NCBI GenBank assembly: GCA_902385255.1
Contig: CABMEV010000001.1
Coordinates: 1 to 50,495, forward strand
DNA: 50,495 nt
Source: Candidatus Tiddalikarchaeum anstoanum
Lineage (GTDB): Archaea > Nanobdellota > Nanobdellia > Tiddalikarchaeales > Tiddalikarchaeaceae
Direction: 5' to 3'
Shown: piece by piece, positions 1 to 50,495 of the stretch
Layout of the letters: every line of letters starts with the position of its first letter
Position numbering within the stretch: the first letter of the stretch is position 1
Notes under the pieces: model-generated
Told to the model about the DNA's origin: nothing
Seen by the model: the letters and a program-made list of their open reading frames with translations, nothing else
Database searches by the model: none
Program-made: the position numbers and the translations under genes

Positions 1-645
1 CCAAGGATTCGCAAACTGAGCATTTCTGATATAAAATTCCTGCTTATCGATATTTTTATCCAAAATTGCGTTCTTAACCAAGTTATTAAGCAAATAACCA
101 TACAAGTTACGCCCGTTAGGTTTATCATAATCACCAGTTCCATCGACAGCGGCACCCCAGCGGACAGCATAAATAATTCTTTTACCCTCAGATAATTTCT
201 TGCGGATACCAGCTTCACTAAAACCCTTGCTGTTAAGATAACTAATAATATCCGCCCTAGATACGTGCAGGTTAGGATCTTCTAAAACGTAGAAATCTGC
301 ACCATCCTTGACAAGAGTATAATCATGAAACATGCGATAAAAACTCTTATGAGCTGGAGTTAAGTCAATCTTTTTCATCTCCTTTGATGAAAAAACAATT
401 TCGCCACGGATAGGTTCTTGTTTCTGGTGATTCTGATTATCTAAAATAGGTTTACCTTCGCTGTCATAACGAAAAATAGTATCCCTGCGGGCAGCGTAGT
501 ACAAATCTACAACAGGATTATTAGAATAAGAACCATTAGGCTTTCCATAATAATTTAAGTCCTTGGCATGAACTCCGCCCTTGCTGATATTAACCAGCAC
601 TTGATCAATATTATTGCCTAACAAAGCTGAACGTTTAATTGCCAT
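1..645 (-). CDS. Unrecognised protein, C-terminus cut by window edge
   Basis: An open frame runs from an ATG at 645 to the left edge without a stop, giving at least 215 residues that begin MAIKRSALLGNNIDQ. The protein is soluble-looking, with no membrane segment or signal peptide, and rich in Tyr, Asn, Lys and Arg. I recognise no family. The start is supported by a TATA-like element at 671-680 (reading cttataaata on the minus strand), about 30 bases before the ATG, which fits a leaderless mRNA. It is divergent from srp54, with about 108 bases between the two starts. The frame is long and uninterrupted, so it is very likely a real gene; its role is unknown. Confidence 0.75.
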   Translation of the reverse strand, partial: MAIKRSALLGNNIDQVLVNISKGGVHAKDLNYYGKPNGSYSNNPVVDLYYAARRDTIFRYDSEGKPILDNQNHQKQEPIRGEIVFSSKEMKKIDLTPAHKSFYRMFHDYTLVKDGADFYVLEDPNLHVSRADIISYLNSKGFSEAGIRKKLSEGKRIIYAVRWGAAVDGTGDYDKPNGRNLYGYLLNNLVKNAILDKNIDKQEFYIRNAQFANPW

Positions 646-670
646 AGCGAACAGAATACGGAAAAAAATC

Positions 671-727
671 TATTTATAAGTTTTTCTACTATGCAGTGGT
701 AAATGTATTAGTAATAATTTTATAAAA
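671..727. promoter_or_regulatory. Divergent promoter region, unknown gene / srp54
   Basis: Two TATA-like boxes lie back to back. One on the minus strand at 671-680 sits about 30 bases before the ATG at 645, and one on the plus strand (ttttataaaa, 718-727) sits about 32 bases before the srp54 ATG at 754. The spacings are those expected for archaeal TBP/TFB promoters with leaderless starts. Confidence 0.5.
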
Positions 728-753
728 AGAACAAGACTTACTTAAAAACTGAT

Positions 754-2085
754 ATGTTAGGCGATTTGCAGGACAAATTATCAAACATAGTGCGAAAACT
801 GCAGGGCACGGCGCACTTTGACGAAACTGTATTAACTGACGTGTTAGCCGAGCTTCAAAAATCGCTTATATCAGCCGATGTGGACGTAAAACTTGTATAT
901 TCATTTATAGAACAGGTAAAAAAGAGGGTTAAGGAAGAAAAAGGGCTGAAATTCACACAGAGAGAACAGTTCATATACGTAATATATGAAGAATTAGCGA
1001 ATATATTAGGCACAGGTAAGACTCTTGAAATCAAGGAGAAGCCAACCAAGATATTGCTTGTAGGATTATTCGGCAGCGGAAAGACTACAACTGCCGCTAA
1101 GATAGCCAAGTACTACAAAAAGAGAGGGTATAAAGTTGCACTCTTAGGGCTTGACACGTACAGACCTGCAGCGATGCAGCAGATAAAACAGTTAGCAGAA
1201 CAAGTGCAGGTGCCTTACTTTATAGACACCGCTGAGAAGAAGCCTGAAAACGTAGTTAAGAAATTCGAGAAAGAATTCCCAAAATATGACATAATAATAG
1301 GAGACAGCGCTGGAAGAAACGCATTAGACAAAGAGCTGCAGAAAGAGATTAAAGACATAAAAAGAGAATTCCAGCCAGCCGAGTCAATACTGGTAATACC
1401 TGCAGATATCGGTCAGAATGCTAAAGAGCAGGCAAGGATGTTCAAAGAATTAGTCAACATAAAAAGCGTAATCATAACAAGGATGGACGGAACAGCAAGG
1501 GGAGGTGGAGCACTGACAGCCTGCAAGGAAACAGGTTCTCAAATCTTATTCATCGGAACAGGAGAGAAGATAGACGAACTTGAAGAGTTCAACCCTAAAA
1601 ACTTCGTAAGCCAATTATTAGGACTCGGAGATATTAACACCCTACTTAAGAAGGCTGAGGAAGCATTCACAGTAGAGCAGGCAAAGGATGCAACCAAGAA
1701 ATTCCTGGAAGGAAAATTCACATTCATCGATTTTTATGAACAACTGCAAGGCATCAAGAAAATGGGAGACTTCAAAAAAGTAATCAACTTAATACCAGGA
1801 CTTGGAGGACTGCCCAAAGAATTATTAGACCTTCAGGGCGACAAGATGGCCAAGTTCGAGCACATACTTAAATCAATGACTTTTGAGGAATTACAAGACC
1901 CGGACTTAGTTACAGGTACAAGGATTCAAAGAATAGCATTCGGAAGCGGAGTCCCCGAGGATGAGGTCAGGGAATTGGTTAAAAGCTTCAGACAGCTTAG
2001 CAAAATATCCAAAAAGTTCGACCCAAGAAAGATGAAAGGCATTGAGAAGAACTTTAATTTAAAGAAGCTTCAAGGAATGATGTGA
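754..2085 (+). CDS. srp54: Signal recognition particle GTPase SRP54
   Basis: This is the 443-residue protein of the signal recognition particle, which binds 7S RNA and signal sequences and docks with FtsY at the membrane. The order is standard: an N-terminal helical domain, a G domain with P-loop GLFGSGKTTT near residue 105, DTYRPAA, a G3 motif written GDSAGR, the G4/G5 stretches TRMDGTARGGG and GTGEKIDELEEF, then a C-terminal M domain from about residue 320. The length is normal for archaeal SRP54. The G3 motif has Ser where DTAGR is usual, a mild oddity. The M domain ends in a Lys-rich tail (LKKLQGMM) and has few of the methionines typical of a signal-binding groove. A TATA-like box lies about 32 bases upstream. 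Confidence 0.97.
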   Translation: MLGDLQDKLSNIVRKLQGTAHFDETVLTDVLAELQKSLISADVDVKLVYSFIEQVKKRVKEEKGLKFTQREQFIYVIYEELANILGTGKTLEIKEKPTKILLVGLFGSGKTTTAAKIAKYYKKRGYKVALLGLDTYRPAAMQQIKQLAEQVQVPYFIDTAEKKPENVVKKFEKEFPKYDIIIGDSAGRNALDKELQKEIKDIKREFQPAESILVIPADIGQNAKEQARMFKELVNIKSVIITRMDGTARGGGALTACKETGSQILFIGTGEKIDELEEFNPKNFVSQLLGLGDINTLLKKAEEAFTVEQAKDATKKFLEGKFTFIDFYEQLQGIKKMGDFKKVINLIPGLGGLPKELLDLQGDKMAKFEHILKSMTFEELQDPDLVTGTRIQRIAFGSGVPEDEVRELVKSFRQLSKISKKFDPRKMKGIEKNFNLKKLQGMM

Positions 2086-2145
2086 AATTCGCCACTACTT
2101 GCCAGGGGCAACCTTTATATATGCATTTTTTTCTAGTTTTCAAAA

Positions 2146-3288
2146 ATGTCCCAAAATGTAGAACAAATAGTCGCCTTAACTAGTCCAGAACAGGAAAATA
2201 TATTATCTAAACCGATTGACTTATCTTACCCAGGCATGACACAGGACGGACTGCAAATCTATTTCAACAACACGTGGACCATAGAATATATTCCTACTTC
2301 TAAAGTATTCTGCTTCCATGACGGAGGAAGATTCTACTTCGATGCCGAAAACGGGAACTATCTGGGAGAGCGAAAACCCGTGCTGAATAAGAGCGGCAAT
2401 TACTCAAAGACTCCTAAAAGATTATCCGGCGATGCAGTCATAAAATTCATACAAATGTATGACGCCTTCATAAAAGGCATACCTGATATAGGAATGAAAG
2501 GGAAAAAGCTTGGAATTTTTAAAAGCGACATAAGCAACGAATGCGCAGGATTCATAGGAAGATTCAGAAGCGAGAGACTGAACATAATGTATTATATGCT
2601 CGAGGACGCATTCGAAAATTACACGAATAATATGACATGGAAATACTCACCAGTCCTTTCAAATGATGATTTTGATGTGTATAAAGGGTTCGTTGATGAC
2701 AGCCAAGCTTTTGGCATATCATTCAAAGGCAAAGAGTTTGACAAAAGAAAAAAAGCACCAATGCCGATATTCTTATCCAATCCCACAAAGTATAATTCTG
2801 AAGATGTAAAAACACTCATTGAATACGAGTTAAATTGCGACGCTGAAGATGTTAAAAAAGCAGCACTCGTGTCATCTGTATGCCTTGAAAAAATTCTTTC
2901 AAAATTTAGATCAAGCATACGTGAAGAGGACAGGAAGAAAATCTTAACAAATAAGTTAATTGAACTATACAAACAGGGAATTAATTATTATTCAGGATCA
3001 TTAGGATTAATGCAGTATAATGAATCAGAAATGAATACTTTTAAGACAGGTTATGATATATTCAAAGGTCCAGCGAAGAATTATTTTTTAAGCCTTCTAA
3101 AGAGCCTTTTAGTGATAGATAACTGCAGAGAAATAGTTGAAGAAAAGGCAGATACTAAGAAAACAAATACTACTTCTCTTAGTAAAGGTGGTAAAAAAGG
3201 ACCTGTTCTTAACAAAGACCAGCAGGAGTTTAATGCTTGTGTTGGCGAATTGAAAGAGCTTTTCAAAAACCGCCCGAAGATTGAGTAA
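2146..3288 (+). CDS. Unrecognised 380-residue soluble protein
   Basis: This is a full open frame with good archaeal codon use. It has no signal peptide or clear transmembrane segment. The N-terminal half is rich in aromatic residues and beta-like (FCFHDGGRFYFDAENGNY near residue 55). The C-terminal half is helical and ends with a Lys/Thr/Ser-rich linker and a short amphipathic tail. I recognise no family. A TATA-like box at 2113-2120 lies about 29 bases before the ATG and supports this start and its own transcription, although the gene follows srp54 by only 60 bases. Position between srp54 and the ribosomal gene cluster hints at a housekeeping or lineage-specific role, but nothing in the sequence names one. 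Confidence 0.8.
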   Translation: MSQNVEQIVALTSPEQENILSKPIDLSYPGMTQDGLQIYFNNTWTIEYIPTSKVFCFHDGGRFYFDAENGNYLGERKPVLNKSGNYSKTPKRLSGDAVIKFIQMYDAFIKGIPDIGMKGKKLGIFKSDISNECAGFIGRFRSERLNIMYYMLEDAFENYTNNMTWKYSPVLSNDDFDVYKGFVDDSQAFGISFKGKEFDKRKKAPMPIFLSNPTKYNSEDVKTLIEYELNCDAEDVKKAALVSSVCLEKILSKFRSSIREEDRKKILTNKLIELYKQGINYYSGSLGLMQYNESEMNTFKTGYDIFKGPAKNYFLSLLKSLLVIDNCREIVEEKADTKKTNTTSLSKGGKKGPVLNKDQQEFNACVGELKELFKNRPKIE

Positions 3289-3320
3289 TTTTTAAAAACG
3301 TGCAATTATTATAATTAAAC

Positions 3321-3479
3321 ATGGAGAAGTGCGATATTTGCGGTTCCGAGATTAAGGAATTGCTGCTCGGCAAATTGAAGGGAACTTTTATAAAAGGAAA
3401 GGGTAAATTATATAAAGTGTGCAATAATTGTCAGAAAGAATATACTCAATCTGAATTAAAGCAGAAATTAAAGGTGTAA
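3321..3479 (+). CDS. Small zinc-ribbon protein (52 residues)
   Basis: A short frame starts MEKCDICGSEIKELL and holds two CxxC pairs (CDIC near residue 4, CNNC near residue 36) about 29 residues apart, with Gly/Lys-rich turns, the pattern of a zinc ribbon. It stops eight bases before rpl21e and so probably heads the rpl21e-rpoF-DUF655 operon. A TATA-like tttttaaaa at 3290-3298 lies about 27 bases before the ATG. Position with ribosomal and RNA polymerase genes suggests an RNA- or protein-binding housekeeping role. Function is inferred only from the fold pattern. Confidence 0.8.
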   Translation: MEKCDICGSEIKELLLGKLKGTFIKGKGKLYKVCNNCQKEYTQSELKQKLKV

Positions 3480-3487
3480 AAAAAAAT

Positions 3488-3790
3488 ATGGTAGTAAAAA
3501 GTCACGGCGGCCAAGTAAAATCAAGGAATAGTTTGCGAAAAACTCCAAGAAATAAAGGCAAATTCAGCGTTTCACGATGCGTTCAGCCATTCAAAGATGG
3601 AGACAGAGTAATCATAAAAGTTGAGCCGACAGTTAAAGATAACCAAGTTCATCATAGATTCATGAACAGATTAGGCACTATTATGGGCAGAAGAGGTAAA
3701 GCTTACGTTGTCAAAGTTAATGATTTCGGAAAAGACAAGACAATCTACGTAATACCTATACACCTTAGAAAACTGGTGGTGACTCCATGA
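3488..3790 (+). CDS. rpl21e: Large ribosomal subunit protein eL21
   Basis: This is the 100-residue archaeal/eukaryotic-type ribosomal protein L21e, a 23S rRNA-binding component of the 50S subunit. Recognisable stretches are the basic N-terminus (residues 1-25), FKDGDRVIIKVEPTV, the HHRFMNRLGTIMGRRGKAYVV segment (SH3-like fold) and the C-terminal VIPIHLRKL. The length is normal. It overlaps rpoF by four bases (ATGA), so the two are translationally coupled. The order L21e, RpoF, DUF655 is a conserved archaeal arrangement, which strengthens all three calls. Confidence 0.97.
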   Translation: MVVKSHGGQVKSRNSLRKTPRNKGKFSVSRCVQPFKDGDRVIIKVEPTVKDNQVHHRFMNRLGTIMGRRGKAYVVKVNDFGKDKTIYVIPIHLRKLVVTP

Positions 3791-4125
3791 ATCTTGAAAT
3801 AGTATCTGAAGAGTACATGACTAATGCTGAAGTGAAAAAGATACTTACAGGAAAGAAGGATACAACTGAGCAGGTAGAACAAGGCAGGGCAAAAGAGCAT
3901 GTTAAAGACTTCAGCAAATTACCTGTTGAGAAAGCAGTTAAATTAAAAAAAGAATTAGCAGACTTGAGCATAGGCAAGTTAAAGCCTGAACTTATAGTAT
4001 TAATAATCAACTTATTACCTAAAGATGTGGATGAGTTAAAACTCGCGCTCTCGATGAGCGTCATGCCTTTCGGTGATGATGAGATTCAAAAAATATTTGA
4101 ATGCGTAAAACCTTACTTTAAATAA
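3787..4125 (+). CDS. rpoF: RNA polymerase subunit Rpo4 (RpoF)
   Basis: This is a 112-residue homologue of eukaryotic Rpb4. It forms the stalk of archaeal RNA polymerase with Rpo7 and helps in open complex formation and RNA binding. The sequence shows the family pattern: an N-terminal segment EEYMTNAEVKKIL, a central helical LSIGKLKPELIVLIINLLPKD and a C-terminal helix ending in FECVKPYFK. It starts inside the last codons of rpl21e through an ATGA overlap. The end of the gene forms one arm of a hairpin that may affect translation of the next gene. Confidence 0.93.
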   Translation: MNLEIVSEEYMTNAEVKKILTGKKDTTEQVEQGRAKEHVKDFSKLPVEKAVKLKKELADLSIGKLKPELIVLIINLLPKDVDELKLALSMSVMPFGDDEIQKIFECVKPYFK

Positions 4126-4143
4126 CCTAATAAGTAAGGAGGT
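4111..4143 (+). promoter_or_regulatory. Hairpin overlapping the Shine-Dalgarno of the DUF655 gene
   Basis: An 8-base perfect inverted repeat (ccttactt at 4111-4118, aagtaagg at 4132-4139) brackets the rpoF stop codon. The 3' arm runs into aaggaggt (4136-4143), a strong Shine-Dalgarno lying about 13 bases before the DUF655 ATG at 4157. If folded, the stem would hide part of that site. Translational control is an inference. Confidence 0.45.
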
Positions 4144-4156
4144 TTCTAATAATAAT

Positions 4157-4717
4157 ATGATGCGAACACCTCAACAACCCCAAATAAAAGAAGAGTATGG
4201 AATCGTGCTAGATTTCCTACAACACGGATACCCTTTTGATGAAAAAAGAGTTCCAATAGCGCAAGTTCTCGGGAAAACACACTTGGTATTGTTAGAAGTA
4301 ATCCCAAAAAGGGAAGTTACACTGCAGCCAGGAGAGGAAGTTTACGTAGGCGACGAGAAGAGAGATAAGATACACCACGTTGCAGGCAGGATAAACTATG
4401 ACAAATTAACACCTACAGCTAAGATGGAGTTCGAAAGCGCAATAAGCAAGATAGTGGATGAGAATCCTAAAAGATGGGTTGAATTCTTCAACAAGGCAGG
4501 ACCAATAAGCAAGAGAATGCACCAGTTGGAACTATTACCTGGCATTGGCAACAAGCATATGTGGGCAATAGTTGAAGAGAGGGAGAAGAAACCTTTTGAA
4601 AGCCTGCAGGATATGGTAACAAGAGTGCCTTTAATGCCTAATCCTAAGGAATTAATAATTAAAAGAATCCAGTTAGAATTAGAAGAAGCTGACAAGTACA
4701 GATTATTCATAGGATAA
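4157..4717 (+). CDS. DUF655 protein (HhH-containing, rpoF-linked)
   Basis: This 186-residue protein matches the archaeal DUF655 family by sequence pattern and by position after rpl21e and rpoF. It has an N-terminal OB-like part (IVLDFLQHGYPFDEK, then PGEEVYVGDEKRDKIHHVAGRINY) and a C-terminal helix-hairpin-helix region with the LLPGIGNKHMWAIVEER stretch near residue 133 and MPNPKELIIKRI near residue 160. A role in nucleic acid binding, likely ribosome- or transcription-related, is inferred from the family context. Two ATGs are adjacent (4157 and 4160). The Shine-Dalgarno at 4136-4143 is slightly far for either. Confidence 0.9.
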   Translation: MMRTPQQPQIKEEYGIVLDFLQHGYPFDEKRVPIAQVLGKTHLVLLEVIPKREVTLQPGEEVYVGDEKRDKIHHVAGRINYDKLTPTAKMEFESAISKIVDENPKRWVEFFNKAGPISKRMHQLELLPGIGNKHMWAIVEEREKKPFESLQDMVTRVPLMPNPKELIIKRIQLELEEADKYRLFIG

Positions 4718-4723
4718 AAAAAT

Positions 4724-5002
4724 ATGAAAATTAAACCTTTACTATTAATCTTTTTATTATCCATTCCAGCAGTCTTAGCATTAAACGAGACGGCTAATAA
4801 TACACAAGTAAACTATACCAGTACGAACCAGACATGGTACGATTCTTATGTTCAAAAAGTGTTGGAAGGAGACAGTTTTACAATAATACTAGCAATAGTC
4901 GGATTATTATTTGTATACGTTTTTGGCAAGATAGCATTCAAATTCATAAAATGGGCAGTAATACTATTAGTAATATACTTAATATTCAAAGTTATTTTCT
5001 AA
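4724..5002 (+). CDS. Small membrane protein with signal peptide
   Basis: A 92-residue protein starts with a hydrophobic signal segment (KPLLLIFLLSIPAVLA) followed by an Asn/Thr-rich exposed stretch with several N-x-T/S sequons (residues 21-41). Two hydrophobic helices then run to the C-terminus (about residues 52-69 and 75-91). It follows DUF655 by six bases and probably closes that operon. I do not recognise a family. The sequons suggest that the N-terminal part faces outward and may be glycosylated. Confidence 0.75.
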   Translation: MKIKPLLLIFLLSIPAVLALNETANNTQVNYTSTNQTWYDSYVQKVLEGDSFTIILAIVGLLFVYVFGKIAFKFIKWAVILLVIYLIFKVIF

Positions 5003-5024
5003 AAAAAATTAATAAAAAAAAAAT

Positions 5025-5177
5025 TTAATGCCTGTAGATTTTCTTGCTGCCCCTAAGCGAATCTGTAACATAATCCTTGTTAGATCTATCTGACACTAAG
5101 TGCTCTTCCTGCCTCAAACTAGGATTTAATTTTACACCCCTATGGTTTGGTGTATACATATCTTTTATTGTTTCCAT
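5025..5177 (-). CDS. Possible 50-residue basic peptide
   Basis: A short frame encodes a hydrophilic, Arg/Lys/Asp-rich peptide starting METIKDMYTPNHRG and ending KKIYRH. An in-frame ATG lies upstream at 5201, but a TATA-like ctttatag (minus strand, 5204-5212) sits 30 bases before 5177, the spacing seen at most starts here, so 5177 is preferred. There is no recognised family and no neighbour in an operon. It could be a chance frame. Confidence 0.4.
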   Translation of the reverse strand: METIKDMYTPNHRGVKLNPSLRQEEHLVSDRSNKDYVTDSLRGSKKIYRH

Positions 5178-5222
5178 AAAGTCAAGACTAACTAGAAACA
5201 TGCCTATAAAGCTTTTGAAAAA

Positions 5223-5666
5223 TTAATTGCTTAAGTATATTGCGCTATTATCCAGCGTCTTATTGAGCAGTATTTGAAGTTTACCGCCTGAAGTGAAAAA
5301 GCCATCCACACTCGACTGTGTAATAGTATAATCCAAGCAGGTGCTGATATCCTTCACGCCGCGTATTAGCGTGCACACAGATGACTCATTAAAATAAATC
5401 CTGTACTCGTAGCCTCCTATCTTTTCAGGCAGGTCGTATTCAGACTCTATGCTGCCTTCAGTAATTAACTCCCCTGCATCTTCAACGCTGCTTAGAATAT
5501 AATTTACGTGGCTGTTGACATTATCAGCCTGTTTTTGAAGGCTGAAGTTTTCAACAATGGGTTTGATGCTGTTAAATAATACTATTACGCTGATTAGTAA
5601 TAATACACCCATGGCAAACTGGAGTACTTCCCTTACTGCAAAAATTTGAGTTTTACGATTTGTCAT
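5223..5666 (-). CDS. Single-pass membrane protein, pilin-like N-terminus
   Basis: A 147-residue protein has one N-terminal hydrophobic helix (about residues 14-33: LQFAMGVLLLISVIVLFNSI) after a short basic leader (MTNRKTQ), then a long exposed domain with coiled-coil character followed by a beta-rich part containing two Cys. This layout resembles archaeal pilin-like or minor pilin proteins, but I do not see a clean class III cleavage site. It lies 14 bases after the preceding gene on the same strand, so the two are probably one operon. Confidence 0.7.
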   Translation of the reverse strand: MTNRKTQIFAVREVLQFAMGVLLLISVIVLFNSIKPIVENFSLQKQADNVNSHVNYILSSVEDAGELITEGSIESEYDLPEKIGGYEYRIYFNESSVCTLIRGVKDISTCLDYTITQSSVDGFFTSGGKLQILLNKTLDNSAIYLSN

Positions 5667-5680
5667 AAAAAAAGGCGTTT

Positions 5681-6547
5681 TTATTCTATGTTGATTAAGT
5701 CAAGTATTGTCTCTAACTTATTCTTCTTGTCAGTCAGGCTCTCTTTAGCTTCCTTGTATACGGCTTCGCTTATCTCTCCCCTGGCTAACCTTGAATCAAG
5801 ATTTTTAAGATCATCACTTGTCGAGTTTATGCCTTTTATTAATTCCACATCGAAGTGCTTATCCCCTTTTGGTACCTGCAACAAGTTGCCTTTATGGCCC
5901 TTATCCTTGACATATTTGGTGCTAATCACCCTGTACACTTCTGAGACTTCATCATCTAATTGTTTTACAACTTTCTTGTCGTTGCTTGACGTGTCAGCGC
6001 TGAATATTATCCTAATATCAGTACTCTCATCTTCAACGTTATACACCCCGCTCATTTTTATTAATAAAGTGATAAAGTCGCTCTTCTTAGTGAGCCATAA
6101 CAGCATCGCACTCGCAATTAATACGAGTCCTGCAACAACGAAGTAGTAAGAATTTACCGTTATGTTAAATTGTGCATAATAACTTGGAGGTATCAAGTAA
6201 GCAATTAGTGATAAGACTCCTATTATTAATACAACTCTCCATAATACAGGGAACATGCTCTGCGTCTGAACTTCTTTCTCAGCGCCAAGCACAGCACGAA
6301 GAGGTTTTAACCTGCCTCCTTGGAAGATTTTTTCAAACTCTGAATCTTCACCCTCGAACTTTGTTAACTTATTGATTATTACATTAAATCCGCTGTCTTC
6401 CACTAACTCCAGCATTTGAGACCTTAATAGTTCAGGGTCCTGCCCTCTGATATTTAATTCGTGGTAGAAATCAGCGTTCTCCATCTTCTTAGTCTTGAAG
6501 CTTTCTTCGTATTTTTCAACGCGAGTTTTCATATCGAATAATCCCAT
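5681..6547 (-). CDS. Membrane protein with C-terminal SHOCT-like helix
   Basis: The protein is 288 residues from the ATG at 6547 (MGLFDMKTRVEKYEE). An in-frame ATG at 6601 would add 18 residues but would read through the TATA-like atttatatat at 6571-6580, which lies 28 bases before 6547, so the shorter start is chosen. The N-terminal 95 residues are soluble and helical. Two membrane segments follow (about residues 105-123 and 134-152), then a cytoplasmic domain and a C-terminal helix pair (LKNLDSRLARGEISEAVYKEAKESL) of the SHOCT type seen at the ends of many membrane proteins. It is probably co-transcribed with the pilin-like gene downstream. The specific function is unknown. Confidence 0.8.
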   Translation of the reverse strand: MGLFDMKTRVEKYEESFKTKKMENADFYHELNIRGQDPELLRSQMLELVEDSGFNVIINKLTKFEGEDSEFEKIFQGGRLKPLRAVLGAEKEVQTQSMFPVLWRVVLIIGVLSLIAYLIPPSYYAQFNITVNSYYFVVAGLVLIASAMLLWLTKKSDFITLLIKMSGVYNVEDESTDIRIIFSADTSSNDKKVVKQLDDEVSEVYRVISTKYVKDKGHKGNLLQVPKGDKHFDVELIKGINSTSDDLKNLDSRLARGEISEAVYKEAKESLTDKKNKLETILDLINIE

Positions 6548-6570
6548 AATTAAAAAAAGAGACTCCATTA

Positions 6571-6580
6571 ATATATAAAT
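6571..6580 (-). promoter_or_regulatory. TATA-like box deciding the 6547 start
   Basis: The element atttatatat (minus strand) lies 28 bases before the ATG at 6547 and within the reading frame of the longer alternative start, which argues against the longer product. Confidence 0.5.
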
Positions 6581-6634
6581 ATTATTAAAAGAGGAATACA
6601 AAGGTTTAAAACATTAATAATCTAAAATAAATAA

Positions 6635-7141
6635 ATGATTAATGCTAATCTTGAAGCAGTGCTCAAAAAGTTAAGCCCTAAACACTGCGTTAAAAACGAG
6701 TTATTCGGGGTCTTTTACAACAGAGGCATAATTCTACGCGCCATGGGGAAAATGGACGAATCCTTCAATAGTCTTAATTCAGCAATGGCTTTTGCAGATA
6801 CTGATTTCAGGAAGTACTTAATCAGGATTGAATTCTCCAAGAATTACTATACTGTTAACGATTTCGATTCAGCATCGTACGAGATGGATAGGGCATTAAA
6901 TATTAACATGCACTACATGGCTTACTACGAGCTCGGATTAATGTATAAGGAGCAGGGATTTAAGACTGATAATATGCGGCTATTACAGTTAGCAGTAAAA
7001 AGCCTGACTTACTCTCTTGATGTTTACAATCTTGACATGAAGGAGAAGAATATTAAGCCAAGCGCTGAACTAATATTTAAAATCCAGAAAGACATTGATA
7101 TTCTAAATAAAGAATTAGGCATAACTGAAAATGAAGATTAA
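6635..7141 (+). CDS. TPR-like protein
   Basis: A 168-residue, entirely helical protein has repeat-like units (FYNRGIILRAMGKMDESFNSLNSAM near residue 27; AYYELGLMYKEQGF near residue 95) that fit tetratricopeptide repeats, which usually mediate protein contacts. It has no signal peptide or membrane helix. A TATA-like tttaaaac lies about 30 bases upstream. It is convergent with ksgA, with the stop codons two bases apart. Partners are unknown. Confidence 0.8.
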   Translation: MINANLEAVLKKLSPKHCVKNELFGVFYNRGIILRAMGKMDESFNSLNSAMAFADTDFRKYLIRIEFSKNYYTVNDFDSASYEMDRALNINMHYMAYYELGLMYKEQGFKTDNMRLLQLAVKSLTYSLDVYNLDMKEKNIKPSAELIFKIQKDIDILNKELGITENED

Positions 7142-7143
7142 TG

Positions 7144-7902
7144 CTACCAGAACTCTTTATTTAACAGCTTCGCTTTTTTATACTCATCTTTTATCTCTTC
7201 AATGGATAAATCCTTAACTTTCTTTTCTGTGAAATTCGTAATTAAATCTCTTATCTTCCTCTTGTCCTCTATGCCGGCCCACTCCCTTCTGCCGTTAATC
7301 AAGGCGTTCTTCACGCTCTTATTCTTGAACTCGAATAGAATCCTTGTGAATTTGGAGAAGCCCTCATCGTATTTTTCAGCTTTCGGAGTGAACTCAACGA
7401 GCGTTGAATCAACCTTTGGAACAGGATTGAAATTATTCCTGCTCACGTTAAACAATCTCTTTGGGGTTGACAATAACTGCGCAAGTATAGTAATCCTTGA
7501 ATAATCATTAGTGCTAGGCTTCGCAACCAAACGGTCTGCGAATTCTTTCTGGTAAAGTATGACTGCCTTCTTACCGCTTCTAAGCACTTTCTCAGTTATG
7601 TCGCTGCTTAAACGGTAAGGTATGTTGCCTACTATCACATCTGCCTCTTTTGGAATATCAATATCCAGAATGCTTTCATTAATTATTTCAACATCAAGCT
7701 CACGAAGGTAAGGAATTAATAACTTGTCAATCTCGCACACTATGACTTTCTTGGCAAAGTTAACCAATTGCTTCGTAAGCTGCCCTTTGCCTCCACCTAT
7801 CTCAAACACAGTATCATTTTTAGTGATGTTGGCGCTCTCAGCTATCCTCCTAAGCACGTCCTCATTGTGCAGGAAAACCTGGCTCAATCTTGGCTTTCTC
7901 AT
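7144..7902 (-). CDS. ksgA: 16S rRNA dimethyladenosine transferase KsgA/Dim1
   Basis: This 252-residue SAM-dependent enzyme dimethylates two adjacent adenines in the 3'-terminal helix of 16S rRNA during 30S maturation. Visible motifs are SQVFLHNEDVLRRIAE at the N-terminus, motif I FEIGGGKGQLTKQL (about residues 33-46), motif II VIVCEIDKLL, motif IV VGNIPYRLSSDI (N-I-P-Y, the adenine-binding signature) and PKVDSTLVEFTP in the C-terminal domain. The length is normal for archaeal Dim1. It overlaps the upstream methyltransferase-like gene by four bases. In many archaea ksgA follows DUF655 directly; here several genes intervene and it is inverted. Confidence 0.96.
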   Translation of the reverse strand: MRKPRLSQVFLHNEDVLRRIAESANITKNDTVFEIGGGKGQLTKQLVNFAKKVIVCEIDKLLIPYLRELDVEIINESILDIDIPKEADVIVGNIPYRLSSDITEKVLRSGKKAVILYQKEFADRLVAKPSTNDYSRITILAQLLSTPKRLFNVSRNNFNPVPKVDSTLVEFTPKAEKYDEGFSKFTRILFEFKNKSVKNALINGRREWAGIEDKRKIRDLITNFTEKKVKDLSIEEIKDEYKKAKLLNKEFW

Positions 7903-8888
7903 TTTTTTTTCACTTGGAACTTGTAAGTATTTTTTCCGCAGATACTTGCCTGCTCTACTAGTTCAATCTTGTACTCCTTGTAAGCGTTAATATCCGCACT
8001 CGTATACAAAACAGCTATGCCGTTATTCCTGACTATGTATTCAAGCTGGAAGAATAACTTGTTCCAGTCAATATCCCTCGGCGGTGCGGAGATTACATAA
8101 TCTACTTTATTCTCGCCTAAGTCGTAGTCTACAGCGTTCAATTCCTGCGTCCCGAATTTTACGAATTTGTAAACTCCGGCCAACTGGCAGTTCTGCTTCG
8201 CATTCTTGATATCATTCATGGTGGTTGAGAATGCCAGAACGTTTAGCTTAACGCCTTCCTTAATCTTGAAAGTCCCTATTTCGAAATTGAAACTCTTAGT
8301 CTTTAACGTGCCAGGCCAAATATTCAGCGCATTCATCACAGCTTCGATTATTATATAACCCTGGTTGCAGTACAAATCTATAAGAACTTTATCAGGAGTC
8401 CAGCCTGAGAATAACACTATCGCAGCTGCAGCATCACTCGTTAACACTTCAACATTAGTGCTTGTATAACCCCTCTGTGTTAGTTTCTTCTCGCCTGTAG
8501 TGTCCAGGAATACGAGCAATTTATTGTTTAACCGTTCAGCATAGAAAATCTTGACAGGATTGTCTAATGACACTTTGGCATTTGTTGCATCCTTAATATA
8601 CTGGCCTAATTCCACGCACACAGTCTTATCATCGCATCTGACTTTAAATGAGTCATTGCTGGAGAGGTAGTCTGAATATTTTAACCCTTTAAAATCAGAC
8701 ATTTTTTCAAAAAATCCAATAAGTATCCCAACTCTCTGCAAAAACCTGGACTTGATGTTCAACTCTTTATAGTCAGCGTCGGTGATTGCATAGCCAGGGG
8801 CTATTTCTTCGAAAACTTTAGTGAATGTTCCAAGTTCCTTGGCGGCGTACTCTTTCAGCGTTTTTTCAAATAATACTGCAAGTCTCAT
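7899..8888 (-). CDS. THUMP/Trm14-RlmL-like methyltransferase with degenerate catalytic motifs
   Basis: The 329-residue layout matches THUMP-containing RNA guanine-N2 methyltransferases. An N-terminal half has a THUMP-like region and the linker FLDTTGEKKLTQRGY (about residues 128-142), then AAAIVLFSGWTPDKVLIDLYCNQGYIIIEA and a Rossmann-like half. The SAM-binding motif I, usually DPFCGSGT, reads DLYCNQGY, and the catalytic motif IV, usually NPPYG, reads SAPPRDID. Both key motifs are eroded, so catalytic activity is doubtful; a structural or RNA-binding role in ribosome assembly is an alternative. It is translationally coupled to ksgA (4-base overlap). Confidence 0.78.
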   Translation of the reverse strand: MRLAVLFEKTLKEYAAKELGTFTKVFEEIAPGYAITDADYKELNIKSRFLQRVGILIGFFEKMSDFKGLKYSDYLSSNDSFKVRCDDKTVCVELGQYIKDATNAKVSLDNPVKIFYAERLNNKLLVFLDTTGEKKLTQRGYTSTNVEVLTSDAAAAIVLFSGWTPDKVLIDLYCNQGYIIIEAVMNALNIWPGTLKTKSFNFEIGTFKIKEGVKLNVLAFSTTMNDIKNAKQNCQLAGVYKFVKFGTQELNAVDYDLGENKVDYVISAPPRDIDWNKLFFQLEYIVRNNGIAVLYTSADINAYKEYKIELVEQASICGKNTYKFQVKKK

Positions 8889-8901
8889 TTTCTATTACTA
8901 A

Positions 8902-8931
8902 CTTTTATAAGCATACTCTTATTTTATAAAC
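8902..8931. promoter_or_regulatory. Shared promoter region, methyltransferase-like / lipid kinase-like genes
   Basis: Two A/T boxes occur between the divergent starts at 8888 and 8936. The box near 8902-8910 (cttttataa) is 29 bases from the plus-strand ATG. The box near 8920-8931 (minus strand gtttataaaa) is about 38 bases from the minus-strand ATG and would leave a leader of roughly ten bases. Confidence 0.4.
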
Positions 8932-8935
8932 TATT

Positions 8936-9484
8936 ATGAGCCATAATTATGGTCGTAAAATCTTCCATTTGATTCTTGGCGTAATACTCGGACTATTAAT
9001 AATCTACGTGAGGAAGCGTTATATCATTGCAGTGCTTACAGGATTAATCAGTGCAGGAGTCCTTATCCGATTATTCTTATTGAAAGGATTCAAGTTCGGA
9101 GTGGTTGAACATTTTCTAAGATGGTTCGGCAGGCCTAACGAGATAGGAATGGGTGCAATGTTCTTCTTCATAGGCGCTCTTATCTCCATATTATTCTTCC
9201 AGAGGGAGTACGCAGGAGTAGGAGTGCTAGTTCTCGGGATAAGCGACGGGTTAAGCGCCATCTTCGGAATGGGCTCAGTGCACAAATTATACAATAACAA
9301 GAGTTTTGAAGGGACTATCGCATTCTTCATCTCCTCTTTCATCATAATCTTATTCTTCGACACATTATTCCAGGCAGTTGCTACATCACTCCTATTGTCA
9401 TTAATAGAGCTGTTCAGCCCCGTAGATGACAATATAATAATACCTCCATCATGCGCATTAATAATCAGCCTGCTTAGGTGGTAA
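8936..9484 (+). CDS. Dolichol/phytol kinase-like integral membrane protein, copy 1
   Basis: A 182-residue protein with about six membrane helices matches the SEC59/VTE5/DGK1 family of CTP-dependent polyprenol or diacylglycerol kinases and related cytidylyltransferases. Visible family marks are RKIFHLILGV at the N-terminus, GISDGLSAIFG (near residue 100, usually GDxxAxxxG), KSFEGTIAFF and the C-terminal SPVDDNIIIPP. The substrate cannot be read from sequence; archaeal dolichol or another prenol is likely. The next gene is a paralogue of the same length, a clear tandem duplication. Confidence 0.88.
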   Translation: MSHNYGRKIFHLILGVILGLLIIYVRKRYIIAVLTGLISAGVLIRLFLLKGFKFGVVEHFLRWFGRPNEIGMGAMFFFIGALISILFFQREYAGVGVLVLGISDGLSAIFGMGSVHKLYNNKSFEGTIAFFISSFIIILFFDTLFQAVATSLLLSLIELFSPVDDNIIIPPSCALIISLLRW

Positions 9485-9551
9485 GAAAAAAAATACTTCG
9501 TTATTTGTCGACTAATAAATTTTTAACTAAGGTCGTACTAATATTCTGTTT

Positions 9552-10100
9552 ATGTCTGAGCTTTTTAGAAAAATATGGCACGCAGGCAGCGGAATATTAC
9601 TGGCGTTCATCATCTACTACCTAGGACCCACTTTTTTCCAGGCGGTTGCGATATCCGTGATAATATTCCTGATGATTATAAGAGTATTAAAATCCAAGAA
9701 TTACACCATTCCGTTAATAGATAATTACTTGAGCGCTTTTGGCAGAGGCAGGGAATTAGGTGACACAGCAATGTACTTCCTGCTTGGAGCGTTTATAGCC
9801 ACGCTTTTTTTTGAAAAAAGCATTGCAGCAGTATCAGTGCTAGTCTTAGGCGTCAGCGATGCGTTAGCGACGCTCGTTGGAATACACGGAAGGCATAAGT
9901 TGTACAAGAAGAAGACACTGGAAGGCTCAACAGCATTCTTCATCTCATCATTCCTCATAATCAACTACTTCTACGGATTCTTCATTGCAATAATAGCAGG
10001 ACTCTCATCAACCCTTGTAGAATTATTTGGAGGATTCGATGACAACATAGTAATACCTCCTCTTTGCAGTTTAATAATACAACTCCTGAAAATTATCTAA
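9552..10100 (+). CDS. Dolichol/phytol kinase-like integral membrane protein, copy 2
   Basis: This is a tandem paralogue of the preceding gene, also 182 residues. It shares RKIWHAGSGILLAF at the N-terminus, LGVSDALATLVGIHGRHKLYKKKTLEGS in the middle and GGFDDNIVIPPL near the end. The conserved GKHK-type stretch is better kept here (GRHKLYKKK) than in copy 1 (VHKLYNNK). A separate TATA-like ttttaac about 30 bases upstream suggests independent expression. Divergence between copies suggests different substrates or steps. Confidence 0.88.
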   Translation: MSELFRKIWHAGSGILLAFIIYYLGPTFFQAVAISVIIFLMIIRVLKSKNYTIPLIDNYLSAFGRGRELGDTAMYFLLGAFIATLFFEKSIAAVSVLVLGVSDALATLVGIHGRHKLYKKKTLEGSTAFFISSFLIINYFYGFFIAIIAGLSSTLVELFGGFDDNIVIPPLCSLIIQLLKII

Positions 10101-10103
10101 AAA

Positions 10104-10724
10104 TCAGCAATTTGTTTCCAATATCTTAGGTAATTCTTCTAATTCTTCATACCCTGTTTTAGAATATTTATAATATATAAGATTAAGGCGGTTTGAATTT
10201 ATTGTTTCGTTTACAGTATTTAGCAATTTTTTATCGTCATCTATAAAACAAACTTCTTTCTCTTGATTATCTTTGAGTAATTTATCAATTACTCCTGACT
10301 TCCAAGAGAAATAATTGTCAGGATCAGCTTTTTCCGGAAAATAGATTATCTTATTCTTATCAATTTTAATTTTCAGCTTTTCGTTATCAATCTCATACTC
10401 TTTATTAAGTAGAGATTCTGTAAAATCTCCAAGCAAAATACGAGTCCTGCCTGTAAGAATATAAATAGGAACATTATTTTCATTAAGCTCTTTAATGAAA
10501 CGCACTATTGCTGGATTAAGTGCAGTCACTTGTTTAGCATAATCTGCAAAGAAATATTTGAAATCATCTTTTTTTACATGAGACTTATCTATACCATCTA
10601 CTGCATTGTAAACACAGACCCCGTCAAAATCGAGTACATAAATAACATTCTCAGTCTTAACAGGTATTTTTACAGGTTTTAATGTTTTTTCCAATTCACC
10701 AATTATCGCTTTTGAATCAACCAT
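10104..10724 (-). CDS. HAD-superfamily hydrolase
   Basis: A 206-residue soluble protein has the HAD nucleophile motif VLDFDGVCVYNA (about residues 30-41; DxD with first Asp nucleophile), motif II ILTGRTR (near residue 95), and a late acidic motif FIDDDKKLLNTV (near residue 165). These fit a phosphatase or nucleotidase of the haloacid dehalogenase superfamily. The substrate is unknown. It is convergent with the lipid kinase-like gene, with stops almost touching. Confidence 0.85.
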   Translation of the reverse strand: MVDSKAIIGELEKTLKPVKIPVKTENVIYVLDFDGVCVYNAVDGIDKSHVKKDDFKYFFADYAKQVTALNPAIVRFIKELNENNVPIYILTGRTRILLGDFTESLLNKEYEIDNEKLKIKIDKNKIIYFPEKADPDNYFSWKSGVIDKLLKDNQEKEVCFIDDDKKLLNTVNETINSNRLNLIYYKYSKTGYEELEELPKILETNC

Positions 10725-10958
10725 TTTTAACCACTCTTTTGTAGCTTATTTTAAGCTGCTATTTCATAGCTAGGAAAAATTCTATTTAAAAAAATTTATG
10801 GCTTCTATTTAACTTTAAAGTTAGAACTGTTTATAAAAAATTTAAAGTGCCAGCACTAAACAAGTATTTAACTTTAAATACATTTTCTTCAGCAATTAAC
10901 AATTAAGGATGTATTTACACTGATTTTTAAACTCAATCTTAACTAGTATAAGTTAACG
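10725..10958. other. 234-base A/T-rich gene-free region with direct repeat
   Basis: This is the longest gene-free stretch in the window. It contains the 14-mer tatttaactttaaa twice (10806-10819 and 10865-10878), 59 bases apart, plus a related aaatttaaag between them. No coding frame, RNA fold or terminator is obvious. It lies upstream of the HAD hydrolase gene and downstream of the short Dph2 gene (both on the minus strand), so a regulatory role for the former is possible. Confidence 0.4.
10806..10878. repeat. 14-base direct repeat, 59-base spacing
   Basis: Identical copies of tatttaactttaaa at 10806-10819 and 10865-10878. Possible protein-binding sites or chance in A/T-rich DNA. Confidence 0.5.
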
Positions 10959-11591
10959 TTAAATCAAAATTTTTTCAACAATTGTTAAATCTATTATACG
11001 CACCGGGAACTTTTCAAAATCATCCATTGTTATCCTCGGGCAGGCGGTGTTAATCAATAAGTCAAGCCCTTTGAAATTTAAGAATTCATCAGGGTCAACG
11101 TTGTCAAACATAAACAAATAAACATTCTTACCAATCTTCTCCAACTCTTTTTTAATCTCCAACGCTTTTCTAGTATTATTCTGGCCGGGTTTTGTGCTGA
11201 TTATTATCCCGACACTTTTAGCATTCTTAACCCATTCCCTGCCCAAAACTTCCCTCAGTTTGAACCTCTTAATATCATTGTCAGTTATCTCACTAAGAGC
11301 CATAGAGTAAGGGTTTAATGTTAATACTTTCTTATCAGGATAAGAATTCTTAATATTTAACGCGTGGAATAATCCGTCGCCTATGAATATTACGGTGCCG
11401 CCTTTGAAATTTTCAAGCACTCCTGCGTCGCAGCCAAGCACTAAACCCTTGACTTTCACGTTAATCTTCTCCAACACAGATTTAAATTGTGAAACCGTGA
11501 CTACTGCCTTGTCGCCCTTTATATCATCAACTAATTTTGTTATCTTTTCATAATCCGCTTTAAACGTTATGGGTGCATAGATTACATTCAT
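10959..11591 (-). CDS. dph2: Dph2-type diphthamide synthesis protein lacking domain 1
   Basis: Dph2 transfers the 3-amino-3-carboxypropyl group of SAM to a histidine of elongation factor 2 by a noncanonical radical SAM mechanism. This protein shows the second and third homologous domains: VLGCDAGV (Cys of domain 2, near residue 54), FIGDGLFHAL, the GIIISTKPGQNNTRKALEIKK segment and NTACPRITMDDF (Cys of domain 3, near residue 185). It is 210 residues, against about 330-340 for archaeal Dph2. The N-terminal domain, which carries the first cluster cysteine, is absent. No other frame nearby supplies it. The TATA-like elements in the 35-base gap to the next gene fit a start here, so truncation by a missed start is unlikely. 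Confidence 0.88.
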   Translation of the reverse strand: MNVIYAPITFKADYEKITKLVDDIKGDKAVVTVSQFKSVLEKINVKVKGLVLGCDAGVLENFKGGTVIFIGDGLFHALNIKNSYPDKKVLTLNPYSMALSEITDNDIKRFKLREVLGREWVKNAKSVGIIISTKPGQNNTRKALEIKKELEKIGKNVYLFMFDNVDPDEFLNFKGLDLLINTACPRITMDDFEKFPVRIIDLTIVEKILI

Positions 11592-11626
11592 AAAGATTTA
11601 AATATAGTTGGTTATTTATTTAATTA
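11592..11626. promoter_or_regulatory. Compact 35-base divergent promoter
   Basis: The gap between the dph2 ATG (11591, minus) and the ATG at 11627 (plus) is only 35 bases. A plus-strand atttaaata near 11597-11605 lies about 26 bases before 11627, and an A/T box near 11611-11622 lies about 26 bases before 11591. Both transcripts would be leaderless and their promoters overlap. Confidence 0.45.
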
Positions 11627-11896
11627 ATGGTGGACCAGCAAGATTTGCTTAATCAGATAGAAAAGAGCACATCGCCTTATAGTGCGCAATCAGGCAATCC
11701 TGAACAGCAGGCAGCACAGCCGAATTATCCACAAACTCAACAATATCCTGAAGAACCACAACAAATATACACTCCCGCTCAGCAGGCAGCTCCGAAAAAA
11801 ACATTATTAGACATACTAACACAAGTATCTTATATAGTTCTAGGAATCGTAGCTGTAATCATAGCAATCCTGCTATTAATGTCAAATCTCAAATAA
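11627..11896 (+). CDS. Small Gln/Pro-rich tail-anchored membrane protein
   Basis: An 89-residue protein has a disordered Gln/Pro/Ala-rich N-terminal half (residues 18-56) and a single C-terminal hydrophobic helix (about residues 68-86, YIVLGIVAVIIAILLLM). This is a tail-anchor layout. I recognise no family. It precedes trmI by 18 bases and probably shares its transcript. Confidence 0.75.
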   Translation: MVDQQDLLNQIEKSTSPYSAQSGNPEQQAAQPNYPQTQQYPEEPQQIYTPAQQAAPKKTLLDILTQVSYIVLGIVAVIIAILLLMSNLK

Positions 11897-11914
11897 AAAA
11901 AGAATTTCATTCTA

Positions 11915-12661
11915 ATGAAGTTAATAATTAATACGGAATGGCAGAAGATATTCCCTGATACTGTAAGTTCTGATATTCATTCAACGTACGGCGTTATCAA
12001 GAAAGAGGACATTAACACCAAGAAAAACAGGATTATCACAACCCATAATAACAATCCATTAATCATTGCAGAGCCAAACTTCAGAGACTTATTCAAGAGC
12101 ATAAAGAGAGGTCCTCAGATAATAACGTTAAAGGACGCGTCAATCATAGCGTCCGAGATGGGGTTGATGCAGGGATACAGAGTTGTTGATTCAGGAGGGG
12201 GAAGCGGAGCCCTAACCTGCTTCTTGGCTAACATTGTCGGACCAAAAGGGAAAGTTTATTCTTACGAAATTGAAAAAAAGTGGTGCAGTATAATAGAAGA
12301 GAACGTTAAACTCTTTGGCTTTGCCAATGTGGAAATCATTAACAAAGACGTATTCCTCGGCGTATCCGAGAAAGATGTTGATGCTGTTAACCTGGACGTG
12401 CCAAATCCTTGGGAGGCAGTAAAAATAGTTGAGAAAATTTTAAAGAACAGCGGAGTACTCACTGTTTACGTTCCAAACACCACCCAGCTTACAATTATGT
12501 CGGAGAAAGCAAAAGGTAGCACCCTGAACTTGGTGCGCGTCATTGAGACAATAGAAAGGGAATGGGTTGTAAATGAGAGAATATGCCACCCGAAATTTGA
12601 CATGTTAGGCCATACAGGTTTCATAATGGTGTTTCGAAAAATAGATTTAGGAGGTGCTTAG
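11915..12661 (+). CDS. trmI: tRNA (adenine-N1)-methyltransferase TrmI
   Basis: This 248-residue enzyme is the archaeal TrmI/Trm61 type, which makes N1-methyladenosine in the T-loop of tRNA (position 58, in some archaea also 57). Visible are the small N-terminal beta domain, RGPQIITLKDASIIASEMGL, the SAM motif VVDSGGGSGALTCFLA (near residue 90; usually ExGxGSG), the catalytic-region motif NLDVPNPWEAV (near residue 154) and the C-terminal GHTGFIMVFRK. The length is normal. It lies between the tail-anchored protein and the FTR-like miniprotein in an apparent operon. Confidence 0.93.
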   Translation: MKLIINTEWQKIFPDTVSSDIHSTYGVIKKEDINTKKNRIITTHNNNPLIIAEPNFRDLFKSIKRGPQIITLKDASIIASEMGLMQGYRVVDSGGGSGALTCFLANIVGPKGKVYSYEIEKKWCSIIEENVKLFGFANVEIINKDVFLGVSEKDVDAVNLDVPNPWEAVKIVEKILKNSGVLTVYVPNTTQLTIMSEKAKGSTLNLVRVIETIEREWVVNERICHPKFDMLGHTGFIMVFRKIDLGGA

Positions 12662-12667
12662 ATAAAA

Positions 12668-12826
12668 ATGGCATTAAAATATGAGGATATGAAGGTTAAT
12701 GTTGAATTAATGAAGAAGATGGTTGAGAATAACCGAAACTGTCTCTGCAAGTTGAACACTCCATGTCCATGCAACGAATTCCTCGGTAAAAGAGAATGCG
12801 TCTGCGGAATATATAAGAAAAAATGA
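12668..12826 (+). CDS. Miniature ferredoxin:thioredoxin reductase catalytic-domain-like protein
   Basis: A 52-residue frame starts MALKYEDMKVNVELMKKM. Its C-terminal half carries six cysteines as CLC, five residues, CPC, eight residues, CVC. The catalytic subunit of ferredoxin:thioredoxin reductase uses three such C-x-C pairs (CPC, CPC, then eight residues, CHC) for its 4Fe-4S cluster and redox disulfide. Here the first spacer is much shorter and the His of CHC is Val. The fold and activity are therefore inferred; a small Fe-S or zinc protein is the alternative. It follows trmI by six bases. Confidence 0.75.
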   Translation: MALKYEDMKVNVELMKKMVENNRNCLCKLNTPCPCNEFLGKRECVCGIYKKK

Positions 12827-12854
12827 TTAATATTCCGATATATGAATCGCAATT

Positions 12855-12864
12855 CTTTTAAATA
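12855..12864 (+). promoter_or_regulatory. TATA-like box deciding the pilin start
   Basis: The element cttttaaata centres 27 bases before the ATG at 12887 and lies inside the frame of an upstream ATG at 12842, which favours the shorter product. Confidence 0.55.
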
Positions 12865-12886
12865 CTCTATTTCTTCCTCTTTACTT

Positions 12887-13345
12887 ATGAATAATAAAGC
12901 AATTACCCCAGTTATATCAACTATCTTGTTAATCATGTTAGTTGTTGCGATAACTGGTGGTGCATGGTATTGGATGACTAGTGTACAAGGAAACCTACAA
13001 GAAAATGCTGGTTCAACAATAGAACAAACAAGCGGCATGAGTGCTACACAATTCTCAATTGTTAGTACAATATGCAACGCTACAAATAACTCAGTAACTG
13101 TAGTGCTAATGAACTCAGGACAACAAGCATTCAGTGCAACTGCAAAAGTAATATCAACATTAAGTTCAATCAGTGGAACTGTATTACAGACAGATGCAGC
13201 AGGAGTTTCAGTGGCAAGCTTAGCAGCAGGAACAGCACAAAGTATAGTATTAGGATTAACTTATGACATACAACCAACTACAGCATACAGTGTAAAGTTA
13301 ATAATAGGCAGCTCACAACAGACTGCAACTTGTACAGCAAACTAA
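12887..13345 (+). CDS. Archaeal type IV pilin-like protein
   Basis: From ATG 12887 the product is 152 residues and begins MNNKAITPVISTILLIMLVVAI, the classic archaeal pilin N-terminus: a short basic leader, a class III signal for prepilin peptidase and a hydrophobic helix used for pilus assembly. The longer start at 12842 would add a 15-residue leader and is rejected because the TATA-like box lies inside it. The rest is a Ser/Thr/Ala-rich beta domain with a pair of Cys (near residues 61 and 149). The Asn-rich sequence may be glycosylated. No pilus ATPase or membrane platform gene is nearby. Confidence 0.9.
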   Translation: MNNKAITPVISTILLIMLVVAITGGAWYWMTSVQGNLQENAGSTIEQTSGMSATQFSIVSTICNATNNSVTVVLMNSGQQAFSATAKVISTLSSISGTVLQTDAAGVSVASLAAGTAQSIVLGLTYDIQPTTAYSVKLIIGSSQQTATCTAN

Positions 13346-13390
13346 AAAAAACTAGTAATTTTTAATTTTACTTTTTTTTCTTTTTTTATA
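13346..13390 (+). terminator. Oligo-T terminator after the pilin gene
   Basis: The plus strand has T-runs (acttttttttctttttttat, 13369-13388) shortly after the stop codon, the form of archaeal intrinsic terminators, with no need for a hairpin. Confidence 0.55.
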
Positions 13391-13486
13391 ACATTTTATC
13401 CCTGACAGATATATATCGTAACTATTACTTATTAGGGGAATTTTTATCCGAAACGTTTTAATAAAAGATCACTTTGTTATTCACTT

Positions 13487-14533
13487 ATGGTTGACGACTC
13501 TAAAAAAGATGAAAGCAAATCGAAAGATGAAATTAAATCATCAGATGAGCGTAAAAAAACTATAAAAACCGAAAGCGACGAAGTTGTTTCTGAAATTAAA
13601 GTTTTGGAAGACTTGCCGGGCGTCGGTGAAAAAACAGCTGAAAAGCTTCGCGAAGCAGGATTCTCAGATATAATGAGCATAGCGGTAATGCCAGCCGGAC
13701 TATTATGTGAAGTTACAGAGATGACTGAAAGTGCAGCGCAGAAAGTAATAGGCGGAGCAAGAGCAGCTTTAAAAATGGGATTCATGAGCGGTAACACGCT
13801 ATTAGACAAGAGAAATGACGTTGGCAGGATAAAATTCCAAAGCCAAGAACTAAACACATTATTCGGAGGAGGCATAGAAACCCAGGCTATATCAGAATGC
13901 TTTGGACAATTTGGCAGCGGAAAAACACAAATAGCTCTCCAACTAGCAGTTAATGTTCAATTGCCTAAAAAAGACGGAGGATTAAACGGCTACGCAGTAA
14001 TTATAGACACTGAAAATACATTTCGTCCTGAACGTATAGTACAGATGGCAGAAGCGTTAAAACTTGACCCTAAAAAAACATTGGACAAAATCAAGGTAGC
14101 ACGTGCATACTCATCAGACCATCAGATGTTATTAGTTGACAAGATAAGCGAGTTAATCGAGAAAGAGAAAATACCAGTAAAACTCGTAGTTGTCGACAGC
14201 TTAATGGGATTATTCAGATCAGAATTCGCAGGAAGAGGAACCTTGGCAACAAGGCAGCAGAAACTCAACCGCCACTTGCATGACCTGCAAAGATTAGCTG
14301 ACAGACATAACTTAGCTATATATGTAACAAACCAAGTAATGGCTAAACCTGACATATTCTTCGGAGACCCAACACAAGCATGCGGAGGAAACGTACTCGG
14401 ACACGCATCAACTTACAGAGTATACTTAAGAAGAGGAAAAGGAGACAAGAGAGTAGCCCGAATGATAGACAGCCCATGCCTCCCTGAATCTGAATGCGTC
14501 TTTAGGGTTGGACAAGAAGGAGTCAGGGACTAA
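13487..14533 (+). CDS. radA: DNA repair and recombination protein RadA
   Basis: The archaeal RecA/Rad51 recombinase forms filaments on single-stranded DNA and drives strand exchange. The 348-residue protein has an acidic/Lys-rich disordered N-terminus (residues 1-38), a helix-hairpin-helix [17 protein letters not shown] (near 46-62), Walker [15 protein letters not shown] (near 145-158, usually GEFGSGKTQ), Walker [12 protein letters not shown] (near 231) and the conserved [18 protein letters not shown] and [10 protein letters not shown] segments. The length is slightly above the usual 320-330 because of the N-terminal extension. A TATA-like box lies about 28 bases upstream. The gene is alone on its strand segment. 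Confidence 0.97.
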
Positions 14534-14575
14534 ATATTTTTTTCTCTAATTTTTTTTACTTTTTAAATTTAATCA
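14534..14575 (+). terminator. Oligo-T terminator after radA
   Basis: T-runs tatttttttctc and aattttttttac follow the radA stop codon at once and fit an archaeal intrinsic terminator. Confidence 0.55.
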
Positions 14576-14687
14576 GCTTCGCACATTAATTAGGCATAAT
14601 ATTTGAGTTTATGTGCAGAACAGGGTTTATGTGTAAAGCTGGTTAATCCGATTCTTTTTTAAATACTAACTTTTTGTTTTTAAATCC

Positions 14688-15611
14688 ATGAGTAGTTGCA
14701 GTTGTACCGGCTTAAATTATACCACTAATCCCAGTTATAACTCTTCTCTATCAGCCTATGACATTATCAGCTTTGACTCATCAAATAATACACTTTCAAA
14801 ATATGAAGCTATAAAGAATGACTGCTCAAAATACTTGAACGATTATAATTCAACTATTGAACAGGCAAAATTCATTCACTCATACGTTCAGAATAACATT
14901 TACCATAATTATTCCACAAATCAGTCATCGCTTGAGAAACTGATTGATTCAGGGGAAGGCAACTGCCTCTCAGTAACATCACTTTATTACTTGCTGGTCA
15001 AGGATTTAGTTAAGAACGCTGATATAAAGATAGTGACGCCGAAAGGGCATATCGCTGCAATGGTTGAAGGGAAATTCGTTGAAAATACGATAAAAAACGG
15101 ATTTGACATATACTTCAACAAATCATTCACCGTTCACGAGAATGGAGAAGGAGCAATTCTTGCAGCGTTGTACAATAATAAGGCTGCAAACCAGACTGAC
15201 AAACATGACGCGTTGCGATTATATGAGCACTCATTAAAATATAACACTAACATGATTGATGTTTACTCAAACTTGGCGCAGATATACTCAAACATAGGCA
15301 GCGAGTCTTTAGCCAGGGAATGCCTGAATAACATCAGCCGCTTAAATAACAGCAAGGTTATACTGCAGAGAATGCCTAGTTTCGAATCATTCAACATACT
15401 TAAACTTAACAATAATCCAATAAAACCTAAACTTGGTGAACCTTCAGAAACACACACTAAAAAAGTTGGAGGTATAGAACTCGTCTTAATAACTAACTCT
15501 GAACCTTTGAATATCACATTTAAGGAAGAAAAACCGATTGATTACTACATTACAGGCTATTTTGACAATAAGTACAAGTACTTCCGAAAAGGCAACGAGT
15601 ACTCTTTCTAA
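14688..15611 (+). CDS. Transglutaminase-like/SirB1-type protein with TPR
   Basis: A 307-residue soluble protein joins a transglutaminase-like core to a TPR segment. In the core, SGEGNCLSVTSLYYLLVKDL (near residue 87) places the Cys where the SirB1/transglutaminase-like nucleophile sits, and GHIAAMVEGKFVENT (near residue 122) supplies a plausible His. From about residue 160 helices follow (KHDALRLYEHSLKYNTNMIDVYSNLAQIYSNIG), as in SirB1-TPR fusions. The N-terminus has Cys-rich MSSCSCTG but no clear signal peptide. The C-terminal 80 residues are beta-rich and unassigned. A TATA-like ttttttaaatac lies about 27 bases before the ATG. Substrate unknown. Confidence 0.82.
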   Translation: MSSCSCTGLNYTTNPSYNSSLSAYDIISFDSSNNTLSKYEAIKNDCSKYLNDYNSTIEQAKFIHSYVQNNIYHNYSTNQSSLEKLIDSGEGNCLSVTSLYYLLVKDLVKNADIKIVTPKGHIAAMVEGKFVENTIKNGFDIYFNKSFTVHENGEGAILAALYNNKAANQTDKHDALRLYEHSLKYNTNMIDVYSNLAQIYSNIGSESLARECLNNISRLNNSKVILQRMPSFESFNILKLNNNPIKPKLGEPSETHTKKVGGIELVLITNSEPLNITFKEEKPIDYYITGYFDNKYKYFRKGNEYSF

Positions 15612-15647
15612 AACGCTTAAAAATACAGGCTTACTATTAATTTTTTA

Positions 15648-16466
15648 ATGGTTTACCCTGCTAAGTGGACTTGCCCTAACTGTAAAAAACTAGTATTCGA
15701 AAGCAAGTCCTGCAAGTTTTGCGGACTTAAATTCCCAATGCATTACCCAAACCTGTGGCACTGCCCAAACTGCGGAAAACTTATTGACAATTCAACTCAT
15801 TGCAATTCATGCAATTATCCGAACATTTTAGAATACCCTAAATTGTGGCACTGCACTAAATGCGGAGAACTTGTGAAAATGCAGGAGAAGTGCCCAAAGT
15901 GCGCCAGCCAAAAAGTTATGCATCCTTCTTCAACTCAAGCATTGAGTTCGTTAAGTAAACATGTAAAAAGATTAAAACCCCAGTACTTAGCGCTGCCATT
16001 AAACATAATCCTAATCATAATTGCATTAGCATTCATATCAAACGTGCTGGTGCGCCATGTAGTCATAAGCCAGCCAAACAATGTCACTTACAAGCTTGGC
16101 GGTGCAAGCATGGAACTCCCTATGTGGAGTGTTTTAGAAAGAGGGGATTCAAGCATATTCCTGCAGGATTTAGGCACATTGCAGAGCATGAACTTCTTCA
16201 TCCATACGCCTTACTACTCTTTGCCATCGAGCGAACTGACCAAGATTTATGACAGCATATCAAGACAGACTCCTGCAAATATCAGTTCAGAGTATGATTA
16301 TAACAACTGGCACGTATTATGCTTCGATGCTTCATCATACAATTCCTGCATCAGCATTGCGCAATGCGACGGCAACAACGTATTTGTACAACTAATATCT
16401 TTTAACAACAACTTTAACCATACCCTATTTTATTCAACCCTTAACTCTTTATGCTGCAACTGTTAA
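15648..16466 (+). CDS. Triple zinc-ribbon, single-pass membrane protein
   Basis: The 272-residue protein opens with three tandem double-CxxC zinc ribbons (CPNC/CKFC at about residues 9-25, CPNC/CNSC at 39-55, CTKC/CPKC at 69-84) that share the pattern YPxxWxCxxCxxL, so they arose by internal duplication. One transmembrane helix follows (about residues 118-137, LPLNIILIIIALAFISNVLV), then an exposed beta-rich domain of about 135 residues that ends in CCNC. A cytoplasmic zinc array tied to an extracellular domain suggests sensing or anchoring. A TATA-like cttaaaaata lies about 27 bases before the start. Confidence 0.85.
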   Translation: MVYPAKWTCPNCKKLVFESKSCKFCGLKFPMHYPNLWHCPNCGKLIDNSTHCNSCNYPNILEYPKLWHCTKCGELVKMQEKCPKCASQKVMHPSSTQALSSLSKHVKRLKPQYLALPLNIILIIIALAFISNVLVRHVVISQPNNVTYKLGGASMELPMWSVLERGDSSIFLQDLGTLQSMNFFIHTPYYSLPSSELTKIYDSISRQTPANISSEYDYNNWHVLCFDASSYNSCISIAQCDGNNVFVQLISFNNNFNHTLFYSTLNSLCCNC

Positions 16467-16558
16467 CTTGTTACTCTTAGTTAGTGGTGATTTTAATGTC
16501 ACCCTCAGGTAATGGCTACATCTTTTTATAAACAGAAAAATCCCGTCTTAAGGCCCTG

Positions 16559-16903
16559 ATGATAAAAAGAGATTATATGATTAGATGTAAAAGGTGTAAT
16601 ATTCCTTACAAACCTGAAAATGTAAGCAGGATTAGAACGTGCATTTATTGCAGAAAATCAGAGGTCTCTTCAAGAACAGACAGGTTGAAGATACTAGTGA
16701 ATGATATTAAGAATTATTACGCTTCACACCACATTTATCCTTCAACAGATATTGTAAAGACTTGGATTAACCTGAAATTCGAAGTTTCAGACAGCACTGC
16801 AGATTCTTATTTTAAAGAATTAGCCAAAATTACAGTTGTCCGGGAAGCAGATGAAAAATATATAGAACAAGTTAAGATTCCAGCAGTCAGCACAAACTAC
16901 TAA
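16559..16903 (+). CDS. Zinc-ribbon plus helix-turn-helix-like protein
   Basis: A 114-residue protein has an N-terminal zinc ribbon (CKRC near residue 10, CIYC near residue 28) and a C-terminal helical region (residues 42-100; IYPSTDIVKTWINLKFEVSDSTADSYFKEL) that looks like a winged or recombinase-type helix-turn-helix. DNA binding or regulation is inferred. The ATG at 16559 lies about 31 bases after ctttttataaac (TATA-like), which favours it over ATG 16577. Confidence 0.75.
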   Translation: MIKRDYMIRCKRCNIPYKPENVSRIRTCIYCRKSEVSSRTDRLKILVNDIKNYYASHHIYPSTDIVKTWINLKFEVSDSTADSYFKELAKITVVREADEKYIEQVKIPAVSTNY

Positions 16904-16911
16904 GCTTTTTT

Positions 16912-17094
16912 TTATTTAACGTTATTTAACAGCCAGTAAACACTAAAACCGCTTACGCAGCCTATGATGAATCCGAGTACTACATAAATAGTAACATTCA
17001 TAGCCCCAAGAGAGACTGCAAATAATATACTCATCGTAAGCATTCCAATGCTAATACCAAGTAATGTTGAAATAGTCATTAATACAGTATTCAT
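16912..17094 (-). CDS. Small two-helix membrane protein (60 residues)
   Basis: The sequence is almost wholly hydrophobic with two predicted membrane helices (about residues 4-28 and 34-55) joined by a short turn. The TATA-like tttattaaaa on the minus strand, about 28 bases before the ATG, supports expression. There is no known family. It is convergent with the zinc-ribbon/HTH gene and next to a DUF4130 gene. Confidence 0.65.
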   Translation of the reverse strand: MNTVLMTISTLLGISIGMLTMSILFAVSLGAMNVTIYVVLGFIIGCVSGFSVYWLLNNVK

Positions 17095-17133
17095 AATTTA
17101 ATCCTTAGATTTGGCTTTTTAATAAACCTTACG

Positions 17134-17580
17134 CTACAAAAAATCTTTCAATTTTTTGCAAGGATTTAACGATTCAAACTCCTTATCCAAGGTTTTAACA
17201 CTCCTAAGATACTTCGGTATATACTTATGAAAAAGTCTTGTATTCTTCCTCTCTTTAACATACTGCGAGTCGTAAAAAGTATTCCATAACTCTGAATTAT
17301 CAACCTCTAAACTTTTAGCCAAATCATTATCAGGAAGCAATGATTCATATTTCCTAATTACGTTTTCAACTTTGTCATTATACACGCTTAAAGGCTCGCC
17401 TTTCCTGGTTAAATAAGTCCTGCCTAAGTGTTCAATCATTATGTAAAAGTCCGGGAACCTTTCGGAAAAAAAAGTTATTATATGAGGAGTAAACTCTTCC
17501 TCAATCCGAGTCCATAATATTCCTTTACTTGAGATGTTAAACCTGGCAAACTGTATGCTCTTATAATATTGGTGAATCAT
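17134..17580 (-). CDS. DUF4130 putative DNA repair partner protein
   Basis: The 148-residue protein matches the DUF4130/TIGR03915 family, which is found next to a radical SAM protein and is predicted to act in DNA metabolism. The best marks are ELWNTFYDSQYVKERKNTRLFHKYIPKYLRSV (residues 97-128; family form KERxNxxLxxxxMPxRYWKYL) and FFSERFPDFYIMIEHLGRTYL. It is shorter than many members, which carry a longer N-terminal part. It overlaps the radical SAM gene by four bases (ATGA), so the two are translationally coupled. Biochemical activity is not established. Confidence 0.85.
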   Translation of the reverse strand: MIHQYYKSIQFARFNISSKGILWTRIEEEFTPHIITFFSERFPDFYIMIEHLGRTYLTRKGEPLSVYNDKVENVIRKYESLLPDNDLAKSLEVDNSELWNTFYDSQYVKERKNTRLFHKYIPKYLRSVKTLDKEFESLNPCKKLKDFL

Positions 17581-18698
17581 GAAAAGTCACCTATCCTTCT
17601 CTGCACTGCACCATTAATATCCAAGTAAGGAAGCGCCCGTTTAACAACGACGCCTAAGCTTTTTAGCTGTGCTAGTTTGGTTATGTTTTTCATAATTCTG
17701 TAATCCGTTATTCTTTTAACACTGACTGGGCCTATGCCTGGGATTTTAAGCAGTTCTTCGCATGATGCAGTGTTGGGATTAAGGGGATATTTTAACAGTT
17801 TATCAGCCAGGAATATCTTAGGGTCGCCTTCAGGCAAGTTTTTATCATCGGAAAATATTAGTTTAATATTGTGAAATTTCACGCCGTACTTTCTCATTAA
17901 GAAATCAACCTGGTATAATCTATGCTCGCGCTCAAGCGGAGTCTTTGGAACATGCTCTAACGGCGTTTTTGGAACTGGCAGGAAAGCGCTGAAATAAGCA
18001 CGTCTCAAGTTCATATTCTCATACATCCAATTAGTCCTGTTTAATAATTCATAGTCTGATTCGCCTGCGCATCCAACTACGAATTGAGTGGTAGTGCCTG
18101 AAGGAACGTTCTGTTCGCGCATAATCCTGAACGTCCGTAATAAGTCTAACTTGTACTCTTTGACGCTGCTTAGTTCAGACATTCGCGAAGAATTCGGAGT
18201 TTCAAGGTTCAGGCTTATCCTGTCGCTCAAGCTCGCCGCCTGCTCTATCAAATTCCTGCTTGTTCCGGGAAGAATTTTTAAGTGCACGTAGCCGTTGAAC
18301 GAGTACTTATTCCGCAATAATTCCACTGCAGTAATCATCTTCTGCATTGTGTAATCGCTGTCTTTCACGATACCGCTTGACAGGAAGAATCCTTCAACGT
18401 AATTCTGCATGTATAACTGCATGAATGACTTGGCTAACTCTTCAGGCTCGAAGCTTGTTATATTCTTGTTGCAGTTAGTGCTGTTACCGCAGTACTTGCA
18501 GTCATGGTTGCAGGAATTAGTGTATAATACTTTAAAGAGAGTTACGCACCTCCCATCCGGAGTGAAACTTTTGCATATTCCAGGAGCTATAGTCTTCCCT
18601 AAGTTTCCAAAACTTTTACTCCTATTGCTTGCACTGCTCGCGCACAAATCGTACTTTCCAGCATCGCCTAATATTTTAACCTTCTCTAAAGTATTCAC
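17577..18698 (-). CDS. Radical SAM protein, putative DNA modification/repair type
   Basis: The 373-residue protein belongs to the TIGR03916-like radical SAM family. The cluster motif is CNHDCKYCGNSTNC (about residues 63-76; CxxxCxxC for the 4Fe-4S/SAM site). Conserved stretches include FLSSGIVKDSDYTMQKM, ISLNLETPNSSRM, GCAGESDYELL and a C-terminal helix-hairpin-helix (LLKIPGIGPVSVKRITDYR, near residue 312), which supports DNA binding. An insertion repeats PKTPLEHV/PKTPLERE (near residue 232). It is paired with the downstream DUF4130 gene. The reaction is unknown; a DNA repair or base modification role is a family-level prediction. A degraded fragment of this gene's sequence occurs at 22085-22136. 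Confidence 0.93.
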   Translation of the reverse strand: MNTLEKVKILGDAGKYDLCASSASNRSKSFGNLGKTIAPGICKSFTPDGRCVTLFKVLYTNSCNHDCKYCGNSTNCNKNITSFEPEELAKSFMQLYMQNYVEGFFLSSGIVKDSDYTMQKMITAVELLRNKYSFNGYVHLKILPGTSRNLIEQAASLSDRISLNLETPNSSRMSELSSVKEYKLDLLRTFRIMREQNVPSGTTTQFVVGCAGESDYELLNRTNWMYENMNLRRAYFSAFLPVPKTPLEHVPKTPLEREHRLYQVDFLMRKYGVKFHNIKLIFSDDKNLPEGDPKIFLADKLLKYPLNPNTASCEELLKIPGIGPVSVKRITDYRIMKNITKLAQLKSLGVVVKRALPYLDINGAVQRRIGDFS

Positions 18699-18746
18699 AA
18701 AATAAATAGAAAATAATTAGAAATAAGTTTTGCAATAACAGTTCCG

Positions 18747-19250
18747 TTATTGCAGAGCTAAATATATCATGTAAGCAGCGTATACGCATCCAGCGACTAG
18801 TACACCTTTAAACTTATTGACATCTTTTGGAATCCCGTTGAGTACAGGAAGGTGTATCCTTTTGCCCCAATACTTGTCAGTCTTACTTTCAGCCTGCCAA
18901 GGTTCAACGTTCGGTATTGTTTCCTGGGTTAAGTTGCTCACCAGGAAGCCTTTAACTTTAATATTATCCGCTATTTCGCAAAGCATATTGTCCAATGTTA
19001 ATGAGATGTCTTTGACATATTCAGGTTTCACGCAGGCGAATTCTGAAATCTTAGTCGGGCTTTTTCGAAGGTAGTGGTGCTGCAAGTAATACCACGCGGA
19101 TGCTATATCCGTTCTCGCGTAAGCGTCTACAGGAATGGCTTTTGAGATGGCGCTGCTGATATCTTCAGCGATGTCAAGCATTATTTTGTGGCTTATTTTT
19201 TTGGGTGTTTCAATTTCTAAGTTTACTGCATAAATTACTGATTTTTCCAT
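18747..19250 (-). CDS. Unrecognised protein, possible cyclin-like fold
   Basis: A 167-residue protein has a helical core DIASAWYYLQHHYLRKSPTKIS-EFACVKPEYVKDI (residues 48-83, dash added) that resembles one TFIIB-type cyclin repeat, but I cannot confirm this. The C-terminal hydrophobic stretch VLVAGCVYAAYMIYLAL could be a helix of the same fold or a membrane anchor. No catalytic motif is seen. A TATA-like gtttataagta lies about 26 bases before the ATG. Confidence 0.65.
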   Translation of the reverse strand: MEKSVIYAVNLEIETPKKISHKIMLDIAEDISSAISKAIPVDAYARTDIASAWYYLQHHYLRKSPTKISEFACVKPEYVKDISLTLDNMLCEIADNIKVKGFLVSNLTQETIPNVEPWQAESKTDKYWGKRIHLPVLNGIPKDVNKFKGVLVAGCVYAAYMIYLALQ

Positions 19251-19285
19251 GAAAGATTGTCTAATAATAAGTACTTATAAACTTT

Positions 19286-20149
19286 TTACTTAGTCAGTTG
19301 ACGAACGGCTTCCTGAAGGTTCACAGCGTTATTGATAATTTTATTTTTCTTGATTAAGCCTTTAATATTATGCCATTTTTCAAAACTGCACCAGGAATCA
19401 TCCTTGTCAAAATATTTGATTAATTCTTCATCCCTCGTGTTTTTCGTGTACTGGTTTATTATCAAAGCCATCATTATGAGCGTTCCCGGCCAGCCTAACA
19501 GTGTTGTCGGGAATTCAGGCCTGTGGCCGCATATATCGACTCCAACGACGTCCTTGTTCTTAATTATCTTATTAGTCGCCTCTAATACATCTTTTAATGT
19601 TACTTTGTCATCGCCATGCCTTGCCCAGTATTCACTATTAGATATGTCTGGGCCGTAGCATTTCCCGTAGGTGTCATACGTTATGACATCCAAGTCATAT
19701 GACACGTACACTTTTTTACTGATTAAGTCTAGTTTGTTTTCTAATGAGTCCATATTTCTTCCAAGCACTGTTATATTGTCAGGGAATTTATTGCCGACTT
19801 CACCGTATCCTAATCCTGCTATGAGTATCCTGCTGTTTTTGAAGTGGTGGTTATAGAATGCTGTCCAATTCGCGCATCCGATGTTTTTCGCACTAAAATC
19901 ATATACTTTTTGATAATCGGAATGCTGGTCGAATAATATTAAGTCATGTTTGACTCCGCTTTGGAATAATTCATTGTTTAAGGAAAGTGTAAGGCTGTGA
20001 TAATATCCTGAGCCTGAGAAAAAAAGAGTGCCTTCATGAGCTGTACTATCGCAGGGGAGTATTGGCTCGTTTTCAGGAAGGACATTAAGCCTCTTAACTC
20101 CTAATACTAGCTTCTTAATCCAATTCTTATTATAATACTTTAAAGCCAT
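19286..20149 (-). CDS. Arginase/deacetylase-fold (ureohydrolase-like) metal enzyme
   Basis: The 287-residue protein carries two ureohydrolase metal motifs: LILFDQHSDYQ (DxHxD form, about residues 70-80) and VYVSYDLDVITYD (the SxDxDxxDP-like segment, about 147-159). A GVDICGHRPEFP segment near 200 provides the third conserved acidic region. The family hydrolyses C-N bonds of guanidino or acyl-amino substrates with two Mn ions. The second motif ends ITYD rather than the usual DP, and GSGYYHSLTLSL replaces the usual GGxHS. Substrate therefore uncertain: agmatine-, formimino- or acetyl-type are all possible. A TATA-like box lies about 29 bases upstream. Confidence 0.8.
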   Translation of the reverse strand: MALKYYNKNWIKKLVLGVKRLNVLPENEPILPCDSTAHEGTLFFSGSGYYHSLTLSLNNELFQSGVKHDLILFDQHSDYQKVYDFSAKNIGCANWTAFYNHHFKNSRILIAGLGYGEVGNKFPDNITVLGRNMDSLENKLDLISKKVYVSYDLDVITYDTYGKCYGPDISNSEYWARHGDDKVTLKDVLEATNKIIKNKDVVGVDICGHRPEFPTTLLGWPGTLIMMALIINQYTKNTRDEELIKYFDKDDSWCSFEKWHNIKGLIKKNKIINNAVNLQEAVRQLTK

Positions 20150-20211
20150 GAGTTAAATAGCTTAAAATTTATTATTATAAACTTTTAGTTTTTTTTTAAC
20201 GATTATTAACA

Positions 20212-22017
20212 TCATAATTGCGTGTTATATTCGCGCTTATATTGTGCAATAATCTCATTGCACATATCGTTTATTGTTTCTTGTGCAGTCTTTTTATGAC
20301 TAATAATATCTGACATTGACTTGTTAATCATTTGGTTAATTGACATATTGGTTAAAGACTTAGATTGTCCTGTAATTATTTCATCAAGTGTAACGCTTTG
20401 TTGGATTGACCCGCCTGATATTTTAATAAATGATTCAAATTTAATAATTTCATCTTTGCTTAAAACATTATCATTTTCTATTTTTTTAATTATCACATCA
20501 TAAAGTTCTCGTACGGATAAGTGCTTATCAAATGCGTTTTCAGCGCATCTAATCATTGACTTGACATCATTATTTTCATTATATTTGTTAAATGCGAAAA
20601 TAGGTTTAAAGTCCTCCAAGTCAGACAAAGTTTCATTATATAATTTTGTCTCCTTAAGTTCCTTGTATATTGATAAAGCAACAGTTAAAAACTGAGCTTC
20701 AACATTTCTTTTTGCAATATTCATCAGCCTGTCTTTATTACTGCTTAATACACCTAACTGATTCATTTTCGAAATTATTAATTCATATGTATCACACACA
20801 GATATTTCATGACTGTTAGCCCCGACTTTTTCAGCGTATCTAAGCATAGCATCAGACTCGATTTTTTTAGCGCATCTAAGCATAGCATCATCCAAATTTG
20901 GCTCATTTAAACCAGTTTGTAAATATAGATCTAAAGATAAATCAAGGTATTTGTTCTCAATTTTTTTAGCTATCCTTAACAAATTTGTTTCATTTGCATC
21001 CTTTTTTGAGCCGTATAAGGCAATCATAAAAATAGGATCTTCATCTTCCAATATTGCCATGATTTTAGGGTACATTCCAAATGCATCCTGTCCTGTTTCT
21101 ATTAATATGTTTGCAAGTTTTTTATAATTTAAATCTAATACTTGTTTACGGTATTTTTCAAGCTCAGCTGATTCGTACTCCTTCTTGTCAAGGTATTTGA
21201 TTACATCTTCAATACTGTTAGCGTATATAGCTGCGAATTCAGCATCGTCATGGGAAGTTACTTCCACTATTTTTTGTATTATATCCTCAACTATATTCTC
21301 GCCGAATTTGTTGCCAAAATGCTTATACCTGTACCAGTTTCCAATATGAGTGCTGAACATCTCCTTGCTGCTCATTTTATTATTCATATCCTCATAACGT
21401 TCAGTTTCAACCAGAACTACATCAGTAGGTTCTTTGCCTATAGTGGGCTCTGTTTCAACCCATCTCCCTTTTTTATGAACTTCAGTATTTTCAAAAACTC
21501 CATGAGCCTCATAATCTATGTTTATAAAACTTAAAGGCAGGACTAACCCGTGAATGCACGTGGAGTAATCAAATATTTTAACCTGCCCATTTTTCTCAAT
21601 ATAAGGGCTGAAATTTAAAAAAGAGCCATTGTCAAATATTGCAAGGCCTGCATTGCTCCCGAACTTGGTTGAAATAATACTGAACAAGGCATAATATTTA
21701 TTACCTTTTTCACAATAACCTATCCTTACTCCAGGTTCTGTAAACATGCCATACTCTTTAGTTATTACTTCAGCAGCTTTTTCAGGAGTATACTTGGACT
21801 GCGCATCATAAATGAACTGGTCTTTACTGGATTCATAATTGTTAAAATCATTAATTATGCCTTTAAACTCTTCAAGAGTCATTTTTGGAAGTGGAGTTTG
21901 AATTACTGCTGGACGCTGATTTTGCTGCTGATTATTCTGTTGTTGATTATTCATATTTAGATTATTATATTGATTTAATATATTATTTAAATATGAATTA
22001 TTATCCGAGTAGTCCAT
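20212..22017 (-). CDS. Unrecognised 601-residue alpha-repeat protein
   Basis: The protein begins with an Asn/Gln-rich disordered tail (residues 1-38). A mixed beta-rich domain (about 40-200) follows, and the remainder is helical with degenerate repeats of the type LLRIAKKIE, MLRCAKKIE, MLRYAEKVG, LMNIAKRNV and MIRCAENAF, spaced irregularly between about residues 345 and 500. This looks like an alpha-solenoid that binds partners. One repeat has recently duplicated: 24-base copies at 20831-20854 and 20867-20890, 36 bases apart, differ at two positions. There is no membrane segment. It has no recognised family and shares no operon with the upstream gene. Confidence 0.8.
   Translation of the reverse strand: MDYSDNNSYLNNILNQYNNLNMNNQQQNNQQQNQRPAVIQTPLPKMTLEEFKGIINDFNNYESSKDQFIYDAQSKYTPEKAAEVITKEYGMFTEPGVRIGYCEKGNKYYALFSIISTKFGSNAGLAIFDNGSFLNFSPYIEKNGQVKIFDYSTCIHGLVLPLSFINIDYEAHGVFENTEVHKKGRWVETEPTIGKEPTDVVLVETERYEDMNNKMSSKEMFSTHIGNWYRYKHFGNKFGENIVEDIIQKIVEVTSHDDAEFAAIYANSIEDVIKYLDKKEYESAELEKYRKQVLDLNYKKLANILIETGQDAFGMYPKIMAILEDEDPIFMIALYGSKKDANETNLLRIAKKIENKYLDLSLDLYLQTGLNEPNLDDAMLRCAKKIESDAMLRYAEKVGANSHEISVCDTYELIISKMNQLGVLSSNKDRLMNIAKRNVEAQFLTVALSIYKELKETKLYNETLSDLEDFKPIFAFNKYNENNDVKSMIRCAENAFDKHLSVRELYDVIIKKIENDNVLSKDEIIKFESFIKISGGSIQQSVTLDEIITGQSKSLTNMSINQMINKSMSDIISHKKTAQETINDMCNEIIAQYKREYNTQL
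20831..20890 (-). repeat. In-frame 36-base tandem duplication inside the 601-residue gene
   Basis: Two 24-base copies with a 36-base (12-codon) period differ at two sites and encode DAMLRCAKKIE/DAMLRYAEKV. A weaker third copy near 20539-20560 encodes MIRCAENAF. Confidence 0.7.
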
Positions 22018-22084
22018 TATAAATAATAATTAAGGAAAAATAGTCCTTAAAAAGATTACTTTTTGCACCCTTCAGCTTATTGCA

Positions 22085-22136
22085 TGCTTGTTCCACTGCA
22101 GTATTTTGAGGTGCACATAGCCGTTTAGAACGAGTA
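22085..22136 (-). pseudogene. Degraded fragment of a radical SAM gene copy
   Basis: The minus strand here matches 18257-18305, within the radical SAM gene, over about 50 bases with a few substitutions and small indels. Shared words include tgcttgttcc at one end and gtgca-c-tagccgtt then gaacgagta at the other (dashes mark differences). In the intact gene this stretch encodes YSFNGYVHLKILPGTSR. The frame here is broken and no flanking homology is evident by eye, so it is a relic of a second copy or an aberrant insertion. Confidence 0.6.
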
Positions 22137-22181
22137 ATTTAATCGAAAAACCTTTAAGCAACTTAATCTAGTTTACCAAAC

Positions 22182-22826
22182 ATGTTTAATAATGAAGAAT
22201 CAGAAGCTTTAGAATGGTTAATTACTAAAGAATATGGTTTAGGCAATCTCATAAACGTATTTGATACTTACTCTTTGCTTGACATTATAACCAATATAAC
22301 TAATGATAAAAATTTATCCGATGCGATGAAAGAAAACATAGTTAAACAGTATTCTAATCCTGTAATTAAAACATATCATTTAACCTTCCAAGATTATATT
22401 GCCCGGCTTAAGGATTCGTTTTGTTATATTGTTGAACATAACAATGAATATGATACAATTAATTTCCAGCAAAATATGAATAATGTTAAAACTTATATTA
22501 ATAATATTGAAAACACTGATAAAACATCTAACAAAACTACTATTTTTCCGGTAAATTCGGATTTAGTAACAATTACCGAAGATGAAGATTTTATGAAATT
22601 TGCCGAAAAACACTTGTCCCCTAAAAAATTAGTTTATTATCAAAAATTGCTTTTAGAAAAAGCACCAATTAACGCACAAGATTTTAGTATTAAATTAGAT
22701 AAGTCGAGAAATGTCACATCAAGTTACCTTAATTCTTTTTGGAAAATGGGTCTGGCAGATAAGATTCAAGCTATTGATGGACAAATGCTTTTTATTGCAA
22801 AAACAAAAAAACAAAGTGCTGATTAA
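22182..22826 (+). CDS. Unrecognised protein with C-terminal winged-helix-like domain
   Basis: A 214-residue, Asn/Lys-rich soluble protein. The first 110 residues are helical and unrecognised; a linker of about 30 residues (TDKTSNKTT) leads to a C-terminal region, INAQDFSIKLDKSRNVTSSYLNSFWKMGLADKI (near residues 165-197), that reads like a winged helix-turn-helix. DNA binding is inferred from this alone. A TATA-like ctttaag lies about 28 bases before the ATG. It lies between the degraded fragment and the convergent HerA-like gene. Confidence 0.7.
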   Translation: MFNNEESEALEWLITKEYGLGNLINVFDTYSLLDIITNITNDKNLSDAMKENIVKQYSNPVIKTYHLTFQDYIARLKDSFCYIVEHNNEYDTINFQQNMNNVKTYINNIENTDKTSNKTTIFPVNSDLVTITEDEDFMKFAEKHLSPKKLVYYQKLLLEKAPINAQDFSIKLDKSRNVTSSYLNSFWKMGLADKIQAIDGQMLFIAKTKKQSAD

Positions 22827-22844
22827 TTACTCCTAAAAATAAAT

Positions 22845-24212
22845 TTAGTACTCTTCAGGCTTGTTTGGAGTCTCATAATCGCTTGGGAGCGCAGTTGGGC
22901 TTCCTCCACCATGCCATGTCAGTCTTGGACGCACCTGTACAGGGTAGACGTTCTCAGTCTTATCATCCATTATCAATGCTGCACCATTAAGCTTCGGCAA
23001 ATCATTCATTGATTTAGCCACGCTTCCAGGCGTGTACGCGCTCATTACTTCTCCTAATGCGTTCAGGTCAAGTTCTGCAGTTAACCTGTGGCTGATTACT
23101 ATATCTGACTGAGTTATCGCGTCAGTGTGAATCTTCCCTGGCTGCTGAGTTGCAATAACCAAGTTCACTCCAGGCTGTCTTCCTTCACGCAGTATCTGGA
23201 TAAGAGGCTGAGTGGCTAATGTTACCTTATCTTTCGGGAAGAACTCGTGGCCTTCATCAACGAACAACCATACAAGAGGTATCTCTTTAGCCTGCTCTTC
23301 CGTCTCGCCCTCCTCTTTTGAGGATTTAGCGCTGCTAAAATAAGTAAACTGTTTGTTCAACTCCTGCAGTTCTTCAAGCTTTCTTACTACCATACGATTC
23401 TCCAATAATCTCCTGCATACTATCCCGATAACCAGGCTCCTAATATCGAATCCTCCGCTGGCGCTTGCGTAAACGCTAATATCTATAACACTCATCTTGC
23501 CTCTCTTTACGAATTCCTGAAGAGGTGTTGCATTAATGTCAAATAATCCCCAGCCTTCTGCACTTTCAAACCTGTTGTATGACGCGCTTTTAACCCTATT
23601 ATCATTCGTCTGGTCAGCCTGTATAATCTGTTTTATATCATCAAGAGAGTAATTCCTGTTTAATTTCTTGGCAAGATTTATCGCCCTCTCAATGCAGACT
23701 CCTATATCGCTGGCAAGTTCAAGGTTGAATAAAGTGCACCACTCAGGTGCGCTTAAATCAGTAGGATTAATGGTGAATGGTTTATCAACAGGAACACCCC
23801 TGTCCTTGTAATAATTATAATATCCTGAAGGCACGTATACTATTACCTCATTCTCAAATCCTACAGGTGAAAGCTTCCACTTATCCAAATCATCAGATTG
23901 CTTGTAATTAGGGTACTTCGTCGTCCAGTACACACCCATAGTGTCGAAGAATAACATCCCTATGTTTTTCCTGACAAAATCTGGCAGTGCGAGTATAGCT
24001 TCAGCCATGACTCCCATTGTGTAAGATTTTCCACCACCTCTTTTTCCAGCTATTAATACTGCGTGAGAAGTATTGACATCCATGTAAATATTATTGGCCA
24101 AACTGGTAGTCTTGCCCATTGTTACGTACATCTTGCCAAGGAGTGCTGAAGCGTCAGTTCCTAATTTCAAGTACTCTTTTCTTAAACGTCCAAGAACGAT
24201 ATCGTAGCCCAT
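22845..24212 (-). CDS. HerA/DUF87-like hexameric ATPase
   Basis: The 455-residue P-loop protein is of the FtsK-HerA class. It has Walker A VLIAGKRGGGKSYTMGVMAEAI (near residue 52), FFDTMGVYW after it, Walker B VWLFVDEGHEFFPKD (near residue 305), LIQILREGRQPGVNLVIATQQP with the sensor/arginine-bearing region (near 325-345) and ISHRLTAELDLNALGEVM. HerA proteins normally move DNA or protein and often work with a nuclease (NurA in archaea), but no nurA is nearby. The KEEGETEEQ insert near residue 290 is a flexible loop. A TATA-like tttaaata lies about 28 bases before the start, so it has its own promoter. Confidence 0.9.
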   Translation of the reverse strand: MGYDIVLGRLRKEYLKLGTDASALLGKMYVTMGKTTSLANNIYMDVNTSHAVLIAGKRGGGKSYTMGVMAEAILALPDFVRKNIGMLFFDTMGVYWTTKYPNYKQSDDLDKWKLSPVGFENEVIVYVPSGYYNYYKDRGVPVDKPFTINPTDLSAPEWCTLFNLELASDIGVCIERAINLAKKLNRNYSLDDIKQIIQADQTNDNRVKSASYNRFESAEGWGLFDINATPLQEFVKRGKMSVIDISVYASASGGFDIRSLVIGIVCRRLLENRMVVRKLEELQELNKQFTYFSSAKSSKEEGETEEQAKEIPLVWLFVDEGHEFFPKDKVTLATQPLIQILREGRQPGVNLVIATQQPGKIHTDAITQSDIVISHRLTAELDLNALGEVMSAYTPGSVAKSMNDLPKLNGAALIMDDKTENVYPVQVRPRLTWHGGGSPTALPSDYETPNKPEEY

Positions 24213-24260
24213 TATAGTATGAACATAAATATTGAGTATTTAAATAAGTTAGTTTCCTTT

Positions 24261-24653
24261 TTAGAATGAATCTACAGGTTCTTCTTCTATTGTTGATAAT
24301 AATTCTTTTAACAATTTGTCATTAAAAGCATCAGGGTTACTCTTATAATCCTGCAATAATGTCCCTATTCCTCCTGCAATCTCTGTTGATAAAACAGGCT
24401 GCGGAAATTCCGCGTCATCCAAATAGCTTGATGTGTAAATGCTTACATTATCTAATTTTTCTTGGTTTAATAATCCTTGAACATCATAATATATCGTTAA
24501 TGTCCTTGTCGGCGCAATTATATCTATCTTTTTCCCGTTTCTGGTGAATTTGTATACTTCACTTCTTAACTGTGTTAAATCTTCAGGTGACTTAGCTACA
24601 CTTTCGAAATTCTTCGACAATACAATCAATAACGCTTCCACATTTTCATTCAT
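24261..24653 (-). CDS. Unrecognised 130-residue soluble protein upstream of HerA-like gene
   Basis: A small acidic protein (pI-low, ends EEEPVDSF) is mostly helical with a central beta part (IDIIAPTRTLTIYYDVQGLLNQ). I recognise no family. It lies 48 bases upstream of the HerA-like gene on the same strand. A TATA-like ctttataaat at 24681-24690 lies about 32 bases before the ATG. A partner role with the HerA-like ATPase is a guess from position alone. Confidence 0.7.
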   Translation of the reverse strand: MNENVEALLIVLSKNFESVAKSPEDLTQLRSEVYKFTRNGKKIDIIAPTRTLTIYYDVQGLLNQEKLDNVSIYTSSYLDDAEFPQPVLSTEIAGGIGTLLQDYKSNPDAFNDKLLKELLSTIEEEPVDSF

Positions 24654-24715
24654 GAGAAATATAAGGTTAGGAATTATGATTTATAAAGTTTCTTAAAAAA
24701 ACTTAAACTCTGGTT

Positions 24716-25021
24716 TTATTCTAATTCATACTCTATTTTATAATCAGCAGAGTTTTTTGCTTCCTTGGCTGAAAAATGTGACATTATATTATTTTTAATC
24801 CAGAAGTTTGAAAAAGTTGTTGCGAATCTCAGTACACTAATTTCAGCATCCAGTGTTTTGTCATTATATACTTTTTTACAAGGCCTCTTTTCTGAAGTAA
24901 TCTTATAACAAGAGTTTGATTCTATTAATGACTCTATACACTCCTCTTCAGCTTTGTTTTCAGGGCGAGCGTACTTGAATTCTTTCTTGAAGTTATCTGA
25001 GTATTCAATTAGTATTTTCAT
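24716..25021 (-). CDS. Unrecognised 101-residue protein
   Basis: The product starts MKILIEYSDNFKKEFKYARP. An in-frame ATG at 25036 would add five residues, but the TATA-like ctttataaa at 25047-25055 is 30 bases before 25021, which matches the spacing at other starts. The sequence is charged, with two Cys, and has no membrane helix. No family is recognised. Confidence 0.65.
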   Translation of the reverse strand: MKILIEYSDNFKKEFKYARPENKAEEECIESLIESNSCYKITSEKRPCKKVYNDKTLDAEISVLRFATTFSNFWIKNNIMSHFSAKEAKNSADYKIEYELE

Positions 25022-25046
25022 TTTAAGAACGTTCATAATATTTTGG

Positions 25047-25055
25047 TTTATAAAG
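25047..25055 (-). promoter_or_regulatory. TATA-like box deciding the 25021 start
   Basis: The element ctttataaa (minus strand) lies 30 bases before ATG 25021 and only about 15 bases before ATG 25036, favouring the shorter product. Confidence 0.5.
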
Positions 25056-25081
25056 TTATTTCAACGTGTTGTTTTCTTGGT

Positions 25082-26461
25082 TCATTTTAGAATTTCTATT
25101 AATGTTCTTTTAATTATTTCAATTATGTTGTCTTTTTCCAATCCTTGATTAAAAGCGGTTCTTAAAAAACTTAATTCTTTTAACAGAGTATCATAATAAA
25201 TATTAATATTGTACTTATCACTAATATATTTATTAATGCAGTTCATGTTCTCTAACTCTTTTTCACAAATATATATATTTTGCTCTGTTACTAAATTTGC
25301 TTGTTTTAATTTTTTTGACAAAGCTCTTACATCTTTAAAGTTTTTATTCAAATTGTCTATATTTAAAATCTGATAAATTCTGGACAAATAGGACATTATT
25401 GAGTTATATAGTAAATAAGTCTGTCCTGTTCCTTTACCGAATACGAAATCCAAAACTTTGACAAGACTAGTCTCGTCTCTTAAATCTATACTTGGCTGAA
25501 TAAGAGTATTATTATATATTATTACGTCAGCACACTCTATTCTTCTAATTGCGGAAATAGTGTTTACAAAAGAGAATATGTTTCTTCCATCAGTCATATA
25601 AAAATCCCAAGGCATATATCCTACAACATTTTGGATGAGGACTTCTTTGAACGTGAATGTCTCATTTTCTAATAAAACTATTAATATTTTCTTCCCAATA
25701 TTAGAATCAACAGTCTTTCTGAACTTCAGAAAATCATCAATAATTAAAGGTTTAACTTTATCAGATGATAAAATTATAATCGCATTATAAACAAGGAATA
25801 AGTCTTTAAGAAAGTTAATAAAAGGGTTTTTGTCATCAGGTATCATTAATGATTTAGCAGTATTAGAAGCAGATTCTACAGTACTAATTAGATTTATATA
25901 ATATTCAATTTGTGCCAAGAAAGGGGAATCATTAAATCTATCATTAATTTTTTGAATATCCTGAGCCAAATTTTCTTCAACAAGATAATTTTCAGCTATA
26001 GATTTTTCAGGATTGAAAGAACTATTTATTCTGTCTAAATACTCCTTAAACTGCTTGATTAATTGTCCAGAGTTAATATAACCAATATAGCTTTTTTTAA
26101 CAAGTTCCCCGAAGGTTAAACCTAGTAAGTTAGCCACTTCATTAATATTATAATTCCCAGGGAAATATCTAAGAAGTTCATAATTATTATATGAAGGCTT
26201 CATATAAGTGCCTAATTCATTTCTGCAAACTATCTGAAGTATACAACAATTATTTCCTATAAACGGGATTCTAGTCTGGTATTTTTTGCCTGTTTGGGTG
26301 TCAAATCTTTGCATTTTTAAACAAAGATCCCACGGAGTATCGGAAAATTCGTCTATTTTACCTTCATACACTTCTTCACCTCTAGCTCCGATCGCAGTGA
26401 CTTTAACAAAGTAATTTACTGCTTTACTTACTGATTTTTTGAATATGGTGAAGTCGAACAT
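25082..26461 (-). CDS. Unrecognised 459-residue soluble protein
   Basis: A long uninterrupted frame. The first 90 residues are beta-rich (NYFVKVTAIGARGEEVYEGK; NNCCILQIVCRN). The rest is helical with no membrane segment, and is rich in Asn, Ile, Lys and Tyr, as in the other large unrecognised genes of this region. No Walker, Cys-cluster or nuclease motif is visible. I recognise no family. Confidence 0.75.
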   Translation of the reverse strand: MFDFTIFKKSVSKAVNYFVKVTAIGARGEEVYEGKIDEFSDTPWDLCLKMQRFDTQTGKKYQTRIPFIGNNCCILQIVCRNELGTYMKPSYNNYELLRYFPGNYNINEVANLLGLTFGELVKKSYIGYINSGQLIKQFKEYLDRINSSFNPEKSIAENYLVEENLAQDIQKINDRFNDSPFLAQIEYYINLISTVESASNTAKSLMIPDDKNPFINFLKDLFLVYNAIIILSSDKVKPLIIDDFLKFRKTVDSNIGKKILIVLLENETFTFKEVLIQNVVGYMPWDFYMTDGRNIFSFVNTISAIRRIECADVIIYNNTLIQPSIDLRDETSLVKVLDFVFGKGTGQTYLLYNSIMSYLSRIYQILNIDNLNKNFKDVRALSKKLKQANLVTEQNIYICEKELENMNCINKYISDKYNINIYYDTLLKELSFLRTAFNQGLEKDNIIEIIKRTLIEILK

Positions 26462-26571
26462 TAAATTAATTAGTATTTCTTATATTAAATAATTAGTTCC
26501 ATTTAATTACAAGAAGTCAGACAGCAAACACTTAAAAAATAATCACTTTCTTATTAAATTATAACTAATTT

Positions 26572-26655
26572 GCCGGGATGGCGGAGTGGTCTAACGCGTT
26601 AGTCTCGAAAACTAATGAGCTTCGGCTCGCGCAGGTTCGAATCCAGCTCCCGGCG
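26572..26655 (+). tRNA. tRNA-Ser (anticodon CGA)
   Basis: The acceptor stem gccggga (26572-26578) pairs with tcccggc (26648-26654), with discriminator G at 26655 and no encoded CCA. The anticodon stem ttagt/actaa encloses the loop ctcgaaa, giving anticodon CGA, read as serine. A long variable arm (tgagc ttcg gctcg) is typical of class II tRNA-Ser. The T-stem (gcagg/ccagc) has one A-A mismatch at its middle pair, a small oddity. Confidence 0.95.
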
Positions 26656-26797
26656 ATTTAAAAATTAGAATATGACTTCATATGTTAATTTAATCTAGTT
26701 GTTCTACACTTAATCGAATCTTTTAGTATGAAACACAGGATTATTCGGACAGTTTACAGATAATGTCGGAGTAGAACCCGGAAAAGATGATATACAA

Positions 26798-27526
26798 CTA
26801 CTGATATAAATTGCGTCTACTAATAAACTTAAACACATCCTTTAAGATATAGTCAAGGACTTTAGAGTCCCTGTCTTTTAATATATTCTTTAAACCCGAT
26901 GATGATACATCCTTAACGTTTTCAGGCAACGGGACTGAACTTATCATATTAAGATAAGGATTAACAGACTTTGGAATTAGGAAGTCATCGTACGCCTTAC
27001 CGCCTCTTTTTGCAACAAGCCAAGGGATTGAGAAAATCTTAGGGTAATCGGATTCATTATTTCCTTCAATCACCCTTGGAAACAAGTCAGCACCCATTAC
27101 GCAAAAATAATTCAATTCCTCAGAAGGATGGAATTTTTTCAGCTTGTGAAACCAGTTCCTGTAAAAACCATCATTTATTACTCCAACACTCATAAAAGGC
27201 AGTCTTTGCTGCTCCAACCTTAACATGTATAATCTTTCAGCAAAACTAGCTCCACTAACCACTTTTCCTAAAGAATGATTTAATGTTATGTAAGATATGG
27301 CTTCGCTGCCGTCTACAAATTCTAAAGTTTTTTTCAATAACTCTTCATGGCCTATGTGAAAAGGATTATACGAACCGCCGCACAAAGTTACATTCTTGGA
27401 GTCATTCCTGCGCTTTAACGCAGGATAGAGTAGTACAAGTTCTACAGTATTAGAAATCATTAACTTATCCAGTACTGATTGAATCTTCTTTAATTCCTTT
27501 ACCTCACTCTGGGTAGAAGTAATCAT
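26798..27526 (-). CDS. NadD/NMNAT-like nucleotidyltransferase
   Basis: From ATG 27526 the product is 242 residues. An in-frame ATG at 27571 would overlap the preceding gene by 68 bases, whereas a strong Shine-Dalgarno (gaggagg, 27533-27541) lies about 8 bases before 27526. An N-terminal helical region of about 45 residues precedes a Rossmann-like nucleotidyltransferase with GGSYNPFHIGHEELL (GxFxPxHxGH) and the C-terminal VSSSGLKNIL (ISSTxIR-like). The family joins NMN or a related phosphate to a nucleotide. Its place behind a flavoprotein and a radical SAM protein suggests activation or nucleotidylation of a small molecule, not ordinary NAD synthesis. Confidence 0.88.
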   Translation of the reverse strand: MITSTQSEVKELKKIQSVLDKLMISNTVELVLLYPALKRRNDSKNVTLCGGSYNPFHIGHEELLKKTLEFVDGSEAISYITLNHSLGKVVSGASFAERLYMLRLEQQRLPFMSVGVINDGFYRNWFHKLKKFHPSEELNYFCVMGADLFPRVIEGNNESDYPKIFSIPWLVAKRGGKAYDDFLIPKSVNPYLNMISSVPLPENVKDVSSSGLKNILKDRDSKVLDYILKDVFKFISRRNLYQ

Positions 27527-28505
27527 TAGGCACTCCTCCTCTTGTCTTATTATCCTGCCAGAGTTTGACATACTCCCTGCTAGACCTTCCTTGGATAGTG
27601 AATCCCATCATCTCAAGGGCATTATTTAACGAGCTTATGACATTCTTCGTCCCTGAACACCAGCTTGGAGAAAGCACAGAAGCAAATTTACCTATGAATG
27701 CCCTCCTGTTATACTTAGTCTCCCCAGTAAGCCTGGACAAGAAAGCAACAGCTCTGGCAGTTGGTAAATCCATATAGACAGGACTTGACAATAATAGCAC
27801 ATCAGATTTCATAACTAAGGGTTTTAAAGTTACCATCTGGTCATCGAATACGCATTCAGGCCTGCAATTCTTCTGATGGCCTCCGCACGCAACGCACTCG
27901 CTAATACCATCCAAGTCAACTGTTATATTATTATAATAAGGCCCGCTCCAATATCTGCTTAACTCTTCAACGATGAGCCTCTTGCTATCACCATTCTTTC
28001 TAGGAGAGCAATTAACACCTAAGACGTTAATAGTATCTACCATCATATTGGAGGATTCTGCAAAATTAGTTACGATGACATTAACATTCCTGAAAATTCC
28101 AAGATTCTGGTTTATGTAAATCTCCCTCAGATAATTATGAGGATTAATCTCGGGATTATCATAATCGAATATTACGGCTGAAGGCTTCCTATGCTGAGTG
28201 TACAACTCCTCCAATTTTTTAACAATACTATGCTGGTCTTTAACTAATAACGGCTCTAACCCGAGTTCAACTGATGATTTAATAATATCCTTGCAATTTT
28301 CATGGATTAAGACAGGAGAATCCGCGCATCCAATATTTGATGATATGGCTTCTTTAACGCTGTCATATTCTGAAACTTTCTCCCTAGGCATCACTCTGTA
28401 AAAATCATACCCTTTAACGACGCTTAACGAGCCGTCCCTTAATATACGCGTCATCTTTACAGCGCCAATATTTTCCCTTTCAGCAATTACGGATTTAACT
28501 AACAT
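27504..28505 (-). CDS. Flavodoxin-fold FMN reductase-like protein with N-terminal extension
   Basis: A 333-residue protein. The C-terminal half is NADPH-dependent FMN reductase-like: INVLGVNCSPRKNGDSKRLI (phosphate-binding loop, near residue 160), a cysteine-rich ECVACGGHQKNCRPECVFDDQM (near residue 203, as in iron-sulfur flavoproteins) and LLSSPVYMDLPTA (near residue 237). The N-terminal 155 residues are unassigned and could bind a partner or substrate. Four cysteines in the middle region could hold an Fe-S cluster, as in Isf-type proteins. Its start is two bases after the radical SAM gene's stop and it overlaps the nucleotidyltransferase gene by 23 bases. Confidence 0.85.
   Translation of the reverse strand: MLVKSVIAERENIGAVKMTRILRDGSLSVVKGYDFYRVMPREKVSEYDSVKEAISSNIGCADSPVLIHENCKDIIKSSVELGLEPLLVKDQHSIVKKLEELYTQHRKPSAVIFDYDNPEINPHNYLREIYINQNLGIFRNVNVIVTNFAESSNMMVDTINVLGVNCSPRKNGDSKRLIVEELSRYWSGPYYNNITVDLDGISECVACGGHQKNCRPECVFDDQMVTLKPLVMKSDVLLLSSPVYMDLPTARAVAFLSRLTGETKYNRRAFIGKFASVLSPSWCSGTKNVISSLNNALEMMGFTIQGRSSREYVKLWQDNKTRGGVPNDYFYPE
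27533..27541 (-). promoter_or_regulatory. Shine-Dalgarno for the nucleotidyltransferase gene
   Basis: The minus strand gaggaggag lies about 6-8 bases before ATG 27526 and lies within the 3' part of the preceding gene, indicating translational coupling and deciding the start. Confidence 0.65.
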
Positions 28506-28507
28506 AA

Positions 28508-29956
28508 TTAAGGCCTCAAGTGCAATAGTCCGAGCATGTTATCAAACTGTGATTTTAATTCTAAAAATCTTAAATGCAGAGTATCACTGACATCGAAACG
28601 CCTCACTTCATTATTATACATGTCGGAATTATAATAACGCCACTGCACTTCGAACATGAAATACCTCATCTTTGCAGCAACTAACTCGTTCTTAATAAGG
28701 AAAGGGGTCTTGCTGTCATAATGGTTGAAATCCTTCTCACTCACCATCCAGTAATAATCATCCCATAAGGGTGTTCCAGGAAAAGGCATAAGGAAGTTGC
28801 CGCAGACCATTTCAGGCTTTAACTCCTCAAAACGTTCATATAACAATTTGTAAAACTCTTTACCTTTCTCAACTTTGCTATTACTCACTCCCACTAACTT
28901 TGTAGGATCCACTATGAAAGAGAGATATGTGTATATATCATTCTTTTTCAGCCTGTCAACAGCGTCTTTCAATTTCTTATTCTTAGGATAATCTTTTGTA
29001 GGATCCTCTAAACCAAGACACACCATGTATACATTATTGTCGGAGAATGCATCAGCGACATCAGCAGTTATCCTGTCTGCCGATGCGAAAAGGTATAATT
29101 TTGCACCAGTCTCGTTGGCAATCTCCAATCTTTTCCTGTAATCTTTAAGCAAAGGGAAATTCTCATCCCTGAAAAACATGAACTTGTTTTTTGAATTGAC
29201 ATTATCCGCAGCATCTAATCTATCTTTAAGTACGTTGATTTCGCGGCTGAACGCGTCCAACGGTTTTGCGATTATTGAAGGGCCGAACATTACAGGAGTA
29301 CAGCAAAAATCACAGCGGTAAGGGCATCCGAAAGAGCTGTTTACGCTGGTTGCCAAATCATCAACTTTCTTGTCAGGAATAACCTGCTGATTATTTCTTA
29401 AATCATACAGGTCATAACGGGGCGTATTCTTGAAGGATAACACTCCGGGAAGTATCCTGTCCTTGATAATCTCTGCTTCACCGCTCGGATTCTCGGTAAT
29501 ACTCTTTATTTCGCCATGAATCCTTACATTGCCATCATGAGGTATTGTTCTAAGAATCCTTCCGCTTACGTATTTTGCGTTGCCAACTTTTTCGCCGTCA
29601 TAATGGCTTCTCTCGAATAATATGTTTTTCTGCGACAGCGTCGCTTCCAAGTCATCACACGGGCCTATGACTATTTTGTCTGCGAAGTTAAGAAACGCTT
29701 CAGGAAACATAGTAGGGTGGTATCCGCCAACGATTATTTTCCTAGTGTCCTGCTGCATTGCCCAGTGTTTAAACTCGTCCACACCTGCAATATAAACCGA
29801 GCATAAATATTTTTCAACTTCGGCATCGTTGAACCTTTTGTTAGTCCTTGAGTATTCAACATTATCCCCCGGAGGGAGGACGTTTAAGATTGAAGGCTCC
29901 AAGCCAAGAGTGTTATTATTTTCAGGAAATGACAAGCCTATTATTTTTTTACCCAT
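28508..29956 (-). CDS. Radical SAM protein with B12-binding-like N-terminus
   Basis: A 482-residue protein. The first 110 residues resemble the Rossmann-like (B12-binding) domain of class B radical SAM proteins (KIIVGGYHPTMFPEAFLNFADKIVIG near residue 72), though the usual DxHxxG cobalamin motif is not evident. The cluster motif GCPYRCDFCC lies near residues 208-217. Further radical SAM core strands include MFFRDENFPLL, VYMVCLGLEDP and LMPFPGTPLWDDYY. The family performs methyl transfer, ring or C-C bond chemistry. It heads a tight three-gene unit with a flavin reductase-like and a NadD-like protein. The reaction is unknown. Confidence 0.92.
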   Translation of the reverse strand: MGKKIIGLSFPENNNTLGLEPSILNVLPPGDNVEYSRTNKRFNDAEVEKYLCSVYIAGVDEFKHWAMQQDTRKIIVGGYHPTMFPEAFLNFADKIVIGPCDDLEATLSQKNILFERSHYDGEKVGNAKYVSGRILRTIPHDGNVRIHGEIKSITENPSGEAEIIKDRILPGVLSFKNTPRYDLYDLRNNQQVIPDKKVDDLATSVNSSFGCPYRCDFCCTPVMFGPSIIAKPLDAFSREINVLKDRLDAADNVNSKNKFMFFRDENFPLLKDYRKRLEIANETGAKLYLFASADRITADVADAFSDNNVYMVCLGLEDPTKDYPKNKKLKDAVDRLKKNDIYTYLSFIVDPTKLVGVSNSKVEKGKEFYKLLYERFEELKPEMVCGNFLMPFPGTPLWDDYYWMVSEKDFNHYDSKTPFLIKNELVAAKMRYFMFEVQWRYYNSDMYNNEVRRFDVSDTLHLRFLELKSQFDNMLGLLHLRP

Positions 29957-30013
29957 CGCCGTAATCAGATTAAACTATTTTAATATTGAACTATATTATT
30001 TGTGTACCACTAT

Positions 30014-30613
30014 TCAGATACGATTCTTATTTGCTTTTTTCACTTTTAATTTCTCAATAAATAAGTATAGTTTCTCCCACTTCACGAATACTATGATTAC
30101 TGCAAAGAATATACCTAATATGTCTGCAATTATCCTTGCACCATTCACGTTAACGAACAATGACAGGTACGAGAACGCCTGGAATGAGACATCTATAAGA
30201 AGCACGTAAGATACGAACCTGCCTATTGAAAACCCTAAAAGAACAGGCAGTAATTTAATCTCCGAGAGGCCGAATGATATGAACAGGAAATTTGAAGGCA
30301 CAGGTCCTAATGAATAAATCAAAGTCATTAGAAATACGGCAACGTTGTTGCTCCCGACTAATTTCCTGAAATAGTAAACGTTCTTTTTATGGCCCTCTTT
30401 TATGTATTTTCCTAAAAATTTAGAATAATAATACATCACGTACCGCCCTGTTAATGAGCCAAGCACTCCGAATGCCGCGATTGCAAACGTGTTTAAGCTC
30501 GGATAATTCACCTTTGAAATGCTTAAAACCAGCCATGTCGGGGGCATGAAAGCAGGAACGATGTTAATGATGAAAGATACAAACGCAATCTGCAAATAAA
30601 CTATTAAATCCAT
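30014..30613 (-). CDS. DedA/VTT-type membrane protein
   Basis: A 199-residue integral membrane protein with about five hydrophobic segments. The LIYSLGPVPSNFLFISFGLSEI stretch (near residues 98-118) resembles the conserved re-entrant G-x-x-P-S region of VTT/SNARE-associated (DedA, TMEM41-like) proteins, linked to lipid scrambling or membrane lipid transport. The C-terminal tail is Lys/Arg-rich. The N-terminal MPPTWLVL segment is also membrane-embedded. Specific lipid substrate unknown. Confidence 0.78.
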   Translation of the reverse strand: MDLIVYLQIAFVSFIINIVPAFMPPTWLVLSISKVNYPSLNTFAIAAFGVLGSLTGRYVMYYYSKFLGKYIKEGHKKNVYYFRKLVGSNNVAVFLMTLIYSLGPVPSNFLFISFGLSEIKLLPVLLGFSIGRFVSYVLLIDVSFQAFSYLSLFVNVNGARIIADILGIFFAVIIVFVKWEKLYLFIEKLKVKKANKNRI

Positions 30614-30673
30614 ACTCCTTAGTTAATAATAGACTAAGTTTTAAAAATACCGCTATCATATATTATATTTTAA

Positions 30674-31207
30674 ATGGGAAAATCTCAGATTAATCTTTTA
30701 ATAAACAAGTATGATGACTTGTTTTCAAGCTTTGACGCAAGGGAATATGATGCGAAATCAATATCTGATGATTTCCTAAACCAGTGCAGGAAGGCGTGCT
30801 TGGACAAGAAAGCAGGAGATATTGAATTATTAATAATGGTCAATGATAAGATACGAAGCCGGGTGACTGAGGAGATAATTAAGAAAAGGCTGAAAGGGCA
30901 TTTTAGCAAACATTATTCAATGATTAAATCAGACAGGGCTAGGATTATCAGAAAATCATTAATTTTTATAACGTTAGGATTAATATTCTCAGTCTTAACA
31001 ACGCTCACCCATTACTATATGGATGAACCTAAATCATTAGTTACAAGCATGATTTTGATAATCTTGGAGCCTGCTTCATGGTTCTTCCTGTGGGAAGGAT
31101 TGTCTATACTGCTCTTCGAGCCTAGTAAGATAAAATCCGAGCTTGAATTCTATAATAAGATGTCCAATGCAGATATATTATTCGAGTCGCACAACATATT
31201 ATTGTGA
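30674..31207 (+). CDS. Unrecognised two-helix membrane protein
   Basis: A 177-residue protein has a soluble, charged, helical N-terminal 95 residues, then two hydrophobic segments (about residues 96-114 and 121-147), and a short charged C-terminus. No family is recognised. The first half looks like a coiled or helical adaptor. It is divergent from the DedA-like gene and upstream of an MFS transporter but not obviously in its operon (TATA-like box before each). Confidence 0.7.
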   Translation: MGKSQINLLINKYDDLFSSFDAREYDAKSISDDFLNQCRKACLDKKAGDIELLIMVNDKIRSRVTEEIIKKRLKGHFSKHYSMIKSDRARIIRKSLIFITLGLIFSVLTTLTHYYMDEPKSLVTSMILIILEPASWFFLWEGLSILLFEPSKIKSELEFYNKMSNADILFESHNILL

Positions 31208-31260
31208 AAAATAGTAGGTAAAGATTTTTATATGTTTGACAACTAAACTTGTATTAATTT

Positions 31261-32496
31261 ATGCATAAGAAATTAAAATTTCCATCGGTGAATCCGGTCT
31301 GGTTAAGGGTAATGGCTATCACTATCGGATTATTCTTCGTTTTCTTCTCCGATGCAATACTTAGTTATTGGGTTCCAGGATTCATACAGGATACTTTAGG
31401 CAATGCTTTCTTTATGGGATTAGTTTTGTCATTTTCGTCAATTATAGGACTACTTGCAGATTTATTATTCCCACAATTGTTAAAAGGGACGAGCGTGAAA
31501 AAATTAATGTTTTATGCGATATTATCGAGTGCAGTATTTGGAGGATTATTACTTTTATCAATATGGTACCCCTGGATTTTAATAATGCTCCTTGCAATGG
31601 CAGCGTGGGGTATATATTATGAGTTCTTAGGATTTGCAAACCAGCAATTCGTTGCAGAAACAGTTCCATTACAGCAAAGGTCCGGTGCTTGGGCAATAAT
31701 TGAATTATTCCAATCTTTAGCATATTTCTTAGGTCCTTTAATTGCAGTTATGTTGCTAGAATTCACAAATTGGATAGTAATCTTAACTGCAATGATTATG
31801 ACAATTATTGCTTATGTAATATTCATAACACTTAAATTGAAAGATTCTAACGTCACTACAAAAATTGAAGATATAAATTTAATAACAGAATTTAAACATT
31901 GGATTGTTTTAGTAAAACATGTATGGCCAATAGTGTTAATTAGTTTAATCCATGGATTCATAGACGCAACATTCTGGACTACAGGTGCTGTATTGTCAGA
32001 GAAATTGGCAGAACAGAACCCTCTGGGTGGATTCTTCTTGCCTGCATTCACATTGCCCACTTTATTTTTAGGGTTTATACTTGTGAAAGTGAAAATCTAT
32101 ACTAATAAGAAAAAAATATCAGAACTATTTTTGATAATTGCAGGAGTTTTCCTAATACTTCTTGGACTTAATTCTAACGTTGAGTGGCAACTAATTACTG
32201 CATTGGTTATTGGTATTATGCAGGCTCTTTCAGGTCCTTTAAGTGATGCTGTATACTCTGATATAATAGCTAGGATGGGCAGGGAAAGAAAGCACTTGAT
32301 AGGATTATCTAGTTCTACAAGCAGTATTTCTTATATATTTGCGCCTGTAATTATGGGATTAATTGCAAGTTTTGTCGGTGAATCATTTACGTTCACATAT
32401 TTAGGTATTGGAGTTTTAGTATTATCTATTGTTTTGTTAATATTCACACCTAGAAAATTGAAACTGCCTCAGAAAGAGATTAAAACGTGGAGTTAA
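31261..32496 (+). CDS. MFS transporter
   Basis: A 411-residue protein with 12 predicted membrane helices and a central charged loop (near residues 195-215), the full-length pattern of the major facilitator superfamily. Recognisable turns include FSDAILSYWVPGFIQ in helix 1, VPLQQRSGAWAIIELFQSLAYFLGP in the helix 4-5 region and IARMGRERKHLIGLSSSTSSISYIFAPVIMG in the second half. The substrate cannot be read. A TATA-like tttttatatg lies about 33 bases upstream. The 3' end overlaps the convergent next gene by 17 bases. Confidence 0.93.
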   Translation: MHKKLKFPSVNPVWLRVMAITIGLFFVFFSDAILSYWVPGFIQDTLGNAFFMGLVLSFSSIIGLLADLLFPQLLKGTSVKKLMFYAILSSAVFGGLLLLSIWYPWILIMLLAMAAWGIYYEFLGFANQQFVAETVPLQQRSGAWAIIELFQSLAYFLGPLIAVMLLEFTNWIVILTAMIMTIIAYVIFITLKLKDSNVTTKIEDINLITEFKHWIVLVKHVWPIVLISLIHGFIDATFWTTGAVLSEKLAEQNPLGGFFLPAFTLPTLFLGFILVKVKIYTNKKKISELFLIIAGVFLILLGLNSNVEWQLITALVIGIMQALSGPLSDAVYSDIIARMGRERKHLIGLSSSTSSISYIFAPVIMGLIASFVGESFTFTYLGIGVLVLSIVLLIFTPRKLKLPQKEIKTWS

Positions 32497-32959
32497 CTAT
32501 TATTTTAGGTTTAATCTTAACATATTTACTTACTAACTTGTTTATGATTTTTTCAGCATCACGTGTTAATATTATAGTCTGCGCCAGACAGATACCCATT
32601 ATATTTATAGTATAAACTTTATTCTGCAGCCTAATCTTCAAATGCTCAGAGCGCAGTTCTAAACTGCAAGAATCAACCCTAACCTCTTTAAGGTAATTAT
32701 TGCCGCATAATGAGTCCAAATCATTTATTAAACACTCATCTATATAGAACTTTTTCCTCGATAAGTCATGATTGTAAATTTTCTCCTTCAGTTTTAACTC
32801 ATCAGTGATTAATGCAATAGTTTCAAGACTCTCCTCGGGATTTTTATGCGCACTCTCCGATTCTTTAAAGTAGTAAAATAAGGTTTTCAGCAGAATATTT
32901 GAAGAAGTTGCCACCAAATTATTATTAATCAAACTGTTTTTAAAAATATGATTTACCAC
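32480..32959 (-). CDS. Unrecognised 159-residue protein
   Basis: A soluble protein with a helical N-terminal half and a beta-rich second half (KEVRVDSCSLELRSEHLKIRL). Three Cys are scattered without a metal-site pattern. Its 3' end overlaps the MFS gene on the other strand. No family recognised. Confidence 0.6.
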   Translation of the reverse strand: MVNHIFKNSLINNNLVATSSNILLKTLFYYFKESESAHKNPEESLETIALITDELKLKEKIYNHDLSRKKFYIDECLINDLDSLCGNNYLKEVRVDSCSLELRSEHLKIRLQNKVYTINIMGICLAQTIILTRDAEKIINKLVSKYVKIKPKIIVNSTF

Positions 32960-33024
32960 TCAGGCTTTACAACTAGATTTTTAAATGAAACTTTTAATAA
33001 AGCCTGAACATTATTATTCTTGAT

Positions 33025-33552
33025 ATGGAATTTAACAGGTTGATTGATGATAGGCATAGTGTGAGGGTTTTCCTGCCTAAGAAAGTGCCAAGGCAGGCGT
33101 TTCACAGGATATTAAAGGCATGCCAGCGTGCGCCATCCGCCGGAAACTTACAATCATATGAGTTGGTGGTCATTACTGATGAGAAAAAGAAAAAAGAGCT
33201 GTGCAATGCCGCATACGGTCAGGAGTGCATCATTGAAGCGCCGATAGTATTAGTATTCCTGGCGGACACTAAAAAGTCAGGCCACGTTTACGGCGAGAGG
33301 GGCAAAGAATTATATGCACTGCAGGATGCGACTATTGCCTGCGCTTACAGCCAGTTAATGGCGACAAATGTTGGAGTAGCATCCGTATGGATTGGAGCTT
33401 TTGACGAGGAAATGGTGAAAAATTTAGTTAACACCAAAGAATATAGACCAATAGCGATACTTCCAATAGGCTACCCTGGCGAGAAGATTATCACAACTCC
33501 AAGACGCGAACTGGAACGATTCGTACATGATGAAAGGTTTGAATACAAATGA
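33025..33552 (+). CDS. Nitroreductase-family FMN oxidoreductase
   Basis: A 175-residue protein with the nitroreductase pattern: DDRHSVRVFLPKKVP at the N-terminus, CQRAPSAGNLQSYELVVI (near residue 33), ATNVGVASVWIGAFDEEMV (near residue 111) and AILPIGYPGEKI (near residue 142). The family binds FMN and reduces nitro, quinone or other substrates with NAD(P)H. Length is normal for the short members. It overlaps the DNA ligase gene by four bases (ATGA), so it is the first gene of the repair operon; the link to DNA repair is unexplained. A TATA-like cttttaataaa lies about 28 bases upstream. Confidence 0.92.
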   Translation: MEFNRLIDDRHSVRVFLPKKVPRQAFHRILKACQRAPSAGNLQSYELVVITDEKKKKELCNAAYGQECIIEAPIVLVFLADTKKSGHVYGERGKELYALQDATIACAYSQLMATNVGVASVWIGAFDEEMVKNLVNTKEYRPIAILPIGYPGEKIITTPRRELERFVHDERFEYK

Positions 33553-34475
33553 AATTATACGAGCCAATGCTTGCACAGCTTGGTGTTAAAGAAGACTTAA
33601 CTAAAGAAGGCTTCATTTACGAACCCAAGCTTGACGGAACCAGGGCAGTATGTTATTTTAACGACAAGAAAATCAAACTAATTAACAGAAGAGACAGGGA
33701 TATAACATATAGGTATCCTGAATTAATCTTTGATAAAAACTTATCTGCTAAAAGCTGCGTTCTTGACGGCGAACTCGTAGTATTTAATGAGAAAGGAAAT
33801 CCCGACTTTCATTTATTGCAGACTAGAGAGCAGGTTGACAAAAAAGACTTAATTGAATCAAGAAGCAAAACTCGTCCTGCAACTTACGTAGTTTTTGATA
33901 TAATAGAAAAAGACGGCAAATTATTGGTTAATCTCCCTTTGGTAGAGAGAAAGAGAATCTTAAATGATACAGTAAAAGACGGCGCGTACATACGGAAGAT
34001 AGTTTACACAAAAGAAGGTGTTAAATTATGGAAGGAAGTGACTAAGAGAAAACTGGAAGGTGTAATGGCTAAAATTGAAACCAGTAAATACTCAGTTGGC
34101 GTCAGGGCAGATACGTGGATTAAAATCAAATTTTTGAAAACAATAGATGCAATAATTGTCGGTTATACAAGCGAGAAGAGGGTAATATCCGCGCTTGTTA
34201 TTGCAGCTTACGAAAATGACAAGTTAAGATATATTGGGCGAGTAGGCACAGGATTTACAGAATCATTCTTAAAAAGCCTCAGAACAGAATTGGACAAGTT
34301 AATCATCAAAAATCCGCCTGTAACATACTCAGGCAATAAAAACATAGTATGGGTTAAGCCTGAATTAATATGCGAAGTTAGGTACTTGGAATTATCCAAA
34401 GATAAGATTATGCGTGCGCCTGCTTTTCTCAGGATGAGAACTGACAAGAAATTAAAAGAGTGCACGCTACCATAA
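33549..34475 (+). CDS. ATP-dependent DNA ligase, LigD-type ligase domain
   Basis: A 308-residue ligase with motif I YEPKLDGTR (adenylated Lys27), motif III DGELVVF, VVFDIIE (motif IIIa), motif IV LEGVMAK and motif V WIKIK, followed by a C-terminal OB domain (IIVGYTSEKR, GRVGTGF). The length matches the stand-alone ligase core of the LigD family, without polymerase or phosphoesterase domains. It is flanked by a nitroreductase gene (overlap) and a Ku gene, so a role in end joining is well supported. Seals nicks and breaks using ATP. Confidence 0.93.
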   Translation: MKLYEPMLAQLGVKEDLTKEGFIYEPKLDGTRAVCYFNDKKIKLINRRDRDITYRYPELIFDKNLSAKSCVLDGELVVFNEKGNPDFHLLQTREQVDKKDLIESRSKTRPATYVVFDIIEKDGKLLVNLPLVERKRILNDTVKDGAYIRKIVYTKEGVKLWKEVTKRKLEGVMAKIETSKYSVGVRADTWIKIKFLKTIDAIIVGYTSEKRVISALVIAAYENDKLRYIGRVGTGFTESFLKSLRTELDKLIIKNPPVTYSGNKNIVWVKPELICEVRYLELSKDKIMRAPAFLRMRTDKKLKECTLP

Positions 34476-34510
34476 CTAATTTAAGCAGTTAACACGTCTA
34501 ATATATTTTA

Positions 34511-35263
34511 ATGAAATCAGTTTGGAATGGAGCTTTAACATTCGGATTGGTTAATATACCTATAAAACTGTACTCTGCAGTGAAAAGCCAGGCTTTAGGT
34601 TTTACTATACTTCATAATTCATGCCATACTCCTCTTCATTATAAGCGCTGGTGCGAAAAAGACAATGTTGAAGTACCTTGGACTGACGTTGTTAAAGGAC
34701 TGGAGATTAAGAAAGGTGAATATTACGTGTTCACTAAGGAAGATTTTGAAAAGATAAGGCCTGAGAAGACAAATAATATTGAAATTTTCGAGTTCGTCGA
34801 CTCGGACCAGATTGACCCCATATATTTTGAAAAGCATTATTTTGTCGTGCCTGATGTAAGGAAGGAAAAAGCATACTTTTTATTCAAGGAAGTTCTCCAG
34901 TCAACGAATAAAATAGCAATAGGAAGATTCGTGATGAGGGAGAGAGAATACATCTGCTCTGTGGAATCTTATAAAAATGGATTATTATTAAACACTTTAA
35001 ATTACGAGTACGAAATTGCAGACATAAAATCAATAAAAGAACTTGATGAGTCTCCGAAAATAGAAATTGAAGAGTTAAAACTAGCTAAAGCATTGATAGA
35101 GAAATTATACTCTAAAGACTTGGAGATGAATAAGTACAGGGACAGTTTTACTGAACAGCTTAAAAAGATGCTAAAGAAGAAAGAAGAGATAATAATTGAG
35201 CCCTTAAAGGCGAAAAAACCAGGAAAGAACCTTTTGGATGCATTGAAAGAGAGCCTGAAATAA
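34511..35263 (+). CDS. ku: Ku protein (non-homologous end joining)
   Basis: A 250-residue homologue of prokaryotic Ku, which forms a ring on DNA ends and recruits the ligase. The Ku core is clear: VWNGALTFGLVNIPIKLYSAV (residues 3-22, with one gap of the usual GxxxxGLVxxPVKLY), CHTPLHYKRWCEKDN-VEVPW (dash added), GEYYVFTKEDFEKI, SDQIDPIYFEKHYFVVPD and LLLNTLNYEYEI. The C-terminus is Lys-rich and basic (KKMLKKKEEIIIEPLKAKK), as in bacterial Ku tails that bind DNA or the ligase. It lies 35 bases after the ligase gene. Confidence 0.95.
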   Translation: MKSVWNGALTFGLVNIPIKLYSAVKSQALGFTILHNSCHTPLHYKRWCEKDNVEVPWTDVVKGLEIKKGEYYVFTKEDFEKIRPEKTNNIEIFEFVDSDQIDPIYFEKHYFVVPDVRKEKAYFLFKEVLQSTNKIAIGRFVMREREYICSVESYKNGLLLNTLNYEYEIADIKSIKELDESPKIEIEELKLAKALIEKLYSKDLEMNKYRDSFTEQLKKMLKKKEEIIIEPLKAKKPGKNLLDALKESLK

Positions 35264-35300
35264 TTTTTTTTGTAACTATTACAACAAGGTAACACTAAGT

Positions 35301-35310
35301 CTTTAATAAC
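35301..35310 (+). promoter_or_regulatory. TATA-like box before the 452-residue unknown gene
   Basis: The element ctttaataac centres about 31 bases before ATG 35336 and supports that start over a TTG at 35330. Confidence 0.4.
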
Positions 35311-35335
35311 AGGATTAATCCTTTTTTATTTGAAT

Positions 35336-36694
35336 ATGGGATTAGGCGGAAAGACTGGAACTGGAAAAACATCCAAGCGTTCCAAGAAAGTTATGAGCGA
35401 AGAGGCAAAACTAGCACAGTGGAATAAATTATACTGCATCAAAACTGACCCTAATGAGATAAACAAGGAGAAGGGTGATTTTTACGAATTATACACATTA
35501 TACTTAATACAACCTTATTTGAACAATGTCCAAAGGAGGAACTTGTACAGGTATGTCATTAATAGTTATGCGAGAACCGCAGAATTATACCTGAAAGATA
35601 AGGCTGTTTTTGAAAGTGATGTCTTCCTCTCATTAAGAAGAGACAGCAAATTTACGCGCTGGCTCCAAAAAATATTCAATATACATGACGAGTTCGGATT
35701 TAACGCCCAATGCAAGAAGTATAAAGTCCCCGTAAATGATGATCACGTAAGCTATGACTCGGGACAGGTTTGTTTTGCGAAAGTATTAGGGAATAATATA
35801 ATAAAAAATACTGTTCCAAAGCTTGGTAAAGATGAGGAAATCCTGGAGCAGGTTGGGGAATTATACTTAACATACAACGTGCCAATCTTTCAAAACTTAA
35901 GCAATTCACTGGATGGAGTACTAATACAGCTTAAGAATTCATACCTTAATACAGGGCAAATAGTTGAAAATTTCAACAATGAAGAATACTCGTTTAACAT
36001 CTCGCAAATAGTTGATTACACAGTTGACATAGAACAAAGACGGACTTTATCAAGAAAAGAGCGTAAGATGGAGCAGAAAAAACTAATCAAAGAGAAAAAG
36101 AAGCCCAAAGAGAATGAAGCAGTGGAAAATAAAGAAGAAGTTAAAATAGTTAAGTATCACATCTTAAAAGTTAAAACTGAAAAAGAAAAGAGTTTAGACG
36201 GCTCCGCAGAAATATATTATGCCGAGAGTGCAGAGAATAACTTCAAAATATTGGAGCAGAAATATAGGGTTAGTCTTGGCAATCTTGTTTTAGTAAGGCA
36301 GAAACATAAAGTGCTGCCTGATAAGTACTATTTTGTCAACCTGGCTGATGAGAAAAATTATGATACTATAAAAGAAACCATTGAAACATTCCTTAATCCT
36401 GAAATGTTCGGCTACACTGCACCTTTCGGTCTTGAAGCCTCGGCTAAACTTTCGCTCGACCAAGTTAATGGGGTTTATTATACTGCTGAGAGTTTTAGAG
36501 ATGTTTTCAAGAAGAATAACTTCTTCAAGGAGTTCAAGAAATTTATAGACATACCTCATTATTCTGTTCTAAGAAGCTCTGAAGGAGATTTGGAGAAAGA
36601 ACTTGACAAGAAGCTTGCGCACTTGGTAAGCGACGGAAAATTGAAGAAGAAAAGCATCGTGACAGCCGTTGAAAACTTTGTCATCAAAGACTAA
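35336..36694 (+). CDS. Unrecognised 452-residue protein beside the Ku operon
   Basis: From ATG 35336 the product has 452 residues. It opens with a basic Gly/Thr/Lys stretch (MGLGGKTGTGKTSKRSKK), a mixed domain to about residue 235, a long charged Lys/Glu linker (RKERKMEQKKLIKEKKKPKE, near 245-265) and a second globular domain ending in a helical tail. No catalytic motif is seen; the N-terminal GxxxxGKT is probably not a real P-loop because no beta-strand precedes it and no Walker B follows. Position between Ku and an AP endonuclease gene suggests, but does not show, a repair link. Confidence 0.75.
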   Translation: MGLGGKTGTGKTSKRSKKVMSEEAKLAQWNKLYCIKTDPNEINKEKGDFYELYTLYLIQPYLNNVQRRNLYRYVINSYARTAELYLKDKAVFESDVFLSLRRDSKFTRWLQKIFNIHDEFGFNAQCKKYKVPVNDDHVSYDSGQVCFAKVLGNNIIKNTVPKLGKDEEILEQVGELYLTYNVPIFQNLSNSLDGVLIQLKNSYLNTGQIVENFNNEEYSFNISQIVDYTVDIEQRRTLSRKERKMEQKKLIKEKKKPKENEAVENKEEVKIVKYHILKVKTEKEKSLDGSAEIYYAESAENNFKILEQKYRVSLGNLVLVRQKHKVLPDKYYFVNLADEKNYDTIKETIETFLNPEMFGYTAPFGLEASAKLSLDQVNGVYYTAESFRDVFKKNNFFKEFKKFIDIPHYSVLRSSEGDLEKELDKKLAHLVSDGKLKKKSIVTAVENFVIKD

Positions 36695-36733
36695 AGAGAT
36701 AAAAATACGAGTAAAATAATATTTATCTTAAAA

Positions 36734-37489
36734 ATGAATGTAATTTCATGGAATGTCAATGGCATAAGGTCTGCATTTAATAAAGGATTATTAACATGGA
36801 TTAACAGGGAGTCGCCTGACATATTATGCCTGCAGGAGATTAAATCAGGCTTTAAAGAAGTACCAGATGAACTAAAATATTTAACGAATTATACCAGTTA
36901 CATTTTTCCTTCAGCGAGAAAAGGTTACAGCGGGACAGCTGTATTCTCCAAATTAAGGCCCGAAAGAGTAACTTATGGCATAGGCAGGAAAGAGTTCGAC
37001 TCTGAAGGCAGGACTATAATATTAGAATACAAGGATTTTTTCTTAATTAACTCGTACTTTCCTCATGGAAGCAGGGATAAAAGCGACCTGCCTTTCAAGA
37101 TGAGGATGTACAAATTATTTCTTGAGAAGCTGAAACTTTTTGATAAGCCTGTTATTGTATGTGGTGATTTTAACGTGGCACATGAGGAGATAGACTTGGC
37201 AAGGCCGAAAAACAATAAGAATAATACTATGTTCACAAAAGAAGAGAGAAGTATGGTAACTAGTATTATCGAAGCTGGGTTTATTGACACGTTCAGGTAC
37301 ATTAATAAAGAAAAAATAGAATACACTTGGTGGCCGTACAGAAATAATCTTAGAAGCCGAAACGTAGGATGGAGGATAGATTACATATTTATCTCCAAAC
37401 AATTGGCAAATAAGTTGCGAAGCGCAGGCATACAAACTCTTGTAAAAGGCTCAGACCACTGTCCTATAAGTGTAAATATAATAATTTAA
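36734..37489 (+). CDS. xth: Exonuclease III-type AP endonuclease
   Basis: A 251-residue enzyme of the ExoIII/APE1 family, which cuts DNA 5' of abasic sites and trims 3' blocks in base excision repair. Motifs are ISWNVNGIRSAF (N-terminal Asn), LCLQEIKSG (catalytic Glu, near residue 34), INSYFPHGSRD (Tyr), VVCGDFNVAHEEIDLA form (VIVCGDFNVAH, near residue 141), TWWPYR...GWRIDYIFIS (near 200) and the terminal GSDHCPISV (catalytic Asp-His). The length is normal. The stop overlaps the convergent helicase gene's 3' end by four bases. Confidence 0.97.
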   Translation: MNVISWNVNGIRSAFNKGLLTWINRESPDILCLQEIKSGFKEVPDELKYLTNYTSYIFPSARKGYSGTAVFSKLRPERVTYGIGRKEFDSEGRTIILEYKDFFLINSYFPHGSRDKSDLPFKMRMYKLFLEKLKLFDKPVIVCGDFNVAHEEIDLARPKNNKNNTMFTKEERSMVTSIIEAGFIDTFRYINKEKIEYTWWPYRNNLRSRNVGWRIDYIFISKQLANKLRSAGIQTLVKGSDHCPISVNIII

Positions 37490-38685
37490 TATCTTCTGCC
37501 CTGATTTCTGTTGCCATCCCTGTGAAAGAAATGCCTTCCCCTGAAATTAGGCCTTTGTTCTTCACGGCTTGGAATTACAGCCCTGTCAAAATCAGGAGTT
37601 TCAACTTTTTCAATGCTAGGATATGACTGTTTAATCTTTCTCATCTTATCAAAATCTTTCTCACTAAGTAGTATCATCGCTTTCCCGCATTTTCCCTGTC
37701 TTGCAGTCCTTCCAATCCTGTGAGTGTAAGTTTCGTCATTATCAGGCAGGTCGAAATTGAAAACGTGGCTTATATTCTCAACATGCAGTCCTCTTGCAGC
37801 AACATCAGTCGCCACTAATACTTTAACTTCGCCTTTGCTGAATGCGGCAACAGTGCTTTCTCTCTGAGCCTGTGATAAGTCACTGCTCACTGCAGCAGCA
37901 TTTATGCCATTGGATTTTAAAGCTCTTGCAACAAACTCTGTTGTCCTTTTCATATTACAAAAAATCAACACTAAATCTATGTTCATAGTTTTTAACAAAT
38001 GAACAAGTAATGAGATTTTTCTCTTATCTTCGATATCAAAATAGTACTGTTCAAGTATGCACTTGTTAATCTTGTTTGCCAACATTATTTTCTGCGGTTT
38101 AAACATGAAATCTTCCATAAGCCTTGAAATCTTGCTGTTAATAGTTGCGCTGAACATCAAATTCTGCCTATTATCAGGCAAGTTTTTTATGATTAATCTT
38201 ATATCATCTATGAAGCCCATATCCAGCATCCTGTCAGCTTCGTCAAGCACGAAATAAGAGACATTATCCAATTTTAACGCTCTCCTCTTAAGCAAGTCCA
38301 ATATCCTGCCTGGCGTTCCAACAACTATATCAGCAACTCCTACTCTTTGTATCTGGTCGTTAATCGAAACTCCGCCGTATACGGTTGCAATCTTAAGGCC
38401 CTTAGTGCGAGAGAATTTTACGTATTCTTCACTAATCTGTTTGGCCAACTCCCTGGTTGGCGCCAGAACTAACACTTGCACCCTGCCTGCAGGCAGCGAT
38501 TTCTCTATTGTTGGGACAGCAAAAGCAAGAGTCTTTCCACTCCCAGTCTCAGACTGAACAAGCACATCTTTTCCAATTAATACGAAAGGTATAGTCTCTT
38601 CCTGAACTGGAGTGAGTATGGTAATATTATTCCTATCTAAATCACGAATAATTTTGGGGTCTATACTTAACTCTTTAAATAACAT
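37486..38685 (-). CDS. DEAD-box RNA helicase
   Basis: The 399-residue protein has all core motifs in order: Q motif region (TILTPVQEETIP), motif I VQSETGSGKT, Ia LAPTREL, Ib TPGRI, II VLDEADRM, III SAT, IV LIFCNMKR, V DVAARGLHV and VI HRIGRTARQGK. A short basic, Arg/His/Gly-rich C-terminal tail (near residues 378-399) likely binds RNA. The family unwinds RNA in ribosome assembly, translation or decay, with ATP. The exact target is unknown. It stands alone on its strand. Confidence 0.96.
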   Translation of the reverse strand: MLFKELSIDPKIIRDLDRNNITILTPVQEETIPFVLIGKDVLVQSETGSGKTLAFAVPTIEKSLPAGRVQVLVLAPTRELAKQISEEYVKFSRTKGLKIATVYGGVSINDQIQRVGVADIVVGTPGRILDLLKRRALKLDNVSYFVLDEADRMLDMGFIDDIRLIIKNLPDNRQNLMFSATINSKISRLMEDFMFKPQKIMLANKINKCILEQYYFDIEDKRKISLLVHLLKTMNIDLVLIFCNMKRTTEFVARALKSNGINAAAVSSDLSQAQRESTVAAFSKGEVKVLVATDVAARGLHVENISHVFNFDLPDNDETYTHRIGRTARQGKCGKAMILLSEKDFDKMRKIKQSYPSIEKVETPDFDRAVIPSREEQRPNFRGRHFFHRDGNRNQGRRY

Positions 38686-38789
38686 AATAAAGCAATAAAT
38701 ACCAAACGTTTTTAAACGTTTACTTATAACAGCAATTCCTTATTTTATAAAAAGTTTTTAAATAATTCATCTTTTGTAACATTTATAAT

Positions 38790-39377
38790 ATGCTTGAAAA
38801 CTATGAAAAGATTCAGGGTATAATTAAGCTGCAGAAATTAAAACTGCCAACACCGAGCACTGTATTCGTAGCTGATTATGAAATACAGGAACAAGAGATT
38901 AACGAATTCCTGCTTGGCAGAGAGTATGTCATGATTAGAAGCGAGAAAATAGGCCAAAGCACCCACTGCCCGAGGAATCTTAAATGCCCTGTTTTTGAAG
39001 CTAAAAAATTCATAACTGAACTGAATAAAGATAATTATGTTGCCATAGTGCAGGATTATATACCCTTAAATAATTTATACTCCGGAAACATTCTACTGCT
39101 AAACAATTCATTCATAATTGAGGCTATGCAAGGCGGTCCTGTAAGTAAACTAAACAGGGAAGGAAAAGTTGACATTCATTTAAGGATAAATAAGGAAGGA
39201 AAAGTGATATTCAAGCAAGGCATAGAACTAATACCATCTTCGGATATTTCACGCATAATAGGACTTGTTAAGGATTTACCTTTAAAATTCCATATTCTGG
39301 AATTCAGCGCAGGACCGGACTGGTTTTATTTCTGGCACGCAAAAGAGGATGCAACAAGCGCTAAACTTGAATTATAA
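38790..39377 (+). CDS. Unrecognised 195-residue protein, possible ATP-grasp-like fold
   Basis: The sequence LGREYVMIRSEKIGQSTHCPRN (near residue 42), VAIVQDYIPLNNLYSGNILLLN and HILEFSAGPDWFYFWHAKE (near residue 170) recalls the strands of nucleotide-binding ATP-grasp or phosphate-dikinase N-terminal domains, but I cannot name a family. No signal peptide is present. Two Cys (CPRNLKCP) lie near residue 60. A TATA-like tttttaaataa lies about 29 bases upstream. Confidence 0.65.
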   Translation: MLENYEKIQGIIKLQKLKLPTPSTVFVADYEIQEQEINEFLLGREYVMIRSEKIGQSTHCPRNLKCPVFEAKKFITELNKDNYVAIVQDYIPLNNLYSGNILLLNNSFIIEAMQGGPVSKLNREGKVDIHLRINKEGKVIFKQGIELIPSSDISRIIGLVKDLPLKFHILEFSAGPDWFYFWHAKEDATSAKLEL

Positions 39378-39415
39378 CAAGTCTTATAAAATTAAATATA
39401 CAAATTACTCATCTA

Positions 39416-40063
39416 ATGATGTTCGTATGCAGGTATAAAGAATGCAAAGCCAAGTGCTGCAGAGAATTAAGATCCGCCATTATGAGTTATGATTACAGCC
39501 TTGATGAAAAAAGGCATATCCACTTATTAGTACCTGCAAATAAAGCCACCATAGGATTAAGTCTTGAAGAAAAAGAGAAATTGGAAGAGAGAGCCAAAGA
39601 GTTAGGAATAAAATTGATTATTAATCCGTTAAAGGCAGTTATCACAAAAGATGACGAGCCAGTAATCATAAAATGGTTCATAGACCATGATTCATGCCCA
39701 TTTCTGAAAAAAGATTACAGCTGCAGCATATATGATGACAGGCCCATGATATGCAGAGCATTCCCGTTAATTCCCATAATTAATGATATCAACAAGAGAA
39801 TAATATGCAAATCAGACTTTTGCCCCCACACTAAAGACATAATCGTAAAAGATGACGCTGATTACAAGACTGAATTCAAAGAATGCTATCCTAGCTATTC
39901 TGAAGTCAGGAATTTCAACGACGACTTGGAAAGGAAGATAAAAGAACTTGTAAATAAAGGATTAATTAAGAGGATGCAGATGCGCGCAGCAATAAGGATT
40001 TTCGAAAACTATGGTTCGAGAATTAAAAGCTTTGACGAATACTATTATGAAACAGTTAATTAA
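39416..40063 (+). CDS. YkgJ-family cysteine-cluster protein
   Basis: A 215-residue protein of the YkgJ/Fe-S or Zn cluster type. It has the N-terminal FVCRYKECKAKCCREL, then DSCPFLKKDYSCSIYDDRPMICRAFPLIP (residues 91-119), followed by CKSDFCPHTKD. This is the usual arrangement of eight or nine cysteines with the Cys-x-Ile-Tyr-x-x-Arg-Pro-x-x-Cys-Arg-x-Phe-Pro core. The C-terminal helical part is longer than in most family members. The function of the family is not well established; redox or metal handling is likely. TATA-like cttataaaa lies about 30 bases before ATG. Confidence 0.92.
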   Translation: MMFVCRYKECKAKCCRELRSAIMSYDYSLDEKRHIHLLVPANKATIGLSLEEKEKLEERAKELGIKLIINPLKAVITKDDEPVIIKWFIDHDSCPFLKKDYSCSIYDDRPMICRAFPLIPIINDINKRIICKSDFCPHTKDIIVKDDADYKTEFKECYPSYSEVRNFNDDLERKIKELVNKGLIKRMQMRAAIRIFENYGSRIKSFDEYYYETVN

Positions 40064-40097
40064 AAAAAAAGATAGAAAAAAAATCCGCCTTTTTTTT
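40063..40097. terminator. Convergent oligo-T terminators
   Basis: A-runs just after the stop of the plus-strand gene and a T-run (40089-40098) form oligo-T tracts on both strands between the convergent genes ending at 40063 and 40096. Confidence 0.5.
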
Positions 40098-40431
40098 ATT
40101 GGGCAGACATATTAGGTTCTGTAGGGAAAGGGTTCCCAGTTAATCCGCTGCTTATATCAATTGATATATTTACTGGCGGAAGATTGCCTAAATCATTAAT
40201 CATATTATCAGATATGTTAGGCAGAGCTCCTAAACTCCCTAAGCTTTCAGTGCTGCATTTAAAACTGCACGTGCAGTTTGGATAACTCCCAGTTATATTC
40301 CATGACCCGACACATTGTATATGAGGCTGGTCTTGGCAGTAACTTTGGCAGTCCCCGCTGCTATTATTAATATTTACAGTGCAGCCTGCAAGGATTACTA
40401 ACAATACTATCATTGCGATTGTCATTTTCAT
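40096..40431 (-). CDS. Cys-rich lipoprotein
   Basis: A 111-residue protein with a lipoprotein signal (MIVLLVILAGC, lipobox Cys at residue 17) and a Cys/Trp/Asn-rich region (CQSYCQDQPHIQCVGSWN, with further Cys pairs CTCSFKC) of a kind common in small secreted DPANN proteins. The C-terminus is Pro/Asn/Gly-rich. It is translationally coupled to the upstream secreted coiled-coil gene by an ATGA overlap (40428-40431). Confidence 0.8.
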   Translation of the reverse strand: MKMTIAMIVLLVILAGCTVNINNSSGDCQSYCQDQPHIQCVGSWNITGSYPNCTCSFKCSTESLGSLGALPNISDNMINDLGNLPPVNISIDISSGLTGNPFPTEPNMSAQ

Positions 40432-42035
40432 TGCATTTCACCCATTACTTGTCCATACTCAGTACTTGCAGAAGTGTATACTTCCCTAATCTGAGTTGTT
40501 AAACTAATAGCTTGAGGAATATCCCCCTCATTTACCGCCGTCTCCGCCAGGTTTACTAAACTGCTTATTTCATTATTCAGACTGTCCAAAGTGCTCGTAT
40601 CAACACCATTCCCATTGCCGGTTACAACCAGATTTTGAATTTGCAACTGGTTGGTCTGAATGATATTTAGTATTCCAGCAACATCAGCAGCATTAGTATT
40701 ATCTGCTTGAAGTTCTGCATAAGCACTCTGCAATAAAGGAATAATATTCTCTGCTTCCTGAAGCTTCGCCAATGCTAACTCCCTGTTATTTGCATTTATT
40801 GCTGACAAAGCATCATTCTTTAACTGCTGAAGTTCTGATATGTACCCTTCAACAATTGAAGTGTTTAATCCCCTGCTCCTTGCTTCAGTAAGTCCTGCAT
40901 CCGCATTCTCCTCTAACATCTGAAATTGCACCATCCACGCATTAGATACATCATTTTGCAATAACTGCGTCATAGTTTGTTCTTGCTCCTGACCTGCAAT
41001 TTTAACTTCATCAATCCATTCCAGTATGGTTTGTTCATCCTGCGTTGGCGTAAAAATAGTCAGCGCTTCAGCTTTCTTGCTTTCCACAAAATTTTTTGCT
41101 TCATCAAGACTTAATGTGTCTATTCCATATTGTTCAAGCTGTATCTTTGCCTTTTCTATATTCACTAATGCGTAATCTAAGAGTTTAATAGTTAAATCGT
41201 AACTTTTTGCATTAGCAGCAGCCTTAAGCTGTGAATAATCATGGCTGTTTACTTCCGCCTGCATAGCTGCTTCCACATTGCCGAATACTTCGCTAATTTT
41301 ACTGCTGAACGCTTCAGCTTCAGCCTTTAACGCGGCTGACTGGTTCGTGTCAATATTACTAATCTGTCTAACCAATGATTCCAATTCCGCAACAAGCGAA
41401 CTAAGCTCCGGTCCTAACACGCTTGGATTTCCCTGGCCGCTCTGAAGCTGGCTTTGCAGGGACTGAATCTGCACAGATTTTTGTTCTATCTCTGCAGCAA
41501 TAGACTCAACCTGTTCTCGAGTCATTCCTCCAAGCAATGCTATGCTTCTCGCTTCAAGCTCTGCACCTTTCGCCTCTAATTGTTCTGATAATTGGTCGCC
41601 GATTTCACTTAATCTTCCTTCTATAGTATTTTGGCCAATCACTAAACTGTTAAAATCAGTCATTGCCGCTGTGAACGTTTCAGGTGTTGCAGAACATACA
41701 GCATCTATTTTAGAATTAGTTTCGATTATTATATCATTTATAGGATTCGTGTTAAGTGTTATTGCCCCGTTGAATCCGGAAACTATTCCATCAAAATGGT
41801 TTTTAACCGCAGTCATCGAATCTATAAACATCTGCATGTGATACCTTGACATTGCACACATCATATCAATGAACTCTTGGCTTGCTCCTGCATTAATTAC
41901 ATCCTGAGGTATCACTGTTGGCGGAATTCCCTGTTGTCCTATTGGTGGTGCTCCTCCAATTCCTCCTGATATCTCTTGTGCAAAAACTAAATTAAGAGTT
42001 AATAATACTAATAATAGAAAACATAGTTTTCCCAT
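40428..42035 (-). CDS. Secreted coiled-coil protein
   Basis: A 535-residue protein with an N-terminal signal peptide (MGKLCFLLLVLLTLNLVFAQ) and then almost continuous helix from about residue 50, with heptad-like Gln/Glu/Ala/Leu-rich segments (near residues 160-270 and 370-430). There is one Asn/Gly-rich low-complexity loop near residue 475. No catalytic motif is visible. It may be a cell-surface fibre or stalk. A TATA-like ctttatattta lies about 28 bases before the ATG, and the gene is coupled to the Cys-rich lipoprotein gene. Confidence 0.82.
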   Translation of the reverse strand: MGKLCFLLLVLLTLNLVFAQEISGGIGGAPPIGQQGIPPTVIPQDVINAGASQEFIDMMCAMSRYHMQMFIDSMTAVKNHFDGIVSGFNGAITLNTNPINDIIIETNSKIDAVCSATPETFTAAMTDFNSLVIGQNTIEGRLSEIGDQLSEQLEAKGAELEARSIALLGGMTREQVESIAAEIEQKSVQIQSLQSQLQSGQGNPSVLGPELSSLVAELESLVRQISNIDTNQSAALKAEAEAFSSKISEVFGNVEAAMQAEVNSHDYSQLKAAANAKSYDLTIKLLDYALVNIEKAKIQLEQYGIDTLSLDEAKNFVESKKAEALTIFTPTQDEQTILEWIDEVKIAGQEQEQTMTQLLQNDVSNAWMVQFQMLEENADAGLTEARSRGLNTSIVEGYISELQQLKNDALSAINANNRELALAKLQEAENIIPLLQSAYAELQADNTNAADVAGILNIIQTNQLQIQNLVVTGNGNGVDTSTLDSLNNEISSLVNLAETAVNEGDIPQAISLTTQIREVYTSASTEYGQVMGEMQ

Positions 42036-42076
42036 AAAAAAGTTTTTACTTAACGCATAAATATAAAGATTTAGTC

Positions 42077-42622
42077 TTAGAACCGCAAATTAGTGTGCGT
42101 ATTGGCATAACTAATCATAATATCTAGTTCTTCCTGCGTTTTTGTGAAAATGGCATCATAACCAGTTTTAATCCGTAACTTTTCAAGATTAACCAATAAT
42201 TCCCCTCTTTCTGTAATCTTAACTTCCGAGAAATGACTAGATGGGTTAGATGATAACCTTAACAGTATATCATCCATATTAGCAACCGATTTATAATATA
42301 GGACTCTGAATGAAGCATTTTTTTCAGGAATTATTTTCTTCAGCTCTTCTCCCAACGAATTTAAATACTCATTAATTTTTGACGTATCATTTTTGGAATA
42401 AATAACCAGACACTTACTTAATGAATTCAGATTTTTCTCCTTAATGATGCAGCATGCTTCGCTGAACATACTTTTTGTTTTGTTGCTGTAAAAATGGATT
42501 GCTATGCCGCAATTTTCCCCGCTTAGTATAACTCCAGTACACCCGTTTAATCCAGTAATAGTTAACTCTGAACCTTTTTCAAAATACTTGCTTTCACCAA
42601 TCCTGACAATAACCTGCTCCAT
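42077..42622 (-). CDS. Unrecognised 181-residue protein, weakly CheD-like
   Basis: The sequence LTITGLNGCTGVILSGENCGIAIHFYSN (near residues 21-48, split here by its two Cys-bearing parts: LTITGLNGCTGVI and NCGIAIHFYSN) has a Cys followed after about 15 residues by a His, resembling the catalytic Cys and His of CheD-type glutamine deamidases. The remainder has alternating helices and strands. No chemotaxis genes are nearby, so the assignment is tentative. A TATA-like atatttatta lies about 31 bases upstream, so it has its own promoter after the 541-residue gene. Confidence 0.55.
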   Translation of the reverse strand: MEQVIVRIGESKYFEKGSELTITGLNGCTGVILSGENCGIAIHFYSNKTKSMFSEACCIIKEKNLNSLSKCLVIYSKNDTSKINEYLNSLGEELKKIIPEKNASFRVLYYKSVANMDDILLRLSSNPSSHFSEVKITERGELLVNLEKLRIKTGYDAIFTKTQEELDIMISYANTHTNLRF

Positions 42623-42661
42623 TCAGGTAAAATAAAGAAAAGGATTACCTAATAAATATTA

Positions 42662-44287
42662 TTATTTTAGAAATATCCTAGTTTGGAATAACTCATTATA
42701 TATCGCGTTAAATCCGTCTCCATCCACATTATTTACTCCTGTATCTATTAAGTAATTTATAATCTCCTGGAATTTGGAGCTAAAAAGCTGCTGCGCTTCC
42801 ATCTTTATAATATCATGCACTTGGTTGTTTGAACTGTCGCTCAAGTCTTCAGGTAAGTTATATAAAATAGTGCCATTTTCGTCAACGCTGCAGTCATTTT
42901 TCTCTAATAATTTTTGCACTAAGCTGAAAGATGCATCATTCATTAAATTAGCAATATTCGCAACTTCAACGCTTGTATACTCATCCTTCTGCGTTTTCAG
43001 ACCGTTAAGTGCATTATTCTTTATTGACTCTTCAACAATATTTCTCATATTTGTCAGGTGATTAATTGATTTCTCTGTTATTACCTCTTTAATAGACTGA
43101 GCTTTCTTAGTGTCATGAAGGTTGGAATCAATTATATCATGAGCATCCAGGGTGTTTACGTAAAATTTGGGCAGTGAGTATTCGCTTGTGCTCTTAGTCG
43201 CCAAGAAATTCATATACACAGCACCCATGTTGTTAATGAAGAATTCCATAGTCTCTTTATCATTAAACAATGCCTTAATTTCTTTATCAGAACTTATTAA
43301 CTTTACACAATTAGACAAAGCTTGCAATACTGATTCTTCCTGTTTATAAGGAAGCACTTGGACTTTACTTTTTACATGCTCTTTGAATAACCTATTAACC
43401 TCATTAGACAGGTTATTATACAATTTTTCCTCAAAGTTTTTCTCTACGAATTTATTCTTCTCTCTCCTAATCTTATCAAGCTGTTCCCTTAATTTCACTA
43501 TAGACGTATCTGCTAAATTCTTATCTGCTATAAAATCCATTTTTTTAATAAGTTCAAGGTTGAAATATTTTAATGATTCAGGTTTTTCAGGCTTCGCTTC
43601 CCCTCCGATAAAAGCATCTATTTGTATTAGATACTTATCCAAATCATCCTTTAAGGCGGATGTTTCATTTTTGAGCCCGTTATATAGGAATTCTGAAAGA
43701 AGGGATTTGATACTCTTCTCATCACTGTTATTTTCAAAGAACTTTTCTTTTTTTTCAGATTCCAGCAGTAACTTCGTTAAGTAAGGGATATTAATCAAAT
43801 CGCTTTTTAATGACATTAAATTTGCAAACCTTCTTACTCCATTTACCACACTTATCCTTTTATTGTATGATGATATTAACAGTTGGTTTATTGCACCGAT
43901 TGAGTTAATGTCTCCAAATAAGTCGCGTTCAATTTTTGAAAGCGTTACAATAAGGGAGTCTTTTAAGTACTGGTTTGTCTCTTCGCTTGTCGCTGACACT
44001 ATGCTTTTCATCTTTTTTTCGCTGGTTTTAACCTGTTCAAGGATGTGAAGTAAAGACTCTGATTTTTCAAGAGTAACTTTATATTTAGCAATATACTCGG
44101 CTGCTTCATCTTTCTCTTCTTTCGATTCTTTATCAGCTGTTATGAGTTTTTTAGCAGCTTTGCTTTCTACATTAGTGTTGTATTCAAAGCCTTTTCCTAT
44201 TATTTTTCCAACATTTATGAAATAATTTTCTTCTATTTTCCCGATTTTTTCCCTAACTAAGCTGAATTTATGGTCAGATTCTTTCAT
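42662..44287 (-). CDS. Unrecognised 541-residue helical protein
   Basis: The protein is almost entirely helical and charged, with probable coiled coils near residues 30-100 and 265-300. It shows no signal peptide, membrane helix or catalytic motif. It overlaps the upstream 828-residue gene by four bases (ATGA), so the two products are probably made in fixed ratio and may form a complex. No family recognised. Confidence 0.75.
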   Translation of the reverse strand: MKESDHKFSLVREKIGKIEENYFINVGKIIGKGFEYNTNVESKAAKKLITADKESKEEKDEAAEYIAKYKVTLEKSESLLHILEQVKTSEKKMKSIVSATSEETNQYLKDSLIVTLSKIERDLFGDINSIGAINQLLISSYNKRISVVNGVRRFANLMSLKSDLINIPYLTKLLLESEKKEKFFENNSDEKSIKSLLSEFLYNGLKNETSALKDDLDKYLIQIDAFIGGEAKPEKPESLKYFNLELIKKMDFIADKNLADTSIVKLREQLDKIRREKNKFVEKNFEEKLYNNLSNEVNRLFKEHVKSKVQVLPYKQEESVLQALSNCVKLISSDKEIKALFNDKETMEFFINNMGAVYMNFLATKSTSEYSLPKFYVNTLDAHDIIDSNLHDTKKAQSIKEVITEKSINHLTNMRNIVEESIKNNALNGLKTQKDEYTSVEVANIANLMNDASFSLVQKLLEKNDCSVDENGTILYNLPEDLSDSSNNQVHDIIKMEAQQLFSSKFQEIINYLIDTGVNNVDGDGFNAIYNELFQTRIFLK

Positions 44288-46770
44288 TTTTTAGCACCAT
44301 CCTCTAAATATTTAGCTTTTATCTTCTCATTCGCACCCCTTAAAAACTCAATAACGGCCTCCAGTTTTTTTTCTTTAGGGAACAATTCTTGCACAATTGA
44401 AGCATACTTGTCTAAATTTTCAATAAAAGGCAAAAACTCGTTAATGCTTCTTGCTTCAAAATTCTCGTGCTCTTTAGATAACTCATTATTAATCATTTCT
44501 AAAAATTCAAGTTTGCTGTTATTCGCTTCCTTTTCAACGTATTTTTTGGATAAGGGTATCATTTTTGATATTGCATTTAACAGGTTTAACTTGTCAGAAC
44601 TTGTGTAATAATTAATTGCTTCCTCCACCTTTTTATATTTCTCCTTTAATACAGTAGGTTTGTATATAATACTATCTGGGTTTTGGGATAATATATCAAA
44701 ACCTATATTGTTTTTTACCAATGACTTTTCAGCTTCATCAAAAATGGTTTGTATAATATTTTTCCCTGAAGAGAGTGTTGTTTCCTTATTATATATCATC
44801 CTAACAAGGTCAAATAAGTTAAGCTCAATGTCGGTATCTTCATTATTTTTCTTTCTTTTCCTTTTAGACTCTGTTTTTTTGCCATTATCCGCATTAGGCG
44901 AGGCTCCTTTCATTATATCATTCAGATTTGAAAGATCCTCAAGCATATTCTGCCTTAATGATTTTGAACCTTTAGACAAGCCAGTTATTAACTCGATTAT
45001 TTCATCATTTGTGTCTCCAATACTCTTTTTTGTTTCCTCTATCTTGTTTTTAATGAAATCCAACCAATCAGGCACAGGATTCTCATTCACTAATTTGTCA
45101 ATAAGTTCATCCTTGTCAAGTATCTCTGAAGACAGTATCTCTGAGAAAGCATCTTTATACACTGCCAAGTCAGGCCTCCCGTTGACGTATTTCACTAATG
45201 AATCATAAACATCTAATTTTTTAACAATATTAACCAGGTATTGTATTGCTGATTTCTCAAACGCCTTAACATTAGGCCTTACTATATCATCTTTTATTAT
45301 TCTCTTTTTAATATGCACGCCATTAACGTACTCTGGCGAGTATATGTTTAGAAAGTTTTCAAGTAGCAGTTTCAAACACTGGCTTTGGTAGTCATCTTTA
45401 ATTGTTATATTTCTTATACCTTCCAGGCATATGTTTGCAAAACTGTATTTTCCAAGGGAGTCTAGGAAATTTCTTATCCTATCCTTATATATATCAAGGA
45501 ATAATTTGGAGATATCCTTCTTATAAGTGACCATTAATGCGAAGGATTCACCATTCTGCATTAACTCGTTAAATGCGTTTTTTATAACATAATTTATGAT
45601 ATTATCACCCCTGAATTTTTTAATCAGGCTGCTTGTTTTGTCTAAATAATCAAAATTATCCTTTCCTCCAAGCATAAGGAATGATTTTATAATTGCAAGT
45701 TCAAAATTAGGTATATCTATGCTGCTTTTTTCGCTTTGGCTCGTATTTCTTATCTTGTTTACCATTTCCGTTATTTCAGACATGCTTATATTACTGCTGT
45801 CGTTTTCCGAATACATCAGTTTTTTTTCAAGATTTGTCAGGTCATAAACGTCCTTCTCGAAATTCTTAACCTCATCTATTAACAAGCTCTCTTCCAGATT
45901 CTTCAATGTATTCAGGTACTCTTTCTGGTTGCATGTCACTCTAAGAGGGAGCCGTCCAAATATTTTTTTAATGACTTCATAATTTCTTATATATTCATCC
46001 ACTTTGTCACTAATCGAAGATGATAATATAATCTCATTTTTTTCAAAATCTGAAATGTTCCATAAACTGTTTTTTGCAAATTTTTGCTTTACCCCATCTA
46101 TTATCAGCATATCTGTTATGAAACAGTTTTGTTTGTCAAATTCTATATGTCCTATTAAATATTTCTGATTTATTTGCTCCAAAATAAGGTCTGACAAAGT
46201 GTTTAATTCTTTTGTAACATTATTAAATAATAAAGGGTCAACTTTCTTATCATTTTTATATTTGTAATCTGTGTATATATACATTCTCGAGTTTAATCTA
46301 ACTGGGAGTTTTTGCAGCCAAGTTATCTTCTTCTCCAGTTTTTCTTTTATTGTCTTCCTGTTTTGTTCTGTTCTTGATTTTAATGCAGCTTCAACATCTC
46401 CGTCGTTTTCAAGATATACTATTGTACTTGTGTTTAATGTCTGTTCTGCCAAACCATTTATTATTAACTCAATTTGGTTTTTGTATTCGTCACTTTTTAT
46501 TATTTCATACTTTAATGGATTTACCATCGCTCTTTCGACGAAGAATGAGTAGCAGTGCGTGTCGTGATATTTTACATCGCCGTGCAAATTATCAGAGTCG
46601 AATCCGCTAATTTCAGAGTTAAAGTTCTGAATTCCAGAAAGCAACCCCGGGAACAAGGTGATGTCTATTTTTTGATTTTTTAATGCATTTATGTATTTTG
46701 TCCCGAAGCAAAATATAGGTAATCCAGAATCTCCTGTTGCCGCAACCCCGCCTAGCTCTAACTTAATCAT
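44284..46770 (-). CDS. Unrecognised 828-residue protein
   Basis: From ATG 46770 the product has 828 residues. An upstream TTG at 46788 is rejected because the TATA-like ctttataaac at 46798-46807 lies about 32 bases before the ATG. The N-terminal 240 residues are mixed alpha/beta with a Gly-rich start (MIKLELGGVAATGDSGLPIF). The rest is helical with a Lys/Glu-rich basic segment near residue 640 (KRKRKKNNEDTD). No motor, nuclease or metal motif is obvious. It is coupled to the 541-residue gene downstream. Lineage-specific role unknown. Confidence 0.75.
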   Translation of the reverse strand: MIKLELGGVAATGDSGLPIFCFGTKYINALKNQKIDITLFPGLLSGIQNFNSEISGFDSDNLHGDVKYHDTHCYSFFVERAMVNPLKYEIIKSDEYKNQIELIINGLAEQTLNTSTIVYLENDGDVEAALKSRTEQNRKTIKEKLEKKITWLQKLPVRLNSRMYIYTDYKYKNDKKVDPLLFNNVTKELNTLSDLILEQINQKYLIGHIEFDKQNCFITDMLIIDGVKQKFAKNSLWNISDFEKNEIILSSSISDKVDEYIRNYEVIKKIFGRLPLRVTCNQKEYLNTLKNLEESLLIDEVKNFEKDVYDLTNLEKKLMYSENDSSNISMSEITEMVNKIRNTSQSEKSSIDIPNFELAIIKSFLMLGGKDNFDYLDKTSSLIKKFRGDNIINYVIKNAFNELMQNGESFALMVTYKKDISKLFLDIYKDRIRNFLDSLGKYSFANICLEGIRNITIKDDYQSQCLKLLLENFLNIYSPEYVNGVHIKKRIIKDDIVRPNVKAFEKSAIQYLVNIVKKLDVYDSLVKYVNGRPDLAVYKDAFSEILSSEILDKDELIDKLVNENPVPDWLDFIKNKIEETKKSIGDTNDEIIELITGLSKGSKSLRQNMLEDLSNLNDIMKGASPNADNGKKTESKRKRKKNNEDTDIELNLFDLVRMIYNKETTLSSGKNIIQTIFDEAEKSLVKNNIGFDILSQNPDSIIYKPTVLKEKYKKVEEAINYYTSSDKLNLLNAISKMIPLSKKYVEKEANNSKLEFLEMINNELSKEHENFEARSINEFLPFIENLDKYASIVQELFPKEKKLEAVIEFLRGANEKIKAKYLEDGAKK

Positions 46771-46797
46771 TTTGCAATAGTTATTCAACTAAAACTT

Positions 46798-46807
46798 GTT
46801 TATAAAG
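46798..46807 (-). promoter_or_regulatory. TATA-like box of the 828/541-residue operon
   Basis: The element ctttataaac (minus strand) is about 32 bases before ATG 46770 and only about 15 bases before the alternative TTG at 46788. Confidence 0.5.
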
Positions 46808-46862
46808 CTTTTTAACTACTTTCAACTAAAACATTTTTTTAATAGTCTAATTCGCCCTGAAA

Positions 46863-47810
46863 TTAAGCTTTAACAAGTTCTTTTAACAATATTGTAGCAT
46901 AAGCGCCTTTAGGCAGTTCGAAAGAGAGCAGTGCAAGGCTTTTTTCAAACGTAATCTCCAGATTCTTCGGTTTAACTATTGTTGCGCGTCTTCCTTTCCT
47001 TGTTTTTATCCCCAACTCCTTAGGAAGTTCTATTACAGCGAGGTCTATTATCTTGTCTTCACTAATATTATCCAAGTCTTTGTTGAAAATTATGGCTTGG
47101 TAACCAGCCACTAGTAGTTCTAATTCCTCCTTTGGGATTTTTAATATTGCATTCAAATAATCATGTGTTCTTACCACTGCGTTTAACGGGTTAAGTATCA
47201 AATTGTTCACGCTGCCTTTAAGCAGGGTATAACACTTTACTGGGTCGTCCCAGTTTTTGAAACACTCCTTGTATAACAATTTAACTTTCTTATTTGCATA
47301 TTTAGACTTGTGAATATAGTATCTGAGAAGCGCTGTTTTATAATCCTTCATTAAGAGGTAATGAACCATTGAAGTGTGCTCTAATTCGTGTCCCGTCCTC
47401 TGAGTGTCGTAATAATTTTTAAAACCGTTCTTTCTTATAATCTCACTGTTTTTTTCAATATTCTTCTTTTCATCATCAGTTACTTCCACCCTGATCTCAA
47501 AACTGTTGCCTGCATTAGCTCCTCTTTCTAATTTAATATCCGAGTACCCTACTTTTTCAATGCTGTAATTATTGCTTTTCTGGTTTTCGCCCCTTGCCAT
47601 TGTAATATACTGCGTTGTTAATCCATGCTTGTCTTTTAATCCTGCATACCCTACTTCGCCAAACTTATTTTTTAATTCCTTAACAACGCTTAAAGTGTCA
47701 ATGTTTCGTTTTACCAGCCTGTAAACTTCAAAATTTCCGCTCTTTTTTATGAACCCTTCAGGAAGTATTTCTTTTACTATAAAATCTTCAGGCTCGTTTT
47801 TAAATCTCAT
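46863..47810 (-). CDS. truD: tRNA pseudouridine synthase TruD
   Basis: A 315-residue TruD-family enzyme that makes pseudouridine at tRNA position 13. Marks are NEPEDFIVKE at the N-terminus, VGYAGLKDKHGLTTQYIT (catalytic Asp near residue 59), NSFEIRVE (near 100), FKNYYDTQRTG (near 130, usually FPNYFGxQRFG) and the C-terminal LSFELPKGAYATILLKEL. It is shorter than most archaeal TruD proteins, with a reduced insertion domain. It overlaps the HD-domain gene by four bases. Confidence 0.95.
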   Translation of the reverse strand: MRFKNEPEDFIVKEILPEGFIKKSGNFEVYRLVKRNIDTLSVVKELKNKFGEVGYAGLKDKHGLTTQYITMARGENQKSNNYSIEKVGYSDIKLERGANAGNSFEIRVEVTDDEKKNIEKNSEIIRKNGFKNYYDTQRTGHELEHTSMVHYLLMKDYKTALLRYYIHKSKYANKKVKLLYKECFKNWDDPVKCYTLLKGSVNNLILNPLNAVVRTHDYLNAILKIPKEELELLVAGYQAIIFNKDLDNISEDKIIDLAVIELPKELGIKTRKGRRATIVKPKNLEITFEKSLALLSFELPKGAYATILLKELVKA

Positions 47811-48433
47811 ATTTCACAGTTCCACTCTTTTATGAATTGTTCGACGAATTTTTTCGTAAAATCATACCTGTTATTTGCTAATTCACAGCCTATTTTGGTG
47901 TGAAACGTATCAGGTGTAATTTTTAATATCTTCTCATAAAAATGATTTATTGCAGTTTTGCTGCTCGCCGCGCCTTTATACTTCTTCTCCGGCTTTATTT
48001 TCGGGTCATACATTACACCCTTGTCTGTACCCCTGGAGTAAAACACCCTAGCAACTATTATAGCTCCTAAAGCGTCCAATCTGTCAGCGTCCTGTAATAT
48101 TTTTGCTTCTATTGTTTCAGGCTTTAATCCCTTAGAATACCTGTGGACGCGTATAGAATGAACTATATTCCTGACCTGGACTGGTGTGTAATCATAATTT
48201 TGTAATATCTTCTCCGCCATCTTTGCCCCTTCTTCTGCATGGCATAACTTGTCGCTGTACTCGTCTAAGTGTCTTGCAATATCATGCAGTAATGCTGCCG
48301 CTTTCACAACTTCAATATCACAATCTTCTTTTTCAGCAATCCTTAACGAATTCTTGTATACTCTAAGCACGTGATTCATATCATGGGCGCTTTTATTATA
48401 ATATTTCTCAACATCCTTGACTGAAACTTTCAT
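47807..48433 (-). CDS. HD-domain phosphohydrolase
   Basis: A 208-residue protein with HDMNHVLRVYKNS (first His), LLHDIARH (HD dyad near residue 50), CHAEEGAKMAEKIL, HSIRVHR and LQDADRLDALGAIIVARVF (conserved Asp near residue 121). This is a one-domain HD phosphohydrolase of the YedJ/YhhY-like group that acts on nucleotides or phosphate esters. It heads a two-gene operon with truD. A TATA-like tatttaaaaa lies about 27 bases before the start. Confidence 0.92.
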   Translation of the reverse strand: MKVSVKDVEKYYNKSAHDMNHVLRVYKNSLRIAEKEDCDIEVVKAAALLHDIARHLDEYSDKLCHAEEGAKMAEKILQNYDYTPVQVRNIVHSIRVHRYSKGLKPETIEAKILQDADRLDALGAIIVARVFYSRGTDKGVMYDPKIKPEKKYKGAASSKTAINHFYEKILKITPDTFHTKIGCELANNRYDFTKKFVEQFIKEWNCEI

Positions 48434-48491
48434 ATAAAAAAATTTAATTTCTGAGTTTTTAAATACTTATTTTTTCGCACTATATCTGGTA

Positions 48492-49403
48492 TTAAATCCA
48501 CGCATTCCATCCTAGTTTTTCACTGCCGTTAGCATAGTATAATCCCATATTGTTAAAAGGTGGCGGAACATTCTGGTCGTATAAGAAGCTCCAAATATTG
48601 AATGCAGCGTTTAAGTTTCTTGTCTGATTGAAAAATTCAGTGATAAAGTTTGACTGCTCTTCTTCACTGCTCTCCCAGCCTATTAAGCCTGTGCTAAACC
48701 ATCCTATTTCTGTGAATGAGACTTGCTTTAGTGTATGATTCATTATTTCTGAATAATAATCGGCAGGGATATCTGACGGCTCTTTATAGATTAAGCAGGG
48801 GTACGTTGTGAATCCTATAAAGTCTGCTTTTGAGAAATTGTCCAGTAAGAACCATTCTCCTAATTCATTATCAGCTCCTCCGAATAATCCTTCGTTTAAT
48901 CCTTTCATTTTTTCAAGCTGGAAAATGGTGAATACCTTAGTATTAGGAGATGCTGTTTTTATCCTGTCATATAAGTTGTTGAATACTTGGATGAAAGAAT
49001 CATAATTAGTCTTTGATTTCTCGTATAAATTGTTAACTTCCACGCCTAACCCTATGAATTCTGCATTTGAATTTTCCGCAAAACGCACTATTTCTTCGAT
49101 GCTTGACTCGTTTATCGTTAATTCCCCATTTAGTGTGTTGAAAACTTGTATCTCAATAATAGAGGTGAGTCTGTTATTCTTTGCTAATTGCGTGACTGTT
49201 CTTGCTGTGTTCTCATCCCATTTTCCTGTCCATGATATGAAGGTTCCTCCAAGTTTTGCTTTTTCCCAGAAAAGGGTGAAATCTTCTTCAGAGAAGCTTT
49301 TAGGAGTGAGTGTTAAACCTTTATTGGTTAATTCATTATTCTGATTCGTTCTTGTGCAGGCGCATACTAGGATTACTAATAATAAAAGAATCTGTTTTTT
49401 CAT
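48492..49403 (-). CDS. Lipoprotein with glycosidase-like TIM-barrel features
   Basis: A 303-residue protein with a lipoprotein signal (LLLLVILVCAC; lipobox Cys near residue 16) and a globular domain that looks like a GH-A type beta/alpha barrel: TSIIEIQVFN, FIGLGVEVNNLYEK (Glu near residue 122, acid/base candidate), FIGFTTYPCLIY and VSFTEIGWFSTG (Glu near residue 232, nucleophile candidate). This fits a glycoside hydrolase-like enzyme acting outside the cell; the exact family and substrate are unknown. It lies next to a half-size transporter-like gene but has no clear operon link. Confidence 0.75.
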   Translation of the reverse strand: MKKQILLLLVILVCACTRTNQNNELTNKGLTLTPKSFSEEDFTLFWEKAKLGGTFISWTGKWDENTARTVTQLAKNNRLTSIIEIQVFNTLNGELTINESSIEEIVRFAENSNAEFIGLGVEVNNLYEKSKTNYDSFIQVFNNLYDRIKTASPNTKVFTIFQLEKMKGLNEGLFGGADNELGEWFLLDNFSKADFIGFTTYPCLIYKEPSDIPADYYSEIMNHTLKQVSFTEIGWFSTGLIGWESSEEEQSNFITEFFNQTRNLNAAFNIWSFLYDQNVPPPFNNMGLYYANGSEKLGWNAWI

Positions 49404-49448
49404 AATTCTAATTTTTTTTATTAACAGAGGCGAGTTTATTAAACTTCT

Positions 49449-50000
49449 CTACTTATTCTGGACTCTAAGCACTCTTCTCTGGATGATTGTTGAGGATAAC
49501 TGTATTACTCCCATAATTAGGAATAACGCTTTATATCCGATGTAATTTACTATTAATCCGCCTAGTATTACTGCAATTCCGCTTATTATCCAAGGTACTC
49601 CTTCTGAGTATCCTATTTCTTCACCTATTTTTCCTTCGTCAAGATTCTTGGAATAAAGTGTACTCCATGCTGGGCTTGCTATTGCTGAAGCTGCGCCAAG
49701 CATCGCTTCCACTATGAATAGTTTTAAAGGTGAGTCTACAAGTATTAGGCAGAACGTTGCCACTGTGTTTATCTCGTATCCTATTATGATTAGTTTCTCG
49801 GTGTGTTTGCTGTCTGATAATTTGCCGAATGTTATGTATAATAATCCTCCAACTATTAAGTATATTGAATAGGCTAGTGTTAAGTCCAGTACGCTTCCTC
49901 CTATTCCTTCTGCAAACATCGCATAAAGTGGTGCGAATAATCCTTCGGCGAAGTACCATAAGTAGCTCCCGTACAATAATTTTTTCAAGAAATTGTTCAT
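49449..50000 (-). CDS. Half-length MFS-type membrane protein
   Basis: From ATG 50000 (MNNFLKKLLYGSYLWYFAEG) the product has 183 residues and about six membrane helices. It carries MFS half-domain signs: GSVLDLTLAYSIYLIVGGLLYITFGKLSDSKHTEKLI (the GxLSDxxxxR-type loop between helices 2 and 3 reads GKLSDSKHTEK) and SPAWSTLYSKNLDEGKIGEEIGYSEG. Full MFS proteins have 12 helices and about 400 residues. A stop codon ends the frame cleanly, with no second half downstream. The start is chosen because gaggtgat (50009-50016), a strong Shine-Dalgarno, lies eight bases before ATG 50000, whereas GTG 50012 and ATG 50009 lie inside it. Confidence 0.8.
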   Translation of the reverse strand: MNNFLKKLLYGSYLWYFAEGLFAPLYAMFAEGIGGSVLDLTLAYSIYLIVGGLLYITFGKLSDSKHTEKLIIIGYEINTVATFCLILVDSPLKLFIVEAMLGAASAIASPAWSTLYSKNLDEGKIGEEIGYSEGVPWIISGIAVILGGLIVNYIGYKALFLIMGVIQLSSTIIQRRVLRVQNK

Positions 50001-50008
50001 TTTTCGCA

Positions 50009-50016
50009 TCACCTCG
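50009..50016 (-). promoter_or_regulatory. Shine-Dalgarno before the half MFS gene
   Basis: The minus strand gaggtgat matches the canonical anti-Shine-Dalgarno complement over eight bases and sits eight bases before ATG 50000, so it decides that start. Confidence 0.65.
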
Positions 50017-50080
50017 GCATCTTTGAGAGACTTATTATTTTAAAAAGGTTTGTAAAAAAATAATATTTTTTTTCAAAATT

Positions 50081-50494
50081 TTAGAAGAATTTCAGCACTT
50101 CTTCATGTAATAATTTATTTGTCGCTATTATTGATGTAGTGTTCATATCCACAAGTTTTCCTTTTATTTCTGTAACTTTTCCTCCAGATTCTTCAACTAT
50201 TAATTTAACTGCAGCTATATCCCAGATTTTCGTTTCAGCCTCAATCATTATATCAATAATTCCTCTGGCAAGCAGGTGGTAACTCCAGAAGTCTCCAAAT
50301 CCTCGTCTACCCATGCAATTTCTTGCCAGGTTTAATAATTGGTTAATAATATTTTTTCTCTCGAATAAGTTAATTCCTCCAAAGCTTAGGTATGAATCTT
50401 TCAGTTCACTTATCTTTGAAACATTTATTTTTTTGCCTTTGAAATATGCACCTTTGCCTTTTTCTGCATAAATTAACTCTTTTAATGCTGGAGC
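50081..50494 (-). CDS. Inositol-monophosphatase-family phosphatase (N-terminus beyond window)
   Basis: The C-terminal 137 residues of a gene that enters from the right edge. The stretches APALKELIYAEKGKGAYFKG (PxxxELYxAExGxGAxxNG pattern) and GFGDFWSYHLLARGIIDIMI / KIWDIAAVKLIVEESGG (the WDxAAxxxIxxEAGG motif with the metal Asp) identify the inositol monophosphatase/histidinol phosphatase HisN superfamily of Mg-dependent, Li-sensitive phosphatases. The Gly-Asp-x-x-x-Tyr segment favours the HisN-like branch. The catalytic N-terminal GDxxE and DPIDGT motifs lie outside the window. Confidence 0.85.
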   Translation of the reverse strand, partial: APALKELIYAEKGKGAYFKGKKINVSKISELKDSYLSFGGINLFERKNIINQLLNLARNCMGRRGFGDFWSYHLLARGIIDIMIEAETKIWDIAAVKLIVEESGGKVTEIKGKLVDMNTTSIIATNKLLHEEVLKFF

Positions 50495-50495
50495 A

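Follow-up and report, generated by a model that had tools for sequence, protein, structure and literature searches.

A Ku–ligase gene pair without a detected LigD polymerase in a small-genome archaeal lineage

Non-homologous end joining (NHEJ) is rare in archaea, and Methanocella alone is named with a complete set of its components (PMC8708640). Ku together with a ligase has been counted in 10 of 243 archaea (PMC7719229), and a wide lack of DNA repair genes characterizes DPANN genomes (PMC8407392). No paper on NHEJ in DPANN was found in a literature search that covered few subscription papers, which is not a proof of novelty. A run of five genes that includes Ku and a LigD-type ligase raises the question of whether an archaeal end-joining system is encoded here and which of the five genes take part in it. 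The run lies in the window, which is the whole stretch of 50,495 nucleotides that was analyzed, and it had been proposed to form one end-joining module.

The host of the locus is probably a DPANN archaeon, as its small genome (1.16 Mb in 13 contigs) and the fused PriS-PriL primase of a relative from the same family fit this placement. The window is archaeal, with a RadA gene at 13487-14533 and an SRP54 gene on the same contig. On the strength of these two genes, the normal GC content of the Ku and ligase genes, and a closest Ku from within the class, contamination was rejected as the origin of Ku. The window also encodes a radical-SAM protein (17577-18698; TIGR03916, 356.8 bits against a cut-off of 343.5). 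It is a putative enzyme of DNA modification or repair, and its family is linked to a UDG-like partner.

Gene content of the locus

The original prediction placed the five genes in one direction, and both their coordinates and the identities given to four of them were confirmed. The ligase, Ku, the ExoIII/Xth-type endonuclease, and the nitroreductase exceed the curated cut-offs of Pfam and NCBIfam (Table 1), whereas the fifth protein, described as unknown, indeed matches nothing in either collection. Its length is counted from an ATG; the 454 aa given for the same gene in the open reading frame list result from an upstream TTG start. Equally, no polymerase (Pol) or phosphoesterase (PE) domain is present among the window genes examined, as had been stated.

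Table 1. Features of the Ku–ligase locus (positions in the window)
Feature	Position	Strand	Basis or remark
Nitroreductase-family (FMN) oxidoreductase, 175 aa	33025-33552	+	PF00881, 95.9 bits
Stand-alone LigD-type ATP-dependent DNA ligase (nucleotidyltransferase and OB domains), 308 aa	33549-34475	+	TIGR02779, 262.7 bits (cut-off 227.75)
Ku, prokaryotic core type, 250 aa	34511-35263	+	TIGR02772, 252.5 bits (cut-off 150)
T8 run, candidate archaeal transcription terminator	35264-35271	+	Function inferred only
452-aa protein, no family	35336-36694	+	Possible PD-(D/E)XK (Mrr-like) pattern, weak
ExoIII/Xth-type AP endonuclease, 251 aa	36734-37489	+	TIGR00633, 292 bits (cut-off 99)

The identities of Ku and of the stand-alone LigD-type ligase are beyond doubt. 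The best PDB sequence match of Ku is the B. subtilis protein (9vnq, E 1e-41), and two other prokaryotic Ku entries were matched as well. Its AlphaFold (AF2) model has a pLDDT of 90.4 and retrieves B. subtilis Ku (E 3e-17) and M. tuberculosis Ku as the best Foldseek matches, followed by human Ku70/80. The Ku homology on which the proposal hinged is thus found in the predicted structure as well. Of the four cysteines in the CxxC...CxxC bridge motif (34613-34663), all of which are present in most relatives from the class, the window Ku retains only two; its zinc site has therefore probably been lost, a point against the end-joining reading proposed below. The ligase harbors motif I (K27-LDGTR) together with motifs III, IIIa, IV, and V, and among solved structures it is closest to LigD-type ligase domains. 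The pair resembles the bacterial Ku-LigD systems (Mycobacterium, Bacillus) in the family and fold of Ku and in the homology of the ligase to the LigD ligase domain. In contrast to those systems, the window ligase consists of the ligase domain alone, without a fused Pol or PE, and the window sequences belong to an archaeal clade. The Xth protein has intact catalytic motifs and a best PDB match at E 3.5e-79.

The genes are separated by −4, 35, 72, and 39 bp, the third value being counted to the ATG. Same-strand pairs make up 39 of the 55 neighbor pairs in the window, where short gaps are normal, so that the common direction of the five genes carries little weight. The overlap between the nitroreductase and ligase genes had been regarded as unexplained; it is an ordinary 4-bp stop/start overlap, a type that occurs in seven of the 39 same-strand pairs. 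The T8 run begins one base past the Ku stop codon and argues for a transcript end at this point. In 87 other Ku loci, Ku has no nitroreductase, 452-aa protein, or Xth gene as its neighbor. A single genome has a nitroreductase gene 4.7 kb from the ligase, which was discounted because the distance is too large and the family too common. The nitroreductase gene has a GC content of 44.5%, about two SD above the gene mean of 36.6% (SD 3.8), and is probably a co-transcribed upstream gene outside of the repair machinery. All three genes look like ordinary neighbors, unproven as components.

The 452-aa protein has two distant relatives in the class (G002 and G027), neither of which is linked to Ku. 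The three sequences share 40 invariant columns, including E51, D95, Q125, and K127, and the spacing E51...D95...Q125-x-K127 resembles that of a QxK-variant PD-(D/E)XK site. One of the relatives matches Mrr_cat_2 in Pfam at a sub-threshold E of 0.14. From these sequence patterns, the chances that the protein takes on a nuclease fold appear about even. Searches of viral contigs, plasmids, and PDB sequences returned no significant match for this protein, and a single-sequence fold of the protein was discarded owing to its pLDDT of 32.

The Ku–ligase pair across the class

Of the 378 class genomes, eight encode Ku, and a sample of four genomes from the same family yielded none. The NHEJ ligase exceeds the cut-off in seven of the 378, and six of these are Ku genomes (Fisher p ~5e-11, or 3e-13 with the interrupted ligase frame of G194 included). 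The seventh, G134, is reported as 100% complete and has no Ku; it carries an Fpg-PE-Lig-Pol run (L163:8628-11684, G134:C8), and in the tree its ligase is placed with bacterial sequences. The Ku of G200 was rejected as an archaeal-type Ku and left out of the corresponding counts because it is a divergent, viral Ku-like protein whose contig carries terminase and portal genes, so that the archaeal-type set comprises seven genomes. This protein (G200:C7, L105:203-1042) matches PHROG 4873, "Ku-like DNA end binding," and stems from an archaeal virus or provirus.

Ku and ligase genes are adjacent or near each other in six other genomes (G009, G025, G051, G113, G194, and G243); in G025 they overlap by 4 bp, with the locus split over contigs C25 and C19. 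The order is Ku followed by ligase in all six and ligase followed by Ku in the window, which indicates that the order changed in the window lineage while the pair stayed together. The G243 locus (G243:C53, L102:7868-12562) harbors genes for UDG, a family-X polymerase (PolX), Ku, an MBL-fold protein of the PRK04286 type, and the NHEJ ligase in one direction. The PHP domain of this PolX is split or internally shortened, and the placement of a family-X polymerase beside Ku and ligase resembles the eukaryotic division of labor. Relatives of the MBL-fold protein, possibly an end-processing nuclease family, are encoded ~0.75 kb from the ligase in G025 (L165:1954-3021, G025:C19) and, in the window's genome, 8.5 kb from the PE gene (L009:16125-17081, G000:C3).

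In the Ku tree, the seven class sequences form one set with those of Bathyarchaeota and Nitrososphaera (SH-aLRT 99). A matching set with a support of 98 is present in the ligase tree and additionally includes four ligases whose class genomes have no detected Ku. The window pairs with G113 in both trees, and G243 is the adjacent or a nearby branch. This agreement supports a joint inheritance of Ku and ligase, with the patchy presence arising by transfer and loss. The loci used for the trees include no Methanocella, Methanobacterium, or Archaeoglobus sequences, which limits the deeper placement accordingly. The nearest named Ku proteins are those of Bathyarchaeota and Nitrososphaera (36-43% identity), and the ligase falls in the same clade; their loci (L018, L019, L020, and L025) differ from the window in that Ku has Pol or a long LigD-like fusion as its neighbor.

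The five-gene module thus holds for one part of its membership. Ku and the ligase stand as a pair by HMM, fold, and PDB matches, co-occurrence, adjacency, and congruent trees, whereas a membership of the other three genes is not supported, given the comparison of Ku loci and the position of the T8 run.

Polymerase and phosphoesterase inventory

Pol and PE might be encoded outside of the window, and genome-wide searches of the assembly recovered only the latter. LigD Pol has no match at E<=1 anywhere in the assembly, which is 94.45% complete. A stand-alone LigD-type PE of 131 aa is encoded on another contig (C3:7267-7662), unlinked to the Ku locus. It has no N-terminal extension and, in the PDB, is matched best by 5dmp, which we take to be the Methanocella PE. 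All six catalytic residues listed for the Methanocella PE (PMC4797286) are present. The genome further encodes a separate ligase of the replicative type and a full-length PolX with a PHP domain (C5:40652-42328, 459 bits), which contains the palm Asp pair (GDIDIL) and a third Asp.

LigD Pol is missing in six of the seven archaeal-type Ku genomes (completeness 87-94%). The single Ku genome that has it is G113, where a PE-Pol fusion (261 bits) lies on a different contig than Ku. Weak LigD-Pol hits of 16-24 bits in relatives were rejected, as they correspond to the fused replicative primase in the two genomes examined (G004 and G113); those of G051 and G243 are taken to be the same from their similar ORF length. 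PE occurs in 58 of the 378 genomes (2/8 with Ku, 56/370 of the others, p 0.35) and was rejected as an obligate partner of Ku. A search in which hits to PHP alone count as well finds PolX in about half of the class. Only three of the eight genomes with Ku have a full-length or polymerase-domain PolX, and an obligate partnership was dismissed as a statistical claim.

Proposed mechanism and alternatives

We consider it likely, though well short of certain, that Ku and the ligase act as a two-component archaeal NHEJ pair without a polymerase of its own, for which PolX, PE, or primase may process the ends. Gene identity, genome inventory, co-occurrence, adjacency, and tree congruence are observed; the biochemical steps and the assisting polymerase, if any, are inferred. 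As its fold and family suggest, a Ku dimer would form a ring on the ends of a double-strand break and bridge them. The LigD-type ligase, which is distinct from the replicative ligase, would then seal the bridged ends, as expected from its family. With a dedicated LigD primase-polymerase absent, the ligase would join compatible or blunt ends directly, and ends that need work would be passed to general enzymes encoded elsewhere. Candidate helpers are the canonical PolX with its PHP domain for gap filling and 3′-end trimming, the stand-alone PE for the removal of 3′-ribonucleotides or phosphates, and the replicative primase. The assignment of PE and PolX to the pathway is a guess because neither is enriched with Ku, and the G243 cluster is the best lead for a PolX helper.

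The archaeo-prokaryotic NHEJ (AP-NHEJ) of Methanocella paludicola, with its separate Ku, Lig, Pol, and PE (PMC4797286), is likewise archaeal, has a stand-alone ligase separate from Ku, and shares a PE of the same family in the genome. Here, in contrast, Pol was not found, the PE gene is located apart from Ku and shows no association with it across the class, and adjacency is restricted to the ligase and Ku genes. Bacterial NHEJ without the LigD nuclease is enriched for PolX (PMC9226535) and shares the idea that PolX supplies end processing; the LigD polymerase domain is retained in those systems, whereas none was found here. By analogy, a reduced-genome (DPANN-type) lineage might employ Ku, ligase, and a family-X polymerase in place of LigD Pol, as in the eukaryotic Ku-Pol lambda/mu-Lig4 system. 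The UDG-PolX-Ku-MBL-Lig cluster of G243 would be its clearest form, possibly joined by an Mrr-like end trimmer in the window's genome. We regard this version as unlikely, if conceivable.

Three other readings are less probable still. A full Methanocella-type set of Ku, Lig, Pol, and PE, with Pol merely absent from the draft assembly, would fit the presence of PE and the PE-Pol fusion of the tree neighbor G113. At this level of assembly completeness a Pol gene could be missed in one genome, though hardly in six together, and such a joint loss by chance is very unlikely. Many named bacterial loci, like the Bathyarchaeota locus, have Pol no more than a few kb away from Ku; the window does not. 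Overall, this reading has a slim chance. Marginally better placed, yet still improbable, is a role of the ligase and the adjoining Xth in base excision or clustered-damage repair, with Ku channeling the ligase to the resulting breaks. Repair genes do recur near the loci (Xth in the window, UDG and PolX in G243, Fpg/MutM in G134, and an EndoIII-like glycosylase ~3.7 kb away in G194), and a 5′-dRP lyase activity of B. subtilis LigD has been reported (PMC4770248). However, the neighboring gene differs at each locus, the pattern was noticed post hoc, and the T8 run separates the ligase and Ku genes from Xth.

It is similarly doubtful that all five genes form one functional operon, in which the 452-aa protein would be an end-processing nuclease and Xth a 3′-end cleaner. 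The shared strand, the short gaps, and the possible PD-(D/E)XK pattern speak for it. Against it are the prevalence of such gene pairs in the window, the T8 run after Ku, the lack of conservation of the neighbors at Ku loci, the relatives of the 452-aa protein that are unlinked to Ku, and the outlying GC content of the nitroreductase gene.

The two-component Ku–ligase pair, recurrent and co-inherited without a polymerase in a small-genome archaeal class, would represent a minimal natural form of NHEJ for reconstitution. It raises the testable question of which polymerase, if any, fills the gaps. Both protein families also gain an archaeal branch from these sequences, which can help to trace how NHEJ was transferred among archaea, bacteria, and eukaryotes.
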